Shown here: one piece after another, positions 1 to 64,000 of the stretch
Numbering within the stretch: the stretch's first letter is position 1
How the letters are laid out: the number at the start of each line of letters is the position of its first letter
Source: Gemmatimonadaceae bacterium
GTDB lineage: Bacteria; Gemmatimonadota; Gemmatimonadetes; Gemmatimonadales; Gemmatimonadaceae
NCBI GenBank assembly: GCA_019186945.1
Contig: JABAQJ010000007.1
Coordinates: 1 to 64,000 of the forward strand
DNA length: 64,000 nt
Reading direction: 5' to 3'
Program-made: the position numbers and the translations under genes
Notes under the pieces: generated by a model
What the model was told of the DNA's origin: nothing
What the model saw: the letters and a program-made list of their open reading frames with translations, nothing else
The model's database searches: none

Positions 1-350
1 CGCACTCGAGCGAGCAGTTTTCGCGGCCTGGCCGTTAACATCGTGTCGCGAATGGATATCGCTGCAAAACCAGCCTGACCTCACCACGCCAACGCAACCC
101 GCATCATTGCCACGCTCGGCATGGAAGTTGACCAGCGCCAGGGAGCAGCACTGCCGCTCGCTAGAGACGGCGCCAAAATTTGGCGTGACCCCCACGGACT
201 GGGCACGGGAGGTGGGTTCTTGACCTAAACGACGAGGGGAGCGAGGTCGAGCCCAGTCCGCTGCCACGGCAGCGTGATCTGCCGCACCGGCAATCCCGTA
301 TCCTACGGAGCTCGCACACCCACCAAGAGCGCCCGTAGCTTGCATCGGGG

Positions 351-640
351 CCAGCGCCATCATCGCATCACCGCACCGCCCCCGTTGGTTGTCATCGCTG
401 AAGGGCGCTTGCAGTGGTCCCTCAGACCAGCGCCAGCATACCACAGCGCTGCCACCGTAGTCGTCATTGCTAACACCCCTCCAGCCGAACTCCCTTGACG
501 ACGACTCACTCGTTCACCTGAGCATGGCGCCGCCCCCCGTTGGTCGTCATCGCTGACGCCCCCTTCCAGCGGTTCCTCAGGCCAGCGCCAGCATCCCATC
601 ACAGCGCCGCCCCCGTTACTTGGTAAGGGGGCGGCGGCGT
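351..640. repeat. Four degenerate direct repeats of ~76-82 bp
   Basis: Units begin with CCAGCGCCA-type segments at 351, 427 and 582, and share a core like CCGTTGGT-GTCATCGCTGA, seen near 384, 457, 539 and (truncated) 615. Core-to-core spacing is about 73-82 bp. The copies are imperfect: the second core is altered and the fourth merges into the hairpin at 605-636. They are not CRISPR-like, because the divergence lies throughout and there are no uniform spacers. Function is unknown; the position 3' of a minus-strand gene suggests an intergenic repeat family. Confidence 0.55.
605..636. terminator. Strong hairpin downstream of metalloprotease gene
   Basis: A perfect 10-bp GC stem (CGCCGCCCCC at 605-614 with GGGGGCGGCG at 627-636) encloses a 12-nt loop. 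It lies about 25 bases beyond the stop codon of the minus-strand gene ending at 661. There is no U-tract on either side, so it is either a rho-independent-like structure without a T-run or the terminal part of the repeat family at 351-640. Confidence 0.45.
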
Positions 641-660
641 TCCCACCCACTCGACTGCGA

Positions 661-3252
661 TCAGCGTGGCGGTTCGAGCGCGCGTTTGATCTGCTGGCGC
701 ACGTCCTCGAGATGCGCCCGCGTCTCCCGGTCGCCCGCACGCGGCACGGCACGCGCAATGTCGGCATCGAGCGCCTTGAGTTCGCTCCGGAACAGCGCCT
801 TGACGTCGCTGGTCGCGCGGGCGGGCGCCAATTGGGCCGCGAACTGCGCCGGGAGGCCTGCTGGCAACACCGGTGGAGTTGGATTCAACTTCGCCGACGC
901 CTGTGACAGGTAGCTGCGTTGCAGCTCTCGCCGCAGGGCGTCGATTCTGACGGACGGCGCCGACAGCTCTCCCCAGATCCCGCCACGCACGTCGGCGAGA
1001 AACTCGCCGAGCGGATAGGAGCCGCCGTCCCGCGAATCGACGGATGCGAACTCGACGATGCGTTCGAGTCTCCGATCGTTGAACAGTCCCGAGAGAACGG
1101 ATGCCTGCTGCTGATTGAGCCGGCGGAGCGCCCCTTCGACTTCGATGCGTCTGAGGATCTCCTGATCGAAGAAGAACGTCGGCGTGGCGAAGGCGTTCTC
1201 GTTGAGGAACCGGACCGCATCCTTCTGGCGCGCGCGAGACCAGGGGCGGTAGCGCGGGCCATCCTGACCGGCGTACTTCTCCTGCGCATCCGCGCCGCCG
1301 ACTACGATCAGCACGTGCCGGAGTTCATTGCCCCATTGTCCGATCAGCCGCCCATACATCTCGTTCAGGTCATCGTAGTCGGCGCCGTTATGCACGGTCG
1401 CGGGAATCAGGAGCGGCACAATCTGCCTGATGCTCTTCATCCCCCACCCGGTCGCCTTCACGGGATCGGCATCGCCGACCGCCTCCGTCTGGTCACCCGG
1501 GTCTGCGCCGCGCGAGTCCGACATGTTGAACCGGAACCATGGCGTAGCATCCTGTTCGCGCGACCAGCGATCCAGCGTGGCCCATTCCTCGTCCGGCGTG
1601 CGAGCCGACGGTATTGGCGCGTATCCCCAGTGAATGGTGTAGCTGTCCCACGGCCCCAGGCGGGGAATCAGATCGCCGATGTCGATGTTGTCTTCTGGCT
1701 GCGCGGCGTAATTGAAGCGCGAGTAGTCCATGATCGACGGCGCATGCCCCATCCGCTTGACCCAGGTGCGCGACCGCACGGAGTCGACGGGATACGTACT
1801 GCTCCCCTTCTGATCGTGCTGCAGGCCTAACGTGTGGCCGACTTCATGCGCGACGACGAACTGGACGAGGCGTCCCATCAGTGAGTCGGGGAACGGCCAC
1901 ATCCGGGCGCGCGGGTCGAGGTGTCCGACCTGTGTGAAGTACCACGACCGCTGTAGGTTCATGATGTTGTGGTACATATAGATGTCGGCGTCGATGATCT
2001 CCCCGGATCGCGGGTCGTTCACGTTGGGTCCGACGGCGTTCTCGATGGTCGACGGGAACCAGCGTACCACGGAGTATCGTGCATCCTCGGGCGACCAGTC
2101 GGGATCTTCCTGCGGCGTTGGTGCATCCCTGGCGACTATGCCGCGGCGGAACCCGGCGGCCTCGAACGCGGGCTGCCAATCCTCGATGCCCTTCTTCACG
2201 TAGGGGACGAGCCAGGCCGGCGTCGCTGGATCGACATAGTACTCGATCGGTTTCACCGGGTCCGAAATGGCCGCAGAGGGATCCTTCTTCTCCAGGCGCC
2301 AGCGGACGACATAGGTGCGCTCCTGGGCGCGCTGCTCCGGGCGACCGTAGTCGAGGTTACTGAGTGTGAAGAAGCCGATGCGCTTGTCAGCCAGCCGAGG
2401 CATCATCGGCTTGTCCGGCAGCTTCACCATGCTCCAGTGCATGACCACGCTCTGGGCGACTATCACGGGAGGACCGAACGGGCTCGGCGGCGGCGCCGGT
2501 GGCGTGCCGGGCGTAACCGACGGCGCCGCAAACGTGAGCACCGCCTCGACCTCGACGTTCAACGGGTACGAGGCAACGCGTTCGATGAATGACCGCGTCG
2601 CATCCGGCGCGTTTCGATACTGAGCTCCCGGCCCGAGTTCCACGGGAGGTGCGGTGAACAGCCGAGTGACGTCCACGACCGGCGCGCTATCCGGTCCATA
2701 CGCTTCGACGTTGAACGCTCCGAGGATCGCGGAATAATTCGATTGCCGGACGGCTTGCGCGATCGGCAGCGTGGAGTCGGCTACCGTCGCATGGGACTCG
2801 CTGCGCAGCAATACGCGATTCTCGCGGCGTTCCCACCGGAGGACGTAGGAGGGAACGGTCTGCTGGCCGCCGTATCCGCCGTTGACGGGCACGCGAGCGG
2901 TACGCGAGACCATAAGCAAGTCCTTTCCGAGTGTCGACCGCGGGATCTCGAACAGCAGCCGGCTGCCAATGCGATGGGTCTTGATCAACCCGTCGCGCGT
3001 CTTGGCGTTAGGCGTGACGACCCTGTTGTAGGGGCGCGGTTGCGGATCGCCGCCCGGTGCGCGCGTCGAATCCTGACTGCCACCAGCCTGAGCGGGCGTC
3101 TGGCCGCCGCCGGCATTGGGCGTCGTCACTGCCGGCGCTGGAGAAGGTGCGGGTGCGGGCTGGCGGGGCGGTGCCGACTGGCAGGACAGCGCCAGCACAC
3201 AGAGGGCCGGTACGCGCCAGGCGCTGAAACGGTCGCGACGTTCGATCGACAT
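661..3252 (-). CDS. Metzincin-type zinc metalloprotease lipoprotein (DUF5117/DUF5118/DUF4953 family)
   Basis: This is a predicted exported zinc protease of 863 residues. A metzincin zinc site HExxHxxGxxH is visible at residues 469-479 (HEVGHTLGLQH), followed by a SIMDY Met-turn-like motif. The arrangement, with an N-terminal DUF5118/5117-type region before the catalytic domain, matches the large zinc-dependent metalloproteases common in Bacteroidota and Gemmatimonadota. I chose the ATG at 3252, not the upstream frame start at 3402, because it begins a lipoprotein signal (LCVLALSC) followed by a Pro/Ala/Gly-rich linker. The gene lies 92 bases after the DUF5916 gene and is last in a seven-gene co-directional run. 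Substrate is unknown; an outer-membrane or periplasmic peptidase role is inferred. Confidence 0.88.
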   Translation of the reverse strand: MSIERRDRFSAWRVPALCVLALSCQSAPPRQPAPAPSPAPAVTTPNAGGGQTPAQAGGSQDSTRAPGGDPQPRPYNRVVTPNAKTRDGLIKTHRIGSRLLFEIPRSTLGKDLLMVSRTARVPVNGGYGGQQTVPSYVLRWERRENRVLLRSESHATVADSTLPIAQAVRQSNYSAILGAFNVEAYGPDSAPVVDVTRLFTAPPVELGPGAQYRNAPDATRSFIERVASYPLNVEVEAVLTFAAPSVTPGTPPAPPPSPFGPPVIVAQSVVMHWSMVKLPDKPMMPRLADKRIGFFTLSNLDYGRPEQRAQERTYVVRWRLEKKDPSAAISDPVKPIEYYVDPATPAWLVPYVKKGIEDWQPAFEAAGFRRGIVARDAPTPQEDPDWSPEDARYSVVRWFPSTIENAVGPNVNDPRSGEIIDADIYMYHNIMNLQRSWYFTQVGHLDPRARMWPFPDSLMGRLVQFVVAHEVGHTLGLQHDQKGSSTYPVDSVRSRTWVKRMGHAPSIMDYSRFNYAAQPEDNIDIGDLIPRLGPWDSYTIHWGYAPIPSARTPDEEWATLDRWSREQDATPWFRFNMSDSRGADPGDQTEAVGDADPVKATGWGMKSIRQIVPLLIPATVHNGADYDDLNEMYGRLIGQWGNELRHVLIVVGGADAQEKYAGQDGPRYRPWSRARQKDAVRFLNENAFATPTFFFDQEILRRIEVEGALRRLNQQQASVLSGLFNDRRLERIVEFASVDSRDGGSYPLGEFLADVRGGIWGELSAPSVRIDALRRELQRSYLSQASAKLNPTPPVLPAGLPAQFAAQLAPARATSDVKALFRSELKALDADIARAVPRAGDRETRAHLEDVRQQIKRALEPPR

Positions 3253-3344
3253 GGGGTAAATGGCAAGAGGGGTCGTGTCGCGCGCGGGCGCGCGACGACA
3301 TCGAACAGCACAAAGATACGGTCCCGACGCGCGAAGCGTTCGCG

Positions 3345-5747
3345 CTACAGCCTGGCCAGGTACGTCACCTTGAGTCGCACGCCACGACTCCTCGGATCCC
3401 ACACCGCGCTCTCCGATCCGCGTTCCTCGTTCAGCACGAGGAAAATGTCGCTGCCGGGACGGAAGATGTAATTCAACCGCACGTTCGCGGATACCTGCCG
3501 GTCGAGATTGTTGTACTGGAGGAGCGAGTTGAGCGAGAGCCTGGTGGTGAAGGCATAGGTCGACCGGAACGACACCAGATGTGCCACGAATGACCCGTTA
3601 GGCAGAGACGCGTCGCTGCGGGTGTACTCGACCTTGAAGCCGAGGTGCATCCCCGGCGTCGCCGACAAACCGGCAGTGACGGAATTGACGGTCCCGCCAA
3701 AGGTCCGGCGCAGGTTCGCGTCGACGTTGAGTACGACCGGACGCGCCGGCCCGGTCGACCCGAAAATGGTGAACGTGGTATTGCCGTAGTCGCCCGCGGG
3801 AACGAGGACGGTGTCCGCCAGGAAAAAGTCCTCGTCCACCCGGCTCCGCCCGAACGAGTAGAAGAACGCGATATCGTCGGCGGTATTCCACTCGGGGCTG
3901 GTCCCGACGTTGATGTTCCAGTCCTGCCGCCGTCCGTCCGTGCCGGTCACGAGATCCGGCGAAAGCGAGGCGCTGATCTGGCGCAGGTTGAATCTGCCGG
4001 GGCGGAACACGTAGCGAAAATTCCCCGAAGTGCTCCTGATCCCGGTTCGCGTCACGAAGCCTGCGTCCGCCTCGGCATCCGGGCCGACCATCAGGTGCGA
4101 CAGGCTCGCGCTGCCGTTCCTGGCGCGGTAGTCGGCCGCGACCCGCCACGCCATGTCTTCGCCCCCATCGCCTTCGGTCGATGTCCTTGCCGCGAACCCC
4201 TGCAGATTCAACGCCCCCGTCGGCCACAACGACCAGTCGAGACCGCCAACGGTGTTAGCGGTCTCGCTGTTCCGCCGGTCGACGAGCATGGCCCCGACGT
4301 ACCCAGCGCCGCCCACGTCACGCTTGACCCGCGCCACGTTGAAGGCGGTGCGAGGATCCCCGTACTTCGCTGCGGTGAACGCGGACAGGATGCCCACGGT
4401 TTGTCCGCCGACCCTGCCGGTCAGGCGGCCCCCACCCAGTAACGGAACCTCGCCGGAGTCCGCATTGATGCCGATCCGCCGCGAGAAGAACGCCAGAAAC
4501 GGCGGCGGCTCGAACCGCCCCGGCGCCCCGAACCCGAAAATGCCGGAGTTCTCCAGAAAGAACTCGCGCTTCTCCGGGAAAAACAGGGAAAAACGCGTCA
4601 GGTTAACCTGCTGATCGTCTACCTCGATCTGAGCGAAGTCCGTGTTGTACGACAGGTCCAGCACGAGGCCAGGTCGCACTTCCGACTTGAGATCCGCGCC
4701 GACGTGCGACACGCCGCTTCGAGACTTCATGCCCGCATCGATCTCCTCGTTCCCGCCACCAAGCACGTAGGGCTTGACGTCCACGTTGGCGCCGGGACGT
4801 GGCAGTCCCGTCAGGCCCTCGAGATGACCGGCCCGGCTCACACGGGCAAACCCCTCGTTGCCGCGACGCCAGCTCTGCCACAACACCTCTTCGTTCTTGC
4901 GACGGATCATCCGGTACACGTTGAATCCCCACTCCCCACCGTCGGCCGGATAGCGGAGCGTCCGGAACGGAATCGCAAACTCGGCAGACCATCCTTCCGG
5001 CGTGCGCTTGGCAGACACGTGCCAGATGCCGCGCCAGTCGACGTTGAACTCCTTCCCTTCATCAGTAAGGAGCGCATCGAACTCGGCGCCGTTCGGGTTC
5101 GTGGCGAAGACAAAACCGTTGCGATGGTCGTGGAACGGGTCGAAGAGGATTGCGACGGCATCATCGCCGCCGAACTTGGGCCGCCCGTCGAATTCGGCCT
5201 CCATGACCTTGTCGCGCGCGAGGATTCGCGACACGATCTGTTGCGGTTGCCGATCGTATGCCGTGATCCCGACGTAGAGCACGTCGCCAGCGAAGAGCAC
5301 GCGAACTTCGGTACGTTCGGTCGCAACCTCGCCCTCCAGGGGTTCACGCTGGCGGAAGTCGGCGATCGGTGTCGCTTCCCGCCAGACGGGTTCGGTCAGC
5401 AGTCCGTCGAGGCGGATGGCTCCCGCGCTGTCTGCCCTCAGGCGCAACGCACGAGCCGTGTCGGAACCGGCCGTCTGTGGCGCGGCCCCGCTGGCCCCAC
5501 GGCGCGGGCTTCCTGCCGGCGTTCCTTGAGAGGACGCCGTGGATGCCGGCCATGCGGCGGCAGTGAGGCTCAGGGCGCAAAGACACAGGATTCGGCGGGC
5601 GGTGCCACACCGCCAGCCGGCTCCTTCGGTTACGAAGCGAATACGCAGGACATCCGATTGGGCAGAACCAACATCTACGACGCAGAAGCCTGGAACGTTG
5701 AGCGTTCGGGTCGGGGCCAAGCCTCGGCGGCGCGTCGTGGCCTGCAA
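3345..5747 (-). CDS. DUF5916 outer-membrane protein with CBM9-like N-terminus
   Basis: About 800 residues. After a signal-peptide-like hydrophobic stretch near residues 50-74 comes a carbohydrate-binding-family-9-like domain (IRLDGLLTEPVW, DDAVAILFDP), and then a long C-terminal region with beta-barrel-like alternation ending in LKVTYLARL. This matches DUF5916 proteins, often annotated as carbohydrate binding but biochemically undefined. The only standard in-frame start ahead of the signal region is the TTG at 5747, so the true start is uncertain and the first ~40 residues may be untranslated. It sits between a kinase gene upstream and a metalloprotease gene downstream on the same strand. A surface uptake or binding role is inferred. 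Confidence 0.82.
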   Translation of the reverse strand: MQATTRRRGLAPTRTLNVPGFCVVDVGSAQSDVLRIRFVTEGAGWRCGTARRILCLCALSLTAAAWPASTASSQGTPAGSPRRGASGAAPQTAGSDTARALRLRADSAGAIRLDGLLTEPVWREATPIADFRQREPLEGEVATERTEVRVLFAGDVLYVGITAYDRQPQQIVSRILARDKVMEAEFDGRPKFGGDDAVAILFDPFHDHRNGFVFATNPNGAEFDALLTDEGKEFNVDWRGIWHVSAKRTPEGWSAEFAIPFRTLRYPADGGEWGFNVYRMIRRKNEEVLWQSWRRGNEGFARVSRAGHLEGLTGLPRPGANVDVKPYVLGGGNEEIDAGMKSRSGVSHVGADLKSEVRPGLVLDLSYNTDFAQIEVDDQQVNLTRFSLFFPEKREFFLENSGIFGFGAPGRFEPPPFLAFFSRRIGINADSGEVPLLGGGRLTGRVGGQTVGILSAFTAAKYGDPRTAFNVARVKRDVGGAGYVGAMLVDRRNSETANTVGGLDWSLWPTGALNLQGFAARTSTEGDGGEDMAWRVAADYRARNGSASLSHLMVGPDAEADAGFVTRTGIRSTSGNFRYVFRPGRFNLRQISASLSPDLVTGTDGRRQDWNINVGTSPEWNTADDIAFFYSFGRSRVDEDFFLADTVLVPAGDYGNTTFTIFGSTGPARPVVLNVDANLRRTFGGTVNSVTAGLSATPGMHLGFKVEYTRSDASLPNGSFVAHLVSFRSTYAFTTRLSLNSLLQYNNLDRQVSANVRLNYIFRPGSDIFLVLNEERGSESAVWDPRSRGVRLKVTYLARL

Positions 5748-5777
5748 GCGGGCCCACCGCCAACCGACCGCTTCGAT

Positions 5778-8075
5778 TCAGGCCAGATCCAGCGAGCGGA
5801 GGATCGAGTCGAAGCGCGGACTTCCGCGGAGCGCGTCCCACGCCGGTCGGACGCGAAGCCAGACGAGGTCGCTCGCTCGCTCCTCCCGGGCGCGCTCCAG
5901 GTCGTCGAGCGCGGCCGAGGGGTCACCCAACCCCAGGTGGATCAACGCCAGGTGGGTGGCGGGCACGTGCCTGTCTGCCGACCGCCTGCGTTGCAGTTGT
6001 CCGAGAAGATCGCGGGCTCGTGCGACCTCACCGTCACGTGCATACGCGTAGGCGAGCGCCGCGACCGTTTCCGAACTTTCTCCGGACCTGACTACCGCGT
6101 TCTGCAGCGACTCGCGGGCGCCGGCCAGGTCACCCAATTCGAGCAGCGTCTGGCCTGCGAAATAATGCGATAGTACGGACGATGGCTCGGTCGCGGCCAA
6201 GTCTCGTGCGGCATCGAGCGCCTCCGCATACCGCCGCGAATAGAACAGCACGGAGATCCACGCCGTCTTCACGGCAACCGACAGCGGATCGAGTCTCATG
6301 GCCCTGCCCACGGCTTCGAGCGCTTCGTCGAATCGCTGGTGCGGCACGTGAACGTTGGTGGCGAGCCACTGGTGTGCCGGTGCGTAGCGTGAGTTTCGCT
6401 CGCTCGCGGCGGCGAACGCGAGCGCCGCTTCCTCCCATCGCCACTCGAACACGGCCAGTATGGTGCCTAACGTGGCCTGTGCCTCGGCGTTTGCCGGCTG
6501 CAACAGAAGAGCGCGCTCGGCGGCTGCACGCGCGGCTGGCATCGCCACACCCGGTTCGACGGCGCCGTACACGGCCAGCAGAGCCCACGCGTCGGCCAGT
6601 CCGGCGTGCGCGGCCGCGTAACCCTGGTCCGTTCCGACAGCGAGCTGGAACTCCGTCATGGCCTGGCGCACGCTTTCCTCCGTGCGGCGCGCGAGGAGGT
6701 AGCGTCCCTTGAGGACGTGTTCGTGCGCGGCGCTGCTGGCGGCTGCTTCGATTCGTGGCGACGTCAGTGCGGCACCGCCGGCGGCGCGCTGATCGCCGCC
6801 AAGCGCGCTGCGGAGCGCGCGAACGATCGCACTCGATATGTCGTCTTCGATCGCGAAGATATCGTCGGATGTACGTTCGTATCGCTCCGACCACAGCTGG
6901 AAGCCATCGACGGCGTTGACGAGTTGAGCGCTCACCCGGAGACGCGGTCCCGATCGGCGTACGCTGCCGGTCAACACGGACCGCACACCCAACCTCTCGC
7001 CGACGTTGCGGATATCCACGCTTTGCCCCTTGAACGCGAACGACGACGCGCGCGCACATACGCGGATCGATCGCAGGCGAGAGAGAGCGTTGAGGATCTC
7101 CTCTGTGATGCCGTCCGACAGGTACTCGTTCTCGGGATCCGAGGAGAGATTGGCAAACGGGAGAATGGCGATCGACGGCATCACCGGGAGATCTGCCGAC
7201 AGCTGCATGACGTTGGATCCGACCGACGACACGGCCCGCCGAGTGTGGCTGAGGGCATCCGCGAATTCCGCAGCGGATGCGTGCCGGTCCGCCGGCTCGC
7301 GAGCCAGCGCGCGAAGCACGACGTGGTCCACGATGGGCGGGATTTCCGGCTGCAGCGTGCGCAGGGCGGGGACGTCTTCGGTGAGCCGGCGGGCGAAAAC
7401 CGAGCGCGAAGACGGCCCGGAGAATGGAGTTTCACCGGTGAGCATCTCGTACATCACGACGCCGAGGCTGTACACATCGCTCCGAGCGTCGATCGTTTCG
7501 TCGCCGGCCGATTGCTCGGGACTCATGTATGCCGGCGTGCCGACGATGTGCCCCGATTGCGTCACGTTTTCGTCGCCGGCCGCCAGCTGCATTGCCTTGG
7601 CTATCCCGAAGTCGGCCACGAGGGCGTGCCGGCCGGAGAACATGATGTTCTCAGGCTTGACGTCCCTGTGGAGCACGTCCTGGGCGTGGGCATACGCGAG
7701 GGCATCGGCGATGTCGGCGGCAATGTCGAGGGCGTCGCCGACCGCCAGCCGGCGTTCGCGATCGAGGCGGTGACGCAGCGTTTCCCCCTCGATGAACGGC
7801 ATCACGTAGTACGGCATGCGCGCAACCTCGCCGGAGTCGAGCAGCGGCAGGATGTGCGGATGATTCAGCCTCGCGGTCACGCCGATTTCGCGCAGAAACC
7901 GGTCCAGCCCCTCGCCTTCGGCGAGATCCTCGCGGATCACCTTGATCGCAACGCGGCGACCGTGGCGGAGGTCCGAGGCCGCGAAGACCACTGCCATACC
8001 GCCACTACCGATTTCCTGTTGCAGCGCGTATCGCCCTTCGAGTGCGTGGGCGAGCGTACGCAGAGTATGCGTCAT
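5778..8075 (-). CDS. Ser/Thr protein kinase with TolB-like and TPR domains
   Basis: 765 residues. The kinase domain spans about residues 15-280: glycine loop GSGGMAVV, Lys45, HRD at 136-138 followed by VKPEN, DFG at 155-157 and a GTPAYMSPEQ activation segment. All catalytic residues are present. It is followed by a FlgO/TolB-type domain (SIAILPFANLSSDPENEY) as in adenylate-cyclase-like and kinase-TPR proteins, and then TPR-type helical repeats to the C-terminus. No membrane segment is obvious, so it may be cytoplasmic. The ATG at 8075 was chosen because it lies one base after the glnS stop, implying translational coupling; a start at 8111 would lie inside glnS. Target proteins are unknown. 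Confidence 0.9.
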   Translation of the reverse strand: MTHTLRTLAHALEGRYALQQEIGSGGMAVVFAASDLRHGRRVAIKVIREDLAEGEGLDRFLREIGVTARLNHPHILPLLDSGEVARMPYYVMPFIEGETLRHRLDRERRLAVGDALDIAADIADALAYAHAQDVLHRDVKPENIMFSGRHALVADFGIAKAMQLAAGDENVTQSGHIVGTPAYMSPEQSAGDETIDARSDVYSLGVVMYEMLTGETPFSGPSSRSVFARRLTEDVPALRTLQPEIPPIVDHVVLRALAREPADRHASAAEFADALSHTRRAVSSVGSNVMQLSADLPVMPSIAILPFANLSSDPENEYLSDGITEEILNALSRLRSIRVCARASSFAFKGQSVDIRNVGERLGVRSVLTGSVRRSGPRLRVSAQLVNAVDGFQLWSERYERTSDDIFAIEDDISSAIVRALRSALGGDQRAAGGAALTSPRIEAAASSAAHEHVLKGRYLLARRTEESVRQAMTEFQLAVGTDQGYAAAHAGLADAWALLAVYGAVEPGVAMPAARAAAERALLLQPANAEAQATLGTILAVFEWRWEEAALAFAAASERNSRYAPAHQWLATNVHVPHQRFDEALEAVGRAMRLDPLSVAVKTAWISVLFYSRRYAEALDAARDLAATEPSSVLSHYFAGQTLLELGDLAGARESLQNAVVRSGESSETVAALAYAYARDGEVARARDLLGQLQRRRSADRHVPATHLALIHLGLGDPSAALDDLERAREERASDLVWLRVRPAWDALRGSPRFDSILRSLDLA

Positions 8076-8076
8076 G

Positions 8077-9792
8077 CTACGCCCTGGCCTTCTCCTTCTC
8101 CCAGCTGTCACGCAGCGTCACGGTACGGTTGAACACCAGCGCGCCCGGCCTGGAGTCCACGAGGTCGCTGACGAAGTAGCCAGTGCGTTCGAACTGGTAT
8201 CGCGAGCCCGGAGGATCGTCGGCGACACTAGGCTCGATCCAGGCGTCCCGTAACACCGCCAGCGATTCCGGATCGAGCAGCGACGTAAAGTCCTCGCCTT
8301 CCGGGACGTCGTCCGGGTCGGGCACGGAGAACAGTCGGCCGTACAGCCGCAACTCGCAGGGCAGCGCGTGCGCGACGCTCACCCAGTGGATCGTGCCCTG
8401 GACCCTCCGTCCATCGGGGGCATTGCCGCCGCGTGTGACCGGGTCATAGGTGCAGTGGAGTTCTACCACGCTGCCAGACGAGTCCTTCACGACGTCCGTG
8501 CAGGTGATGAGGTAGCCATAGCGCAACCGGACTTCGCGGCCGGGGGACAGGCGGTAGTACTTCCGTGGCGGATCCTCCATGAAGTCGTCGCGGTCGATCC
8601 AGAGTTCGCGCGAGAATGGCACGAGACGCGATCCGGTTCTGGGAACGTCGTGCGGATAGCTGGGTGCGTGGAGCTGCTCGACTTGCCCTTCCGGATAGTT
8701 GGTCAGGACGACCTTGAGTGGCCTGGCCACGCAGAGCACGCGCGGAACACGCATGTTGAGGTCGTTGCGCACCGCGAACTCGAAGCTCGCCAGCTCTGCG
8801 CGGGCGTCCTTTCGCGCCACGCCGATCGTTTCCGCAAAGGCACGGATGGCTTCCGGCGTCACACCCCGCCGACGAATGCCGGCGATGGTCGGCATCCGGG
8901 GGTCGTCCCATCCACTGACCAGTCCCTCATTCACGAGACGAAGGAGCTTCCGCTTGCTCAGAACCGTGTAGTCCAGCTGCAACCGGGCGAACTCAGTCTG
9001 TTCCGGCGGACGCTCGAAACCGACCTCGCGCACCAGCCAATCGTAGATGTCCCGGTTGTCCTTGAACTCGAGCGTGCATAACGAGTGCGTGACTCCCTCG
9101 ATCGCATCTGAGAGGCCGTGCGCGTAGTCGTACAGGGGATAGATGCACCACGCATCGCCTCGGCGATAATGCGGCGCCTTGCGGATCCGGATCAGCAGTG
9201 GATCGCGCATGATCATGTTCGGATGCGCAAGATCGATTTTCGCTCGCAGTACGTGCGCGCCGTCGGGAAACTCGCCGGCACGCATGCGCCGCAGCAGGTC
9301 GAGATTGTCGTCTACCGAACGATCGCGCCACGGGCCAGCCGCCCCGGGCTGGGTGACCGTCCCGCGTCCAATCCGGATCTCTTCCTCGCTTTGCGAATCG
9401 ACGTACGCCTTCCCCTTCTTCACCAGCAGTTCGGCGAACTCGTAGAGTCGTTCGAAGTAGTCTGATGCGTAGTATTCGCGATCGCCCCAGTCGAACCCGA
9501 GCCAGCGCACGTCCTCCTTGATGGACTCGACGTACTTGATATCCTCGGTGAACGGATTGGTGTCGTCGAAGCGAAGGTTGCACACGCCGCCGAACTCCCG
9601 CGCCACCCCGAAGTTCAGACAGATCGACTTGGCATGGCCGATATGCAGGAACCCGTTAGGCTCGGGGGGGAATCGCGTCATCACCGGACGACCGAACTTG
9701 CCGCTGACGACGTCCCGCGCCACCATCTCCCGGACGAAGTCCCTGTTTTCGCGTGCCTCGGCAGTCACGGTCGGTCCGTCTGGGAAGGACAC
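8077..9792 (-). CDS. glnS: Glutaminyl-tRNA synthetase
   Basis: 571 residues, the usual length for bacterial GlnRS. It charges tRNA-Gln with glutamine. The class I signature PPEPNGFLHIGHAKS has its HIGH box at residues 50-53, RFDDTNP follows, and the KMSKS-equivalent is VLSKRKL. The start is a GTG at 9792. A direct GlnRS implies that tRNA-Gln charging need not rely wholly on the Glu-tRNA amidotransferase route, although the window cannot show whether gatCAB is also present. It sits 46 bases after the helix-hairpin-helix gene and is followed immediately by a kinase gene. Confidence 0.97.
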   Translation of the reverse strand: MSFPDGPTVTAEARENRDFVREMVARDVVSGKFGRPVMTRFPPEPNGFLHIGHAKSICLNFGVAREFGGVCNLRFDDTNPFTEDIKYVESIKEDVRWLGFDWGDREYYASDYFERLYEFAELLVKKGKAYVDSQSEEEIRIGRGTVTQPGAAGPWRDRSVDDNLDLLRRMRAGEFPDGAHVLRAKIDLAHPNMIMRDPLLIRIRKAPHYRRGDAWCIYPLYDYAHGLSDAIEGVTHSLCTLEFKDNRDIYDWLVREVGFERPPEQTEFARLQLDYTVLSKRKLLRLVNEGLVSGWDDPRMPTIAGIRRRGVTPEAIRAFAETIGVARKDARAELASFEFAVRNDLNMRVPRVLCVARPLKVVLTNYPEGQVEQLHAPSYPHDVPRTGSRLVPFSRELWIDRDDFMEDPPRKYYRLSPGREVRLRYGYLITCTDVVKDSSGSVVELHCTYDPVTRGGNAPDGRRVQGTIHWVSVAHALPCELRLYGRLFSVPDPDDVPEGEDFTSLLDPESLAVLRDAWIEPSVADDPPGSRYQFERTGYFVSDLVDSRPGALVFNRTVTLRDSWEKEKARA

Positions 9793-9838
9793 GCCGCAGT
9801 CGACTCGTCGATGCTCCTGTGCGTCACGCTCGCGCGCG

Positions 9839-10486
9839 TCAGTTCACGGTGACGAAGCGCTCCATGCGAGCGACTTCCGCCTTGTTCACGTATTTCCCGA
9901 TCTCGCGGCGGAACTGCTCGATTCCCTTGTACGGCCGGTACTCCTTGAACTCGTGCAGCATCCGGTTGCCAACACCGGGAATCGAGAGGATATCCTCGTC
10001 GGTCGCGGTGTTGAGGTTGATCGGGACGAACACGTACTGCTCGAGGCGCGCCAGTTCGTCGGGCTTCACGTACTTCGCTATTTCGCGATGGAATTGCGCC
10101 AGCGCCTTGTAAGGACGGTATTCCTCGAACTCGTGCAGCATCCGGTTTCCCACGCCGGGAATAAGCAGGATCTCCTCTTTCGACGCCGAGTTCAGGTTGA
10201 TGTGGACGAAGATCTTACCGTACACCGCCGTCAGCTGCTCCTTGCTGAGCGTGGGGCTGAGCAGGGCGTTGAGTTCCAGGACGCTGGAGAACGGACGCTT
10301 CTCCACGATCTGCTTCACCAGCGCCGGCGTGAGGTGGGGAACGGCCAGCAGATCCTTCTCGCTGGCCACGTTGGCGTCCATGACTCCAACGCTCTTTCCA
10401 ACCTGCGCATCCGTGACCGACGGAAGCGAGACCGCGAGTCCGATCAGAAGCGCCAGAAGGGCGCGGTGAAAGCGATGGCGGCGCAT
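9839..10486 (-). CDS. Exported ComEA-type triple helix-hairpin-helix protein
   Basis: 215 residues with a signal peptide (residues 1-27, hydrophobic LLALLIGLAVSLP, then TDA). Three helix-hairpin-helix units follow at about 37-93, 97-154 and 157-214. Units 2 and 3 are nearly identical (INLN-A---E-IL-IPGVGNRMLHEF). HhH proteins of this kind bind DNA non-specifically, and ComEA is the periplasmic DNA receptor in competence. Here there is no pilus or ComEC neighbour, so a role in DNA uptake is only a suggestion. The first unit is divergent. It lies 37 bases after the membrane-protein gene and probably shares the glpD-led transcript. Confidence 0.8.
   Translation of the reverse strand: MRRHRFHRALLALLIGLAVSLPSVTDAQVGKSVGVMDANVASEKDLLAVPHLTPALVKQIVEKRPFSSVLELNALLSPTLSKEQLTAVYGKIFVHINLNSASKEEILLIPGVGNRMLHEFEEYRPYKALAQFHREIAKYVKPDELARLEQYVFVPINLNTATDEDILSIPGVGNRMLHEFKEYRPYKGIEQFRREIGKYVNKAEVARMERFVTVN
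9842..10198 (-). repeat. Internal ~180-bp tandem duplication in the HhH gene
   Basis: The segments encoding HhH units 2 and 3 are direct repeats about 180 bp apart. For example, near-identical stretches around 9925-9980 and 10105-10160 both encode GVGNRMLHEF-EYRPYK. The strong similarity at the DNA level suggests a fairly recent duplication. Confidence 0.7.
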
Positions 10487-10523
10487 AACGGGTCCTCGTG
10501 AGCCGGGGTGAACTCCAGACGCG

Positions 10524-10976
10524 CTATTGCCTGAGCGCGGGATGACGAAATGTAACAGTCAGGCCGAGAAGCGAGAGCAGCATCATCGTTCCCGGCGCCA
10601 GCGTGGGAGTGGCGCCCGTGAGCGCGTCCCACAACAGCTTGAATCCCGAGAGGTCGGGATACATCTCGAGCTCGAACTCGGCGTTGCCCCGGTAGTGGAG
10701 ATACAGCCCAACCACTCCCGACAGAAAGAATAGCAGCATCATGGCCTGCAACGACTGCACGGCACGTCGCGACGGCCGAAACCAGACGGCCAGAGTCGGC
10801 CAGAGAGCTGCGACCTGGAGCACGATCGGCACCCATTCCCACGGATCCTTGAAATGCCCGATCAGGAACAGCTCGAAGGTCAGGCCTACGAGCCCGAAAA
10901 CGAGAACGGCCAGCAACAGCTGGCGAAGCGCCACGAGCGTCTCGGTGTCGGTCCGGGTACCAGTCGGCGAAGTCAT
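10524..10976 (-). CDS. Small four-helix membrane protein, function unknown
   Basis: 150 residues with about four hydrophobic segments (near 17-40, 47-65, 75-95 and 126-143). Between segments 3 and 4 is an acidic/aromatic loop (FELEMYPDLSGF). I do not recognise a family. The ATG lies nine bases after the glpD stop codon, so the two genes are very likely co-transcribed and coupled, but nothing in the sequence links this protein to glycerol metabolism. Confidence 0.72.
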   Translation of the reverse strand: MTSPTGTRTDTETLVALRQLLLAVLVFGLVGLTFELFLIGHFKDPWEWVPIVLQVAALWPTLAVWFRPSRRAVQSLQAMMLLFFLSGVVGLYLHYRGNAEFELEMYPDLSGFKLLWDALTGATPTLAPGTMMLLSLLGLTVTFRHPALRQ

Positions 10977-10985
10977 GCCCTCAAC

Positions 10986-12641
10986 CTAAGGTTCTTGCGG
11001 CTCCGCCTCCATGCCCTCGGTCGCGATGCGATAATGCGCCTCGACCCCGCTCCGCTCCCGTTCCACGTCCGCAGCGCTCCACCCAAGTTCCATGGCCATC
11101 ATTCCCGTTAGGCGATCCAGCACGACGGAGGAGGGCGCTCCCATTGTGCCTATGCCGGTTCGTCGCAGCAGGACATCCAGGAGGTGCAGCGCCTGCTCTT
11201 CCCGGACGGCGTACACGACCTCCGCGCCAATGTCGGGAATGCCTGGCGCCAGCGCGGCGACGAGCGCCGAATCCCCCGCGGCCACATCCACCACCTGCCG
11301 GTACCGCGCGCCATAGATCGAACCCAGATGTTCCGCGGTCGCTCGGTCCACGCCCATCCGCTCCGACTGCAGGCGAGCACGAAACGCCGACAGAGTCCCA
11401 AAGTCACCGCCGGGGAGCGGTCGCTCCCGCGTCGTGCACGGACGGCTCCCCGCGCCCAACTGCCGCGTCACAAGGTCGACGACCTGCTCGGCGATGTGAC
11501 GTGCTGTCGTCCATTTGCCACCCAGGGCCGAGATCAGCCCGTGCGGCCCACCCTCGCGGCCGTGATCGACGATCTCGGCGCGGCGGCTCATGCGATAACT
11601 GCTGGAGGTGCCATCGGCCACCAGTGGGCGGAGTCCGGCATAGGCATAGCGAACGTCGCTTGTGAGCAGATGTGCGCTGGGCAGCGCGGCGTTGACGATG
11701 TCCAGCAACTCCCGGACATCATCCATCTCGGGCCGAACAAGGTCGGGATCGCCATTGTATGGCGTATCGGTGGTGCCGATGAGTGAGAGGCCACGCCACG
11801 GGAGCACGAAGGCGTGTCGACCGTGGTGTCGGAGAAAGAGCGCGTAGTCGGCAGCAAGCCTGCGGACGAGGATGTGCGCTCCCTTCGACCGAACGAGTCG
11901 AGGGGTCCGTGATATGCCGTCGACGGTGTGAAGGATGCTATCCGCCCACGGTCCGGTCGCATTGACGACCGATCGAGCCCGAATGAGCACCGCGTTCCCC
12001 GTGGGTCCGTCATGGGCCGCGAGGCCCGTCACGCGGCGATGCCGCTGGAGGATGCCGGTGCAGGCGATGTAATTCGCGATCACAGCGCCGTGTTCGGCGG
12101 CATCGTGAAGGCACTCGATGCACACACGCTCGGGTGACGTCGCCTGGCAGTCCGCGTAGCAGACTGCTCCAGTAGTTGCGGAGTCGAGCAGTGCAGGGAT
12201 GCGGGAGATTGCCTCGGCCCTGGACCACCACCGATGTGCCGGGAGACGCTGTTCAGGATCTTGCAGGCGCCCTCGATCCCAGGCCAGCAGATCGAACATG
12301 GTTAGTCCGACGCGAGCCTCGAAGCGCTCGCGCGCCGTGGTCACGGGCAGCACAAACGGCAGCGGTCGGATCAGATGTGGTGCGGCTTGCTGCCAGATCC
12401 GTCGCTCCCGAAGGGATTCACGGACCACTGCCAGCTGCAGCTGCGCCAGATAGCGGACACCGCCGTGGACCATCCGGGACGACGCCGAACTGGTTCCGGA
12501 CGAGAAGTCGCGCTTCTCGATCAGTGCGACCGAGAGCCCGCGCGTGGCAGCGTCACGAGCTACACAGGCGCCGACGATACCGCCGCCGATTACCGCGACG
12601 TCGAACTCACGTTCGGTGAGAGCCTGAGGATTCCGGCGCAC
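10986..12641 (-). CDS. glpD: Aerobic-type glycerol-3-phosphate dehydrogenase (FAD)
   Basis: 551 residues. It oxidises sn-glycerol 3-phosphate to dihydroxyacetone phosphate and passes electrons to quinone at the membrane. The N-terminal Rossmann dinucleotide motif for FAD is clear (VIGGGIVGACVARDAATRG, residues 17-35), followed by the family motif SSRMVHGGVRYL. The C-terminal third corresponds to the DAO_C-type domain, and the length fits GlpD/GlpA-like enzymes. No glpK or glpF is seen nearby. It is the first gene of the minus-strand run extending to 661. Confidence 0.93.
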   Translation of the reverse strand: MRRNPQALTEREFDVAVIGGGIVGACVARDAATRGLSVALIEKRDFSSGTSSASSRMVHGGVRYLAQLQLAVVRESLRERRIWQQAAPHLIRPLPFVLPVTTARERFEARVGLTMFDLLAWDRGRLQDPEQRLPAHRWWSRAEAISRIPALLDSATTGAVCYADCQATSPERVCIECLHDAAEHGAVIANYIACTGILQRHRRVTGLAAHDGPTGNAVLIRARSVVNATGPWADSILHTVDGISRTPRLVRSKGAHILVRRLAADYALFLRHHGRHAFVLPWRGLSLIGTTDTPYNGDPDLVRPEMDDVRELLDIVNAALPSAHLLTSDVRYAYAGLRPLVADGTSSSYRMSRRAEIVDHGREGGPHGLISALGGKWTTARHIAEQVVDLVTRQLGAGSRPCTTRERPLPGGDFGTLSAFRARLQSERMGVDRATAEHLGSIYGARYRQVVDVAAGDSALVAALAPGIPDIGAEVVYAVREEQALHLLDVLLRRTGIGTMGAPSSVVLDRLTGMMAMELGWSAADVERERSGVEAHYRIATEGMEAEPQEP

Positions 12642-13349
12642 GCCGCAAGCTGATGTGCGCGCGAGTCAAATGAAAGAATCGGTTCGGGAGCGGGCATGAT
12701 GAGCGGACACGGCTGGAGCGTGAGATGCGCCCCAGCCGTGTGTTGCGCTACGCCGGCCACTTTCCCAACCGCCAACAGCCCCTATGTCGTTCGGGTGGCC
12801 AGCTTCCCCTCTTTCCCTCCCGTCCCCGCCCTTCCTCACGTGAGCTCCCATCCCCACAGCCCGTCCGATGTCGACGGGGATGGGGCACGATACGCCAGCG
12901 CCATTCTCCGACCGGCCATCCACCCGCCCGTCTTCCCGCCCCCCCCTTCCTCCCGACGCTCGACCCGACCCGGTGCGTCCCCGAAGCACTCCTCGCCCCA
13001 TCCCCAGTCCGACACGAGCTTCGCGAGCACGCACAGGATGTCAGGACCGGATTCTCCTGGACACTCGGGCAAACCCTAGTCCCAAGGAATGAGAGCTCTC
13101 TGATGGATTGCGTCGATCCGGCCGGCGAAACGTCACGACCGGTATGGGACGTCCGCTTCGGCGCTGGTTCACGGGCCTTGCCGACTGCCGAGCGTCATCG
13201 GGCCGCAGTGGCGTCGAGAGTGTTTTCGGACCACGGAATTGGCTGGCGCGCTTGCAGGTAACCCCTGCTAGCGCATGCGCCGCCACGTTGTCTTAATTTC
13301 CGGACTGCTCAGCGGTACTGCGGCATCCACCCTTTGCATTCCACCGAAT
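12642..13349. other. Divergent intergenic region between glpD and the VPS10 gene
   Basis: About 700 bases with no credible gene. It holds an inverted repeat at 12707-12741 and pyrimidine-rich stretches on the plus strand around 12800-12960 (runs of C and T with few purines). It must contain the promoters for glpD and the VPS10-type gene, but I could not identify convincing -35/-10 pairs. Confidence 0.6.
12707..12741. other. Inverted repeat upstream of glpD
   Basis: ACACGGCTGG at 12707-12716 pairs perfectly with CCAGCCGTGT at 12732-12741 around a 15-nt centre. It lies 66 bases upstream of the glpD start, where an operator or leader hairpin could act. It does not follow any gene end, which argues against a terminator. 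Confidence 0.45.
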
Positions 13350-16300
13350 ATGACGTCGCGGTCGGTTCTTCTCTCTCGTTCGGCGCTTGCGCTTCTTGCC
13401 ACGATCGGCCTTCCCGCGCGCGGGACTGAAGCTCAGGCAACCAGCCGTCCTGCGGCGGCTCGGCCCGTACAGCCAGCGCCGACTGGTCCGTTGACGTTCG
13501 ATTCGTCCGCGTTCCTGGCTCTCAAGTGGCGCGCGATCGGTCCGAATCGAGGTGGTCGATCGGTTGCCGTGGGGGGCTCGGTGCTGCGGCCGATGGAGTA
13601 CTGGATGGGGACGACCGGAGGAGGTGTCTTCAAGACAACTGACGGCGGCGTCAACTGGTCGCCAGTGTCGGACAACTATTTCGGAGGTACGATCGGCGCG
13701 ATCGCCGTCGATCAGCAGAATCCGGATATCGTATGGGTTGGCGGTGGCGAGACGGACATCCGCGGGAACACGGCACCGGGCGATGGGCTGTGGAAGACCG
13801 GGGATGGCGGCAAGACGTGGACGTTACTCGGCTTCAAGGACGAGCACATATCCACGATACGCATTCATCCCACCAGCTCGAACACGGCTTATATCGGGGT
13901 GTTCGGGAATCCGTTCAAGGCTGGCACGGAACGCGGCCTGTATCGCACGACGGATGGCGGGAAGACCTTCCAGAAGATCCTGTACAGCAACGACTCCACC
14001 GGCGTGATCGACATCGCCATGGATGCATCGAATCCGCAGGTGATGTACGTGGCGATGTGGCAGGCGTATCGGACGCCATGGTCCCTCTCGTCGGGTGGCG
14101 TTCACAGCGCCATATACAAGACCAGCGATGGCGGGACGAGCTGGGTGAATCTGAGCGCCACGGCGAAGGGGCTGCCCAAAGGGACGTTAGGCAAGATCGG
14201 TCTGGCGGTCTCGCCGGCCAAGGCGAGCCGCGTGTGGGCGATCATCGAGCACGACTCCGGTGGCGTGTACCGATCGGACGATGCTGGAGCGACGTGGCAG
14301 TATCTGAACCAGGACCGGAAGCTGCGGCAACGTGCCTGGTATTACTCGCAGATCTACGCCGATCCCACGGATACCAACGTCGTCTACGTCCTCAACGTGC
14401 AGTTTTTCCGGTCGCGCGATGGAGGCAAGACGTTCCGAGAGCAGATCAATGCGCCGCACGGAGACAACCATGATCTCTGGATCGCGCCGAACGACCCGCT
14501 GCGGATGGTCGAGGCCAACGACGGGGGCGCGACGGTATCCGTGAACGGTGGCCGTACCTGGACCGACCAGGACTTCGCGACCGCCCAGTGGTATCACGTC
14601 AGCACGACGAACGAATGGCCGTACAAGGTCTGTGGCGCACAGCAGGACAATTCCACGTTGTGCGGACCGAGCCGCAAGGAAGGCGGCATCACGATGGCGG
14701 ACTGGCAGGACGCCGGAGGCGGCGAATCCGGATATGTCACGCCGCATCCCACCAAACCGTACATCGTGTTCGCCGGAAGCTACGGCGGCCTGCTGACAAG
14801 GAAGGACATGCGCACGGGCTTTTCGCGCGACATCACGATTTATCCCATCAACCCGATGGGTCACTCGTCGGAAGACATCAAGGTGCGGTTCCAGTGGACC
14901 TTCCCGATCGTCTTCTCGCGCCACAACCCGAACGTGCTGTACGCGGCTGGTTCGGTGCTCTTCCGCAGCCTCAACGAGGGCGAGAGCTGGACGCAGGCGT
15001 CGCCCGAACTCGCGCGTCGCGATCTGCGCACGATGGGCGCGAGCGGTGGCCCGATCACCAAGGACCAGACCGGCGTCGAGACCTATGCCCTGATCTTCGC
15101 GTTCGACGAATCGCCGTTGCGCGCCGGTGTCCTCTGGGCGGGCACCGACGACGGGTACGTCTGGGTGTCGCAGGACAACGGAGCACACTGGGAGAACGTG
15201 ACGCCGAAGGACATAGGCGACTTCACCCGCATCTCGATCATCGAACCGTCGCACTACGTCGCCGGTGGCGCCTACATAGCGGCGAATCGTTACCAGCAGG
15301 GCGACAAGGCCCCGATCCTCTACAAGACGACCGACTACGGCAAGACGTGGACGAAGATCGTCGACGGCATTAAGGAAGACCACTTCACGCGCGTCATCCG
15401 CGAGGATCCCGTGCGGCGCGGGCTCCTCTATGCCGGTACCGAGCGTGGCGTGTATGTGTCGTTCGACGATGGTTTGAACTGGCGGTCTCTTCAGAGAAAC
15501 CTCCCGCCGGTTCCGGTTCATGATCTGACGCTCCGGGACGATGACCTGATTGCCGGAACGCACGGCCGTGCCTTCTGGGTCATGGATAACGTCTCACCGC
15601 TCCGGCAGGTTGCGGCTCCGGCGCTCGACAGGATCGCACATCTGTACAAGCCAGTGGATGCCGTCCGCACGGATTGGGGTGGCGGGTTTTTCGCCCAGCT
15701 GTTCGGTACTGGAGGCAACAACCCGCCCAGCGGAGCCGTCGTCTACTACAACCTGAAGTCCGCGAACCAGAAGGTGCAGCTCGAGTTCCGCGACGCCGCC
15801 GGTGCCGTGATCAAGTCGTTCACCAGCGATCAGGATCCGGCGACTCAGGCGGACTCCCTGCGCATGGAAGCGGCCAAGGCGCAGGCGATCGACTCCCTGA
15901 CCCGCAACGGCTGGTCCCGCGACTCGGCAACGAAGAGCGTTACCGCCAGGTACGCGGATCCAGCGGCCAGGATGGAAGGGGTCGATTTCGAGGCCATGGC
16001 CTCGCAGGGGCCGCGCCCGCCTCGCGTGCCTAACAAGGCAGGGCTCAACATGTTCGCGTGGGACCTGCGATACCCGGATGCCGTTCGTTTCCAGAACATG
16101 ATCATGTGGGCGGGGACGGTCGAGGGCCCGGTCGCGCCACCGGGAACGTACAGTGTGCGGATGACCGTGAACGGCGGCGAGCCGCAGACGCAGGTGTTGC
16201 GCGTGAAGAAGGATCCGCGATCGGAAGCCACGGACGCCGACCTGCAGGCCCAATTCAAGCTGCTGATCGCCATTCGCGACAAGGTCACGGAGGCGAACAA

Positions 16301-16730
16301 CGCCGTGCGCACGGTGAGGAACATGCGCTACCAGGTGGGCGATCGCACGGGGAAGCTGACGGGAAGCCAGAAGCAGGAGTTCGAGCAGATCGCCGGCCAG
16401 ATGATGACGGGCCTCACGGGCGCCGAGGAAGAGATCTACCAGACGAAGAACCAGAGCTCGCAGGACCCGCTGAACTTCCCCATCAGGCTGAACAATCAGA
16501 TCGCCGCCCTGACGGGAACGGTGTCGTCCGGAGACTACCGGCCGACCAAGCAGGCGCTGGAAGCGTTCGGTCTGTTGAGCAAGGAACTGGATGTGCAGCT
16601 GGCGGCAGCGAAGAAGTCGATGGATGATAACCTGGCCCGCCTGAACGCCATCCTGCGGGCCGCGGGTCTGGACGAGCTGAAGCCGAGCACGGACGAAATC
16701 AAGCCGCAGAAGCCTGACGTGGCGATGTAA
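13350..16730 (+). CDS. VPS10/sortilin-type BNR beta-propeller protein, copy 1
   Basis: 1126 residues with a signal peptide (MTSRSVLLSRSALALLATIG). It contains many Asp-box/BNR motifs of the form TDGG-TW, for example KTTDGGVNW, RTTDGGKTF, KTTDYGKTW and VSFDDGLNW, forming one or more propellers over the first ~780 residues, followed by a helical C-terminal region. The start at 13350 aligns with the start of its paralogue at 45566; the frame could extend to 13275, but that segment has no ribosome site. Proteins of this type are abundant in Gemmatimonadota and Bacteroidota, have no established enzymatic role, and are often annotated only as glycosidase-like or sortilin-like. Likely exported. Confidence 0.88.
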   Translation: MTSRSVLLSRSALALLATIGLPARGTEAQATSRPAAARPVQPAPTGPLTFDSSAFLALKWRAIGPNRGGRSVAVGGSVLRPMEYWMGTTGGGVFKTTDGGVNWSPVSDNYFGGTIGAIAVDQQNPDIVWVGGGETDIRGNTAPGDGLWKTGDGGKTWTLLGFKDEHISTIRIHPTSSNTAYIGVFGNPFKAGTERGLYRTTDGGKTFQKILYSNDSTGVIDIAMDASNPQVMYVAMWQAYRTPWSLSSGGVHSAIYKTSDGGTSWVNLSATAKGLPKGTLGKIGLAVSPAKASRVWAIIEHDSGGVYRSDDAGATWQYLNQDRKLRQRAWYYSQIYADPTDTNVVYVLNVQFFRSRDGGKTFREQINAPHGDNHDLWIAPNDPLRMVEANDGGATVSVNGGRTWTDQDFATAQWYHVSTTNEWPYKVCGAQQDNSTLCGPSRKEGGITMADWQDAGGGESGYVTPHPTKPYIVFAGSYGGLLTRKDMRTGFSRDITIYPINPMGHSSEDIKVRFQWTFPIVFSRHNPNVLYAAGSVLFRSLNEGESWTQASPELARRDLRTMGASGGPITKDQTGVETYALIFAFDESPLRAGVLWAGTDDGYVWVSQDNGAHWENVTPKDIGDFTRISIIEPSHYVAGGAYIAANRYQQGDKAPILYKTTDYGKTWTKIVDGIKEDHFTRVIREDPVRRGLLYAGTERGVYVSFDDGLNWRSLQRNLPPVPVHDLTLRDDDLIAGTHGRAFWVMDNVSPLRQVAAPALDRIAHLYKPVDAVRTDWGGGFFAQLFGTGGNNPPSGAVVYYNLKSANQKVQLEFRDAAGAVIKSFTSDQDPATQADSLRMEAAKAQAIDSLTRNGWSRDSATKSVTARYADPAARMEGVDFEAMASQGPRPPRVPNKAGLNMFAWDLRYPDAVRFQNMIMWAGTVEGPVAPPGTYSVRMTVNGGEPQTQVLRVKKDPRSEATDADLQAQFKLLIAIRDKVTEANNAVRTVRNMRYQVGDRTGKLTGSQKQEFEQIAGQMMTGLTGAEEEIYQTKNQSSQDPLNFPIRLNNQIAALTGTVSSGDYRPTKQALEAFGLLSKELDVQLAAAKKSMDDNLARLNAILRAAGLDELKPSTDEIKPQKPDVAM

Positions 16731-16744
16731 GGAACCGGGGCAAC

Positions 16745-16784
16745 GCGCGATCGGGAACTCGCGGGTCTTCCGCACCGATCGCGC
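16745..16784 (+). terminator. Hairpin after VPS10 copy 1
   Basis: GCGCGATCGG at 16745-16754 pairs perfectly with CCGATCGCGC at 16775-16784. The 20-nt loop includes a further GGAA/TTCC pairing. It starts 14 bases after the stop codon. No T-run follows, so termination strength is uncertain; it separates the VPS10 gene from the next gene. Confidence 0.5.
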
Positions 16785-16840
16785 TGTCTGGTCGGTCGAA
16801 TAGCCGTACCGCGCAAGCGCCGTCGACGAGCCCGTCGCAT

Positions 16841-18067
16841 ATGAACTTCGTGACGTACCGGAGCGCGCTCCTTCTTCCCTGGCTCATCCTCGCGTGCGGG
16901 GGGCCGGCCGAACGGGATGAGGCGAAGGCCCCTTCACCGTACCTGTACGTATGGGCTGGTACAGGACACGACAACACAACCGGCGTCGACATGATCGCCG
17001 TGCTCGATGCCAACCCGTCGAGCGAATCGTACGGCGCGGTTCTCACGGCCCTGACGGTCGACTCCGGCGGCCGCAGCCCGGCGTACACGGAATCGGTCGC
17101 GCCTGCGACCGGCATGCTCTTTGTCAATGACGATCGCGCCGACAAGGCGTACCTCGTCGACTTTTCCGACCCGATATTTCCGCGCCGTGGCGGTCGGCTC
17201 GCCAAGGTGCCGGGGGGCCGACGTCTCCATGCGTTCGCGCGCCTGGCGAACGGGCACGTCGTGGCGACCGTGCAGTTCGGCGACAGCATGGTATCCGGTT
17301 CGCCCGGTGGGCTTGCGGAGTTTGACGCGCTAGGCAACTTCGTCCGGCAGGGGTGGTCAAGGGACTCCACCTTTCCCGGCGCGAAGATTCGCCCGTCGGG
17401 GCTCGCGGTTCTTCCGGACATCGATCGGGTCGTGAGCGCCAGTTCGTCGCTCGACGACGAACGATCGGCCGACGTTGTCCAGGTATGGCGCCTCTCCGAT
17501 CTCACCCTGCTCAAGACGCTGGCGATACCGGAAGTCCGCGGGGACTCGGCGCACGTTCGCCCGTTCGCCGTCAGCGTCGTGAGCGACACCTCCGTGCTGA
17601 TCAGCAGCTACAACTGCGGCGTCTATCGTGTCACCGGCGTCGCCGCCGAACCCGGAATCGAGCGGGTGTTGGCGTTGCCGAGGCCGCCGAATACCGGCTG
17701 CGCCGCTCCCGTCGCGATCGGTCCCTTCATGATCCTGCCGGTCGCCAACGCACATCGCTACGCGATCCTCGACATTGCGGAACCGGCACATGCGACGGAA
17801 GCCGGATCGTTCGTCACCGAAGAGACGTTCCTTCCGCATTGGATTTCCGTCGATTCGGGGACCGACCGACTCGTGGTAACTGGCCAAAGCGCGGGGCTGC
17901 CGATCGTGCGCATCGCCAGATTCGACAGCGCCACCGGTCGACTGACGTGGGATGAGCGTTTCCGGGACACCAGCGCTGTCCTCCCGGGTGTGAGCTTTGA
18001 CCGTCCGACCTGGCCGAACGGAGTGGCGGGTCGAGCCAAACCCTTCGGCGCGGTGTTCGTGCGCTAA
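16841..18067 (+). CDS. Lipoprotein with SBP56-like beta-propeller
   Basis: 408 residues. The N-terminus has a lipobox (LILAC), so it is probably an envelope lipoprotein. The body begins with YLYVWAGTGHDN, then MIAVLDANPSSESYG, a pattern like the start of selenium-binding-protein-56/methanethiol-oxidase propellers (a statement about identity and date stamping per trace), but the similarity is partial and I see no clear metal-site set. It follows VPS10 copy 1 on the same strand after 110 bases containing a hairpin. Function is not assigned; a generic seven-bladed propeller is the safer reading. Confidence 0.7.
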   Translation: MNFVTYRSALLLPWLILACGGPAERDEAKAPSPYLYVWAGTGHDNTTGVDMIAVLDANPSSESYGAVLTALTVDSGGRSPAYTESVAPATGMLFVNDDRADKAYLVDFSDPIFPRRGGRLAKVPGGRRLHAFARLANGHVVATVQFGDSMVSGSPGGLAEFDALGNFVRQGWSRDSTFPGAKIRPSGLAVLPDIDRVVSASSSLDDERSADVVQVWRLSDLTLLKTLAIPEVRGDSAHVRPFAVSVVSDTSVLISSYNCGVYRVTGVAAEPGIERVLALPRPPNTGCAAPVAIGPFMILPVANAHRYAILDIAEPAHATEAGSFVTEETFLPHWISVDSGTDRLVVTGQSAGLPIVRIARFDSATGRLTWDERFRDTSAVLPGVSFDRPTWPNGVAGRAKPFGAVFVR

Positions 18068-18236
18068 CCGGGATCGAGCCGCACCAACGGCCGGGCGACT
18101 TGGCCGGCACGGACGCTCGTTCGCGTTCGCTCGACGACGGCTCACCGGGAAAGCACGGATCGAGTTGCGTCGCGCACGCTCTCACACAATGTGCCGCACG
18201 CGCTTCCACTCGGCCTCGTGCCTGTCCGCCGCTCGA

Positions 18237-18737
18237 TTACGCGCCCCGCGCCAGCCGGATCGCGGCCACCACCAATACGACGCCTACCAGCGCGTTTACC
18301 CTGGCGAGGAGTGCAGCCCGCCTCCGGAACTGGGCCGCCTCGGGTGATCCGGCACGAACGCGGCCGGATCGCGGGCCAAGCACGAAATCGTGGATGGCAG
18401 CAGCAACCAGCATGATCAGCACGGCCGCGAGCTTCGCCGCCAAGGCGCGACCTAACGAGGTGCTCCAGAATGCAGGATTGCCCAGAACGTCCGACCAGCG
18501 CAGGAGCCCCCGGTAGTACAGGTTGAGCAGCCCAGTGGCAATCAGGATCGCGATCGCAATCCACCCAACGGTGCGAAAGCGTTCGCCCAGCCCGTGGAAC
18601 AACTGCTGCCTGAGCGATGCCGGCTCGATCTCACGCAGCACCGGCGCACCCACGATGCCCAGGAAAAACATCCCGCCCAGCCAGAGCATCGCGGAGAGGA
18701 TGTGGATCGTCACACTGATCCAGTAGCCGAGCGGCAT
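18237..18737 (-). CDS. CopD/DUF4149-like membrane protein
   Basis: 166 residues with about four transmembrane segments. The first has the CopD-like pattern ISVTIHILSAMLWLGGMFFL, including a His and a WLGG motif. CopD-family proteins are associated with copper import or heme/copper handling, but many members are uncharacterised, and no copper gene (copC, copA) lies nearby. It is convergent with the SBP56-like gene. Confidence 0.75.
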   Translation of the reverse strand: MPLGYWISVTIHILSAMLWLGGMFFLGIVGAPVLREIEPASLRQQLFHGLGERFRTVGWIAIAILIATGLLNLYYRGLLRWSDVLGNPAFWSTSLGRALAAKLAAVLIMLVAAAIHDFVLGPRSGRVRAGSPEAAQFRRRAALLARVNALVGVVLVVAAIRLARGA

Positions 18738-18844
18738 TCAGCGCTGCGCCCGACGGCGGTCGACCGCGCACGGCCACGCACACGGAAAAGCGGCTTGTAT
18801 CCAGGTGCAACACGGGGAATGACGGCGTGCGACCAACCTGCCGC

Positions 18845-19234
18845 TCATACGTGCTGATCCACGAGAACCGGATTCCCGTCCGGATCGATGGCAACGAAAC
18901 TGGCGGGCCCGGTCGTGGTCTCATCCGCCTCGCTCACCAGGGGAATCCCCTGTGCCTTCAGCCGGCGCTGCAGTTCCCGCACATCGGTGAAGGACGGCAA
19001 TCGTTGCGCGCTGCTGTCCCAACCCGGATTGAACGTCAGGACGTTTCTGTCGAACATCCCTTGAAACAAGCCGATGACGTGAGTGCCGTTCTTCATGATC
19101 AGCCAGTTCTCGAGTTGGTTGCCGGCGAAAGCCGAAAATCCAAACTTCTCGTAGAACAGCTTGGAGGCCTCCAGATCCTTGACGGCCAGGCTGATCGAAA
19201 ATGCGCCGAGTTCCATGTCGAGATCCGTTCGCAT
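18845..19234 (-). CDS. VOC (glyoxalase/bleomycin-resistance) family protein
   Basis: 129 residues forming one vicinal-oxygen-chelate domain. Seen: SISLAVKDLEASKLFYEKF at the first beta-alpha unit and FVAIDPDGNPVLVDQ at the last strands, both typical of this fold. It is probably a small cytoplasmic metal-dependent or ligand-binding protein; the substrate is not predictable. Translation could start at 19234 or at the ATG at 19216. Confidence 0.85.
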   Translation of the reverse strand: MRTDLDMELGAFSISLAVKDLEASKLFYEKFGFSAFAGNQLENWLIMKNGTHVIGLFQGMFDRNVLTFNPGWDSSAQRLPSFTDVRELQRRLKAQGIPLVSEADETTTGPASFVAIDPDGNPVLVDQHV

Positions 19235-19275
19235 ACGGGCTCACTGGATAACCCGGGTGCTGCAGTCGGCGCAAG

Positions 19276-19773
19276 TCAGGATCGGCGGGCGCGTTCGTCG
19301 ACGCGGCGGCGCGCCGCTCTCACCAAGCCCCACACAATTCCAACCACGAATCCCAACGGACCGGTGATGAAAATGCCGAGGAGTGGCCCCTGGTTCGCTT
19401 CTGGGTCCACGATCATCGGGCCGATGAAGCCGACAAGAAAGGCAATTGCGCCGACGAACACCGCGAAGCCGAGCGCGTTCTCTCCGTGCCACCAGCGACT
19501 CCGGATCGGACCATACCGCACGATCAGGATGAGCCCGATGATCGGGACGAGTGGGAAGACCAGGCCGAAGAGCGGTCCCACGATGATCGCCGGGGTTCGA
19601 GGAACAGGATTTCGACCGCTGAAGTGCCGGCCCAAGTTGCCAGCGCAACGCAGGCCGGTCAACGATCCCGCATTCCGGCGGCTCCTCGCCAGCCGTCGAA
19701 CCGCACGACGCTCGTTTCGGGATGTCGCTATGGGAGTGTGACCTTCGGGAAGTCCCGTCGGCTTCGCGATCAC
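19276..19773 (-). CDS. Small membrane protein, function unknown
   Basis: Up to 165 residues. The first ~60 residues are Arg-rich and low-complexity; three hydrophobic segments follow (near residues 63-86, 100-120 and 130-150), then a basic tail. The true start may be an internal GTG near 19581 just before the first helix, because the leading segment does not look like a conserved domain. No family recognised. It lies 41 bases upstream of the VOC gene, on the same strand. Confidence 0.5.
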   Translation of the reverse strand: MIAKPTGLPEGHTPIATSRNERRAVRRLARSRRNAGSLTGLRCAGNLGRHFSGRNPVPRTPAIIVGPLFGLVFPLVPIIGLILIVRYGPIRSRWWHGENALGFAVFVGAIAFLVGFIGPMIVDPEANQGPLLGIFITGPLGFVVGIVWGLVRAARRRVDERARRS

Positions 19774-19866
19774 GCTGTGGCGAACCGGTTCTCAGTTTCT
19801 GCTCGGTATTTTGTCACGCGCGTCAGAGCGGCGACATTTAGGAACCAGCGCTGGAAGAGGGAGAAC

Positions 19867-20403
19867 GTGACCGGTTTTGACATGTCGCACACTAGGGCAA
19901 TCCTGTCGCGGACACCCAATGTCCTGCGCGCATTGCTGCTCGATTTGCCGGACGCGTGGTTGCACCACGGCGACGGTCCCGGACGCTGGTCTCCGGCTGA
20001 GGTGCTCGTGCATCTGATCGAAGGCGAACGCTCCTTGTGGGTGCCACGCCTGGAGGCCATCCTGCAGCAGCCGGGGGCGGGCCAGTTCGACCCGTTTACG
20101 CGCGATGGCAACATCGAGCGTGCGCGATCCACGCCGGTGGCCCACTTGCTGGATGAATTCGAGGCGCTCCGGTCGGCCAGCCTTCGCGTGCTGGACGCGC
20201 GCCGGATTTCCGAAAGGGATCTGGCCAGGACCGGCACGCACCCCGAATTTGGCGTGGTCACCCTCCGTCAGCTTCTCTCCACCTGGACGGTCCACGATCT
20301 GGCTCACCTCACGCAGATCGCACGCACGATGGCGCGCCAGTACGCCGACGACGTGGGGCCGTGGCGTGCGTACCTGGGAGTGTTGCAGCCGCCGACTGGC
20401 TGA
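19867..20403 (+). CDS. DinB/YfiT-like putative metalloenzyme
   Basis: 178 residues forming a four-helix DinB fold. The three metal-ligand histidines are visible: His49 in VLVHLIEGE, and His143 and His147 in TWTVHDLAHLTQ. Related proteins use mycothiol, bacillithiol or glutathione as thiol cofactors, or are damage-induced; the substrate here is unknown. I placed the start at the GTG at 19867 because GAGGGAG lies just ahead of it; the ATG at 19882 is the alternative. The open frame extends upstream to 19486, but that part overlaps the opposite-strand membrane-protein gene. Confidence 0.82.
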   Translation: MTGFDMSHTRAILSRTPNVLRALLLDLPDAWLHHGDGPGRWSPAEVLVHLIEGERSLWVPRLEAILQQPGAGQFDPFTRDGNIERARSTPVAHLLDEFEALRSASLRVLDARRISERDLARTGTHPEFGVVTLRQLLSTWTVHDLAHLTQIARTMARQYADDVGPWRAYLGVLQPPTG

Positions 20404-20473
20404 GACGTTCTGCCGGCCGGCATGGGACGCCTGCGGCGACATCATCCAGCGTGCCGTAGGCGTTGCGCGCCTG

Positions 20474-22423
20474 TCATCCCGGCTTGTTGGACGCGTCCTC
20501 CCTCTCCTGCCGTGGTTCGCCGGCGTCCTGCGATCGCGTCTGCTCTCTTCGGCGGAGGAAGGGCAAGTTTCTTGACGGGGCTTCCGGCTCGTACTCGGCG
20601 ATTCGCATCCGATAGCTGGACAGCACATCGCTGCGTGTCATCATGCCGATCACGCGTGGCTTCCCCTCGCGGTTGACGACTGGCAGACGGCCGATGTCGT
20701 GATTGACCATGTGGTCCGCCGCCTGACGGACCGTGCAGTCGTCATAGACGAAACGTGGCAACTGCGTGATGAGGCTGGCGACGCTCGCGCCCTCCGCTTC
20801 GGTAGACAGGAGGTCGCGGCGCGTCAGCACTCCGACCAGCGTATCGGACTTGTCCAGGATCGGAAACCCCTGGTGAGAACTGCCCTTGGAGCCGGACGCG
20901 ATCCACTCCCGGACCTCGCCGATCGTTTGTGTCGTCCTGAGCACCGTCACCGGATGCGATGCGACGTCTCGAACGAGGACGTGGTCGAGCGGATCGGTTG
21001 CATACTCGTTCGGGGCCTGAACGCCGCGGCGGGCGATCTTCTCGGTCATGATCGTGTTCCGCATGGCGAGCCAGGAAACCAGGTAGGCAGCGGCGCAGCC
21101 TCCCAGCAGCGGCAGGATAGCCGCCGGTTGCAACGTCGTCTCGAACGCAAAGATGGCCGACGCGAGCATGGCACGCGATGCTCCCGCGAAGAGGGCCGCC
21201 ATGCCAACCAGACCGGCGATACGCACGTCGACGCCGGCGTGCGGCAGCAACGCGACCGTGGCGCCACCGAGGAGCACGCCGACGCCACCCCCGATCGTAA
21301 ACAGCGGTGCCAGCGTTCCGCCGGATGTGCCGCTTCCCAGCGCGATCAGCCAGGACAGGAACTTCATCACGCAGAGGAAGGCCACCGCAGTGATCGGCAG
21401 GTGGTTGGACAGGATCGCCGTGATGTTGTAGTAGCCAACGCCGAGTGTGTCTGGCGCGAAGTAGCCGATGACGCCGACTGCCACCGCGCCTAGCGCGGGC
21501 CACCACATCCAGTGGACGGGAAGGTGCTCGAACCGATCCTCGACGGCGTAAACGGCGCGAGTCACTCCGGCCGCTACCAGACCCATCAGTGCTCCGAGTA
21601 TGACGTAGAAGGCAAGCGCACTGAGCGGAGCCGGCCCAACGTCTGGCATGCCGAACGCTGGCTTCGAGCCTTCGAAGGCGATGCGCATCCCCGTGGCGAC
21701 CGTCGCGGCCAGGGCGACCGGAATGATCGAGCGCGGGCGATACTCGAACAGCAGCAATTCGACGGCGAGGAGCACAGCCGCGACCGGGCTGCCGAACGTC
21801 GCAGCCATTCCGGCTGCTGCACCCGCGCCAAGGAGCGTCTTTCGCTCTGCGGGGCTGCATGCCGTGAACTGCCCGACCAGTGACCCCACGGCGCCGCCAG
21901 TGGCGATGATCGGGCCTTCGGCACCGAACGGTCCACCCGTGCCGATCGCGATGGCCGACGAAAGCGGCTTGAGGACCGTTAGCCGGGCAGGGATGCGACT
22001 CCTGTTCGTGAGCACCTGTTCCATCGCTTCTGGAATACCATGGCCACGAATCGCGCGAGATCCATAACGCGCCATCAGGCCCACCACCAGGCCTCCGATG
22101 ACGGGGATCGGAACCACCCAGAGCCCAAGTCGCGCGACCGCGTCGGCTGGTGCCCGGCGTTCGATCGACGCGTCACCGAAGAACGCAAAGTTGGTGACCA
22201 GCGCGATCAGCCACATCAGCAGCAAGGCGAGGATCGCGGACGCCACACCAAGCAGGATGGCGAGGAAGCAGATCCATAGTGTGCGCTGATCGATCGGAGA
22301 TCGTTCGTCCGGTACCTGGGCAGCGTCGACGACTACATCGAGCGCCGGTGAGACAGTCAGTCCGTCGGCGGTTGCGGATCGAGGCCGGTCATCGCCCGTA
22401 GAGTCTCCTTCGTCATGTTTCAT
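20474..22423 (-). CDS. ClC chloride/proton antiporter with two CBS domains
   Basis: 649 residues. ClC selectivity-filter segments are visible: GHGIPEAMEQ, GPFGAEGP with the gating glutamate at about residue 169, and GSGTSGGTLAP. The retained glutamate suggests an exchanger rather than a channel. After the membrane core, a C-terminal region carries two CBS domains (VRDVASHPVTVLRT... and VYDDCTVRQAADHMV), which in this family often bind adenine nucleotides and regulate transport. I chose the ATG at 22423 (MKHDEGD); the upstream frame to 22753 is Arg/Pro-rich and not conserved-looking. It is divergent from the nitrate cluster. Confidence 0.92.
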   Translation of the reverse strand: MKHDEGDSTGDDRPRSATADGLTVSPALDVVVDAAQVPDERSPIDQRTLWICFLAILLGVASAILALLLMWLIALVTNFAFFGDASIERRAPADAVARLGLWVVPIPVIGGLVVGLMARYGSRAIRGHGIPEAMEQVLTNRSRIPARLTVLKPLSSAIAIGTGGPFGAEGPIIATGGAVGSLVGQFTACSPAERKTLLGAGAAAGMAATFGSPVAAVLLAVELLLFEYRPRSIIPVALAATVATGMRIAFEGSKPAFGMPDVGPAPLSALAFYVILGALMGLVAAGVTRAVYAVEDRFEHLPVHWMWWPALGAVAVGVIGYFAPDTLGVGYYNITAILSNHLPITAVAFLCVMKFLSWLIALGSGTSGGTLAPLFTIGGGVGVLLGGATVALLPHAGVDVRIAGLVGMAALFAGASRAMLASAIFAFETTLQPAAILPLLGGCAAAYLVSWLAMRNTIMTEKIARRGVQAPNEYATDPLDHVLVRDVASHPVTVLRTTQTIGEVREWIASGSKGSSHQGFPILDKSDTLVGVLTRRDLLSTEAEGASVASLITQLPRFVYDDCTVRQAADHMVNHDIGRLPVVNREGKPRVIGMMTRSDVLSSYRMRIAEYEPEAPSRNLPFLRRREQTRSQDAGEPRQEREDASNKPG

Positions 22424-23238
22424 CCGGTATTGCCAATCCTGATGTCGTGCTGTCCAACGGTCCGTCTTGGGGGGGTGCGGCCGCCGCCTCACGCTCTCGG
22501 TTCGGGAACAGTAGGGGCTGGCATTCCGAGCTGGCCTATGGACCCGGTCATGTCCGGCCCACATCCGGAACGTGAACCAGCGCGAGAGGATGGGCAAGGT
22601 GATGCCCCATTGAGTGGCCGCCGGTGCGGGATCGGCGGTCATGGTGAGTGGACCTGCGCTGCGCGGATCCCCGTGTCGATGCACCGCCTGGGCGTCACCA
22701 ATGTCGGCGATGCCAGCAAAGGGCTGCCTCCGAGCGCGCGGCCGTGACCACACCGATCCGAGCGATCGGTCACGCGTCCCTGTTAGCCATCGGCAAGGGA
22801 CTGAGATGCGATCGCGCGGAGGTGACGGCAGGGTGGCGCGTAGACACCCGCTCGACCGGGCGAAGTCCCGGCGCCCACTCCTGCCATTGAGGCGTTAGGC
22901 GGTATCAGCGAGAGTGGCCTGGCAGATCTTGCTCGCGCTGGTCGGTCCGTGAGTGCGATGTTCGCTTGCGTCGAGCGGTCGGCCCTGCGTGCGTGCCGGC
23001 AGGTCGGGGCGCGCTTCCAACGGGACACGTTCGTTCGGGATTGACGCACGCGTTATGCATCGGCGCACCGTCGCGCAGGCCGGTGGGCACTCCCTTCTGC
23101 GCGACACTTGACGGTCTGCGGAAGGAGCAACAATATAGCCGATATTCTGACCTTCAACTCTGAAATACCCGTTCTGCTTTGCGCGTTTCGCGCGCGATTT
23201 CCGATCGCGCCGGATGTCTCAATGACGGAGGAACAGAC
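22424..23238. other. Intergenic region upstream of the nitrate cluster
   Basis: 815 bases between the divergent ClC and cytochrome genes. No convincing gene is present. The right end contains a -35-like TTGACG (23108-23113), an AT-rich segment and an inverted repeat (23132-23146), listed separately. I did not find a clear FNR-type TTGAT-N4-ATCAA site. Confidence 0.6.
23108..23146 (+). promoter_or_regulatory. Candidate promoter and operator of the nar cluster
   Basis: TTGACG at 23108-23113 resembles a -35 element. The possible -10 elements lie in the AT-rich segment 23131-23139, but spacing (17-20) and match (3-4 of 6) are only moderate. Overlapping it is the inverted repeat AATAT-N5-ATATT at 23132-23146, the one conspicuous AT-rich dyad in this GC-rich region. 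It could be a binding site for the Rrf2-type regulator encoded at the other end of the cluster; that is inference. Confidence 0.35.
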
Positions 23239-23733
23239 GTGATACTGCTTGGACGGCGGCTGCGTGGCTCGGCGCGTTGTATCCTGGCGCTGGTTGCTGT
23301 GAACATGGCGATCACACCGGGTACGCTTCATGGCCAGGAGAAGTCTGCAGGGCAGCGCGTGTTCGAAACCATGTGTGTGGCGTGCCATACCATCGGCGGT
23401 GGCGTGCGCATAGGCCCGGATCTGCAGGGAGTCACCGAACGCCGCACCCGGGACTGGATGGTCCGGTTCATCAGCGATCCGGATGCCATGGTTGCTGCTG
23501 GCGACTCGATTGCCGTGGCGAATTTGGCGCAGTACGGCGTGCGGATGCCGAAGTTTCCGCTCACGGCGCCGCAGGTAGAGGCGGTGGTCGACTACCTTGG
23601 CGGCGGAGTCGCGGCTCCTGCCGGGCGGCCGGCGGAGTACATACCGACACTCGTTCTGGCCGCAATCGTTGCAGCTGCTTTCACCCTGATCGCCCTGCGC
23701 CAGGGAACCAAACGGATGGAGACTGTGGCATGA
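23239..23733 (+). CDS. Membrane-anchored monoheme c-type cytochrome of the nitrate reductase cluster
   Basis: 164 residues. An N-terminal signal/anchor is followed by a heme c motif CVACH (residues 46-50). A likely Met axial ligand is in VRMPKFPLT (Met103), and a C-terminal transmembrane helix spans about 136-153. The GTG at 23239 has a GGAGG seven bases upstream, which decides the start. The stop overlaps the narG start by four bases (ATGA). A cytochrome leading a nar operon recalls, in position only, NarC of Thermus, which has more hemes. It could exchange electrons between the quinol pool or periplasmic donors and NarI; that is inference. Confidence 0.88.
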   Translation: MILLGRRLRGSARCILALVAVNMAITPGTLHGQEKSAGQRVFETMCVACHTIGGGVRIGPDLQGVTERRTRDWMVRFISDPDAMVAAGDSIAVANLAQYGVRMPKFPLTAPQVEAVVDYLGGGVAAPAGRPAEYIPTLVLAAIVAAAFTLIALRQGTKRMETVA

Positions 23734-26700
23734 AGAGCCGATGGTTCAAGATCAGCGATGAGTCCCGTTCCTGGGAGGACTTTTATCGCAGCCGCTGGTC
23801 CTACGACTACAGCGTGCGTACCGGCCATGGCGTGAACTGCTCCATGGCGTGCAGCTGGGAAGTGTTCGTCAAGGACGGTCTGATCTGCTGGGAGTTGCAG
23901 AAGACTGACTACCCGCAGATCGACGCTGACATACCGAACGTGGAGCCGCGCGGATGCCAGCGTGGCGTGACGGCGTCGTGGTATCCCTACAGTCCGTTGC
24001 GTCCCAAGTACCCCTACGTGCGCAAGATTCTCTGGGACTTCTATCAGGAGGAGCGCAGCAAGGGCAAGGATCCTGTCGAGGCCTGGGCCGCCGTTGCCGA
24101 GGACGAGGCGCGATCGAAGGCCTACAAGTCGGCGCGCGGAAAGGCAGGATGGAAGCGCGTCTCCTGGGATGACGCCACCGAACTCGCCGCTGCGGCGCAG
24201 ATCCACACGATCAGGAAGTACGGGCCCGATCATATAGCCAACTTCTCGCCGATCCCGGCGATGAGCTTGGGCAGCTTCATTTCCGGGCACAGGTACAACA
24301 ATCTGATCGGCGGCATCTACTGCAGCTACTACGAGTGGTATCACGACCTGCCGCACGTGTCGCCGTCGATGTGGGGCGACCAGACCGAGAACTGCGAGAG
24401 TTCGGACTGGTACCAGGGCACGTACTGGATCGTCGCCGGCAGCAACATCAACATGACGCGCACGGCCGACGCGCATTTCCTGCCCGAAGCGAAGTACCGC
24501 GGGACCAAGGTCGTGGTCGTCTCCCCGAACTACTCCGACGTCGCCAAGTACTCCGACCTGTGGGTGCCGGTGGTTCCCGGAAGCGACGGCGCCTACTTCA
24601 TGGCCTGCATCCACGTCATCCTCAAGGAGTTCTACGCCGACAGGGAGTCTCCCTACTTCACGGACTACGTCAAACGGTATACGAACCTGCCGTTCCTCGT
24701 CATGCTGGATCCGGACGGCGATGCGTACCAGATGGGCCGGTTCGTGCGAGCGTCGGACCTGGAGCAATACGCTGCCGAGGAGAACGCGGACTGGAAGTTG
24801 ATCATGGCGGATGCGGCCGGGTCGCTTCACGTACCGACGGGTTCGATCGGGTTCCGCTGGGAGAAGGAGCCCACCGGGAACTGGAATCTCCAGCTCAAGA
24901 ACGCGGTGACGCGGGAGGATTTCGATCCGCTGCTGTCGTTTCTTGGGGCGTCCGGCCAACGGGCGATGGTATCGTTCTCCGACTTTACCGACACGTTCTC
25001 GATCGTCACTGGTCAGACGCCGGGGCGGGGGAAGAAAGCGGTGGAGCTGCGCCGCGAAGTGCCGGCGCGCCGCATTCGCACGCGCGACGGGAAGGAGATC
25101 CTCGTTACCACGGCGTTCGATCTGTTGATGGCCCAGGCCGGTGTGTCGCGCGGGCTTGGCGGAGACTACCCGAAGGATTTCGACGATCCGAAGCCATATA
25201 CACCGGCCTGGCAGGAGGCGCAAACGGGGGTGAGCCGTCAGCTCGTCATCCAGGTGGCGCGCGAATTCGCCGAGAACGCCGAGAAGACGAACGGGAAGTC
25301 GCTGATCATCACCGGCCCCGGGATTCAGCACTTCTACCACGGCGCATCGCTCTACTACCGCAGCCAGGCGGTGATGTTGGCCCTTTGCGGCTGCAACGGC
25401 AAGCAGGGCGGGAACTTCAACCACTACGTGGGAACGCAGCACACGCGTCTGAATGCGGCGTTCGTGAACCTGAGCGGGGCGCTGGACTGGAATCGCCCGC
25501 CACGCATCATGAACTCCACGTCGCTTTGGTATTTCCAGACGGGGCAATGGCGCTACGACGGAATGGCGCTGGATACGCAGTGGGCAACCGGGGCGAGGAA
25601 GCTTCCGGCGTACAATCACGCTGCCGACATGAACGCGCTGGCGGTGCGCCTGGGCTGGCTTCCCTTTTTCCCGCAGGTGGACAAGAAGAACCCGCTCCGG
25701 CTCTATGAGGAAGCGGTAGCCGCCGGCTGCAAGACGGACGACGAAGTAAAGGCATGGGTGCTGGAGCAGTTCAAGTCGGGCAAGGCGAACTTTGCCATCC
25801 ACGACGTCGATGCACCGGAGAACCGGCTCAAGGTACTGACTGTCTACCGGGGGAATCTCATCGGCACGAGCATGCGGGGTCACGAGCTCACGCTCAAGCA
25901 CTTCCTTGGCACGCACGACAACTCGTTGTGGGAAAACGAGCCGGCGAAGGGAATGGTGAACGAGATCGCGTGGCACGAGACGTCTCCCGTCGGCAAGCTG
26001 GATCTGCTGGTGAACGTGAACTTTCGCATGGACTCGTCGGCCAACTACTCGGACATCGTTCTGCCAGCGGCCTTCTGGTACGAGAAGCACGATGTCACGT
26101 TCGGCGACATGCACACGTTCGTGCACCCGCTGACGCCAGCGACGAACCCGCCATGGGAAGCGAAGCACGACTGGGACGCGTTCCGGATGATCGCTCGCAA
26201 GTTCTCCGACCTGGCGAAGAAGTACTTCCCCAAGCCGGTGAAGGATGTGGTAATGAAGGCGCACTGGATGGACAGCCCCGACCAGCTGGCGCAGCCGCTT
26301 GGCGAGGTGCGGGACTGGCGCAAGGGCGACGTGGAGCCGGTTCCCGGGAAGTCCTTTCCCGGCATTGCCATCGTTGAGCGTGACTATACGAAGGTGTACG
26401 ACCAGATGGTCTCGCTTGGGCCGCTCGTCTGTCAGCCCAAGGGTTATGGCTCCAAGGGCCAATATGCCGACCTCACGCCGATCGTCGAGGAGGAACTCAA
26501 GCATAACGAGGCTCTCACGGTCAAGGACAATCGCGTCACCTTCGAACGCGCCGATCAGTTGTGCGAGCTGATCTGCTCGATATCACCCGAGCTCAATGGC
26601 CGGCTGGCCCACATGATCTTCAAGGAAATGGAGAAGAAGGTTGGGCTGCCGCTGGCCGACATGGTGGAAGCGGTGAAGGAACGGCGGGTGCACTACAAGG

Positions 26701-27485
26701 ATCTGGTTTCGCAGCCCCGCCGGATCCATACGACGCCGCAGTGGAGTTCGATGCTGTTCGATCCAGCGACAGGCAAGCAGCGGACGTTTGCGCCATTCAC
26801 GATGAACGTGGAACGACTCAAGCCGTGGCACACGCTGTCGGGGAGGCAGGAGGTCTACTACGACCACCAGGGCATCCGGGAACTGGGCGAGGCGCTGCCG
26901 ACGAACAAGCCACCGCTGGACATGGTGGCGATCGGAGACGTGCGGCTCGACAAGGCGGAGGCCAAGTCAAAGGTCTTCAGGTTCATCACGCCACACGGGA
27001 AATGGCAGATCCACAGTTCGTTCCGTGACCATTGGCCGATGATGCACATGTCGCGTGGCGGACCGACGGTGTGGATACATCCGGACGATGCCGCGGAGAT
27101 CGAGGTCAGGGACAACGACTGGGTCGAGATGTACTGCGAGAACGGAATCGAGGTAGTCCGCGCCGTGGTGAGTCATCAGGTGCCGCGGAACATGGCGATC
27201 ACCTACCACCAGGTAGAGCGTCACGTCAACGTGCCGTTCTCGCCTCTGGCGCGAAAGCATCGGCGGTCGGATCTGCGAGGCGGCAACAACAACGCCACCA
27301 CGCGGATCCTGATGAACCCGCACACGATGATTGGCGGCTATGCGCAGTTCAGCTACTACATCAACTATTGGGGGACGAGCCCGTCGGAGCGCGATCACGC
27401 GGTGCTCATCCGCAAGATGCCCTTGACCGCCTCGGCTGGGGTCGTGTACCGCGAGGAAGAACTCGCCAGTCTGCCCTCGGCCTAG
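23730..27485 (+). CDS. narG: Respiratory nitrate reductase, molybdopterin alpha subunit
   Basis: 1251 residues, essentially the length of E. coli NarG. It reduces nitrate to nitrite at a bis-MGD molybdenum centre. The FS0 cluster ligands are His33, Cys37, Cys41 and Cys76, with the same 35-residue gap between the last two as in E. coli. The molybdenum-coordinating Asp is in CESSDWYQ (Asp226). There is no Tat signal, so the active site should face the cytoplasm. The ATG at 23730 overlaps the cytochrome stop. Flanking residues differ somewhat from the E. coli and Thermus enzymes (for example HDLPHVSPSMWGDQTENC), suggesting a divergent NarG lineage. Confidence 0.97.
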   Translation: MKSRWFKISDESRSWEDFYRSRWSYDYSVRTGHGVNCSMACSWEVFVKDGLICWELQKTDYPQIDADIPNVEPRGCQRGVTASWYPYSPLRPKYPYVRKILWDFYQEERSKGKDPVEAWAAVAEDEARSKAYKSARGKAGWKRVSWDDATELAAAAQIHTIRKYGPDHIANFSPIPAMSLGSFISGHRYNNLIGGIYCSYYEWYHDLPHVSPSMWGDQTENCESSDWYQGTYWIVAGSNINMTRTADAHFLPEAKYRGTKVVVVSPNYSDVAKYSDLWVPVVPGSDGAYFMACIHVILKEFYADRESPYFTDYVKRYTNLPFLVMLDPDGDAYQMGRFVRASDLEQYAAEENADWKLIMADAAGSLHVPTGSIGFRWEKEPTGNWNLQLKNAVTREDFDPLLSFLGASGQRAMVSFSDFTDTFSIVTGQTPGRGKKAVELRREVPARRIRTRDGKEILVTTAFDLLMAQAGVSRGLGGDYPKDFDDPKPYTPAWQEAQTGVSRQLVIQVAREFAENAEKTNGKSLIITGPGIQHFYHGASLYYRSQAVMLALCGCNGKQGGNFNHYVGTQHTRLNAAFVNLSGALDWNRPPRIMNSTSLWYFQTGQWRYDGMALDTQWATGARKLPAYNHAADMNALAVRLGWLPFFPQVDKKNPLRLYEEAVAAGCKTDDEVKAWVLEQFKSGKANFAIHDVDAPENRLKVLTVYRGNLIGTSMRGHELTLKHFLGTHDNSLWENEPAKGMVNEIAWHETSPVGKLDLLVNVNFRMDSSANYSDIVLPAAFWYEKHDVTFGDMHTFVHPLTPATNPPWEAKHDWDAFRMIARKFSDLAKKYFPKPVKDVVMKAHWMDSPDQLAQPLGEVRDWRKGDVEPVPGKSFPGIAIVERDYTKVYDQMVSLGPLVCQPKGYGSKGQYADLTPIVEEELKHNEALTVKDNRVTFERADQLCELICSISPELNGRLAHMIFKEMEKKVGLPLADMVEAVKERRVHYKDLVSQPRRIHTTPQWSSMLFDPATGKQRTFAPFTMNVERLKPWHTLSGRQEVYYDHQGIRELGEALPTNKPPLDMVAIGDVRLDKAEAKSKVFRFITPHGKWQIHSSFRDHWPMMHMSRGGPTVWIHPDDAAEIEVRDNDWVEMYCENGIEVVRAVVSHQVPRNMAITYHQVERHVNVPFSPLARKHRRSDLRGGNNNATTRILMNPHTMIGGYAQFSYYINYWGTSPSERDHAVLIRKMPLTASAGVVYREEELASLPSA

Positions 27486-27496
27486 GAGGAACGAGC

Positions 27497-29059
27497 ATGA
27501 GAGTCAAGGCACAGAACAGCATGACGTTCAACCTCGAGAAATGCATCGGTTGCAACACATGCACGGTCGCCTGCAAGAACGTCTGGACGAATCGCGAGGG
27601 CGCCGAGTACATGTGGTGGAACAACGTGGAGACGAAGCCGGGAATCGGATATCCGAAGCAGTGGGAGAACCAGGAGCGGTGGCGAGGCGGCTGGGTGAGG
27701 AAGGGCGACGGGCTTACGCTCCGCTACGGCAGCAAACCGTACCAGCTCGCCAACCTGTTCTTCAACCCGCACATGCCGGAGATGAAGGACTACTATGGCG
27801 GTGACGTCTACACGTTCACCTACGACGACCTGCACGACCCGGAGCAGCAGAAGCAGCAGCCCGTTGCCCGGCCGAAGTCCATGGTCACAGAGGAAGAGGA
27901 CATCCCCATCACGTGGGGAGTGAACTGGGAAGACAACGCGGGCGGCACCAATGTGACCGGCAAGCTCGACCTGAACTTCAAGGGGATGAGCGAGCAGGAG
28001 CGGGATGCGTTCCTGCGGTTCCGGGATGTCTTCTACTTCTACCTCCCTCGCATCTGCAATCACTGCGTCAATCCCGCGTGCGTCGCCGCCTGTCCTTCGG
28101 GGGCGGCTTACAAGCGCGAGGAGGATGGCGTAGTGCTGATCGACCAGAACCGGTGTCGCAACTGGCGGTACTGCATCTCGTCGTGTCCGTACAAGAAGCC
28201 CTACTACAACTGGGTGTCGGGCAAGATGGAGAAGTGCATCCTCTGCTATCCCCGTGTGGAGCATGGGTTGCCGCCGGTGTGCTTCCACTCCTGTGTGGGC
28301 AAGATCCGATCATTCGGTGTGACATTCTATGACATGGACCGAGTGCCGGATGCGGCGATGGTGGACGACAAGGATCTGGTACGCGCGCATCGTGACGTGA
28401 TTCTGGATCCGTCGGATCCGGCGGTCGTGGCCAAGGCGCGGGAAAGCGGGTTGAGCGACGACTGGATCGATGCGGCGCAGCGTTCGCCGGTTTACAAGCT
28501 CTTCAAGCGCTGGGAACTGGCGCTTCCGTTGCACCCCGAGTTCCGGACGCTGCCCAGTCTCTTCTACATCCCGCCCCTGAGCCCGATCACGACCAGCGCG
28601 GGCTCGATCTCGCCGGATGAGAAAGACGTGTTCGACATGGATCAACCGAAGGGTGTGCTCATCGATCCGGACGAGATCGACAGGTTCAGAGTGCCGATCA
28701 CCTACCTGGCGAACCTGTTCGCTGCTGGGAATCCCGAGCCGGTACGCGTATCGCTGCGTCGCCAACTGGCGGTACGTCTCTACGAACGCAGCGTGCGGGT
28801 GGACAAGCGACCGAATGTGGACGTCCTCAAGCGAGTAGGGCTCACGGAAGACGACGCCAAAGGTATCGTCCGGGCTCTGTCGCTGGCGTTCTACAACGAA
28901 CGATTCGTGATCCCGACGACGAAACGAGAGGATGCGGACATCAGCCCGTACACGGAGCGTGGCTTCGCGGGCTATTCGGCGATGGGTCCGCTCACTCCCC
29001 TCAAGCGACGCAAGAGCTATTTCCCGGCACCGCACGATCCGGCGAAGGACTATGAGTAG
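27497..29059 (+). CDS. narH: Nitrate reductase iron-sulfur beta subunit
   Basis: 520 residues. It carries electrons from NarI heme to NarG through one [3Fe-4S] and three [4Fe-4S] clusters. The first ligand group is Cys16, 19, 22 and 26, the same positions as in E. coli. A second group is in CNHCVNPACVAACP; a third contains CRNWRYCISSCPYKK, where Trp replaces a Cys as in the [3Fe-4S] site of NarH; a fourth is CILCYPRVEHG. An AGGAGGA at 27484-27490 sets the ATG at 27497, 11 bases after the narG stop. Confidence 0.97.
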   Translation: MRVKAQNSMTFNLEKCIGCNTCTVACKNVWTNREGAEYMWWNNVETKPGIGYPKQWENQERWRGGWVRKGDGLTLRYGSKPYQLANLFFNPHMPEMKDYYGGDVYTFTYDDLHDPEQQKQQPVARPKSMVTEEEDIPITWGVNWEDNAGGTNVTGKLDLNFKGMSEQERDAFLRFRDVFYFYLPRICNHCVNPACVAACPSGAAYKREEDGVVLIDQNRCRNWRYCISSCPYKKPYYNWVSGKMEKCILCYPRVEHGLPPVCFHSCVGKIRSFGVTFYDMDRVPDAAMVDDKDLVRAHRDVILDPSDPAVVAKARESGLSDDWIDAAQRSPVYKLFKRWELALPLHPEFRTLPSLFYIPPLSPITTSAGSISPDEKDVFDMDQPKGVLIDPDEIDRFRVPITYLANLFAAGNPEPVRVSLRRQLAVRLYERSVRVDKRPNVDVLKRVGLTEDDAKGIVRALSLAFYNERFVIPTTKREDADISPYTERGFAGYSAMGPLTPLKRRKSYFPAPHDPAKDYE

Positions 29060-29636
29060 CGCATCCATCACCGGAGAGGACTGCTTCGCCACGCTGGCCG
29101 AACTTTGGTGCAGTCCGCAGGACGTGGAGCAGACGGAGCTGCGCGAGCGGGCTGAGCAACTGGCCGAGGCCTTGTCGGAACGCCACCCGGAGGTGGCCGC
29201 GGCACTGGGTCGGTTTCTTGCCGATCCCTTGGCAGAGGAGGACTACGTCGAGTTGTTCGAGCTGGATCCAAAGTGCGCCCTTTACCTGGGGAGTCACACG
29301 TTCGAAGAACCCAAGACCTGTGCACAAAGCGGAGTGTCCGACCGCAACGGGTACATGATCGAGTTGCAGGGGATATACCGTCATTTTGGCTTGGCGCCCG
29401 ACCCCACCGAGTTGCCGGACTATCTGCCGTTGATGCTGGAATGCGTGGCGTTGACGGACGGCCGGGCGGATCCCGTTCGGAGCAAGCTCATTTGCGATTT
29501 CATCCTGCCCTTCCTGCCGCCAATGCGGGGCCGACTCGAGGAGTTGCAGAGCTCCTACGCCAGCCTGCTCGACGCGACGGAACGGCTGTTACAACACGAG
29601 GTCGAAGCCCAACCAACAGGGGATAACCGTGTTTGA
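29052..29636 (+). CDS. narJ: Nitrate reductase assembly chaperone
   Basis: 194 residues of the NarJ/TorD family. It binds apo-NarG and helps insert the molybdenum cofactor before membrane assembly; it is not part of the mature enzyme. The acidic helical pattern and ELFELDPKCALYLGSHTF fit NarJ. It overlaps the end of narH by eight bases and the start of narI by eight, indicating translational coupling that would keep subunit and chaperone amounts matched. Confidence 0.92.
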   Translation: MSSASITGEDCFATLAELWCSPQDVEQTELRERAEQLAEALSERHPEVAAALGRFLADPLAEEDYVELFELDPKCALYLGSHTFEEPKTCAQSGVSDRNGYMIELQGIYRHFGLAPDPTELPDYLPLMLECVALTDGRADPVRSKLICDFILPFLPPMRGRLEELQSSYASLLDATERLLQHEVEAQPTGDNRV

Positions 29637-30327
29637 GAACTTCTTCTTCGTCGGCCTGCCGTACGTCACTCTGTTGCTGCTGGTAGGCGGCTCGATCTAT
29701 CGGGCATTCACAGGAAGCAAGACGCAATTCCGCGGTCCCATGGCATGGAGCGCTCGTGGCGATTTCATGTGGACGACGCGCTCGACCGGTTTCTTCGGAC
29801 GGGCGTCTGTTGGGCCATCGGCGCTGAGTCTGCATTGGGGGCTGATCATCCTCTTTTTCGCCCACGTGGCCGGATTCGTGGGTGGTGCCTACGGCTGGGC
29901 GTCGTGGGTGGAGTACTTCCGGTGGACGGGACTCTTTGGCGGTGTGCTTGTGTTCTACGGTCTCGTCTGGGCGCTGGTACGCCGCATTCGATCGCCACAG
30001 CTTCGAGCGATGAGCACCTTTGACGACTATGCCGTGCTTGTGCTCCTCGTGCTGATCGCTGGCTTGGGGCTGTGGAACCCGATAGCCGAGTTTGCGTTTG
30101 GCGTGTCGTACTCGGTGGGACCGTGGTTCGCCGGGATATTCCAGCTGCGTCCGGACGCCTCGCTCGTTGCCGGGGCGCCGTTGGTGGTCCGCCTGCATAT
30201 GATCCTGGCAATGCTCTTCCTGTGCTACCTGCCGTTCACGAAGCTCGTGCACGCGTTCAGCTATCCGTGGGGGTACATGTCCCGGCCCTACATCTCGATG
30301 CGAGGCTACTTCGGGCTGAAGAAGTAG
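29629..30327 (+). CDS. narI: Nitrate reductase cytochrome b gamma subunit
   Basis: 232 residues with five hydrophobic segments. It oxidises quinol at the periplasmic side and passes electrons through two b hemes to NarH. The four heme ligands are His69 and His79 (10 apart) and His190 and His208 (18 apart), the same spacings as His56/66 and 187/205 of E. coli NarI. The start is GTG, preceded by AGGGGA, and overlaps narJ. The C-terminal sequence YPWGYMSRPY is typical of NarI. Confidence 0.96.
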   Translation: MFENFFFVGLPYVTLLLLVGGSIYRAFTGSKTQFRGPMAWSARGDFMWTTRSTGFFGRASVGPSALSLHWGLIILFFAHVAGFVGGAYGWASWVEYFRWTGLFGGVLVFYGLVWALVRRIRSPQLRAMSTFDDYAVLVLLVLIAGLGLWNPIAEFAFGVSYSVGPWFAGIFQLRPDASLVAGAPLVVRLHMILAMLFLCYLPFTKLVHAFSYPWGYMSRPYISMRGYFGLKK

Positions 30328-30360
30328 CCAGGCTAACGGCGCGAAACCGGGGACCCAGCC

Positions 30361-31878
30361 ATGGCCGAGCGGGTTCGCGCCGCGACGACGCTGGCGGCCA
30401 ACACGACCGCCTTCATGGTGTGCTTCGTGGTATGGGTGCAATACGGCGTCGTGATCACGTTCCTGGTGCAGCGGCGCGCGTATCCGTTCACGCCGTCGGA
30501 GGCGGGCTGGCTGATCGGTCTGCCGGTTCTGACCGGCGCCCTGACGCGCCTCCCGGTCGGCTTGCTCGCGGATCGGTTTGGCGGTCGTCCGGTGATGACG
30601 GGAATCCTCCTCTGGTCGGCAGCAGCAACCTGGCTATCAGGGTACGCCGACAGTTTCTGGGGATTCGTTGCGAGCGGACTGACCTTTGGGGTTGCGGGGG
30701 CGTCGTTTGCCGCCGGAGCGGCGTACACGGCGGTGTGGTTCCCGCCCGAGCGCCAAGGGACAGCACTCGGGATATTTGGCGTCGGGAATGCCGGTGCGGC
30801 GCTCAGCACGCTCATTGCGCCGCGGGTACTGACGGCGCTGACTGAGGGTGGGACACAGCTCGATCGCTGGCGTCTGCTTCCGAGATACTACGCGCTGGCG
30901 GTTCTGATCACCGCCTTGGTCTACTGGTTGGTTACGACGCCACGCCGGCCGCCCGAGGAGGGCCGTCGCTCGCTGCGGGATCGGCTGGCGCCGATGTCGT
31001 CCATGCGTGTATGGCGGTTTGGCCTTTACTACTTCCTGTTCTTTGGCGGCTTTGTCGCGCTCGCGCAGTGGCTGGTGCCGTATTACGTGAACGTGTACCT
31101 CACCAGCGTCGTCGCGGCAGGAGCGCTCGCGTCGCTCTTCTCGCTTCCGTCGGCGCTGTTCCGGTTTCTTGGCGGATGGCTCTCCGATCGGCTGGGCGCA
31201 CGAACCGTTATGTACTGGGTGTTGAGCCTGTGTCTGGTCCTTGTCGTACTGCTGTTCCCGCCGCGGGTAGAGCTACAGGCACCGGGATCGGGTGTGGCGG
31301 CCCGCCGGCCGGGCGTCGTGGAGCGAGTGAATGCGGGGGAGATCGTGGTGGGCTCCGACCGTTACGTGCTCCAGGAGTCTGGCCAGGGGGAGGGGCGGGT
31401 TCGATTCGGTATTCACCGGGATGACGAGGGTTTCCTGCTGCTACCGACCACCACGTTCCACCAGGTACCCGTGGTGCAACCCGGGGACACGATCGCAAGC
31501 GGTCAGCTACTGGCTCGCGGGGTAACGCTCCTGTATTTCCAAGCCAATCGAACGATCTTCACGACGATCGTGCTGCTCCTTGGCGTCACGTTAGGCATCG
31601 GAGCCGGTGCCGTGCTCAAACACGTGACGGCCTACTTTCCGGGAAGAGTCGGTCTGGTCGGTGGGATCGTGAGCATGCTGGGCGCGCTGGGCGGGTTCTG
31701 TTTTCCGATCCTGTTCGGGTACATGTTGAACGCCACCGGGATCTGGACTACAGCGTGGATGCTCCTGGCGGCGGTGACCGTGATCTGCATCGTGTGGATG
31801 CATGCGATCGTCCGGCGGATGATGGCATCGGCCGCGCCGGCGGCGATCCGCGAAGTCGAGGAGCGGTCCCGGACATGA
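30361..31878 (+). CDS. narK: NarK-type nitrate/nitrite transporter with an inserted soluble domain
   Basis: 505 residues of the NNP branch of the major facilitator superfamily. The substrate arginines are in place (Arg63 in ALTRLPVGLLADR and Arg268 in LFRFLGGWLSDR), and both nitrate-signature glycine motifs are seen (GVGNAGAAL near 140-148 and GALGGFCFP near 441-449). Unusually, about 95 residues (roughly 301-397) are inserted between two membrane helices; this part is hydrophilic and beta-rich, ending in VQPGDTIASGQLLARG, which resembles half of a lipoyl/barrel-sandwich fold. It follows narI by 33 bases and overlaps the next gene by four. Confidence 0.93.
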   Translation: MAERVRAATTLAANTTAFMVCFVVWVQYGVVITFLVQRRAYPFTPSEAGWLIGLPVLTGALTRLPVGLLADRFGGRPVMTGILLWSAAATWLSGYADSFWGFVASGLTFGVAGASFAAGAAYTAVWFPPERQGTALGIFGVGNAGAALSTLIAPRVLTALTEGGTQLDRWRLLPRYYALAVLITALVYWLVTTPRRPPEEGRRSLRDRLAPMSSMRVWRFGLYYFLFFGGFVALAQWLVPYYVNVYLTSVVAAGALASLFSLPSALFRFLGGWLSDRLGARTVMYWVLSLCLVLVVLLFPPRVELQAPGSGVAARRPGVVERVNAGEIVVGSDRYVLQESGQGEGRVRFGIHRDDEGFLLLPTTTFHQVPVVQPGDTIASGQLLARGVTLLYFQANRTIFTTIVLLLGVTLGIGAGAVLKHVTAYFPGRVGLVGGIVSMLGALGGFCFPILFGYMLNATGIWTTAWMLLAAVTVICIVWMHAIVRRMMASAAPAAIREVEERSRT

Positions 31879-32939
31879 TTGCGTCGCGCGGTGGCGTACG
31901 CGCGATTGTCCTGCGGGCGGTGGACACGTTCACGCCCGCAGGTTTCGCGATGGTCATGGCGACCGGCATCGTCTCGTCGGCGGCGCACGAACTGGGCATG
32001 CGGTCCCTGGGACTGGTGCTATTTGTCCTGGCGGTTGCGGCCTACGTCATCCTGTGGGCGCTTGGCGTCGCCTGCCTGATACGCCATCCGCGCCGCCTGC
32101 TTGGCGACTTGGTTCGCCACACAGGTGCGTTCGCGTTCTTCACGACAGTTGCAGCTACCTGCGTCCTGGGAAGCGGAGCGATTGCCCTGTTCGATGCCTA
32201 TCGTATTGCCACCGGGTTGTGGGCGTTCGGGCTCGTACTTTGGGTGACGCTGACGTACACCGTGTTCACCGGACTCACCATTCGCGAGGACAAGCCCACG
32301 CTTGCGCAGGGCATCAGCGGAGCATGGCTCCTGGCAGTGGTCTCGACGCAGGCGATCGCTCTGCTTTCAGCGAACCTGGCCACGCACGCCGGCGCATCCA
32401 AGCTGCCAATGAACTTCTTCGCGCTATCGATGTGGCTTTGGGGAGGAATGCTCTACATCTGGATGATCTCCCTGATCTTCTACCGGTATGCGTTCTTCGA
32501 GTTTGCGCCGGGGGATCTGACGCCGCCCTACTGGATCAATATGGGCGCCATGGCGATTTCCAGTCTGACTGGCGCGGTGCTCGTGGCCAATACTCCTGAC
32601 GCTCCCTTTCTACGGTCGACGCTGCCCTTCCTGAAGGGGTTCACGGTGTTCTACTGGGCTACCGGAACGTGGTGGTTGCCGATGCTGGCCATCCTTGCGA
32701 TGTGGCGGCATGTGTGGAAGCGGTTCCCGTTGCGGTATGACCCGCTGTACTGGGGTGCGGTGTTTCCTCTGGGGATGTACACGGCGTGCACCCTTGCCAT
32801 GTCACGTGCCCTGGAGTTGCCGTTTCTGGAGTTCGTTCCCCGGTATTTCGTCTTCATCGCGCTGGCAGCGTGGCTGGCGACCTTCGTCGGCCTTGTATCC
32901 AGCATCGCGCGTGGGGCGCAGGATGTCGTTGCTACCTAA
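31875..32939 (+). CDS. SLAC1/TehA-family anion channel
   Basis: 354 residues with about ten hydrophobic helices in the TehA/SLAC1 arrangement, starting TPAGFAMVMATGIVSSAA, the typical first-helix signature. SLAC1-family members conduct anions, including nitrate in plants, while bacterial TehA is named for tellurite resistance. The ATG overlaps the narK stop (ATGA), so the two transport proteins are translationally coupled. A role in nitrate/nitrite flux is inferred from that context. The stop codon lies within a CCTAACG motif. Confidence 0.88.
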   Translation: MIASRGGVRAIVLRAVDTFTPAGFAMVMATGIVSSAAHELGMRSLGLVLFVLAVAAYVILWALGVACLIRHPRRLLGDLVRHTGAFAFFTTVAATCVLGSGAIALFDAYRIATGLWAFGLVLWVTLTYTVFTGLTIREDKPTLAQGISGAWLLAVVSTQAIALLSANLATHAGASKLPMNFFALSMWLWGGMLYIWMISLIFYRYAFFEFAPGDLTPPYWINMGAMAISSLTGAVLVANTPDAPFLRSTLPFLKGFTVFYWATGTWWLPMLAILAMWRHVWKRFPLRYDPLYWGAVFPLGMYTACTLAMSRALELPFLEFVPRYFVFIALAAWLATFVGLVSSIARGAQDVVAT

Positions 32940-33086
32940 CGATGCGCGAGTGGGTCGAGTCATGCGCCGCCAGCGGTCGCGCGATGCCTCCGGGGCGCGC
33001 TGCCTGGAGTCGTGTGGAGGTGACGCCGAGGCGTCTTGCGCTTTCCTGTACGTGTGTGTGAGAACGATTAGCGACGCGCTATCATT

Positions 33087-33123
33087 CTCTCTCGCCTGCA
33101 GTAACGCCGGACAGGCAAGAGAG
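33087..33123 (+). other. Leader hairpin before the Rrf2 gene
   Basis: CTCTCTCGCCTG (33087-33098) pairs with CAGGCAAGAGAG (33112-33123) with a single mismatch around 13 nt. It lies between the SLAC1-type gene and the regulator gene, so it may attenuate read-through from the nar cluster or be part of the regulator's own leader. No T-run follows. Confidence 0.4.
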
Positions 33124-33167
33124 TATTGCGCGGTAGACGGCGGGTGCACCCGGAACACGAGACGACT

Positions 33168-33641
33168 GTGCTGTACTCTTCGACCTGCGAATACGCCGTT
33201 CGTGCGCTGACCTTTCTTGCGTCGGCGCCTCCCCAAGCCCTTGTCAGGCTGACGGTCATCGCCGAGGCGGAGGATCTTCCGGCGCCTTATCTCGGAAAGG
33301 TGTTCCGTGACCTCAGCCGGGCGGGAGTCCTGCACTCCGCCAAGGGTCCGCGCGGCGGTTATCGTCTGGCGCGGTCGGCGGATTCGATCACTTTGCTGGA
33401 TGTGAAGCGGGTGATCGACGGTGTCGTGGATCTGGAACGGTGCGCGGTTGGGCTGGGGCAGTGCTCGGACCTGATGCCATGTCCGCAGCATGTCACGTTC
33501 AAGCCGCTCCGGGAGGCTATTCGGCGATACCTCGCAACCACCACGCTGTCCGACATGGCGGCCGCGCTGGAAAGGAAGCGAGGGCGGAAGGGCGCAGCGG
33601 CGAGCACACGGACATCACGAGCGAAACGCACTCGACTCTGA
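33168..33641 (+). CDS. Rrf2-family iron-sulfur transcriptional regulator
   Basis: 157 residues. The N-terminal winged helix starts LYSSTCEYAVRALTFLA, and the recognition/wing segment includes GPRGGYRLAR. Three cysteines at 92, 99 and 105 match the cluster-binding region of IscR/NsrR-type members, so it probably senses Fe-S status, NO or oxygen through a cluster. The GTG at 33168 is preferred because it yields the standard Rrf2 N-terminus; the frame is open 42 bases further upstream. It is encoded 228 bases after the SLAC1 gene on the nar strand, and control of the nar operon is likely but unproven. A basic Arg/Lys/Ser-rich tail follows the domain. Confidence 0.9.
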   Translation: MLYSSTCEYAVRALTFLASAPPQALVRLTVIAEAEDLPAPYLGKVFRDLSRAGVLHSAKGPRGGYRLARSADSITLLDVKRVIDGVVDLERCAVGLGQCSDLMPCPQHVTFKPLREAIRRYLATTTLSDMAAALERKRGRKGAAASTRTSRAKRTRL

Positions 33642-33737
33642 GGCAGGTGACTGTCGTCATGCGTTCCAGCCGTGTGTGGCGCTCGACCGATTGGCACGCG
33701 CCCATGGATCCGGTTGGTCTGGGCATGCCATCGAGAC

Positions 33738-34607
33738 CTACTGCGCGAACGTGTACTCGATCGCCGAGATATGACCGCGCCAATATGGCTTTGGGCCGCC
33801 TGGCAGAAGCCAGGCCACCTCGCCGTCGAGCGGCACCTGCATCCCATCGCGTTCCTGGTAGTTCCAGAATCGGCCTTGCCATGGCGTCGGGACGATCTTG
33901 CCGCCGAGCGTGCGGCCTCTGGCGTCCGCACGAACGAGATCGACGAGCCCAGCGTCGTTGAAGCTGAACAACAGGCTCACGGAAATGTCTCCGTCGGTCA
34001 GGGTGGCGCGGGCAGAGCGATCGTCCATGGGTTCCCAGCGCACGCCTTGGCTGGGTAGCAGGACGGTCGGGTACCAGGTTGCTTCCGCGAAGAAGCGCAT
34101 CAGCTCTCCTTCCGCCATTTCACGGGATCCACCGACGCTGGCAACGGAAACCAGGCCGAGCAGCGAAGCGTGGATCAGGCCTTCGCCGGCGATGTAGGCG
34201 TCGTGGACGCGTATCGGCAGTCCGGGCAGCATCGCGACGCTGGCGTTCCAGTCGAACCCGGGTCGCTGCGCGACGACTTGCTGGTTCGATGCGAACGGTC
34301 TCCATTGCTCGCCGGTCTCGCTCATGTTGAAGCTGCCGGTATGGCGTACGTGCACCGCGGCTATCATGCGCTGGCCGTTCGCGAGGGCGGCACGGAAGAA
34401 GCGTTGGACAGGTGCTGGAAGTCCTTCCAGGTCGGAGAAATCGACGGCGTGCGGTGCGACTGGTCTGCGGGCTTCGTCCAGACGAGCTCGCAACTCGCGC
34501 GTCTCCACCTTCGAGCGGTAGCTGCCGAGGATCGATGCACCGGCGAGGACGGCGATCAGGATCCCAAGCAGAACGAGTACGGCGTGTAGCATCGGGCCTT
34601 TGGTCAT
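33738..34607 (-). CDS. DUF6544/DUF6920-like membrane-anchored protein
   Basis: 289 residues: one N-terminal membrane helix (residues 7-29), then a soluble domain. GLPAPVQRFFRAAL and later FSFNDAGLVDLVRADARGR, followed by a Trp-rich end (PYWRGHISAIEYTF), resemble the DUF6544-type family as I recall it; function unknown. It is convergent with the regulator gene. An inverted repeat GTCAGG-N9-CCTGAC (34658-34678) lies just upstream, but its meaning is unclear. Confidence 0.7.
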   Translation of the reverse strand: MTKGPMLHAVLVLLGILIAVLAGASILGSYRSKVETRELRARLDEARRPVAPHAVDFSDLEGLPAPVQRFFRAALANGQRMIAAVHVRHTGSFNMSETGEQWRPFASNQQVVAQRPGFDWNASVAMLPGLPIRVHDAYIAGEGLIHASLLGLVSVASVGGSREMAEGELMRFFAEATWYPTVLLPSQGVRWEPMDDRSARATLTDGDISVSLLFSFNDAGLVDLVRADARGRTLGGKIVPTPWQGRFWNYQERDGMQVPLDGEVAWLLPGGPKPYWRGHISAIEYTFAQ

Positions 34608-34719
34608 GAGCGGGCGTACTCCGTCCTCTGCGGATGTTGTGGCCGTCCACCGATCGAGTCAGGGGACCCGATCCTGACAATTGCAACGAGTCCCGCGCGG
34701 TGTGCCTTGCCAGCGACAG

Positions 34720-35325
34720 TCAATCCACGATCGCTCCCCGGATGATGCCCTCGAGCGTGGTCGCGTATCCGGCGATCAACGCAGCCTGGTCCACACCGTT
34801 GATGATGCGGCGCGCGTTCCGGTAGTCGCAACCTTGTGCGCCGATGTAGTCTGCCAGCTTCTTCCCGGTGAACGATCCGTTTCGCATCCCGTGCGACATG
34901 ATCCGATAGGCAATCATCGGTCGCAGTGCCTGATCGGGATCGTCCTCCAGGTTCTGGTCCGGACCGAGAGCAAGTGCTCTCGTAAGACGGGCATAATTGG
35001 CGCGTCCCGTGATCTGTACGTAGCCGCGTCCGCGATACCGGAAACCATCACCAGGCTGCGTGTTCCCGAGTCGTTTCCCGATAGGTGTCCCGGTCTCGTA
35101 TTTCTTGAAGTAGTCTTTCTTGCCGAATTCGGTAATGGGCATCCATCTGTTCGCGCACTCGTGTTTTACGGTCGCGAGCATGTACGCGGCCCACTGGACA
35201 TTTCTGAGGTCCGGATCTTCCTCCATGTTCCGGCCCAGCAATTCCAGGCCGTTAACGGTATCCTGCGATAGCTTGCCGTACGCGTCGCGATAGCCGTTGA
35301 AGAACTTCGTGTGATCGATCCGCAT
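34720..35325 (-). CDS. GH19-like peptidoglycan/chitin hydrolase without signal peptide
   Basis: 201 residues of the glycoside-hydrolase-19/lysozyme fold. The catalytic Glu is in ATVKHECANRW, and the conserved substrate-side motif is YRGRGYVQITGRANY, with an Asn-Tyr-like ending. There is no signal peptide or membrane segment. The ATG at 35325 has a GGAGG upstream and is the clear start; the frame extends to 35379, but that part overlaps the upstream gene. Such genes are typical of phage endolysins or effector proteins. It sits 13 bases after the DUF1176-like gene. Confidence 0.85.
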   Translation of the reverse strand: MRIDHTKFFNGYRDAYGKLSQDTVNGLELLGRNMEEDPDLRNVQWAAYMLATVKHECANRWMPITEFGKKDYFKKYETGTPIGKRLGNTQPGDGFRYRGRGYVQITGRANYARLTRALALGPDQNLEDDPDQALRPMIAYRIMSHGMRNGSFTGKKLADYIGAQGCDYRNARRIINGVDQAALIAGYATTLEGIIRGAIVD

Positions 35326-35338
35326 CGTTCCTCCCTGT

Positions 35339-36007
35339 TCATTGAATGGCGATCGGCTTCCATCCGGCAGGCGGTTCACCCACCTTCGGTTCGGCGCGCG
35401 GCCCAGGATCGGCTGGGCAGGTCACTCGTTCGGCGCCTGCGGTCAACACGAGCGAGCCGTCGTGGAACTCGTAGCGCCCCCACGTCCCGCAGTCGCCAAT
35501 CTGCCGTGCGAGCGTGAGGATGGTGAGCGTCCGATGGTCCAGCATGGTGATCTCACCGGTGACTTCCGCTTCACGTGCTCGCGTCAGCGACTTGCCGTCG
35601 AGCGAGGCAAGCGTCTCCAGTTCGAGCGCGGATGCGACAGGCGTCGCACCACGCTCGTCCAGCAGCAGAAGGGTACTGGATGGCTGATACGCCCCTCCCG
35701 CGCAACGCACGATGACGAGTGAACGCCCGGGCTCCAGTTCGACGAACTTGAGGCCGCCGTCGTCGGTCACGCGGGTTGCATCGAAGGCTTCTTCGCAGGG
35801 GGCGGGCCAACGCAGCTGCCGGTACCACCGCGCGCGATCGGCGACCGACACGTCAAGCCGTGGTGGCAGTGTTGCAGGTGACGACGCTCCCTGGATCGAG
35901 TCGGTGCGCACGCTTTCGCCGCTGCTGCTGCAAGCAACGGTGAGAACAGCGAGCACCGCGACTATTGCCAGCGGAACCGGCCGGTACCAGCGAGACGTGT
36001 GGCTCAC
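35339..36007 (-). CDS. DUF1176-like lipoprotein
   Basis: 222 residues with a lipobox (VLTVAC) after a hydrophobic start. The mature part has paired cysteines (PAPCEEAF, VIVRCAGGAY, IGDCGTWGRYEF, ERVTCPADP) in the order seen in DUF1176 proteins, which are periplasmic and of unknown function. The start is GTG. It precedes the GH19-like gene by 13 bases. The adjacency could mean a lysozyme and a wall-associated or protective lipoprotein, but no lysozyme-inhibitor motif is recognised. Confidence 0.75.
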   Translation of the reverse strand: MSHTSRWYRPVPLAIVAVLAVLTVACSSSGESVRTDSIQGASSPATLPPRLDVSVADRARWYRQLRWPAPCEEAFDATRVTDDGGLKFVELEPGRSLVIVRCAGGAYQPSSTLLLLDERGATPVASALELETLASLDGKSLTRAREAEVTGEITMLDHRTLTILTLARQIGDCGTWGRYEFHDGSLVLTAGAERVTCPADPGPRAEPKVGEPPAGWKPIAIQ

Positions 36008-36170
36008 AGCGCGGAAGGATACGTGACGTCCGAGGTTTCACCAAACGACTGGGGTTAACGATCGGCGGAACCTGTCTGGCGTCGGCTCTGGCGAGTGGCG
36101 CCATGCGCTCCGTGGACCGGCCAAACAGCACCGCTGCTAGCTTTGGGGTTCACCCCCCCGGAGGAAGCGC

Positions 36171-37319
36171 GTGACGACATCCATGAAGGTGGTCACAGCA
36201 ATCTCGCTGGCGCTGGCCATCGTCGGATGCGAGAGCCAACCCAATCGGTCGCCGACCCCTTCGCCAAGCGCCGGCGCGGTTCGCGTCGACACGGTCGCCC
36301 GCGGACTGAGCCACCCTTGGGGTCTGGCCATCCTGCCGGATGGCCGTTTCCTCGTGACAGAACGATCCGGATCGCTCCGGCTCATCGAACGCGACGGGCA
36401 TATGTCAGCGCCCTTGCCGGGCGTCCCGCGCGTGGCGGCGACCGGACAGGGTGGGCTGCTGGACGTCACGCTCGACCGCGAGTTCGACCGGAACCGCACG
36501 ATCTACCTTTCGTTCGCCGAGCCGGGGGACAACAACTCGGCCGGCACAGCCGTCGCCCGTGCCCGGCTTGGCGATGCAGGTCTGGACAGCGTGCGGGTGA
36601 TCTATCGTCAGGAGCCGAAGGTTGCTGGTGGCGGTCATTTCGGTTCTCGAGTGGTGGCGAATCGCGACGGGACGTTGTTCATCACCCAGGGCGATCGGTT
36701 CAGTTATCGCGAGAGGGCCCAGGATCTGATGTCAGGCCTCGGGAAGGTCGTGCGGGTTCGTACCGACGGTACGATTCCTCGCGACAATCCGTTTGCCGGT
36801 CGCAGCGACGCCCGTAAGGAGATCTGGTCGTATGGGCACAGGAACGTGCAGGCAGCGGCGCTCGATGCTTCGGGGCGGCTCTGGACCATCGAGCACGGTG
36901 CAGCTGGCGGAGATGAGCTGAACCACCCGGAAGGGGGGAAGAACTACGGCTGGCCGGTGATCACCTATGGCAAGGACTACGATGGGCGGCGGATCGGCGA
37001 GGGGACGGAGAAGGCTGGCATGGAGCAGCCGGTCTATTACTGGGATCCGGTGATCGCTCCGTCCGGGATGGTTGTCTATGCAGGGGACGCGTTCTCTTCC
37101 TGGAAAGGCAACATTCTCGTTGGCGGACTGGCGTCGAGGGTGCTCGTGCGATTGGTGCTCGAGGATGGCGTGGTGGCGCGCGAGGAGCGTTATCTGGGCG
37201 AGGTGAAGGAGCGAATTCGGGACGTACAGGAGGGCAGGGACGGGCTGATCTATGTCGTCACGGATGAGGACGACGGCAAGCTGCTGCGCATCTCGCCTAA
37301 CGCGACAAGCCCCCGTTGA
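36171..37319 (+). CDS. PQQ-dependent aldose-sugar dehydrogenase (Asd/YliI type) lipoprotein
   Basis: 382 residues. The signal ends in a lipobox (LAIVGC, Cys20). The soluble glucose-dehydrogenase propeller is recognised by GLSHPWGLAILPDGR, the catalytic-His segment GGGHFGSRVV, YGHRNVQAAALD and EHGAAGGDELN, with conserved NYGWP. It oxidises aldose sugars with PQQ and passes electrons to an acceptor in the periplasm. The GTG at 36171 has a GGAGG six bases upstream; the ATG at 36183 is less well placed. No pqq biosynthesis genes are seen in the window. Confidence 0.9.
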   Translation: MTTSMKVVTAISLALAIVGCESQPNRSPTPSPSAGAVRVDTVARGLSHPWGLAILPDGRFLVTERSGSLRLIERDGHMSAPLPGVPRVAATGQGGLLDVTLDREFDRNRTIYLSFAEPGDNNSAGTAVARARLGDAGLDSVRVIYRQEPKVAGGGHFGSRVVANRDGTLFITQGDRFSYRERAQDLMSGLGKVVRVRTDGTIPRDNPFAGRSDARKEIWSYGHRNVQAAALDASGRLWTIEHGAAGGDELNHPEGGKNYGWPVITYGKDYDGRRIGEGTEKAGMEQPVYYWDPVIAPSGMVVYAGDAFSSWKGNILVGGLASRVLVRLVLEDGVVAREERYLGEVKERIRDVQEGRDGLIYVVTDEDDGKLLRISPNATSPR

Positions 37320-37472
37320 GGCTTGCGGTGCGACGGGAATCCGGCGCCCGCACGGGGGATCGTCGTCAGGGCGCACGCACCGCTGCGCCCTTGCGCGCGC
37401 GTCGTTTCGTGGCGAAACATTCACGCTGGCTGGCGCAACTGGACCGGCAACCTGACGACAGCGAGCGTGGAT

Positions 37473-37730
37473 ATGGCGAAGAAGAAACAGAAACCGAAAG
37501 CTCGGCAGGAGCACTCTGAAGCGCCGTCACCGGACGCGGCCACGCCACACACCACTGCTGGCCGTTCACGCAGTGCCATCCCGATTCCAGGTGCGAAGAG
37601 GGGCGGTTTCCTTCCGCCAGCGTCGCACTTCAAGGGGGGCGGTCGAGGAGGTGGTGCAGCGCCAACCGGGAGGGGTGGCGGGCAGAACCTTCGCGCGACA
37701 TCGCATACCAAAGGGGCTCGCGGGCGCTGA
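37473..37730 (+). CDS. Small basic Gly/Arg-rich protein, possible
   Basis: 85 residues. It starts MAKKKQKPKARQE, strongly Lys-rich, and ends in a Gly/Arg-rich tail with RGG-like triplets (GGGRGGG, TGRGGGQN). Nothing else is recognisable. The coding frame keeps a plausible codon pattern, but the Shine-Dalgarno site is weak. If real it could bind nucleic acid, by analogy with RGG-box proteins; that is speculative. It is followed by a hairpin shared with the convergent gene. Confidence 0.42.
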   Translation: MAKKKQKPKARQEHSEAPSPDAATPHTTAGRSRSAIPIPGAKRGGFLPPASHFKGGGRGGGAAPTGRGGGQNLRATSHTKGARGR

Positions 37731-37786
37731 ACGTTCGTCGGCCTCGATTATCGATCGCACACGGGGTGGGAGGATCGAGCAAGGTT

Positions 37787-37819
37787 GGGTCGGGAGCCTG
37801 ACGCGGTGGCTCCCGACCC
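37787..37819. terminator. Bidirectional hairpin between convergent genes
   Basis: GGGTCGGGAGCC (37787-37798) pairs perfectly with GGCTCCCGACCC (37808-37819), a 12-bp stem and 9-nt loop. It lies between the small plus-strand gene (ends 37730) and the dockerin-protein gene (stop at 37826), a classical position for a shared terminator. No clear T-run on either side. Confidence 0.65.
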
Positions 37820-37825
37820 GGGTGT

Positions 37826-40312
37826 TCAGCCGATTCGCGGTTTGACGCCTTTGACGTTGAAGAGCGTTCCCACGCAGGCTCCGGGGCTGGCCATCCCAGT
37901 GGCGGCCCGGAGAATCAGGTTGAGGTCAGCGCCGTCCAGTCTGTTGTCGCAGTTCGCGTCACCCCGCGGGTACGGCGACAGCGGTGTCACGTCCACGCCG
38001 ACGAGCGCGAACTGAAGTACCAGTGCGTCGTTGGCGGTGATGAAGTTGTCGCCATCCACATCGCCGCGAAGTACGGCGGTCGAGGGGCCGACCTTGTAGG
38101 CGAACATGCCGCGCCCGTAGGTCGATGCGATGACCGTCGTCGTAGAGGGAACGTACGCGAGGTCGTACACGACCGTGTTGGGCAGGCCCGGTGGTCCGGC
38201 CGTCCATGAGGCGCCACCGTTGCTCGTCTGCATGACGCCGTACTCGGCGCCCACCATCAGTGTAGTCGAACCGGGGATGAACAACGCCGCGTGGACGGGG
38301 ATGTTCTGGAGGTTCGCGGAGAGGTTGGTGAAGAAGCTCGCCCCACCGTCGTGCGTCTCAGTGATCTTGGGAGCAGAAAACGTCGATGCTGTTCCGATCG
38401 CGTGGAGCGGATTGATCGGATCGACCACCACCCTTGTGAAGTATCGCTGAGTGCCGAAGACGAACTGGGTGTACGAGAGCCCGCCGTTTTGCGTGATGGA
38501 GATTACGCCGTCGCTGCTCGCCGTGTAGATGACGTTGCGGTTGGATGGCGCCACGGCGATGCTGGTGATGTAACCCGAGCCACGCGTGAGATCGCCGGAG
38601 ATCGCGGTCCATGAGGCGCCGTCGTTCGTCGTCCGGTAGAGCCGATGCGTGCCGAAGTACAGCGTCGTTGGGATCACCGGATCGATCACGAGCGGCCGGC
38701 GCACGCCGCTCCGGTCCTGGAAATTGATCCCGTTGGATCGGTCCTGCGCCGGCTGCGTCGCGGTCTTGCGCTGGATGAAGTTCATGAACGCGTGCGTGAC
38801 GTAGACCGTGCCGGGATTCGCGTAGTTCACGACTGTGTACCCGCCGTCTCCCATACTCGCGAAGTTGTTCCAGATGCTGGAGCCGCTGAAGTATGCCGCC
38901 TGGTTGTCCTGCAGGCCGCCGAATACCCAGAGTCCGGACGGGTGGACCGAGATGCCGGGGTAGAATTGCGCGATTGCGAGGCCGTTGTTCTGTGCGCGCC
39001 AGTTGCGACCGCGGTCGAACGAGACGTAGAAGCCGCCGTCGGTTCCGGCGTACATCAGATCCGGATCATTGCGATCGAACGTCAAGGCGTGCCAGTCGAC
39101 GTGCACCGTCCTGGCCGCGCTCTTGAAGGAATTGCCGCCATCTTCCGACGCGAAAGCGCCAACAGCCGCCACCCAGATGCGATTGGCGTTGCGCGGGTCG
39201 ACAGCAATGACGAGGTCGTATTCGCCTTGTTCCGACAGGGTGAACGGGTAGGCGTTGGGGCTGGTCACCAGTCCCGAGGCCGGGAGCGGCGTCCACTGCA
39301 GCGTTCGCTCGTCCCAGCGCGACAGGCCGGCGAACTTGCGGGTATTGAGGTCCGCGGAGAAGGCGAACAGGAGGTCCGGCTCCGATGCCGATACCGCCAG
39401 CTCCATCCGTGCGACCTGCGTCTGGCTGATCAGTGGCGTGGGGAGCATGGTCCACGTCAGCCCGCTGTTGGTTGTGCGGAAAACCGTGGTATAGGGAAAC
39501 CGATTGGTGGCCGCCGTCGATGCGTAGAACATGCCCGGTCGACCGGGGACGGAGACGACACTGTACGAGAGGCCGCTGAGGCGCTGAGACCAGGACGCAC
39601 CACTGTTGAACGAGACGAAGACGCCGGCATCGGTGGCGGCCATGATCGTCGTGGACGTGGGCGATCCTGCGGTCGATTCGTCGATCGCCAGACGGCCATG
39701 GAACCGGACGTTAGCGCCTAACGAAGTCGCAGCCCATGAATTACCGCCATCCATGGAGCGGAGCACGCCGCATCCCGGAAACTCGAACGTGTTGAGCTCG
39801 CCGGTCCCAGCGTAAACCAGGTTGGGATTCACGGGATCGACCGTCACCGCGCCGATGCCCGGTGCGCACTGATTGTCCGATAGCGGTGTCCACGTGCCGC
39901 CACCGTTCACCGTTCTCCACACGCCGCCGCTGGCGGCGCCCACCCAGACGATGCGGGAATCGGTCGGGTGAACGGCGATCGACGTGATACGCCCGGAGAC
40001 GAGCTGGCCGATCCCACCGAAGTTCACCTGATTTCCGAATAGCCCCGTGGGGCCGATTGACCGCCAGGCGGCATCGGCAGCGGGACCGATCTCCGCTGGC
40101 CGCAGGGTATTCCATGCGCTCCATGCCTTCGTCCACGCATCGGGGGCGATGAAGCCCGACGGATCCGCACGAACTTCACGGAACGCGCGAACGCGCGTCT
40201 TGACGTCGTCGCCCTCGGACTCCCTCTGTTGTGCAGCGGACCCGGTCGGCCACACGACGAACGACAGCGACGACAGGCACGCCATCAGGCGAAACGGGAG
40301 GTGGCGAGTCAT
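37826..40312 (-). CDS. Secreted BNR propeller protein with C-terminal dockerin
   Basis: 828 residues with a signal peptide (about 1-27, ending in SAAQQ). About ten Asp-box/BNR repeats are visible (for example SMDGGNSW, SFNSGASW, TTNSGLTW, SFDRGRNW, TTNDGASW), arguing for a sialidase-like propeller; no sialidase arginine triad was found. Residues 750-803 form a dockerin-like double F-hand: loop 1 (GDVDGDNFITANDA) has acids at 751, 753, 755 and 762; loop 2 (GDANCDNRLDGAD) at 785, 787, 789 and 796. Both calcium loops are intact. It overlaps the TIG gene by four bases and is last of a four-gene operon. Role as a cargo docked on the surface is inferred. Confidence 0.88.
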   Translation of the reverse strand: MTRHLPFRLMACLSSLSFVVWPTGSAAQQRESEGDDVKTRVRAFREVRADPSGFIAPDAWTKAWSAWNTLRPAEIGPAADAAWRSIGPTGLFGNQVNFGGIGQLVSGRITSIAVHPTDSRIVWVGAASGGVWRTVNGGGTWTPLSDNQCAPGIGAVTVDPVNPNLVYAGTGELNTFEFPGCGVLRSMDGGNSWAATSLGANVRFHGRLAIDESTAGSPTSTTIMAATDAGVFVSFNSGASWSQRLSGLSYSVVSVPGRPGMFYASTAATNRFPYTTVFRTTNSGLTWTMLPTPLISQTQVARMELAVSASEPDLLFAFSADLNTRKFAGLSRWDERTLQWTPLPASGLVTSPNAYPFTLSEQGEYDLVIAVDPRNANRIWVAAVGAFASEDGGNSFKSAARTVHVDWHALTFDRNDPDLMYAGTDGGFYVSFDRGRNWRAQNNGLAIAQFYPGISVHPSGLWVFGGLQDNQAAYFSGSSIWNNFASMGDGGYTVVNYANPGTVYVTHAFMNFIQRKTATQPAQDRSNGINFQDRSGVRRPLVIDPVIPTTLYFGTHRLYRTTNDGASWTAISGDLTRGSGYITSIAVAPSNRNVIYTASSDGVISITQNGGLSYTQFVFGTQRYFTRVVVDPINPLHAIGTASTFSAPKITETHDGGASFFTNLSANLQNIPVHAALFIPGSTTLMVGAEYGVMQTSNGGASWTAGPPGLPNTVVYDLAYVPSTTTVIASTYGRGMFAYKVGPSTAVLRGDVDGDNFITANDALVLQFALVGVDVTPLSPYPRGDANCDNRLDGADLNLILRAATGMASPGACVGTLFNVKGVKPRIG
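37904..38065 (-). other. Dockerin-encoding segment
   Basis: This segment encodes the two calcium-loop repeats (residues 750-803) of the propeller protein. Each loop has acids or Asn at positions 1, 3, 5 and 12 of the loop and an aliphatic residue at 8, as in established dockerins. The short PYPR linker between the two repeats is present. Confidence 0.8.
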
Positions 40313-40791
40313 GGCAGCACCTTGAATGAAATCGAATTGCTGACGCCCGCGGCGGTGGTTACGCGCACGGGATAGGATCCCGGCATCAGAGGTCGTGGTG
40401 GCGCCTCCGACTGCCCGGTGACCCGATCGGGGATGACGAACCGGATTTCCGTGCCGGTCTCGTTCGCCGGGACCGCCGTTAGGCGGACGGGCCCGAGTTC
40501 GACAACGTTGCGCCCAGGTGTGCCGGGTTCGAACCCACTGCCGCGAATCAGGACTTCTACCACGCTGTTGCGTGGCACCGCCGCGGAGTCGGGAACGAGC
40601 TCTGAGATCCGGAGCGCGCTCGAGGGTCGCTCCGGCGCCGGTGGCGGCGGCGACTGCGACGACGGCGCTGTCGCCGTCGAGTCATCGACCCGGATGCCAG
40701 CATCCTGGTCGTTGCGCGGAACGCGCGCACAGGCCAGCACGCCGGTGAGGAGCAGAACTTGCCATCGATGCATCCGCCAGGTCATCACCAT
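40309..40791 (-). CDS. IPT/TIG-domain lipoprotein
   Basis: 160 residues. A lipobox (LTGVLAC, Cys21) is followed by a Ser/Pro/Ala-rich linker (to about residue 57), then one immunoglobulin-like IPT/TIG domain (residues about 58-159) with the typical VLIRGSGFEPGT loop and YPVRVTTAAGVSNS strand. Such domains are structural and often bind partners at the surface. It overlaps both neighbours by a few bases, so its synthesis is coupled to the cohesin lipoprotein upstream and the dockerin protein downstream; a spacer or stabilising subunit is possible. The first Met codons at positions 1, 3 and 7 are alternatives. Confidence 0.85.
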   Translation of the reverse strand: MVMTWRMHRWQVLLLTGVLACARVPRNDQDAGIRVDDSTATAPSSQSPPPPAPERPSSALRISELVPDSAAVPRNSVVEVLIRGSGFEPGTPGRNVVELGPVRLTAVPANETGTEIRFVIPDRVTGQSEAPPRPLMPGSYPVRVTTAAGVSNSISFKVLP

Positions 40792-41312
40792 GCCCCTCCG
40801 ATGAGGGAGGCGCCAGGCGTAACGCGTCGCAGATCCTCCCGATCGATCGCGTGCAGTTCGTCGAACGTCACCGCCAGCCCTTCCGAGACGTTGTTGGCGA
40901 GTGCGGTGAACCGCACGGCAACCAGTTTCCCGCCGGCGAATCCTCGCTGCGCGATTCCGGCCATACGCACCTGGCCGTCCTGTGGATTAAGGACGCGCAC
41001 GGCTCCGTCGCCAGGATCCTGTTCGCGAACGAAACGCAGCCGCAACGGGTCGTAGTGGAGTCGAGCGGTGAAGCTGGCGATCGGCTGCACTTCCGGTCCG
41101 GCATCCACGCGAACGAGCACGACAACGTCGTCACCCACCCGTGGCGTCGCAGTCGATATGATCAGGTGGGACTCCACGGCGCTCCCGCTCACACGTGCGA
41201 GCGGTTGCTCGGCGGGCATGTTGTCCCGGCAGCCGCTTGCGGCCGCTGCCGTCAGCAGCACGACCAGACACGATCGTGCGAGTGGCAGGCGCCCTGACGA
41301 GTGCGTTGTCAT
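40785..41312 (-). CDS. Cohesin-domain lipoprotein
   Basis: 175 residues. The signal ends in a lipobox (AAAASGC, Cys28), so it is probably membrane-anchored. Residues ~46-160 fit a single cohesin: strand pattern VGDDVVVLVRVDAG, the diagnostic FTARLHYDPLRLRFV strand, and KLVAVRFTALANN followed by a final LAVTFDELHAID. Cohesins bind dockerin double F-hands. The next-but-one downstream gene encodes exactly such a dockerin, on the same overlapping transcript. Its start overlaps the stop of the Ig-repeat gene (ATGA). I do not know whether this pair binds; the match of partners in one operon is the main argument. Confidence 0.85.
   Translation of the reverse strand: MTTHSSGRLPLARSCLVVLLTAAAASGCRDNMPAEQPLARVSGSAVESHLIISTATPRVGDDVVVLVRVDAGPEVQPIASFTARLHYDPLRLRFVREQDPGDGAVRVLNPQDGQVRMAGIAQRGFAGGKLVAVRFTALANNVSEGLAVTFDELHAIDREDLRRVTPGASLIGGAW
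40833..41177 (-). other. Cohesin-encoding segment
   Basis: This encodes residues 46-160 of the lipoprotein. It has the alternating hydrophobic strands, the YDP-containing third strand and the final aliphatic strands expected of a nine-stranded jelly-roll cohesin. The assignment rests on pattern only. Confidence 0.75.
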
Positions 41313-43231
41313 CGGAAGGTCACCGGGAAAGACGTGGAAGTAATCAGTGGCATGAGATCGAACCCATCGAGCGAGAAGCCGTCGATGGCAGTGATATTGA
41401 CGAACATCGTGGTTCCGGCTGCGCCGCCCGTGAACTGGACGCGTCCGAACGTGACTGGCGCCGTATTCCCGGGACTGACAGCGATGCTGAAACGGAATAC
41501 GTTAGGCGTCGGTTCGTTGATCACCACGCCGGCGCCCGGCGCGCTGAGGGCCACGACGGTGCCGTTGAACGTCGCCGTTTCATAGAAGACGGTCACGAAC
41601 ACGCTCATCGTCGAAACGGGCGTACCTCGCTGGTCGAGCGTCAGGTCGATGATCCCCGGCGCGTTCGCCTTCGCGTACAGATCGCTCAGACTCGCCCGCA
41701 GGACCGGCCCGGCACCCGTTCGCGTGACTATGATGAGTACCGAATCCGCGCCACTCGGCAGGCTCGACACGATCCATGCCTGTCCCTCGTCCTGGGCGGT
41801 GATGCGCCCCGCGATGTCCACGCTGGCGCGCGATGGCGCGCGCGAGATGAACGCGGGTGGCATACCGGCGGACAGCGTCGGAGTCGTCGTGCCGCCAGCG
41901 TCAAGGATCTGGATCTTCTGGCCTGCCGTCCCGTAGAGCACGGCGACGAGAGTGAAGCGGGATGACGTCACCGGCGGAACGCCCGGCGCGGAGAACGTCA
42001 ACTCGCGATCGCCGACCGAACCGAGGACGATCAGGTTGGCGAAGGCGGCGCTGCCATTGCTGGAGTTGACGGTGCCACCCGTCACCACGCCGCCGCCAAA
42101 CGATACGCTGGCTGTTACCGGTGTCGTCGCGGTCGTTGCGAGATTGCCGCTGATATCGCGCAGTTCGAGGACCGGCGGCGTCAACAGGAGTGCGCCGATC
42201 GCACCGCCGACCGGCTGTGTCGTCAGACGCATCTGCGCCGGCGCTCCGGGTGCCAGATCGAAACTCGCGGTGGTCACTCCGGTCAGACTCGGTGCCGTAA
42301 ACGAAAGCGTTCGTGGCCCGATGGTTCCCGTGAGCGTGAGACCGGCAAACGTCGCGACACCGGAAATGGTGTTGACGACCGGTAGGCCCGTGAGCAAGCC
42401 GCCACCACTCGCCAGCGCCACGGTGACGGTGGCTGACGCGGTTGCCACAAGGTTGCCGCCGAGATCCTGGATCTCGACTACCGGCTGTGACTGGAATGGA
42501 GCTGCCACCGCCGCTCCGCCAGGTTGAGTGCGCATCGCCAGAGACGTTGCAGCGCCGACGGCGAGCGAGAAGGCGCCCGACGTGGCAGCGCCGAGCGTGC
42601 CCGAAGTGAACCGCAGCGTCCGATCTCCTGTGCGTCCCACCAGAGTCAGTCCGGTGAAAGTGGCAACGCCGCCGACGGCGTTCACGGTACCGTTGCTGAG
42701 CGTACCACCTCCCGTCTGGATCGTCGCAGTAACCGCGAGAGTGGACCCGGCCACGAGGTTACCCGCGGCATCGCGGACTTCCACAACGGGCTGGATCGTC
42801 AGAGGCACGGCGACGACGGCGCCGCCGGGCTGGGTGCGCACTGCCAGCGCGGCGGGCGCACCCGGTGTCACGTTCACAGTCAACCCCATCGACGTCAGGC
42901 CGGCCGTGGACGCCGTAATCGTGGCAATGCCAACGCGTGACGCAGTGATGACGCCGTTCTGCACGCTTGCGACGTTGGCATCGGAACTGGCCCAGGCGAT
43001 CGAGAAACCGCTCAACTGCCGTCCGTCGCTCGTGAGGACCGTCGCAGTCAGCGTCGCCGTCGCTCCCGATGCCAAGGTCACTGCACCCGTCTGTGACAGC
43101 ACCACGGATGCGGGATTGTTGTTCTGTGGCGGACCAGTGGTCTTGTCGCTGCCACCACCGCAAGCGCCCGAGACGAGTACGGTGAGAACGGATACGGCAA
43201 TGCGTCGGAACGAGGCTGAACGTTCTGGCAT
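41309..43231 (-). CDS. Large Ig-repeat lipoprotein (Big_2 plus three ~102-residue repeats, cohesin-like C-terminus)
   Basis: 640 residues. The lipobox (VLVSGAC, Cys24) follows the signal. A Big_2-type domain spans about 41-122, then three repeats of ~102 residues at 123-225, 225-327 and 328-430 share motifs such as TQPGGAVVA, VVEVRD--GNLV and GVATF-GLTL. A linker region (431-505) follows. The last ~135 residues (PGIIDLTLDQRG, TMSVFVTVFYETATF, VTFGRVQFTGGAAGTTMFVN) resemble a divergent cohesin. The chosen ATG at 43231 starts a proper signal; the frame is open to 43501 but that part is not signal-like. First gene of the four-gene operon. Confidence 0.85.
   Translation of the reverse strand: MPERSASFRRIAVSVLTVLVSGACGGGSDKTTGPPQNNNPASVVLSQTGAVTLASGATATLTATVLTSDGRQLSGFSIAWASSDANVASVQNGVITASRVGIATITASTAGLTSMGLTVNVTPGAPAALAVRTQPGGAVVAVPLTIQPVVEVRDAAGNLVAGSTLAVTATIQTGGGTLSNGTVNAVGGVATFTGLTLVGRTGDRTLRFTSGTLGAATSGAFSLAVGAATSLAMRTQPGGAAVAAPFQSQPVVEIQDLGGNLVATASATVTVALASGGGLLTGLPVVNTISGVATFAGLTLTGTIGPRTLSFTAPSLTGVTTASFDLAPGAPAQMRLTTQPVGGAIGALLLTPPVLELRDISGNLATTATTPVTASVSFGGGVVTGGTVNSSNGSAAFANLIVLGSVGDRELTFSAPGVPPVTSSRFTLVAVLYGTAGQKIQILDAGGTTTPTLSAGMPPAFISRAPSRASVDIAGRITAQDEGQAWIVSSLPSGADSVLIIVTRTGAGPVLRASLSDLYAKANAPGIIDLTLDQRGTPVSTMSVFVTVFYETATFNGTVVALSAPGAGVVINEPTPNVFRFSIAVSPGNTAPVTFGRVQFTGGAAGTTMFVNITAIDGFSLDGFDLMPLITSTSFPVTFR
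41942..42865 (-). repeat. Three tandem Ig-like repeats
   Basis: Three in-frame units at about 42865-42560, 42559-42251 and 42250-41942, each ~306 bp, encode residues 123-225, 225-327 and 328-430 of the lipoprotein. The pairs share Gly/Thr/Val-rich strand motifs and a conserved G-ATF-GL core. Divergence between copies indicates old duplication. Confidence 0.75.
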
Positions 43232-43665
43232 GACCTGAGCCTCAGAAGGTTGAGTCGAGGAAGCATCGAACGACGTAGCCTCACCCACTTGTGAGGAAGC
43301 GAACGTGTGGGGCTGCCAACTAAAGCGATCTCTGCCGCGTCCGCAAGTGAGGCACATGCCGCAGCCACGGCTCGCTCCCGAAGGCTGGAAAGACACGCGC
43401 AAGCGCGTACGCTTTCGGCTCACGCACACCCAATTAGGGTCAGAGTCGCGCTCCGACGCGATGGGAATGGCCCGGACGCGCAACCAGACGCTTGGTGCCA
43501 CAGCCGGCTGGAAGCAGATGTGACTTGGGGAGCGACGGGGGATGGACTGAAGGGTGCGACGAGTCTGTGGATGTCCGCGAATGGCGCCGGTCCTGCGATC
43601 CGACAGCCGGAACGAGCGACGGGACCGGCACAGGCATGCCGGTCCCGTCGCACACGTTGCTCGGC
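43232..43665. other. Intergenic region containing promoter of cohesin-dockerin operon
   Basis: 434 bases between the minus-strand M28 gene (3' end at 43666) and the minus-strand Ig-repeat gene (start 43231). No credible gene. The hairpin at 43615-43652 belongs to the end of the M28 gene. The promoter of the operon should lie in the remaining ~380 bases, but I could not identify a clear -35/-10 pair. Confidence 0.6.
43616..43651 (-). terminator. 15-bp perfect hairpin after M28 peptidase gene
   Basis: GCGACGGGACCGGC at 43616-43629 pairs fully with GCCGGTCCCGTCGC at 43638-43651, extended by one A-T pair to a 6-nt loop. It starts 14 bases past the M28 stop (TAA at 43666-43668). It is the strongest perfect hairpin I noticed in the window. 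Only a short T content follows on the minus strand, but placement and strength argue for a terminator. Confidence 0.7.
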
Positions 43666-45273
43666 TTACTGCACGTTACTCGGCTTCGGACGCGTGAGCC
43701 GGTCACCTAACGCCATGCCGGAGCGATACATCAATACGCCGATGCGCGCCAGCTTGTCGTAATTGATCAGGTCCGCCTCGTCCGATACCTGGTGGTACTG
43801 CTTGTGCAGTCCAGTGGTGAAGAAGACTATCGGGATGCCCTTGCGCGCGTAATTGAAGTGATCGCTGCGGTAATAGATGCGCTCAGGATGCGTCGTCGTG
43901 TCCCATTCGCGATCGAACGTGAACGGCCGACTGCTGGCGGCATTCACGGAATCGATGATCGCACCCAGGACCGCGCTCTGTCCGTTAGGCGCGGCGCCCG
44001 GCCCGACGATGTACAGCGAATCGTCTCCGTTCCGGCCGATCATGTCCGCGTTGAGCTGAGCTACGATGGAGTCCAGCGGGACCGTCGGGTGATCGGTGAA
44101 GACCTGAGAACCGAAGAGCCCCTTCTCCTCGCCCACATGCCAAACGAAAAGCAGCGAACGCTTGGGTTTGGGTCCTTGCGTGAACGCGCGGGCGATTGCC
44201 AGCAAGGTGACTGACCCCGAGGCGTCGTCATCGGCACCGTTGGCGATCGAGTCGCCGTTCACGGGTGGCTGGATGCCGATGTGGTCGTAGTGCGCGCCGT
44301 AGGCAACGTAAGTGTTGCGAAGCGCGGGATCGCTCCCGCGCACGATGCCGACAACGTTATAGCCATTGAACGACCGCGATTGTGTGTCGATGCTGGCCGC
44401 GAAACGCGTTCCGGGCAGCGGGCCGTTGCCGCCGGAGGCGGGCCACCCGGCCGGTACGAGCGGTGACCCGCTCAAACGAGCGACGCCGACCATCGGCATG
44501 GTGCGCGGTCTCTCGTCTTTCGTCGCTGTGCCCAGGTCGACTTGTGATCCGGCAAACTGCCCGGCGGCAAGGCTGAAGATGGAATCGGGCAGGAGCAACA
44601 CGACGGCCGCCGGTTGACGTCCGATCGCGGCTCCGAGCCTGTTGAACAGCGACTGCGGGTTCTCCAGTTGCGCCCTTTTTGCCGAATCGAGTCCGGGTGG
44701 TACGAGTCCGGCGATGACTACGACCTTGCCTGCTACGTCGAGACCGGCGTAGTCGTCGCGGGAGATCGATGGGTCAGCCAGTCCGTAGCCGGCGAACACA
44801 ACGTCGGCATCCGCGCTGAGCCTGGGGAGCGGGGCACCTGGGCCGAGCGCCGAGAGGAACGCGACGTCGCTACCATAGGAGAGCGTCGTCTTGCCGGATG
44901 TGTTGGTCACGACGATTTCCTTCGCCGTGGTGCGCGTGCTGTGCATGGGGACGCGCTGGTAGTAACCGCTGTCGCCGGCGGGTTCCACACCTAACGTCTG
45001 CAATCGTCGGACGATCCACGCGGCGGCGCGATCGGCATCTGGCGTGCCCGTCTCGCGTCCACGGAAGGAGTCAGCAGCGAATGCAAAAAGGTCCGTTCGC
45101 AACTCGGAAGCGGTTGGCCCGACCGATGTCGGGGCCGGCGCGCTCATCGTGGTGGCAGCAGGCTGGCACGCCATGGCCCCGAGCAGGGCAAGGGCAAGGG
45201 CCATGGGCCTGCGACGCGAGTCACGGCCACGATTGGCGGAGCGCTGAGTGAACTGTCGCTGAAGGGCTATCAC
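43666..45273 (-). CDS. M28-family zinc aminopeptidase with PA domain, lipoprotein
   Basis: 535 residues. Signal with lipobox (ALLGAMAC) after a basic start. The catalytic domain (second half) shows the five M28 metal/catalytic motifs in order: YGAHYDHIG, GADDDASGS, VGEEKGLFGS, LNADMIGR and YHQVSDEAD, which fit co-catalytic zinc aminopeptidases. A protease-associated (PA) domain is inserted before it (residues roughly 160-270). It is exported and likely cleaves N-terminal residues from peptides. The start used is a GTG at 45273; the ATG at 45204 is possible, but it would remove the basic n-region. Confidence 0.93.
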   Translation of the reverse strand: MIALQRQFTQRSANRGRDSRRRPMALALALLGAMACQPAATTMSAPAPTSVGPTASELRTDLFAFAADSFRGRETGTPDADRAAAWIVRRLQTLGVEPAGDSGYYQRVPMHSTRTTAKEIVVTNTSGKTTLSYGSDVAFLSALGPGAPLPRLSADADVVFAGYGLADPSISRDDYAGLDVAGKVVVIAGLVPPGLDSAKRAQLENPQSLFNRLGAAIGRQPAAVVLLLPDSIFSLAAGQFAGSQVDLGTATKDERPRTMPMVGVARLSGSPLVPAGWPASGGNGPLPGTRFAASIDTQSRSFNGYNVVGIVRGSDPALRNTYVAYGAHYDHIGIQPPVNGDSIANGADDDASGSVTLLAIARAFTQGPKPKRSLLFVWHVGEEKGLFGSQVFTDHPTVPLDSIVAQLNADMIGRNGDDSLYIVGPGAAPNGQSAVLGAIIDSVNAASSRPFTFDREWDTTTHPERIYYRSDHFNYARKGIPIVFFTTGLHKQYHQVSDEADLINYDKLARIGVLMYRSGMALGDRLTRPKPSNVQ

Positions 45274-45565
45274 GCTATTCCGTACCGATGGAGAGTGGGA
45301 TTAAGCCTGGTGAATGGGAAGCGAAGAGGCCCTGGCTGGCCGTCGGCTGGAATTGCGTGGCGGCCCTCGATTCATCTTCGCGTCGATAGATCCCCATGCA
45401 GGCGGTTGCTGCCGTCGTGGGGAAAGTAGCCTCGTGCACTGGCAGCCGGGCATCCTGCCCGCGGGTTCAACCATTTTTGTCGCCAGCAACGAATGCCCGA
45501 ATGACGTATGTTCGTGGGCGACGCTCCCCCCACGATCAACTCAGCACGACGTCCCTGGAGGTTCC

Positions 45566-48500
45566 ATGCGCTCGCGTCACCAGTCGCTGGCCAGTATCCC
45601 ATTGTCCTTCGGGCTCGCTTTTCTGACGGGCATTGCTCCATTGAGCGGTGCGGCCGGACAGCGTCCCACAACGCAGACCGGTGTGCGCGCTTTGCAGCCG
45701 GCGCCGGCTGGACCAATCGTATTCGACACTACGCTCTTTGCCTCGATGCGGTGGCGCGAGATCGGACCCGCACGCGGCGGGCGTTCGGTCGCCGTGGCCG
45801 GTTCCGCGCAGCGCCCGTACGAATACTGGATGGGCACCACTGGCGGTGGCGTCTACAAGACCGTGGATGGCGGCATGAACTGGCAAGCGGCCACCGACGG
45901 CTATTTCGGCGGCACCATTGGCGCGATCGAGGTCGATCCCACGAACGCCGACGTCGTGTGGGTGGGAGGAGGCGAGACGGAGATTCGCGGCAACACGTCG
46001 TCCGGCGATGGTCTATGGAAGACAACGAACGCCGGCCGTACCTGGACGATGCTTGGCTTTCGCGACGACTACATCTCTACCATCCGCATCGATCCCCGGA
46101 ACCCGCAGGTAGCGTACATCGGCGTGTTTGGCGACCCGTTCAAGTCCACGCAGGCGCGCGGGCTTTTCAAGACCACCGATGGCGGTCGCACATTCGACAA
46201 GGTCCTGTACCTGAACGATTCGACCGGCGTGATCGACGTCGCGTTGGATCCGTCGAATCCTCAGGTGCTTTACGTCGCGATGTGGCAGGCGTGGCGCGCG
46301 CCGTGGGGGATGTCCTCGGGCGGCATCCACTCCGGTTTGTACAAGAGCACCGACGGCGGTGCGACGTGGGTCAATCTGACGAAGACTGCGGCTGGTTTGC
46401 CACGCGGCATCCTGGGCAAGATCGGCGTGGCAGTGTCGCCGGCGAATCCGAACCGTGTCTGGGCGCTCGTCGAGCACGACTCGGGTGGCGTCTACCGATC
46501 GAACGATGCCGGAGCCACGTGGACCTATATCAACCGGGAGCGGAAGTTGCGTCAACGTGCCTGGTACTACACGCAGATCTTCGCGGACCCGAAGGACACG
46601 AATGTCGTCTACGCGCTCAACACCGGGTTCTATCGATCCCGTGACGGAGGGAAATCGTTCCCGGAGTCGCTCAATCCGCCGCATGGTGACAATCACGATC
46701 TGTGGATTGCCCCCAACGACCCGATGCGGATGGTGAACGGCAACGACGGCGGCGCCAACGTGTCATTCAACGGCGGCCGGACATGGACGGACCAGGAGTT
46801 CCCGACGGCGCAGTTCTATCACGTCTCCACGACGAACGAGTTTCCGTACCGGATTTGTGGAGCGCAGCAGGACAACACGACGTTGTGCGGCCCGAGCCGC
46901 AAGCAGGGGCCGATCATCCGTGCCGACTGGTACGACGCGGGCGGTTGCGAATCCGGTTACATCGCGGCGCATCCGCTCAAGCCTAACGTGACGTTCGCCG
47001 GGTGTTACGGAGGCAACCTGGATCGCAAGGATCGGACGACGGACTTCACGCGGGATGTGACGGTGTATCCGCGTAACCCGATGGGACATTCGTCGGAGGA
47101 CATCAAGGTTCGTTTCAACTGGACGTTCCCGATCGTGTTCTCGCGCCACAATCCCGGCGTGCTGTATGCGGCTGGCTCGCAGCTCTTCCGGTCGACGAAC
47201 GAGGGCGAGAGCTGGACGGCCGTGTCCCCGGAGCTTGCCCGACGCGACCCGAAGACCATGGGTGCCTCTGGTGGACCGATCACGAAGGACCAGACTGGCG
47301 TGGAAACGTACGGGATCATCTTCACGTTCGAGGAGTCCCCGGTAACGCCAGGGCTTCTCTGGGCGGGCACGGACGACGGCTGGGTCTGGATCTCGCGGAA
47401 CAACGGCGTGTCGTGGGACAAGGTAACCCCTCCGGACATCGGCGACTTCACGCGGATCTCGATCATCGAACCGTCGCGATATGCTGCCGGCACGGCGTAC
47501 CTTGCAGCGAATCGATACGCGTTAGGCGACAACCGTCCGCTCCTGTACAAGACCGTGGACTACGGGAAGACGTGGACCAAGATCGTGAACGGCATCGCGA
47601 ACGACCACTTCACGCGTGTGATCCGCGAGGATCCCGTGCGCCGCGGGCTGTTGTTTGCCGGGACCGAACGTGGCGTGATGGTCTCGTTCGACGACGGCCT
47701 GAACTGGCGGTCGGTGCAACGCAATCTACCGCGAGTACCGGTGCACGACATTGCCATCAAGGACAACGACGTCATCGCCGCGACGCACGGGCGGTCGTTC
47801 TGGGTTCTGGATGACATCAGCGCCTTCCGGCAGATCACGCCCTCGGCGGTAGCGCGAGAGGCATTCCTGTTCAAGCCGGTGGATGCCGTGCGCACCCAGT
47901 GGAGCGGCGGTGGCCCGGGTGGAGGTGGCGGGGGAGCGGGCTTCGCCGGTGCCAACCCGCCGTCTGGTGCGGTGATCCAGTACTACGTCAAGCAGCCGAA
48001 CCAGCGTGTGAACCTCGATTTCCTCGATGCGCGTGGTGAAACGATCCAGAGCTTCACCAGCGACCAGGAACCCGATTTCGCCGCCGACAGCGTGCGGCGG
48101 GAAGCTATTCGTTCCCAGCGCATCGATTCGCTGGTTCGGCGCGGCATGACGCGGGACAGCGCCGAGCGTATGGTGCCGTTCACGCGCGCTGGCGGTTCCG
48201 CTGGGGGTGACGACGACTCGCCTCGCCGTGCTCCACGGCCACGCGTTGCCAACCGGGCGGGCCTCAACACCTTCGCCTGGAACCTGCGATATCCGGATGC
48301 CGTTTCGTTCGACAACCTGATCATGTGGGCGGCCAGCACGACCGGGCCGGTGGCGCCGCCGGGCACCTACTCGGTGCGGATGACCGTGAACGGCGGAGAT
48401 CCGCAGACGCAGACGTTCCGGGTGCGGAAGGATCCCCGCTCAACCTCGACGGACGCGGACATACTCGAGCAGTTCAAGCTCATGATAGCCATCCGCGACA

Positions 48501-48949
48501 GGACGACTGAGGCCAACAACGCCGTGCGCATGGTCCGCAACATGCGCTGGCAAGTCGATGAACGCACCGGACAGCTCCCAGCGGACAAGAAAGGCGAGTT
48601 CACGTCGATCGCCACCGGGATGGTCGACAAGATCACAGACAACGAGAGAGCCGTCTACCAGACGCGGAACGAAAGCAACCAGGATCCGCTGAATTTCCCC
48701 ATCCGGCTGAACAACGAGATCGCCGGAGTCGCGAGCTACGTTGGCCAGGGCGAATATCGACCGACGAAGCAGGCGTACGAGGTGTTCAACATGCTCTCGA
48801 AGGAACTCGATGTGCAGTTGAAGGCATTGAAAGGGACACTGGATGCCGACCTGCCACGGCTCAACGCGATTCTCCGGGCTGCGGGATTGCAGGAATTGAA
48901 GCCCAGCACCGAGGAGCCGAAGAAGAACCGGCCCAACGTGGCGATGTAG
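45566..48949 (+). CDS. VPS10/sortilin-type BNR beta-propeller protein, copy 2
   Basis: 1127 residues with a signal peptide (MRSRHQSLASIPLSFGLAFL). The body repeats the Asp-box layout of the 13350-16730 paralogue nearly motif for motif (KTVDGGMNW, KTTDGGRTF, RSNDAGATW, VSFDDGLNW), and the C-terminus ends PSTEEPKK, parallel to PSTDEIKP. A Gly-rich insert near residue 790 is peculiar to this copy. A GGAGG four bases before the ATG fixes the start. The two paralogues stand ~32 kb apart with no synteny between their flanks. Function unknown; exported. Confidence 0.9.
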   Translation: MRSRHQSLASIPLSFGLAFLTGIAPLSGAAGQRPTTQTGVRALQPAPAGPIVFDTTLFASMRWREIGPARGGRSVAVAGSAQRPYEYWMGTTGGGVYKTVDGGMNWQAATDGYFGGTIGAIEVDPTNADVVWVGGGETEIRGNTSSGDGLWKTTNAGRTWTMLGFRDDYISTIRIDPRNPQVAYIGVFGDPFKSTQARGLFKTTDGGRTFDKVLYLNDSTGVIDVALDPSNPQVLYVAMWQAWRAPWGMSSGGIHSGLYKSTDGGATWVNLTKTAAGLPRGILGKIGVAVSPANPNRVWALVEHDSGGVYRSNDAGATWTYINRERKLRQRAWYYTQIFADPKDTNVVYALNTGFYRSRDGGKSFPESLNPPHGDNHDLWIAPNDPMRMVNGNDGGANVSFNGGRTWTDQEFPTAQFYHVSTTNEFPYRICGAQQDNTTLCGPSRKQGPIIRADWYDAGGCESGYIAAHPLKPNVTFAGCYGGNLDRKDRTTDFTRDVTVYPRNPMGHSSEDIKVRFNWTFPIVFSRHNPGVLYAAGSQLFRSTNEGESWTAVSPELARRDPKTMGASGGPITKDQTGVETYGIIFTFEESPVTPGLLWAGTDDGWVWISRNNGVSWDKVTPPDIGDFTRISIIEPSRYAAGTAYLAANRYALGDNRPLLYKTVDYGKTWTKIVNGIANDHFTRVIREDPVRRGLLFAGTERGVMVSFDDGLNWRSVQRNLPRVPVHDIAIKDNDVIAATHGRSFWVLDDISAFRQITPSAVAREAFLFKPVDAVRTQWSGGGPGGGGGGAGFAGANPPSGAVIQYYVKQPNQRVNLDFLDARGETIQSFTSDQEPDFAADSVRREAIRSQRIDSLVRRGMTRDSAERMVPFTRAGGSAGGDDDSPRRAPRPRVANRAGLNTFAWNLRYPDAVSFDNLIMWAASTTGPVAPPGTYSVRMTVNGGDPQTQTFRVRKDPRSTSTDADILEQFKLMIAIRDRTTEANNAVRMVRNMRWQVDERTGQLPADKKGEFTSIATGMVDKITDNERAVYQTRNESNQDPLNFPIRLNNEIAGVASYVGQGEYRPTKQAYEVFNMLSKELDVQLKALKGTLDADLPRLNAILRAAGLQELKPSTEEPKKNRPNVAM

Positions 48950-48966
48950 ATCGCGGGATCCCGGCG

Positions 48967-50214
48967 TCAGGCGCGAGTGATCTCGGTCGATCGTTCCAGA
49001 TCTTCGAGGAACATCGACTCGGCTTCAGCGCCTAACGCCGGATCCTCGATGATCGCATCCAGTTCGTAGTTGATGGCTATCGCGAGCGGGTTGAGGTCGG
49101 TCGACCCGACACGGAGCCAGCGTCCATCGACGACCGTCGTCTTCGCGTGCATCATGTCGCCGCGCCACTCCCACAGCCTCACTCCGCTGCGGAGCAATCG
49201 CGCGTAGACCTTGACGAAGAAGCGGCGCTGCCACGGGTGATCGTACTTGCTTGGTACGAGTACGCGCACGTCCACTCCGTCGCGAGCGGCGCCGGCCAAT
49301 GCCTCGAGTTCCGGCCATGAAGGAAGGAAGTACGCGCTCGCGATCCACATAGAACGCTGTGCGGCCACTGCCTGCAGCTGCACTACGCGCGACACTCGCA
49401 GTCGCCCGGGTTCTCCTTCGATGATCCCTACCAGCGACAACGGATGGTACCGCGCGTTGAGATGCGAATCGATCGCGCGACCGTGCCGGCCCGAGTGCAG
49501 GCGACGCCACTCCGGGGTGCGGCCAAGGGCGCGCGCCCACATCCGCTCGAACGATACCTTCATGTCTTCGGCCGCCGGTCCCTCGATGGACACCGCCGTG
49601 TCACGCCATGGCCACCGCTTGCGCCGGCGCGTCGTCAATCCCCACTCTTTGCCAATCCCCACGCCACCGGTCACGCCAGCACGGCCATCGGCCACCAGCA
49701 GCTTCCGATGGTCTCGGGGGAGCAGCCCGAACCAGGCACGCCAGCCCGGCGGGTTGAACAGCCGAACATCCACTCCCGACTTCCGGATGTCGCGGAAGAA
49801 ACGCTTGGGAGTGGGCCATCGTCCCACCCAGTCCACCAGCATCCGGACCTTCACACCGCGCTCGGCGGCGGCCCGAAACGCACCTGCGAACTGCTGGCCG
49901 ACTTCGTCGTCGTGGAAGATATAGCCTTCGAACTCGATGGTCTCTCTGGCGGCGGAGATCAGGTCCAACATGCTCTCGAACGTCTGCGGACCGTCCCGCA
50001 GGAGGCGGACGGTATTACCGGCGGAGACCTCGGCAGCTGCAATACGCCAGACCGCACGCGAGAACGACGGGCGAGGGCCATCCGTGCCGAGTGTCGTGCG
50101 CACCGACGCCGGCACCATCGGCCGCTCCAGCGGCACGAGAGGAACCGCATCCGGCGAATCCACCTGAGGTGCGTCGCGTGCCGGTGAGCTTCCCGCTGCG
50201 ACGGGGTCAGTCAT
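48967..50214 (-). CDS. Cardiolipin-synthase-like phospholipase D
   Basis: 415 residues. Two HKD motifs are visible: DHRKLLVADGRAGVTGG and MHAKTTVVDGRWLRVGS, each with His, Lys and Asp in the right spacing. Family members transfer phosphatidyl groups (cardiolipin synthase) or hydrolyse phospholipids. Unlike ClsA, no long N-terminal membrane pair is seen; the N-terminus is Pro/Ala-rich, so the protein may be ClsB-like. The ATG at 50214 overlaps the stop of the ThrE-like gene (ATGA); the open frame further upstream overlaps that gene and is not used. Confidence 0.9.
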   Translation of the reverse strand: MTDPVAAGSSPARDAPQVDSPDAVPLVPLERPMVPASVRTTLGTDGPRPSFSRAVWRIAAAEVSAGNTVRLLRDGPQTFESMLDLISAARETIEFEGYIFHDDEVGQQFAGAFRAAAERGVKVRMLVDWVGRWPTPKRFFRDIRKSGVDVRLFNPPGWRAWFGLLPRDHRKLLVADGRAGVTGGVGIGKEWGLTTRRRKRWPWRDTAVSIEGPAAEDMKVSFERMWARALGRTPEWRRLHSGRHGRAIDSHLNARYHPLSLVGIIEGEPGRLRVSRVVQLQAVAAQRSMWIASAYFLPSWPELEALAGAARDGVDVRVLVPSKYDHPWQRRFFVKVYARLLRSGVRLWEWRGDMMHAKTTVVDGRWLRVGSTDLNPLAIAINYELDAIIEDPALGAEAESMFLEDLERSTEITRA

Positions 50215-51500
50215 CGCCCGGACACGCGGGAGGTGATCGGTCGGAGAGCCACCTGCGCTGTCATTGCCCCGATCGCGAGCGTCAGGGCGATGAACAGCAT
50301 CTGGAACCCTGTCTGCACCGCAACCGTGACGTCGCGGCTGACGAGCGAGCCCATGCTCATGAACCCGATCGAGCCGGGCACGAGCAGCACGGTGGCTGGC
50401 TGCTGCAACACCGGATAAGGCAGCTGCAGCCATCGGGCGAGTAGCGTGCCGGCCGCCATCGCTGTGAAAGCGCCGACGAACGCGCTGGCCGTGGTTCCCA
50501 GCGCCAGGCCGGCAACGTAGGCCGCGAGCGACGTCACGATGCATGTGAGCGTGATCCAGGTCGTGTCCCGGCGCCGCCCGCGAAACAGCACCGTGAGTGA
50601 CACGCCTGCGGCCAGTGGCGAGAGGATACGTACCCACGTCGGCAGGTTCGTTGGGCTGGGCATGACGAGGGAAGTCGCGCCGCCACGCTCGACCGCCTGG
50701 CCACCGACGACGACGCCCACGATCAACAGCAGCAAGGTCGTGATGGCCGCAAGGAAACGACCCGATCCGGATGTCCAGTGGCCCTGCGCGAGTTCCGTCA
50801 TGGCTACCGTCAGACGCCACCCCGGCAGGAGGATCACCAACGATGCGACAAGCATTGGCATCGGGCGCACATCGCGTACGCCGAACTGGGTTACCCCGAA
50901 CGCCAACGCCGACGCCAGAGCCGCCAAGGCTACCGGCGCCAGCGGATCCAGGTGCGGGCGCTTGCCGACGTATTCGAGGATCGCACCCACGATCGCCCCC
51001 ATCAGCACGGCGAGCAGCAACTCGGTACGCTCGGCGTGCAACAGGAGCCCTGCCGAACCGCTGAGCAGCGCGCTACCGGCTACAGTGCGCCACGGCCGCG
51101 ACTTCGGCCGCCACTCGAGAAGCGTTGCGAGTCGCTCGGCCGCGTCGTCCGGCGTAATCTCGAATCGCATGACCCGCGCAAGTATTCGGTGCAGGGCAAT
51201 CGACCGTTCGTAGTCGGGCGCCGCCAGCTGAAGCCGGATGACGTGCGTCCACTGACGCTCGCCTTTCGAGACGGAAAGCAGGATTGCGGTCGCCGTGGCG
51301 TTGGTGTCGGCCCGAAATCCGAACCGTGAGGCAAGCGCCGAGATTCCCTCTTCGATGCGAGCTGGCACCTCGTCGACCGCCGCGTAGGCGCGAGCCGTCA
51401 GAAGGAGAAAGCGGGCCGTGCCCTCGTCTGTCGCCGGGCTGGGGAGCGCGGCGGCCTCGTAGGTGGCCGTGAGCGAATAGGGGGAGACCGGAGCGGACAT
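50211..51500 (-). CDS. ThrE-family threonine/serine exporter-like protein
   Basis: 429 residues combining the N-terminal cytoplasmic DUF1212-type half (DEGTARFLLLTARAYAAVDEV near the start, RIEEGISALASRFGF) and a membrane half of about ten helices with GSAGLLLHAERTELLLAVL and, late, PYPVLQQPATVLLVPGSIGFM. This is the ThrE/YjjP-YjjB single-chain layout, which exports small neutral amino acids or organic acids in characterised cases. The ATG at 51500 faces fabI divergently with 103 bases between. Coupled to the phospholipase D gene downstream. Confidence 0.88.
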   Translation of the reverse strand: MSAPVSPYSLTATYEAAALPSPATDEGTARFLLLTARAYAAVDEVPARIEEGISALASRFGFRADTNATATAILLSVSKGERQWTHVIRLQLAAPDYERSIALHRILARVMRFEITPDDAAERLATLLEWRPKSRPWRTVAGSALLSGSAGLLLHAERTELLLAVLMGAIVGAILEYVGKRPHLDPLAPVALAALASALAFGVTQFGVRDVRPMPMLVASLVILLPGWRLTVAMTELAQGHWTSGSGRFLAAITTLLLLIVGVVVGGQAVERGGATSLVMPSPTNLPTWVRILSPLAAGVSLTVLFRGRRRDTTWITLTCIVTSLAAYVAGLALGTTASAFVGAFTAMAAGTLLARWLQLPYPVLQQPATVLLVPGSIGFMSMGSLVSRDVTVAVQTGFQMLFIALTLAIGAMTAQVALRPITSRVSGR

Positions 51501-51603
51501 CGGGATCGGGCGGCTGCAATCACGTGGACGGTAGCGCCACGTCGGCACGGCGTGAAGGGCGCAAGGACTTGCCCGCGCACGTCCGAGCGGCGATATCCCT
51601 CGC

Positions 51604-52509
51604 ATGCTCAACATCGACCTCACAGGCAAGCGCGCGCTCGTGGCGGGGGTGGCGGACGACGGCGGGTTCGGGTTCGCGATCGCGAAGGCGCTCGCGGAGG
51701 CTGGCGCCAGCGTGTGCGTCGGAACGTGGCCGCCTGCGCTCAAGATCTTCCTCACCCTCCTCGAGCGCGGAAATCTCGACGCATCCCGGACGCTGTCGGA
51801 CGGCAGCCAACTCCAGTTCGAACGCATCTATCCTCTCGATGCGGGCTACGATTCGCTGGCCGATGTGCCAGCGCATCTGGCGCATAGCCGTCGTTATGCG
51901 GACACCGGGGACTTCTCCCTCGCCGGGCTGGCCGACCACCTAACGAAGGACTTTGGGACACCGTCGCTCGACATCCTGGTCCATTCGCTGGCCAACGGAC
52001 CGGAGGTGAAAAAACCGCTGCTGGAAACCTCGCGTGCCGGCTACCTCGATGCCGTGTCCGTGAGCGCGTACTCGCTGATCGCGATGCTGCAGCGGCTCGG
52101 TCCGTTGATGCGTCCGGGCGGGTCCGCGATCTCGCTGACCTACATGGCCAGCGAGCGCGTCATCCCGGGGTACGGTGGCGGGATGTCTTCCTCCAAGGCT
52201 GCGCTCGAAAGCGACACGCGGACTCTCGCGTACGAGGCTGGCCGCAAATGGGGAATCCGGGTCAACACGATTTCTGCCGGACCGTATGCCTCGCGTGCGG
52301 CGAGCGCAATCGGGATCATCAGCCGGATGGTAGACTACTGCGCGGCGAACTCGCCGCTCCCCCAGGCACTGGATGCGATCGAAGTAGGACGCGCGGCGGC
52401 GTTTCTGGCAAGCCCGCTCAGCAGTGGCATCACCGCCCACACGCTGTATGTGGACAAGGGATACCATGCCATGGGAATGGCCGTGGAAGGGCTCGCTACC
52501 CGGAGCTAA
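51604..52509 (+). CDS. fabI: Enoyl-[acyl-carrier-protein] reductase, plant-type FabI
   Basis: 301 residues, longer than E. coli FabI because of an insertion before the active site ([19 protein letters not shown]). NAD(P)H binding at the N-terminus has [18 protein letters not shown]. The catalytic Tyr190 and Lys198 are in [18 protein letters not shown]...SSK, the spacing of plant and apicomplexan ENR. It performs the last step of each fatty-acid elongation cycle. The plant-like insertion type also occurs in several bacterial phyla. Divergent from the ThrE-like gene. Confidence 0.94.
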
Positions 52510-52605
52510 ACGTCAGCCGCAATCGTCAGGAGCCACCGCCTGGCTCATGGTATTACCGCCGGCAGCGATCACGGTGGAAAGGGCCAAGTCAGCGCAAGTT
52601 CGCGA

Positions 52606-53757
52606 TCAGCGCTTGCGCTTGTAGGTCGAGTCGGGGACGAACGTGAATGGCTGGTGGACGACCTGCATCACCGGGTGGCCGGACTTGAGTGCCGGCAGGA
52701 AGCTCGCGTCCTTGATTGCGCGCCGTACGCTCTCGCCAAACGCCGGGTGTGTCGCGGTCACGATGTTGAAGCTATCCATGTCCACGTCCCCCGTAATATC
52801 GACGACGAATTCGGCGACGACCTTTCCGGGAACCGCTGCTTCGAACAGGGAGTCGGGGTAGATCGGAATGGTGCGCCTCACACTGTCCTGGTGGGCGGGC
52901 ACGTCTACCTGGTCGGCAGTGAAAACTCCCTTGCCATCGACCATCATGGCGATTTCCGCCGCGGCGGACGGACCTTTCCGTTTCTTGGGCCGGAGTTCGC
53001 CCTGGCGGGACCAGATGATGATCGTACCGCAGCTGCTTGAAATGGAGCGAGTCCCCAGGAACTCGGTTGGCACACTGGACGGACCCGAGTAGATCTCGAT
53101 GCCTTCCAGGGAGCGCGGGCTGAGTGCGTCGATGTCGAACTCCCCGGCAAAAAGCGGGGTGCCGTCGAGCCAAGTCAGCGGGGGACAGTTCGCGCCGCGG
53201 AAGCGTATCTGGTTTCGGCTCGGGCCGCGCGTGTCCACACGCGCACCGGGAACCATCCGGAACATGTCGGTCAGGTTGGACGGATTACGGCGCTCGATCT
53301 GGTCGCGCGTGATGAAGTGGCCGATTCCGCGGTCACGCCGCGCGTAAAACCCGGCCATTCGGCCGGAAATGCTGCGGCGACCGTACACGAGTACCGGTTG
53401 GAGCTGGACTGCAAGACGCCGGATGCTCAATTCGACTGTTATTGCTTCGCCAGCCAGCACCATCACGTGTGCTGTGTCGGGCCGGAATCCGATCCGGCGC
53501 ACTCCCAAGGTCAACGCTCCGGCGGGCACCTTGCCAAGCCGGAACTCGCCGCGATCATCCGTTTCGATGTGTAGAGTGGAACCCCGGATCGAGATCTCCA
53601 CGCCGCTGATTGCCGAGCCCAGCGTGTCCCTTACGATTCCGGTGATGGATCCGGTCCCCACGTCCTGCGCCGCGAGCGCAGTTCCCGTCAGGCAGGCAGC
53701 TGCACAGAGCCGGCGACACACGCCGGCGGCGGTTGCGAAACGAGCGCTCTTCGTCAT
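52606..53757 (-). CDS. TonB-plug protein fused to a TonB C-terminal domain, lacking the beta-barrel
   Basis: 383 residues. Signal (residues 1-30); carboxypeptidase-regulatory-like domain (about 37-115, GSITGIVRDTLGSAISGVE); TonB-receptor plug-like domain (about 125-252, NLTDMFRMVPGARV, RFRGANCPPLTWLDG); then a C-terminal TonB_C-like domain (about 296-375, IYPDSLFEAAVPGKVVAEFV, FGESVRRAIKDASFLPAL, QPFTFVP). No barrel of ~600 residues follows the plug, as would be normal in a receptor, and no TonB transmembrane N-terminus is seen. The ATG at 53757 follows GGGAGG and is the preferred start. Whether this is a signalling or an adaptor protein is unknown. Confidence 0.85.
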   Translation of the reverse strand: MTKSARFATAAGVCRRLCAAACLTGTALAAQDVGTGSITGIVRDTLGSAISGVEISIRGSTLHIETDDRGEFRLGKVPAGALTLGVRRIGFRPDTAHVMVLAGEAITVELSIRRLAVQLQPVLVYGRRSISGRMAGFYARRDRGIGHFITRDQIERRNPSNLTDMFRMVPGARVDTRGPSRNQIRFRGANCPPLTWLDGTPLFAGEFDIDALSPRSLEGIEIYSGPSSVPTEFLGTRSISSSCGTIIIWSRQGELRPKKRKGPSAAAEIAMMVDGKGVFTADQVDVPAHQDSVRRTIPIYPDSLFEAAVPGKVVAEFVVDITGDVDMDSFNIVTATHPAFGESVRRAIKDASFLPALKSGHPVMQVVHQPFTFVPDSTYKRKR

Positions 53758-54346
53758 ACCAAACACCTCCCGCACGTCACCATGCGGACGTCAGCCGCTC
53801 TGCGCGGTCTGAGCGTTCTTCGAGTAACTGGTCGAAGTCCGGGCGCTGGAGGCACGCAGGCTACGCGCGGTGCTTCAACCTCTACATTACGGTACAGTCG
53901 CACGTTTGCGAAAGAGTCCACTTCCTTGCTGAAGAGGCGCTGGTCAATGACGACCCGTCTGTTTCTTCTGACGGAGCGTCCCGGAATCCGCAACCGGACC
54001 AGACGGGTGGCTCGATCCGAGCATGGCGGCCTGGAGCCGATGGCGACCTCCTGTCACGTCAGTTCCCCTGCTTCCCTACCTTTCCAGCCTCTCATTGGCA
54101 ACAGCGATGGGACGAACTGCTTTCCGGAGGGCGAGTGCGTGCCAGGTCCAGCGGGTGGATGGCGCGACGGGCACTCGCCGCCGTTCCATCCATCCGATTC
54201 GGCCCGAGGTCGTGACAGTCGGACGGTGCGCGCCAATCGCTGCCGTCTGGCTCGGAGCCGACCGTCGGTGTGCGGCACTTGGGTCACCTGCGCCCACCGC
54301 GGCACGCGCCGGCGGCACGGTTCATTGCGCCGGTGAGCTCCGGCGA
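53758..54346. other. Intergenic region, no gene seen
   Basis: 589 bases between the 3' end of the Cys-rich lipoprotein gene and the start of the plug-TonB gene, both on the minus strand. It must include the promoter for the latter, but no clear elements are recognised. A short GC hairpin (CGCCGG 54328-54333 with CCGGCG 54340-54345) lies at its right end, directly after the lipoprotein stop. Confidence 0.55.
54328..54345 (-). terminator. Weak hairpin after Cys-rich lipoprotein gene
   Basis: A 6-bp stem with a 6-nt loop directly after the stop codon at 54347-54349. Short and without a T-run, so only a tentative terminator. Confidence 0.3.
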
Positions 54347-54997
54347 TCAGCTCCAGTTTTCCGCAATGTCTTCCAGGTCGATCTGTGCCTGAGTATCCGA
54401 AACGCTCACGCCCTTCACGCAGCACGCCTTCCGGTCACACGTAAAGCACACATATGGCCGGATTGGCCCGCTGCCTTGTAGAAACAGCCTTGCATCCGGA
54501 CCCAGTGACCCATCCGTGTCGGCGACAGACACGAAAAGTGGTTGAATCGTGCTCGGGCCGGGATACGATGTCAGCTTGATCTGCCAGTTTCCCGCGGAGC
54601 GTCGAACGATGGCGAACGACAGGCCGGACTCGACATAGGGAAAATCGACCGAGGCGACGCCGCTCCGGATCACGCAGCCGATCCGCCGCCAGTTCCCGTC
54701 CTGCAGATCGGCGTAGGAGATGCTGGTTGCCCACGCGCCGATGCAGAGGTCGATGCGTCCGGCATCTCCCTGAATGTCCGAGTACGCATACGGGCTCTCC
54801 GGCAGAAGGTCGTACCGCACTCCGCGGGCGAAGGCGGTGAGGGTCGAGTCCGACGTCGAGTCGCCCGTGAATGCTGCGCCGCCTTTCGGCGCGTCCTGAG
54901 TCCCGATTTGCGTGTCCTCGACCACGCTGCATGCGATCGCGCCCGCCAGTATCAACATGGTGAGGCTTAAGGCGGCTCGTGTTACGCTCCTTGGCAT
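54347..54997 (-). CDS. Lipoprotein with Cys-rich C-terminal motif
   Basis: 216 residues. The lipobox is LAGAIAC. The mature part has aromatic/beta-like sequence (SPYAYSDIQGDAG, YADLQDGNW, VDFPYVESGLSF) and, near the C-terminus, a tight cysteine cluster (CFTCDRKACC) of four cysteines within ten residues. No family recognised. The start at 54997 has GGGAGGG upstream. It lies 34 bases after the kinase 2 stop and is probably co-transcribed with it; an extracytoplasmic partner or input for that kinase is a guess. The frame extends upstream to 55258, within the kinase gene, and is not used there. Confidence 0.72.
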   Translation of the reverse strand: MPRSVTRAALSLTMLILAGAIACSVVEDTQIGTQDAPKGGAAFTGDSTSDSTLTAFARGVRYDLLPESPYAYSDIQGDAGRIDLCIGAWATSISYADLQDGNWRRIGCVIRSGVASVDFPYVESGLSFAIVRRSAGNWQIKLTSYPGPSTIQPLFVSVADTDGSLGPDARLFLQGSGPIRPYVCFTCDRKACCVKGVSVSDTQAQIDLEDIAENWS

Positions 54998-55031
54998 TCG
55001 TGTACCCTCCCTCTGAGATGGTGTCCATCCA

Positions 55032-58000
55032 TCACCTGCCGCTCCGGCGATCAGGCACGATGCCAGCAACCGAGCGTGCCTGTGCCGCCACGGGCGCGAT
55101 CTCAACATCGGCATCGCGCCACAGGGTTGCAACCGTCTTGGCTGACCTGACGGCGCTGGCGGCGTCTCCACGGGCAGTGGCAACGGCGCTGTGCAACAGC
55201 CACAACTGGAGCAGCGACCCGACGGAGGTGACCTCTTCGGTGAGGATCCGGCCGGCATCCGGCAACGAACCGAGCGCTGCCTCCAGCACCCTTTGCGCCA
55301 TGGCGCTGTCGCCTAACGCGAGGTGCAGGCGCGCCTCGATCAGCACGTATTCCATGCCGGCATCGCCGGGCCGGTCGTCCGCTGCCTCCCGTTCGAGCGA
55401 ATCGAGTCTTGCGCGAACGCCAGCGGTGTCCCTTCGGCTCAACGCCCACTGCATGCCGAGGTATCGGTCGAGGCGGTGGCGCGTGCGATGTACGTTCGTG
55501 ACGGCGGTCGCGGGATAGGCGAGGGCGGCGGGAACGTCGAGGAGTGCGCGCCGCAGTTCCGGCGCGACGTCGTCGCGCGCCAGCGCGTCGATCGCCTGCT
55601 CTGTGCGCTCGATCATCGGTCCGACAGTCGTGCTGCTGCCGCCGGCCGAAGCGTAGACTGCCAGTCCCATCGCGGGGCCCGCTACCGAGGCGGGGAAGGG
55701 CAGGGTACCTCGCGGCGTCCAGACGAGTTCTCCGCGTGTCCACGCGCGAAGCAGCAGCGTCGCCAGCCGCAACCTGCCGGTAAGAGCGGCGGCGCTGGCC
55801 ATGATCTTCGCCTGTTCGCTGGTGACTTGCGTTCCGAAGGAGAGCAGCGAGTCAGCAAGCGACTTCGCGGCGTCGGCTCGTCCCAGTTTCACCAGCAAGC
55901 GCAGGTGGATCCCCGCGAATCGAATGCTGTCGGCGCGGGCGTGAGGCAGCGCGCGTGCCCTGAGGATCTCGCCGAGCGCGGACTCGGAACTGCCGATGGT
56001 GTCGAGCTTGGCGAGATTTTCCAGAGCCAGCGCGAGGTGCGCATGCGCGACGGCGAGGCGGGGGTTCTGGCGAACCCAGGCCGCGGTGACACCGCGGAGG
56101 AGGTTCCGGTTATGATCGATCGCCGCTACGTAGCTTCGCGGGCGCGTTCCGGGTTTTCCCGCCAGAAAATCGCTCGCCGGCCATGGGATGCGTGAGATGG
56201 TATCGCCCTCCAGGCCGGGATACGCGGCGAACTGGAGCGACTCCGCTACTGCGTACCCGACCGAGATGTCGTTGGGTGTGGCGAGCAACAGGCGCTCGAG
56301 TCGTGCGATCGCCGTGCCGCCAAGCGCAGACAGGAACGATGGCGCGAGGTTGAGCGAGCGCGCGTAGGCGGTCACGGCCGCATGCGCGCTGCTGCGGAAT
56401 CGCCAGCCGGAGGGGCTCGACGGGTCCGGCACGACGACGTTGTCCTGCAGCAGGCATTCACCCTGGCCGAACCAGGCCTCGAAGTCGAGCGAGTCGCGTG
56501 CGATCATCGACGCATACCGGGTGCACGCGACCGCGAACTGCCGACGCGCGAGCGCCAGGAGTGACAAGGCCAGCGTACGCTCGCGTGTCGACAGGGCATC
56601 GCCGAGCGCGATTGCCCGGGTAGCGGGAACCTCCCAGGACGGATCGCCATCGGAGGCCTGCCAGGCGAGAGTCTGCGCACGCCAGTAGAACGCGCGCGCG
56701 AAAGTCGAGTCGAGGCGTACCGCCAGCTCGAACAAGGCGGCTGCGGAATCCAGGTCGTACGCGTTCACCCGCGCCTGTCCCGCCAGGTATGCACGCAGCG
56801 CTCCGGCATTCCGCGTCCCGGCCGGACGTGCGTCGGCTCCGCCGCCGGCGACTCGAGTGATCGCTTCGTCGGTCATCGTCGCAATGCTGTCCACCACCAC
56901 CGCCCGAGGGCCGAGTACCCGGCGGGAACGAGCCAGCGGATCCGCCTTCGGCTTGGCGGTGTCGAAGACGGAGAGCCGGACGTCCACGCCGGCGTCGGCC
57001 TCGGAAACGACCCCCCACACCAGCCGGCCGGCTCCCAGACCTCGCGCGGTCGCGAGCGCGTCCGCCAGGGTGAACTCCTGTCCATTTCGCCGGGACACGG
57101 CGTCCCGTACGCGCATGTCATCCGCCAGGTTCACCCCGCGCCAGCGCTGCAGAGCGTCGGTCACCAGCCGGGCGACGTCGTCGCCATCCAGTTCGCCCAG
57201 TGCCCGTGTCCCGCCATCGGCGAACGGAAGCACGATGAACAGGTCGGGATTGACCGGCGACTGCCTGGATCCCCAGAGGAAGTTGTATAGCAGGGCGCCA
57301 CTCAGGAGCACGGCGGCTACACCGGACAACGCCAGTTTTCGCCACCGCGGCACGGGTACGGGCAGGGGCGCGATCGCGGCCGCAAGCTCGGCGGACAGGA
57401 TATCCGCACTGGCATGGCGCTCCGCCGGATCCAACGCCAGCGTGCGCATGACGACGGCCGTGAGCGTGTGTGGAAGGTCAGCACGGATCGTTGACGGATC
57501 GCGCGGCGTCGTCGTCAGGCGCGCTGCCAGCAGCGAACGCCCGGACGTGGCCGCATGCGGCGTGACGCCCGTCAACATTTCGTAGATGACGCAGCCGAGG
57601 CTGTAGATGTCCGACTGCTCCGTGAGTTCGCGCTCGCCGCTCGCCTGCTCGGGGCTCATGTAGGGCAGCGTGCCGATGGCGTGTCCGGCACCGGTGACCT
57701 GTCCGGTCGTAGCGACGTGAAGCGCCCGCGCGATCCCGAAGTCGCCGACGAGGGCGTGGCCGTCGCTGATCATGATGTTCTCCGGCTTCACATCGCGGTG
57801 CAGCACGTCGTTCCGGTGGGCGTACGCCAGTGCGTCACAGACTTCGCGGGCGAGTTCCACCGCCGCCTGAGGCTTCATGGTTCCATCGCGCCTGAGCAGC
57901 TCGCGCAAGGTGGCGCCTTCCACGAACGGCATGACGTAAAAGAGCCCGCCGGCGGCCTCGCCCGAGTCGAAGAGGGGCAGGATGTGCGGGTGCTGGAGCC

Positions 58001-58205
58001 GCGCGGCGACGCGGATTTCGCGCAGGAACCGTTCGCCTTCGATCGCGCCCAGGTACTCGGGTCGAAGCGCCTTGATCGCGACGGTGCGTCCATGGCGGAT
58101 GTCGAGTGCCCGGTAGACCACGGCCATCGAGCCCGCGTTGATCTCGCGCTCGAGCGAATACCGACCCTGCAGCGCAGCCTGCAACCCTTCCCGGAACTCC
58201 GGCAT
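55032..58205 (-). CDS. Transmembrane Ser/Thr kinase with large TPR-like C-terminal region (kinase 2)
   Basis: 1057 residues. Kinase domain ~15-275: Lys45, HRDVKPENIMI, GDFGIARAL, GTLPYMSPEQ are intact, but the glycine loop reads INAGSMAVVY, where Asn and Ser replace two of the usual glycines (compare GSGGMAVV in kinase 1). A single membrane helix follows (LALSGVAAVLLSGALLYNFL), then a TolB-like start (LFIVLPFADGGTRALG) and ~700 residues of helical TPR-type repeats, presumably extracytoplasmic. The ATG at 58205 (MPEFREGLQ) was chosen over the open frame to 58496, which is basic and low-complexity. Divergent from the deacylase gene. Confidence 0.88.
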   Translation of the reverse strand: MPEFREGLQAALQGRYSLEREINAGSMAVVYRALDIRHGRTVAIKALRPEYLGAIEGERFLREIRVAARLQHPHILPLFDSGEAAGGLFYVMPFVEGATLRELLRRDGTMKPQAAVELAREVCDALAYAHRNDVLHRDVKPENIMISDGHALVGDFGIARALHVATTGQVTGAGHAIGTLPYMSPEQASGERELTEQSDIYSLGCVIYEMLTGVTPHAATSGRSLLAARLTTTPRDPSTIRADLPHTLTAVVMRTLALDPAERHASADILSAELAAAIAPLPVPVPRWRKLALSGVAAVLLSGALLYNFLWGSRQSPVNPDLFIVLPFADGGTRALGELDGDDVARLVTDALQRWRGVNLADDMRVRDAVSRRNGQEFTLADALATARGLGAGRLVWGVVSEADAGVDVRLSVFDTAKPKADPLARSRRVLGPRAVVVDSIATMTDEAITRVAGGGADARPAGTRNAGALRAYLAGQARVNAYDLDSAAALFELAVRLDSTFARAFYWRAQTLAWQASDGDPSWEVPATRAIALGDALSTRERTLALSLLALARRQFAVACTRYASMIARDSLDFEAWFGQGECLLQDNVVVPDPSSPSGWRFRSSAHAAVTAYARSLNLAPSFLSALGGTAIARLERLLLATPNDISVGYAVAESLQFAAYPGLEGDTISRIPWPASDFLAGKPGTRPRSYVAAIDHNRNLLRGVTAAWVRQNPRLAVAHAHLALALENLAKLDTIGSSESALGEILRARALPHARADSIRFAGIHLRLLVKLGRADAAKSLADSLLSFGTQVTSEQAKIMASAAALTGRLRLATLLLRAWTRGELVWTPRGTLPFPASVAGPAMGLAVYASAGGSSTTVGPMIERTEQAIDALARDDVAPELRRALLDVPAALAYPATAVTNVHRTRHRLDRYLGMQWALSRRDTAGVRARLDSLEREAADDRPGDAGMEYVLIEARLHLALGDSAMAQRVLEAALGSLPDAGRILTEEVTSVGSLLQLWLLHSAVATARGDAASAVRSAKTVATLWRDADVEIAPVAAQARSVAGIVPDRRSGR

Positions 58206-58351
58206 GCTGCCTTCCGATGGCTTGCCCCAAGTATACGCGGATAGCCCAGCGCCAGTCAGTCGCACGCCGTGGCGCTGCCCGGTATTCGCCTTGCCCGACC
58301 CGGCTCGAGACGTACCTTTGCCCGACGTGCCCAACTCTATCGAGGTGTCCG

Positions 58352-60085
58352 ATGTTCGTTTCGACGTCCTGTCGCTGGTGGAGCCTGACGGTTGTTGCGA
58401 TGTGGGGCTGGTCATGCTCCGCGCCGCCCGCCCGGACGTCTGGCTACGACGTCGTGATCGCCAACGGCAGGATCGTCGACGGAACGGGGAACCCATACTA
58501 CTACGGCGACATCGGGATCACGGGTGACCGCATCGCCATGATCGCTCCCCGGTGGGCGCTGGCCGATGTCCCGGCGAAAACGAGAGTGGACGCGAGCGGT
58601 CTCGTCGTCTCACCCGGATTCATCGACATCCAGGCGCACTCCTGGAACCAGTTGCTGTTTGCCGACGGGCGCGTGATCGGCAAGGTCTCGCAGGGAGTGA
58701 CTTCGGAGATCCTTGGCGAATCCACGACACCTGGGCCGTCGAACGCGAACATCGACTCGCTCTACGGCGGGGGTAGCCAGTCAGACGCAACGATGCGGGC
58801 GCACGTGGCGCAATTCCGCGGGTCGCACGGGTTTTCAGCCTGGCTGGAGCAGATGGAGAAGCACGGCAACTCGGTCAATGTCGGTTCATATCTTGGCGCG
58901 GCGACCGTTCGGGCGTACGCGATGGGACAGCAGGAGGGTGCGGCCAGCGCATCGCAGCTGGATACGATGCGCGCCATCGTGCGGAACGCGATGGCCGATG
59001 GCGCCTTCGGGATTTCCAGTGCGTTGATCTATCCGCCTGGAAGCTACGCGGGAACGGACGAATTGATCGAGCTGGCGAAGGCGATGTCGCCACTCCACGG
59101 CACGTACATCTCGCACGTCCGGTCGGAGGAGAGCCGACTCCTCGCGGCGCTGGACGAAGCGATTCGCATTGGGCGGGAAGGGGAGGTACCGGTAGTGATC
59201 TACCACCTCAAGGCCAGCGGTCGCGTCAACTGGCCGCTGGCGGAGCCGGCCATGGCCAGGATCGACTCGGCGCGGGCGGCCGGACAGGACGTGAAGGCCA
59301 CGATGTACCCGTATCCCGCCAGCGGCAACAACCTGTCGTCATGCATTCCGGGGTGGGTGCATGCTGACGGGAAACTCCTCGAGAGACTCGGCGACCAGTC
59401 ACTGCGGGCACGGATCCGGAAGGAGATGTCCGACATGTCGCCAGGGGCCGAGGTGTACTGCCAGCACAATCCCCCCGATGCATACCAGATCGCCGGTTTC
59501 GCGAAGCCCGAATGGAAGACATACGAGGGCAAGCGGCTCGACGAGATTGCCCGGGGTCTGAAAAAGGACTGGATGGACGCTGTGATCGAGCTGACGATCG
59601 GAGAAAGGAATACGCTCGGCAAGATCTCGTTCGGCATGTCGGAGGCGAACGTGTCGAAAATGCTGGCGCGACCGTGGGTGGTGATCGGGAGCGATGCCGG
59701 CGGTTACGATCCGGATACCACGACGGAACTCGTTCATCCGCGCTCGTACGGTACGTTCCCGCGCGTCCTGGGCAAGTATGCCCGTGACGAACGGCTTTTT
59801 CCGCTCGAAGACGCGGTGCGGAAGATGACCTGGTCCACGGCCGAGATTCTGGGCTTGCGAGACCGAGGCATGCTGAAGGAGGGCATGTTTGCCGACGTGG
59901 TCATCTTCGATCCAGCCACCATCATCGACAAATCAACGTTCGAGCAACCGCACCAGTTGTCGGTCGGAGTTCGTGACGTATTCGTCAACGGGGTCGCGGT
60001 CTGGCGCGATGGAAAGCACACGGGTGCAACGCCGGGTCGTGCGTTGCGTGGCGCCGGCTGGACCGGGGCACCGAGCGAGCGATGA
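58352..60085 (+). CDS. N-acyl-D-amino-acid deacylase-like amidohydrolase, lipoprotein
   Basis: 577 residues. Signal with lipobox (AMWGWSC, Cys22). An amidohydrolase fold starting VVIANGRIVDGTGNP, with later metal/catalytic positions YISHVRSE, VIYHLKASG and IGSDAGG seen in order, fits D-aminoacylase-type enzymes. The usual HxH strand is altered to IDIQAHS (Gln94, His96), so the first His is missing. It ends with a typical SVGVRDVFVNGVAV strand. GAGGTG precedes the ATG at 58352. It overlaps the M20 gene by four bases (ATGA); together they suggest periplasmic processing of modified peptides or D-amino-acid conjugates. Confidence 0.88.
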   Translation: MFVSTSCRWWSLTVVAMWGWSCSAPPARTSGYDVVIANGRIVDGTGNPYYYGDIGITGDRIAMIAPRWALADVPAKTRVDASGLVVSPGFIDIQAHSWNQLLFADGRVIGKVSQGVTSEILGESTTPGPSNANIDSLYGGGSQSDATMRAHVAQFRGSHGFSAWLEQMEKHGNSVNVGSYLGAATVRAYAMGQQEGAASASQLDTMRAIVRNAMADGAFGISSALIYPPGSYAGTDELIELAKAMSPLHGTYISHVRSEESRLLAALDEAIRIGREGEVPVVIYHLKASGRVNWPLAEPAMARIDSARAAGQDVKATMYPYPASGNNLSSCIPGWVHADGKLLERLGDQSLRARIRKEMSDMSPGAEVYCQHNPPDAYQIAGFAKPEWKTYEGKRLDEIARGLKKDWMDAVIELTIGERNTLGKISFGMSEANVSKMLARPWVVIGSDAGGYDPDTTTELVHPRSYGTFPRVLGKYARDERLFPLEDAVRKMTWSTAEILGLRDRGMLKEGMFADVVIFDPATIIDKSTFEQPHQLSVGVRDVFVNGVAVWRDGKHTGATPGRALRGAGWTGAPSER

Positions 60086-61539
60086 AGCGCATCCTCCTCC
60101 TGCTGGCCTTCGTCGGCGTGGGACTGGTTGCGATCATGACCTTCCGTGCCACGCGATTGCGACCGCATCGGACGCAGGCCGGATCGCTCGATCCGCAGAT
60201 AGAGAGCGCGCCTGTCTCGGTCGACCGTTTCGCGGCCGCGCTGCGCTTTCCGACGGTTTCGACTCAGGATTCCGTGGCGTTCGACCAGCGGCCGTTCCTC
60301 GAGCTGCACGACTACTTGCGTACTGCGTACCCGAAGGTGGATTCGGGCCTGGTGCGCGAGGTAGTGAGCAGGTACTCGCTGCTCTACACATGGCGTGGAA
60401 GCGATACCACGCTGGCGCCGATGCTGCTGATGGGGCATCTGGACGTCGTACCGGTGGAAGCGGGGACGGAGTCGATGTGGAAGCATCCCCCGTTCGCTGG
60501 CGACACCGCGGGCGGTTTCCTGTGGGGACGCGGGTCGCTGGACGACAAGGCGAGCGTGCTGGGCATCCTCGAGGCCGCAGATCTGCTGCTGAGCATCGGG
60601 TTCCGGCCGGAGCGCACGATCCTGTTCGCCTTCGGCCACGATGAGGAATTGGGCGGCTATGCCGGCGCCGCCGAACTGGCAAGCGTGATCCAGCAGCGTT
60701 ATGGCAGGGTTTCGTTCCTCGTCGACGAGGGTGGAACGATGTCGCAGGGGATGATGCCCGGGGTGAAGCCGATGGTCGGATTGGTGGCTGTGGCGGAGAA
60801 GTCATCGGCGAGCATTGAGCTGACGGTCGAAGGAGCGGGCGGGCACTCGTCGATGCCGCCCGATCATTCGGCTCTTGGCGTCCTCGCCCGTGCGCTGACG
60901 AGGATCGAGGACAACCAGATGAAGCCCGCGTTGACGCCGGTCATGGAACAGATGCTTCTGCGATTGGCTCCGGAAATGCCGTTCGGCACCCGCATGGCGA
61001 TCGCCAACCTCTGGTTGTTACGACCGGCGGTGGTCGCCGGACTGCTCGGCGACGAGAAGACCGCGACGATGTTGCGTACCAGCACGGCGGTGACGATGGC
61101 GAGCGGAAGTCCGAAGGAGAACGTTCTGCCGATTCGCGCGCGCGCGGTGGTGAACTTCCGCATCCGTCCGGGGGAGACGCCTAACGACGTCCTCCGGCAC
61201 GTCAGCGCGGTCGTGGGCGATACGGCGGTGCATGCGCGCATGCTGGGCACGCCGCGCGAGCCGTCGCCGGTCGCGGATTACGACGCGCCGGAATTCGCGA
61301 TACTCGAGCGGACCATCGCGCAAACGTTTCCGGGCAGCGTGACGGTGCCGTTCCTGCTCGCCGGCGCGACCGACACCCGACATTACGAAGGGCTCACACG
61401 CAACGTTTATCGCTTCCTCCCCACGGTGGCCACGCCCGACATTCTGTCCGGCGCGCACGGCACCAACGAGCGCACCCGGACTGCGGACTTCATCCGTGGA
61501 GTGCGTTTCTTCGCCCAGCTGATGAAGAATGCCCAGTAA
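60082..61539 (+). CDS. M20-family metallo-carboxypeptidase/deacetylase, membrane-anchored
   Basis: 485 residues. An N-terminal hydrophobic helix (residues 4-20) anchors or exports it. M20 motifs: MGHLDVVPVE, GRGSLDDKAS, FGHDEELGG, a mid lid domain with EGAGGHSSMP and a final His in AHGTNERT. These supply the two-zinc site and catalytic Glu of carboxypeptidases such as CPS1-like enzymes. Coupled translation with the deacylase gene suggests sequential attack on acylated or peptide substrates. Confidence 0.92.
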   Translation: MKRILLLLAFVGVGLVAIMTFRATRLRPHRTQAGSLDPQIESAPVSVDRFAAALRFPTVSTQDSVAFDQRPFLELHDYLRTAYPKVDSGLVREVVSRYSLLYTWRGSDTTLAPMLLMGHLDVVPVEAGTESMWKHPPFAGDTAGGFLWGRGSLDDKASVLGILEAADLLLSIGFRPERTILFAFGHDEELGGYAGAAELASVIQQRYGRVSFLVDEGGTMSQGMMPGVKPMVGLVAVAEKSSASIELTVEGAGGHSSMPPDHSALGVLARALTRIEDNQMKPALTPVMEQMLLRLAPEMPFGTRMAIANLWLLRPAVVAGLLGDEKTATMLRTSTAVTMASGSPKENVLPIRARAVVNFRIRPGETPNDVLRHVSAVVGDTAVHARMLGTPREPSPVADYDAPEFAILERTIAQTFPGSVTVPFLLAGATDTRHYEGLTRNVYRFLPTVATPDILSGAHGTNERTRTADFIRGVRFFAQLMKNAQ

Positions 61540-61604
61540 CGCTGCTGCCACCGGCATCGAGAGGCCGATAGTATTCTCACGCGTCCTCCGGTAGAGCCGA
61601 TCGA

Positions 61605-64000
61605 GTGACAAACGGGAAAGTCTGTCCACAGTGCGGAACGAAGTACGACGCCGAGCATCGCTTCTGTCAGAGAGATGGCGCCACGCTCGTCGCCGAGAAT
61701 CCGAACGAGTCGCTGATCGGGGCGATTATCGCCGACCGCTATCATGTCATCGAGAAGCTGGGTGAAGGCGGCATGGGCGAGGTGTACCTTGCCGAGCATG
61801 TGCGCATCAGGCGCAAGGTGGCGGTGAAAGTCATGCGCCGCTGGATGTCCGCGGACGCGACGGCACTCGGTAGATTCCATCGCGAGGCAGAGAACGCGAG
61901 CCAGATCTCGCACACCAACGTTGCCACGATCTACGACTTCGGGGAGACGGGCGACGGCATGGTGTACTTCGCCATGGAGTACGTCGATGGCGATCCGCTG
62001 TCTGCCCTGCTGAACCGGGAACCCCGGTTGAGCGTGGTTCGTGCCTGCTACATCGTGCGACAGATTGCCGACGCTCTGGCGGCGGCGCACGCGTTAGGCA
62101 TCCTGCATCGGGACCTGAAGCCGGACAATGTCCTGCTGGGGAAATCGCGGAACGGGGCGGACCACGTGAAGATCGTCGATTTCGGCATCTCCCGCGTGAT
62201 GAACCGGGGCACGCAGCAGTTCACGTCGACTGGGATGGTCATCGGGACGCCCGACTACATGAGCCCGGAGCAGCTTTCCGGGGACGCGATCGACGCCCGA
62301 GCGGACAACTACGCGCTGGCACTGATCGCGTTCCGTATGCTGACGGGGGTGTCGGCGTACGCGGCGACCAACGCGCAGGAATCGCTGCTGGCGCGGCTGA
62401 CGCGGCCGGCGCAGCGGTTACGGGACGCCGCGTCCACGGTCGATTGGCCGGAGTCGATGCAGGCGGTGTTCGACCGTGCCCTGTCGGCGAAACCGGACGA
62501 GCGATTCGCGGATGCGCTCGAGTTCGCCTCCGCGCTCGATGAGGCCGCGTCGGCATTGCCCATGACGGACGAGGACGAGCGATATGTGCAGGTCATCCGG
62601 CAGCGCAGCCTGACACCGCCGCGAGTCTTCGGGACGATCGACGCGAACACGCCACCGTACGGTGCGCCTAACGTCGAAAGCACGCCGACGGTGGCGCGCC
62701 CGCGAGTGTGGGCGCCGACGCTGGCGCCTTTGCAGCCGGCCGCGGCTGAAGCTGGCGTGGGCGAGAAGGCCGCAGCTGAGGTACGGCGTGCCCAAACGCT
62801 CCCCGATCCGACTGCAACCGCCAACCGCGGACAACCGCCATCTGCAACAGCCTCCGGTTCGCCGGCGCGGGGATACGCTCGGTGGGCGATCGGCGGCGGC
62901 GCTGCGCTTGCCGGGGCGCTGGTGCTCGCGCGCTTCCTGGGGACGCGCGGGCCCACGCTCTCCGAGGCAGCACCGGTCGCGGACTCGGCCGCGGTGGCGC
63001 CAGCGTCCGCAGCGGCCGATTCGCTGAGTAACCTCACGGCGGCCACGCCGATGTTGACCAGCGACGCCGTCGTGTCGCGTGCCTCGCGTTCGGTGTTCGC
63101 CGTTTCGTCGCCGGCCGGTCATGGCGCCGGATTCCTTGCGGACTCGTCCGGGCTGGTGGTGACGTCTGCGAACCTCGTACCTGACGATCGCGTGCTCGCC
63201 ATCCAGGTGGATGACACGCACCGGTTTCGAGCTCCGGTCGTGCTGGCAGAAAACGGGCTCGCCATCGCTCTGTTGCCGGTGCCGGTCTGTCGCGGCTGCC
63301 AGCCGCTTTCCTTCGCGAATGACAACTCGGTCGTCTCGTCGGGCGATTCCGTCGTCGCGATTGGCTCGCCGGAGAGCTCGGGACGCGTGAAGCGCGGCGT
63401 GATCGAGACCAGCACGGGATCGCGGTTCGCCGCGTCGTTCGAGGTCGGGGCCCGTCATGCCGGTGCGCCGCTCGCTTCGCTCGCAGGGACGGTGATTGCC
63501 GTAGCCACCCGCGGGCGTTCCGGTCAACCCACGCTGACTCCCGCGAGTGTGGCCGCTGCGTTGCTGGTGCGCGCCCGACAGTCGCTGGGCCGAACGGTCG
63601 CGGACACCGCCTTGCTTCCGGTGTGGCCCGCTGGCCGGATTGCCGAAGCGACGCGGTCGCGCGGGTTGCTACTGACGGACGCCGATCTCGCTGCCTATCG
63701 CATGCGGGATGACGGGTTCGAAGTGCTCGTGATGACGCCCCAGGTGATGGCGTGGCGGCGGAAACTGGCCAGCCAGCCCTCGGCGTCGCCGGACAATCCA
63801 TTCGCCGTCGGGCCCACACGCAATCGAAGGACGAACGCGATTTCCGATCCGATCCAGCGGTGGACCGAGTGGGACGAATACTGGCGGGAACGTCGCGCCG
63901 TGGTCGTTATCGACGTGTCGCCGGAAGCGACACGTCCTCCGTTCCTTGGCGGAGAGAAACCCGTGGACTTCAGGAATGGAGATGCCGAGTCGCTGGTCTT
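61605..64000 (+). CDS. Zinc-ribbon Ser/Thr kinase with membrane helix and degenerate trypsin-like domain (partial)
   Basis: At least 798 residues, open to the window end. N-terminal zinc ribbon: CPQC...FCQRDG (within residues 7-24). Kinase 47-310: GEGGMGEVY, Lys75, HRDLKPDNVLL (168-178), DFG 192-194, GTPDYMSPEQ. After a Pro/Ala-rich linker, a helix at ~427-446, then an S1C-protease-like domain (~495-650): AGFLADSSGLVVTSANLV, with Asn523 where the catalytic His would be, LAIALLPV lacking the Asp, and RHAGAPL (617-623) with Ala619 in place of the Ser. So the protease triad is absent. A GTG at 61605 starts the frame; no strong SD. Not recognised beyond about 64000. Confidence 0.9.
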   Translation, partial: MTNGKVCPQCGTKYDAEHRFCQRDGATLVAENPNESLIGAIIADRYHVIEKLGEGGMGEVYLAEHVRIRRKVAVKVMRRWMSADATALGRFHREAENASQISHTNVATIYDFGETGDGMVYFAMEYVDGDPLSALLNREPRLSVVRACYIVRQIADALAAAHALGILHRDLKPDNVLLGKSRNGADHVKIVDFGISRVMNRGTQQFTSTGMVIGTPDYMSPEQLSGDAIDARADNYALALIAFRMLTGVSAYAATNAQESLLARLTRPAQRLRDAASTVDWPESMQAVFDRALSAKPDERFADALEFASALDEAASALPMTDEDERYVQVIRQRSLTPPRVFGTIDANTPPYGAPNVESTPTVARPRVWAPTLAPLQPAAAEAGVGEKAAAEVRRAQTLPDPTATANRGQPPSATASGSPARGYARWAIGGGAALAGALVLARFLGTRGPTLSEAAPVADSAAVAPASAAADSLSNLTAATPMLTSDAVVSRASRSVFAVSSPAGHGAGFLADSSGLVVTSANLVPDDRVLAIQVDDTHRFRAPVVLAENGLAIALLPVPVCRGCQPLSFANDNSVVSSGDSVVAIGSPESSGRVKRGVIETSTGSRFAASFEVGARHAGAPLASLAGTVIAVATRGRSGQPTLTPASVAAALLVRARQSLGRTVADTALLPVWPAGRIAEATRSRGLLLTDADLAAYRMRDDGFEVLVMTPQVMAWRRKLASQPSASPDNPFAVGPTRNRRTNAISDPIQRWTEWDEYWRERRAVVVIDVSPEATRPPFLGGEKPVDFRNGDAESLV

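What the first reader, a model, noticed from the sequence alone, without database searches (positions are those of the whole stretch)
30361..31878. NarK transporter carrying a ~95-residue soluble domain between helices
Residues ~301-397 sit between two membrane helices of a nitrate transporter. They are hydrophilic, mostly beta-prone and end VQPGDTIASGQLLARG, resembling a half motif of lipoyl/barrel-sandwich domains. Characterised NarK and NasA have only a short loop there. This could be a regulatory ligand domain or an oligomer or NarGHI contact.
Basis: partly seen in the sequence, partly recalled or inferred. Interest (0 to 1): 0.6.

Follow-up and report, generated by a model that had tools for sequence, protein, structure and literature searches.

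The report
Nitrate transporter with polymerase-type periplasmic domain
A nitrate-uptake protein found in many bacterial phyla carries, on the outer side of the membrane, a small folded beta domain whose closest relative is a piece of the RNA polymerase beta subunit; its job there is unknown, and it probably clamps or docks the transporter.

Summary
In detail: window 31261-31548 (residues 301-396) is a real, conserved domain between TM9 and TM10 of a NarK-family transporter directly downstream of narGHJI. It is a barrel-sandwich hybrid. By sequence profile, whole-genome search and predicted fold, its nearest relative is one domain of RNA polymerase beta (E. coli RpoB ~713-788, the 'beta-bD1' HABAS domain), collinear over 77 columns. 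Lipoyl and RnfC domains match only locally. Positive-inside counts and the NarK fold put it in the periplasm, so it cannot contact cytoplasmic NarG/NarH. All 83 aligned relatives carry it. In a tree of 193 NNP proteins the 90 carriers form one clade, sister to insert-less proteobacterial NarK1; the NarK2-type neighbours lack it. All 25 Bacteroidota genomes with a match carry it; of 57 Pseudomonadota genomes only the chosen centre does. The next gene is often NarK2 or a SLAC1 channel. A 2024 paper names an unspecified 'major facilitator superfamily transporter' among HABAS proteins, so the pairing is not wholly new; I found no NarK-specific account in nine answered searches of the held library. 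Function is inferred: a rigid periplasmic clamp on TM9/TM10, possibly docking a partner.

The parts
30361..31878 (+). NarK1-type NNP nitrate transporter with the insert (505 aa)
31198..31251 (+). TM9 (residues 280-297), ends just before the insert
   Evidence: model; coordinates
31261..31548 (+). Insert, residues 301-396: barrel-sandwich hybrid (HABAS) domain of the RpoB beta-bD1 kind
31267..31374 (+). First half of the domain (residues 303-338, four strands; G309, G311, G318 and V320 conserved)
31375..31446 (+). Variable loop (residues 339-362), low model confidence; holds the RFGI...EGF stretch seen only in loci with SLAC1 downstream
31447..31539 (+). Second half of the domain (residues 363-393)
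31468..31518 (+). GD-box-like motif (residues 370-386, PVVQPGDTIASGQLLAR)
   Evidence: sequence against the pattern printed in PMC11515920 section 2.5
31537..31548 (+). FQAN motif (residues 393-396) where the domain enters TM10; each residue kept in 98-101 of 101 carriers and not shared by insert-less NarK1
31549..31635 (+). TM10 (residues 397-425)
   Evidence: model
30547..30549 (+). R63, aligned with E. coli NarK Arg (TM2), kept in 101 of 101 carriers
   Evidence: substrate role recalled
31162..31164 (+). R268, aligned with E. coli NarK Arg (TM8), kept in 101 of 101 carriers
   Evidence: substrate role recalled
23730..27485 (+). narG (TIGR01580, over cut-off)
27497..29059 (+). narH (TIGR01660, over cut-off)
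29064..29636 (+). narJ (TIGR00684, over cut-off)
29629..30327 (+). narI (Pfam Nitrate_red_gam E 1.6e-40; TIGR00351 under cut-off)
31872..32939 (+). SLAC1/TehA-family anion channel, directly downstream of narK
   Evidence: Pfam SLAC1 E 3.2e-49; tdt E 1.1e-20, under cut-off

Best explanation
WHAT IT IS (shown by comparison; about 0.93): a barrel-sandwich hybrid domain, nearest to the beta-bD1 (HABAS) domain of RNA polymerase beta, inserted in the TM9-TM10 loop of a NarK1-type nitrate transporter, probably once (about 0.75), in a clade spread over many phyla but not shared by ordinary proteobacterial NarK1. WHERE (inferred from positive-inside counts and fold; about 0.9): in the periplasm. HOW IT WORKS (inferred; about 0.4): both ends join the helices with hardly any linker, through an invariant P301 and the clade-specific FQAN motif, so the domain must move as one body with TM9 and TM10. 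It would act as a rigid periplasmic clamp at the outer mouth of the transporter's C bundle, setting how the outer gate opens, and would offer a surface on which the co-encoded nitrite-exit partner (NarK2 antiporter, or the SLAC1-type channel here) or another nar component docks, so that nitrate entry and nitrite exit sit together.
For: Insert profile vs PDB sequences: best hit RpoB E 5.6e-5, and RpoB fills the top 34 rows. Of 83 inserts, 62 match RpoB model PRK00405 (best 4.7e-6) and 51 TIGR02013. hhalign to 30 RpoB domains: probability 97.6, 77 columns; four shuffled or reversed controls at most 1.2. Foldseek: 49 of the 50 rows shown are RNA polymerase beta chains and one is a beta' chain, best E 5.2e-3, none under 0.001. 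VIA: all 50 rows shown are RNA polymerase beta, Z 7.9-9.1, 62-66 residues, rmsd 1.1-2.4 A. Whole genomes: 244 of 298 hit; the top 9 hits are the insert, and 11 of 11 further hits that I compared lie inside rpoB genes. Periplasm: loops on the N-in side carry 1.3-4.8 K+R per sequence, the opposite loops 0-0.8. Substrate residues kept. FQAN in 98-101 of 101 carriers per residue. Carriers one clade of 90; SH-aLRT 89.5, UFBoot 82 in a smaller tree. Next gene: NarK2 45, SLAC1 16, neither 20, too little room 1, of 82; among 247 Bacteroidota genomes the four SLAC1 genes at 57-62% identity all lie beside an insert-bearing narK. TM10/TM11 bending drives NarK's transport change (passages of PMC4432589). 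Proteobacterial NarK1 is a nitrate/proton symporter (passages of PMC5217062).
Against: No structure, binding or transport datum exists for any carrier. 20 of 82 loci have neither NarK2 nor SLAC1 next to the gene. NarK1/NarK2 pairs exist in Proteobacteria without the insert, so the domain is not needed for pairing there. The loop motif that seemed to mark SLAC1 partners is missing in 5 of 22 SLAC1-adjacent members. The window's copy lacks several family-conserved residues (K380 is S, W367 is H, E369 is V). Support for carrier monophyly is moderate (0.68 in FastTree). The TM10/TM11 bending seen in E. coli NarK is on the cytosolic halves, not at the periplasmic end where the domain sits. No complex was predicted.
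Confidence: 0.5

Rival explanations
1. The domain is a docking module for a periplasmic or membrane partner that changes with the gene neighbourhood, and it can be exchanged between transporters. In the window protein the transporter body is Gemmatimonadota-like while the insert is like that of the SLAC1-linked, mostly Bacteroidota clade.
For: Transporter columns reject the SLAC1-clade placement (AU p 0.022) and insert columns reject the Gemmatimonadota placement (AU p 0.016) on the same 27 taxa. Mean identity of the window to the Gemmatimonadota set 0.63 (TM1-9) but 0.48 in the insert; to the SLAC1 set 0.51 and 0.52. Loop motif in 17 of 22 SLAC1-adjacent and 0 of 101 other members.
Against: Without the loop the insert test is p 0.077. 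With a 40-taxon set the AU test for the insert gave p 0.029 but SH p 0.071; a quick tree search for the transporter body gave p 0.088. Five SLAC1-adjacent members lack the motif. The outgroup sets were chosen after seeing the loop. Convergence or a slow-evolving loop could mimic a swap.
Confidence: 0.25
2. The domain is a structural brace or targeting aid only (a built-in accessory domain that stabilises the transporter in the membrane) with no partner and no gating role.
For: Variable middle loop, no conserved ligand or metal residues other than H390, 56 of 83; no obligatory neighbour.
Against: Strict conservation of the junction FQAN motif and of P301, G309, G318, P362, G387 goes beyond a passive spacer.
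Confidence: 0.2
3. The domain is an anion funnel: conserved basic residues (380, 381 and 386) gather nitrate at the outer mouth.
For: K or R at 380 in 95%, at 381 in 80%, at 386 in 92% of 83.
Against: The insert as a whole is not basic (10.3 K+R vs 11.0 D+E per sequence) and the window has S380 and G381.
Confidence: 0.1
4. The domain is a lipoyl- or biotin-type carrier or a small-ligand sensor.
For: Shared barrel-sandwich fold; Biotin_lipoyl reached by 19 of 83 members at E up to 1, best 0.0046.
Against: The only column with Lys in more than 70% is residue 380, on the way into the last strand after the GD box, and the window has Ser there; profile match to Biotin_lipoyl covers 16 columns.
Confidence: 0.04

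Closest known systems
RNA polymerase beta subunit, beta-bD1 HABAS domain (E. coli RpoB ~715-790; PMC11515920 Table 1 seen)
   Same: Collinear over 77 profile columns, 26-40% identity in structure alignments, same GD-box-like motif, Q-x-P-x-V lead-in
   Different: There it is a cytoplasmic part of RNA polymerase between other beta domains; here it is tied to two membrane helices, in the periplasm, with its own FQAN junction
HABAS domain in a 'major facilitator superfamily transporter protein' (PMC11515920, section 2.5, read)
   Same: Same domain class in an MFS transporter; probably, not certainly, this clade
Proteobacterial NarK1 (first half of the Paracoccus NarK1-NarK2 fusion, L159)
   Same: Sister clade (support 1.0 for the joint clade); same substrate Arg and signature residues; tandem or fused with NarK2
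   Different: No insert; the TM9-TM10 loop measures 19 residues in most sequences by the columns
E. coli NarK (4u4w, 4iu9, 4jre)
   Same: Transporter fold, Z 43.9 over 365-381 residues, 25-26% identity
   Different: NarK2/antiporter side of the family; no insert
RnfC N-terminal barrel-sandwich hybrid (PF13375)
   Same: Fold class; 39 of 83 inserts hit at E up to 1, best 1.2e-4
   Different: Profile alignment covers only 27 columns, probability 17.6

Membership tests
NNP (nitrate/nitrite porter) family of the MFS | 12-helix NarK fold | tested here: met
   Z 43.9 to NarK structures
NNP (nitrate/nitrite porter) family of the MFS | Substrate arginines in TM2 and TM8 and Gly/Asn-rich nitrate signatures | tested here: met
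   R63, R268, G142, G145, G441, G444, G445 in 101 of 101 carriers; N143 in 98. Roles recalled; signature 2 glycines named in PMC4432589
NCBIfam TIGR00886 (NarK family nitrate/nitrite MFS transporter) | Score over the curated cut-off 311.7 | tested here: not met
   174 bits; all 83 members match but the best E is 5.3e-60, so probably all score under it; I do not file it as a TIGR00886 member
NarK1 type | Groups with Paracoccus NarK1 rather than NarK2 or E. coli NarK | tested here: met
   118-tip clade of carriers plus proteobacterial NarK1, support 1.0
NarK1 type | Nitrate/proton symport | not testable with these tools
   -
Barrel-sandwich hybrid / HABAS (CATH 2.40.50.100) | Fold | tested here: met
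   Foldseek and VIA against RpoB; Foldseek's best E is only 5.2e-3, probability 1.00
Barrel-sandwich hybrid / HABAS (CATH 2.40.50.100) | HHalign probability over 70% to known HABAS domains (the paper's criterion) | tested here: met
   97.6 to RpoB beta-bD1; its second criterion, BLAST+ p under 1e-9, was not run
Barrel-sandwich hybrid / HABAS (CATH 2.40.50.100) | GD-box-like motif | tested here: met
   residues 370-386, by eye, first aliphatic position taken by P370
Lipoyl/biotinyl carrier domain | Modified lysine in the hairpin between the halves | tested here: not met
   no conserved Lys in the middle of the domain
Lipoyl/biotinyl carrier domain | Profile match over the domain | tested here: not met
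   16 of 75 columns, probability 70.6; no Pfam hit for the window insert

The most novel reading that the evidence does not exclude
A copy of the RNA polymerase beta-bD1 domain was captured once into the periplasmic TM9-TM10 loop of an ancestral NarK1 and became an exchangeable partner-specificity module: its loop matches the nitrite-exit partner encoded next door (NarK2 antiporter or SLAC1 channel), and the window's protein has exchanged this module together with its partner.
Probability: 0.15. Interest if true: 0.8.

Novelty: new variant of a known kind. Interest (0 to 1): 0.5.

Why it matters
Nitrate transporters of respiratory nar operons are known almost only from Proteobacteria and Thermus, whose NarK proteins lack this domain. 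A large share of nar operons in other phyla use a NarK1 with a folded periplasmic domain, so the E. coli and Paracoccus picture of nitrate entry is incomplete. It also gives a clear case of an RNA-polymerase-type domain working outside the cytoplasm, and a testable handle on how nitrate entry is tied to nitrite exit, including a SLAC1 channel that stands in NarK2's place here.

Tried and rejected
Lipoyl/biotin carrier: rejected. RnfC-type domain: fold class only. Contact with NarG/NarH: set aside on topology. The idea that the long 2.1 kb matches were larger inserts: wrong; the protein ORFs are of the usual length and the match runs into a second NarK. The idea that the NarK2 neighbours carry the same insert: wrong; their extra 59-70 residues lie in the central TM6-TM7 region. 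The loop motif as a strict SLAC1 marker: first 16 of 17 vs 0 of 66; a further set of 40 agreed when only same-strand neighbours were counted, but SLAC1 genes on the opposite strand or upstream raised the exceptions to 5 of 22.

Trees: a 40-taxon AU script was cut by time, insert part finished, transporter part not; a larger IQ-TREE run timed out; one tree included three NarK2 fragments by mistake and was redone without them. Rows dropped: near-duplicates above 93% and sequences under 65% occupancy before the 193-taxon tree. The root of the tree is not informative about the joint clade.

Papers: ten searches used, plus one rejected for its wording. PMC6394727, PMC7438415, PMC4432589, PMC5217062: passages only. 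No search listing named a NarK with an inserted domain.

Full report
Observation. The ORF at 30361-31878 is a 505-residue NarK-family protein. The model has twelve helices and six beta strands at 303-393. The gene follows narGHJI and is followed by a SLAC1-family channel gene at 31872-32939 and an Rrf2-family regulator. The genome is probably Gemmatimonadota: the closest order-level relatives correspond to contigs titled Gemmatimonadetes (L002 = L022, L003 = L006 by identical hits).

What the insert is. The insert alone matches RpoB models of NCBIfam (E 4.7e-5 for the window; 62 of 83 family members hit PRK00405 at E up to 1, best 4.7e-6). Its profile finds RpoB first in the PDB (5.6e-5), with a lipoyl domain only at 0.14. 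In 298 genomes of the same phylum the profile finds the nine inserted transporters (E 5.7e-29 or better) and then hits of E 1.5e-8 to 1e-3, which in the part of the list shown lie in open frames of 806-1613 residues; 11 of 11 that I compared lie inside the rpoB genes (the list is cut). hhalign: RpoB domain 97.6% over 77 columns at 30% identity, landing at columns 790-872 of full-length RpoB; Biotin_lipoyl 70.6% over 16 columns; RnfC_N 17.6% over 27; four shuffled or reversed controls against each target at most 1.2%. The insert model alone has pLDDT 82.6. Foldseek and VIA put RNA polymerase beta first; VIA only re-ranks Foldseek's own matches, and Foldseek's best E-value is 5.2e-3. The matched RpoB stretch is the beta-bD1 HABAS domain of PMC11515920 (E. 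coli-type residues 715-790).

Topology. Loops that should be cytoplasmic average 1.3-4.8 K+R per sequence, those on the other side 0-0.8 (83 sequences). TM9-TM10 lies on the poor, periplasmic side. Arginines and nitrate-signature residues aligned with E. coli NarK are kept in all 101 carriers examined, N143 in 98.

Distribution. All 83 aligned relatives carry the insert (biased set). In sampled phyla, genomes with a family match at the stated E: own phylum 10 of 298, of which 9 with insert (E <= 1e-40); Pseudomonadota 57 of 398, one with insert, which is the centre that I chose because it carried it (the other 56 matches end before the insert, and the 29 fetched as loci L196-L224 were included in the length count, where no sequence lies between 34 and 83 residues); Planctomycetota 33 of 294, 15 with and 18 without; Bacteroidota 25 of 296, all with. 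MAG binning can misplace single cases.

Phylogeny. Among 193 NNP sequences the 90 carriers form one clade (0.68) inside a 118-tip clade with proteobacterial NarK1 (1.0). In 58 taxa carriers have SH-aLRT/UFBoot 89.5/82 and proteobacterial NarK1 84.1/93. Insert-less relatives on both sides favour one gain; loss in Proteobacteria is not excluded.

Neighbourhood. Of 82 loci (window excluded): narI directly upstream in 47, none in 33, too little room in 2; downstream NarK2 in 45, SLAC1 in 16, neither in 20, too little room in 1. A search for the window's SLAC1 in 247 Bacteroidota genomes gave four matches at 57-62% identity, and by coordinates all four lie next to an insert-bearing narK (two on the same strand, two facing it); two weaker ones (36%) were not followed. 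I found no paper on this pairing. SLAC1-family channels are known to pass nitrate and chloride (recalled), so a channel may replace NarK2 as the exit for nitrite: inference.

Module swap. For the window's protein the transporter columns group with Gemmatimonadota (SLAC1 clade rejected, AU 0.022) and the insert columns with the SLAC1-linked clade (Gemmatimonadota rejected, AU 0.016; without the loop 0.077). Earlier runs were weaker: 0.029 with SH 0.071 for the insert, and 0.088 for the transporter under a quick search. The groups were chosen after seeing the loop, so I treat this as a lead. Loop motif: 17 of 22 SLAC1-adjacent members and 0 of 101 others.

Mechanism. Shown by comparison: fold class, nearest relative, clade limits, kept substrate residues. 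Inferred: periplasmic side, nitrate/proton symport (from NarK1, PMC5217062 passages), rigid coupling to TM9/TM10 (short junctions and FQAN), effect on gating (TM10/TM11 move in NarK, PMC4432589 passages, though that bending is cytosolic), docking of a partner. None of the last steps has been tested.

Novelty. PMC11515920 (sections 2.4, 2.5 and passages seen) states that HABAS insertions occur in a 'major facilitator superfamily transporter protein' and does not name NarK or nitrate in its main text. Hence new variant of a known kind.

Noticed in passing
window 31872-32939: A SLAC1/TehA-family channel sits where NarK2 usually follows this narK. In 247 Bacteroidota genomes its four closest homologues (57-62%) all lie next to an insert-bearing narK.
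   Followed up: partly
L018:9548-11146, L076:9490-11094, L048:4134-5786, L079:9463-11133: The neighbouring NarK2-type proteins carry 59-70 extra residues in the central TM6-TM7 region relative to E. coli NarK; L027 and L083 do not.
   Followed up: partly
L046:11133-11849 and 13 other loci: A cytochrome c7-type multihaem protein follows the narK pair in 14 of 80 loci.
   Followed up: partly
window 23730-30327: The window's nar genes are only about 45% identical in NarG to those of most carriers, but L060 NarG is 84% and L008 NarH 76% identical: different nar operon lineages share the same transporter type.
   Followed up: no
L050:7367-7807 and 7 other loci: A ~147-aa protein without a Pfam match lies just upstream of narK in 8 loci, seven of them SLAC1-linked plus L049 likewise.
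   Followed up: no
L044:1464-3134 and 8 other loci: A ~557-aa protein without a Pfam match recurs in 9 loci, mostly Melainabacteria/Obscuribacterales nar clusters.
   Followed up: no
all 83 members of A1: The whole clade matches TIGR00886 with best E 5.3e-60, the window at 174 bits against a cut-off of 311.7, so automatic annotation probably does not name these proteins NarK.
   Followed up: partly
window 33126-33641: An Rrf2-family regulator gene lies downstream of SLAC1; NsrR, an NO sensor of this family, is among its weaker matches.
   Followed up: no

Follow-up and report, generated by a model that had tools for sequence, protein, structure and literature searches.

A conserved operon of Gemmatimonadota that probably encodes a dedicated, lipid-anchored cohesin-dockerin complex outside the cellulosome

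The window analyzed here is a 64,000-nt stretch of DNA (positions 1-64000 of contig C2) from a 3.95-Mb genome of the Gemmatimonadota, soil bacteria that are not known for cellulosomes. On its minus strand lie four open genes (43231-41309, 41312-40785, 40791-40309, and 40312-37826), each of which overlaps its successor, by 4, 7, and 4 nt in turn. Overlaps of this kind are the usual sign of translational coupling, and the original prediction of four minus-strand genes with overlapping stops and starts thus describes the operon correctly. Elsewhere in the window, an ORF at 34720-35379 (minus strand) resembles, on visual inspection, a chitinase or endolysin of GH19 type; a Pfam search of this ORF returned no match at E<=0.001.

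The second gene of the operon (40785-41312) encodes a lipoprotein of 175 aa with a lipobox (AAASG followed by CRD) at residue 28. Its residues 51-165 (40818-41162) match the Pfam Cohesin family PF00963 and score 30.5 bits, above the cut-off of 24.1. When a profile built from seven relatives of this protein was searched against the PDB, three sequences were matched, all of them cellulosomal cohesins. The gene had been read as a cohesin lipoprotein from the start, and both searches agree with that assignment.

The first gene (41309-43231) encodes a larger lipoprotein of 640 aa with a lipobox (VLVSGA followed by C) at residue 24. It was initially described as an Ig-repeat lipoprotein, a description that is supported by Big_2 matches in three relatives, but the window protein itself has no Pfam Ig match above the cut-off. 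More consequential is a second cohesin domain at the C terminus of this protein (41312-41710), which the original prediction overlooked when it counted a single cohesin. Alignments of relatives reveal that the last ~133 residues form a conserved domain. The window version has no Pfam match and thus does not reach the PF00963 cut-off, and it is therefore termed here a diverged, cohesin-like domain on the strength of its predicted fold and its profile matches.

Several lines of evidence support this designation. Pfam Cohesin matches occur in 2/16 homologues of the domain (best 6.5e-11), and at more distant loci (L012-L014) the gene in the position of the Ig lipoprotein ends in a recognizable cohesin. 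By hhalign, the window domain matches the cohesin domains of these relatives at E 1.9e-6, and those domains in turn match the cohesin lipoprotein at E 9.5e-14; a direct profile comparison of the window domain with the cohesin lipoprotein is weak (E 1.1e-3, 21% probability). At other loci (L062-L064, L067, L068, L086, and L087), one and the same C-terminal domain is matched by both cohesin profiles. An AF2 model of the window domain (pLDDT 84.5, pTM 0.77) has nine strands, and its 16 best Foldseek matches in the PDB are all cohesins, headed by 2jh2 (E 3e-6, TM 0.70), a non-cellulosomal cohesin of Clostridium perfringens. Given this support from fold, profile, and the Pfam matches of homologues, the operon has two cohesins for its one dockerin.

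Of the 47 cohesin ORFs at the surveyed loci, 42 have a lipobox, as do most of the ORFs that encode an Ig-cohesin. Among the cohesin lipoproteins (window and L009-L090), C-x-[DE] stands directly at the lipobox cysteine in 37/42, a pattern that may act as a signal for lipoprotein sorting. Most of the Ig-cohesin lipoproteins carry C-G-G in its place.

The third gene (40309-40791) encodes a small lipoprotein with a proline linker and a TIG-like beta domain at its C terminus. It had been named a TIG lipoprotein, a claim for which Pfam offers no support: the window protein has no match to TIG (PF01833) or any other family at E<=1, and seven relatives have none at E<=0.01. The family is nevertheless conserved among relatives by profile search. 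In three loci, the TIG-like domain of this family is fused to a cohesin (L059:4712-5560, L060:8668-9480, and L072:8529-9632), and these fusions support membership of the small lipoprotein in a common complex, in which it would be an accessory component.

The last gene (37826-40312) encodes an 828-aa protein composed of a tandem beta-propeller of GH74 fold (VPS10/BNR family) and a C-terminal dockerin. Its N-terminal signal peptide looks cleavable and ends in A-A before Q, with A-Q invariant at the expected site. The secreted BNR propeller foreseen for this gene is borne out by Pfam, by the structural model, and by Foldseek, in which the 25 best matches of the model are GH74 enzymes aligned over 744-842 columns, almost the full length. 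The closest named relatives come from Gemmatimonadetes/Gemmatimonadaceae MAGs (contig scan with a five-sequence BNR alignment). Two other large VPS10/BNR propeller proteins are encoded in the window, at 13275-16730 and 45314-48949 (both plus strand), and neither has a dockerin.

These structural matches raise the question of whether the operon encodes a small cellulosome, in which the propeller would be a working GH74 xyloglucanase displayed for the digestion of plant polysaccharides. The protein does have the tandem seven-bladed propellers that characterize GH74, and the cellulosome of Clostridium thermocellum is known to include a GH74 enzyme that bears a dockerin. However, where GH74 enzymes have the catalytic base aspartate of the ARTDIGG motif (D60 of PoGH74, changed to A in 6mgl), the window propeller aligns GAASGG, and this aspartate is likewise missing from 18/18 aligned homologues. 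The match to NCBIfam F510_1955 also falls below its cut-off. Moreover, with one dockerin per genome no multi-enzyme assembly would form, and neither a multi-cohesin scaffoldin nor a large set of dockerin-bearing enzymes is found in this genome, which has two cohesin proteins and one dockerin. We accordingly consider a small cellulosome very unlikely.

Because the base aspartate is missing, activity as a GH74 enzyme is considered unlikely, and we regard the propeller as GH74-like in fold but outside the active GH74 family. Three other motifs (VHxDWH, QDN, and GDGG) show complete or almost complete conservation among the aligned homologues, and the invariant QDN may, by alignment, retain the other GH74 catalytic aspartate. 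It is likely that the propeller has an activity other than that of GH74 or serves in binding.

The dockerin (type I) occupies residues 748-808 (37889-38071) and has two complete calcium loops, D-V-D-G-D-N-F-I-T-A-N-D and D-A-N-C-D-N-R-L-D-G-A-D, both of which are intact on inspection. With PF00404, the match is slightly below the cut-off in the protein scan (residues 750-800, 19.9 bits versus 22.9) and above it in the genome scan (37913-38065, 24.2 bits). A dockerin profile made from the loci of the phylum survey matches it at 4e-23, and 14/18 homologues have a dockerin match at E<=0.001. In the model of the protein (pLDDT 83.9), residues 760-770 and 794-804 form the two helices of the dockerin. 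Hence the C-terminal dockerin with both calcium loops that was originally proposed stands, and the loss of its fold, which had been named as grounds for abandoning the idea, is not seen.

In the alignment of homologues, Cys788 in the second calcium loop and Cys813 shortly after the dockerin are invariant and could, judging from the sequence, form a disulfide that closes the domain. A dockerin-like double loop is also visible by eye at the end of a homologous propeller from Planctomycetota (L098:1272-3689; GDMNGDGRVDGADI, GDLDGNGELNGADI), near which no cohesin was seen.

Scans of the whole genome with profiles and PF00404 place its one cohesin lipoprotein, its one Ig-borne cohesin, and its one true dockerin inside the operon, with no further copy of the Ig-borne domain, no other cohesin lipoprotein, and no other convincing dockerin. 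Two additional dockerin candidates, C1:576738 and C1:575728, were rejected as half motifs in ORFs of 334 and 317 aa, the former of which matches M15 peptidases. A search of the genome with PF00963 was blank even for the known cohesin, which is a limit of that method and not an absence, given that the profile search recovered it. The confinement of both cohesins and the sole true dockerin to one operon agrees with the proposal of a dedicated pair.

The arrangement extends well beyond this genome. Three further genera of the family show the identical succession of Ig-cohesin, cohesin, (small lipoprotein), and propeller-dockerin, and in about 20 Gemmatimonadota genomes or loci the set of Ig-cohesin, cohesin, and propeller-dockerin is kept in this order. 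Conservation of gene order in relatives had been suggested as a check on the prediction, and the order is indeed retained among relatives whose BNR proteins are just 36-63% identical.

To survey the phylum, a profile of the cohesin lipoprotein was built irrespective of dockerins, and it detected this protein in 74/394 genomes, with a patchy distribution and with many of the genomes being fragmented MAGs. Around these matches, 40 stretches were taken; E-values of the local profile scans refer to 10,000 sequences. One match (G015, locus L015, E 6e-4) contained an internal stop and was removed as a spurious cohesin. Among the 43 Gemmatimonadota loci with a strong match (E<1e-8), 40 have a dockerin gene near the cohesin lipoprotein, always on the same strand (40/40) and within 1 kb in 36 cases.

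Since the dockerin profile behind the 40/43 count came from these loci, a cleaner test is provided by PF00404, which scores above its cut-off in 20/20 cohesin-positive genomes versus 2/20 negatives (Fisher p about 3e-9, an indication only, as relatedness is ignored). In G073, one of the two exceptions, a diverged cohesin adjoins the propeller-dockerin of locus L092, which makes this genome a missed positive. Cohesin-positive genomes usually have one to three dockerins each, roughly one per genome, nearly all of them near a cohesin. By hand count, 23 of the 26 above-cut-off dockerin matches in the 20 cohesin-positive genomes, a number that excludes three half-motif matches, are no more than about 10 kb away from a cohesin match.

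Cohesin and dockerin folds might be present without binding each other, the dockerin acting as a calcium-stabilized cap or binding some other ligand and the linkage reflecting another shared function. Such a scenario draws on the weak correlation between cohesin and dockerin distances (Mantel r 0.27, noisy with so small a dockerin, compared with 0.88 for Ig-cohesin and propeller), so that co-evolution of specificity is not evident. Yet nearly every dockerin in the family adjoins a cohesin despite very different cargo, and propellers without a cohesin neighbor are also without a dockerin: at the 75 propeller loci examined away from these operons, local profiles found neither module, although the propeller of L098 ends in the dockerin-like double loop noted above. 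We therefore consider this scenario very unlikely.

The cargo of cohesin-linked dockerins includes a subtilase, beta-helix proteins, an invasin/Big adhesin, and, with a dockerin detected by the local profile, a metalloprotease-like protein. Some loci (L012, L051-L053, L055, L072, L086, and L087) encode cohesin and dockerin in one polypeptide, with up to several such genes in succession. Polypeptides of this kind could chain or branch a complex. Exchange is also apparent on the propeller itself, because members of its family from Bacteroidota end in a T9SS type A sorting domain and those from Acidobacteria in Soli_cterm. Given these swaps of dockerin, T9SS, and Soli_cterm tails, it is simplest to see the C-terminal module as an address or anchor, a role that in Gemmatimonadota would fall to a dockerin docking onto lipid-anchored cohesins.

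We consider it probable that the operon encodes a dedicated, non-cellulosomal, lipid-anchored cohesin-dockerin complex. This proposal draws on what sequence, fold, and genome comparison show: the domains, the coupling of the genes, the retention of their order, the almost one-to-one association of cohesin with dockerin in the genome, and the exchange of C-terminal modules. According to this mechanism, two predicted lipoproteins would present cohesins, one on a stalk of Ig repeats and the other near the membrane. The calcium-loaded dockerin would bind one or both of them and keep the propeller at the cell envelope, most likely on the outside of the outer membrane, where it might bind or process a glycan or a protein. 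The ratio of one dockerin to two cohesins within the operon is not a simple one-to-one match and counts against this explanation, as do the patchy distribution within the phylum and the weak correlation of cohesin and dockerin distances.

The dedicated surface complex of the original prediction has two parts, of which the dedicated pairing is upheld by copy number and linkage. A lipobox cannot distinguish surface from periplasm, and for this reason the surface location is only something we infer. Should the outer membrane carry the lipoproteins in its inner leaflet, or should they reside in the inner membrane, an equally real complex would hold the propeller inside the envelope. The sequence provides only lipoboxes and a signal peptide and no proof of export past the outer membrane, and it is to this extent compatible with a periplasmic complex. 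Nonetheless, the T9SS sorting domains on the Bacteroidota propellers specify the surface or the outside as destination, and a cargo of proteases, adhesins, and beta-helix proteins also fits an outside location. A periplasmic complex is thus given a small though appreciable chance.

Repeats 1 and 2 of the dockerin, which resemble LRGDVNxDGxVNAxDALLIQQALVG and GDANCDGxLDAxDALIVLRxAVG, respectively, stay distinct in most homologues. With two distinct dockerin faces and two different cohesins in the operon, a three-part clamp is conceivable, in which the stalk-borne and membrane-near cohesins would hold one two-faced dockerin simultaneously, or alternately during delivery, on a phylum-wide platform with exchangeable cargo. 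We offer this clamp as speculation and think it unlikely.

Catalogues have long listed non-cellulosomal cohesins and dockerins as scattered domains whose use is unclear. Here, gene order and strand, translational coupling, and copy number all link the partners across a phylum and with varied cargo. The anchored complex favored above thereby turns a vague question about the purpose of non-cellulosomal cohesins and dockerins into a testable one, namely whether they form a self-contained plug-and-socket anchor in Gram-negative bacteria. The plug-and-socket chemistry of the cellulosome appears to have been reused as a general means of anchoring secreted proteins at the envelope. The operon is also a source of new cohesin-dockerin pairs for protein display.

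No paper on a dockerin in Gemmatimonadota was found in a literature search that covered few subscription papers, and none of the papers that mention both dockerin and Gemmatimonadetes has the operon as its subject according to title or abstract. The initial statement that no system with this exact set had been described agrees with these searches, while the general use of cohesin-dockerin systems outside the cellulosome is known. Within the literature covered, we judge the modules to be known, and the combination of paired cohesin lipoproteins and dockerin cargo in one operon, together with its phylum-wide pattern, to be new.

The clostridial cellulosome shares with the operon the PF00963 and PF00404 families, an anchored cohesin protein, a secreted dockerin protein, and even a dockerin protein of GH74 fold. 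In contrast to its scaffoldin cohesins, enzyme-borne type I dockerins, and cell-surface anchors, the Gram-negative Gemmatimonadota use single-cohesin lipoproteins, about one dockerin per genome, and cargo other than cellulases. Their operon couples cohesin and dockerin, lacks a multi-cohesin scaffoldin, and has no cellulose-binding module that we could see.

In C. perfringens, non-cellulosomal cohesin-dockerin complexes join partners that are both glycoside hydrolases (PMC12997984). Single cohesins outside a cellulosome are common to both systems, and the Ig-borne cohesin is structurally nearest to 2jh2 and 2vo8. The Gemmatimonadota cohesins differ in residing on lipoproteins without a recognized enzyme domain, encoded in the same operon as the dockerin protein. 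Non-cellulosomal cohesins and dockerins also occur in archaea, including Archaeoglobus fulgidus and ANME, and some ANME proteins join dockerin and cohesin (PMC9012536) as some Gemmatimonadota relatives do. The A. fulgidus cohesin 2xdh is among the fold matches of the Ig-borne cohesin, although a lipoprotein operon of such make-up is not described for these archaea and the cargo differs. Finally, the Bacteroidota BNR/VPS10 propellers resembling the "F510_1955 glycosylhydrolase" are homologous to the window propeller, but T9SS type A C-terminal sorting takes the place of the dockerin. The proposed dockerin anchor of Gemmatimonadota might correspond in function to the T9SS tail of the Bacteroidota propeller.
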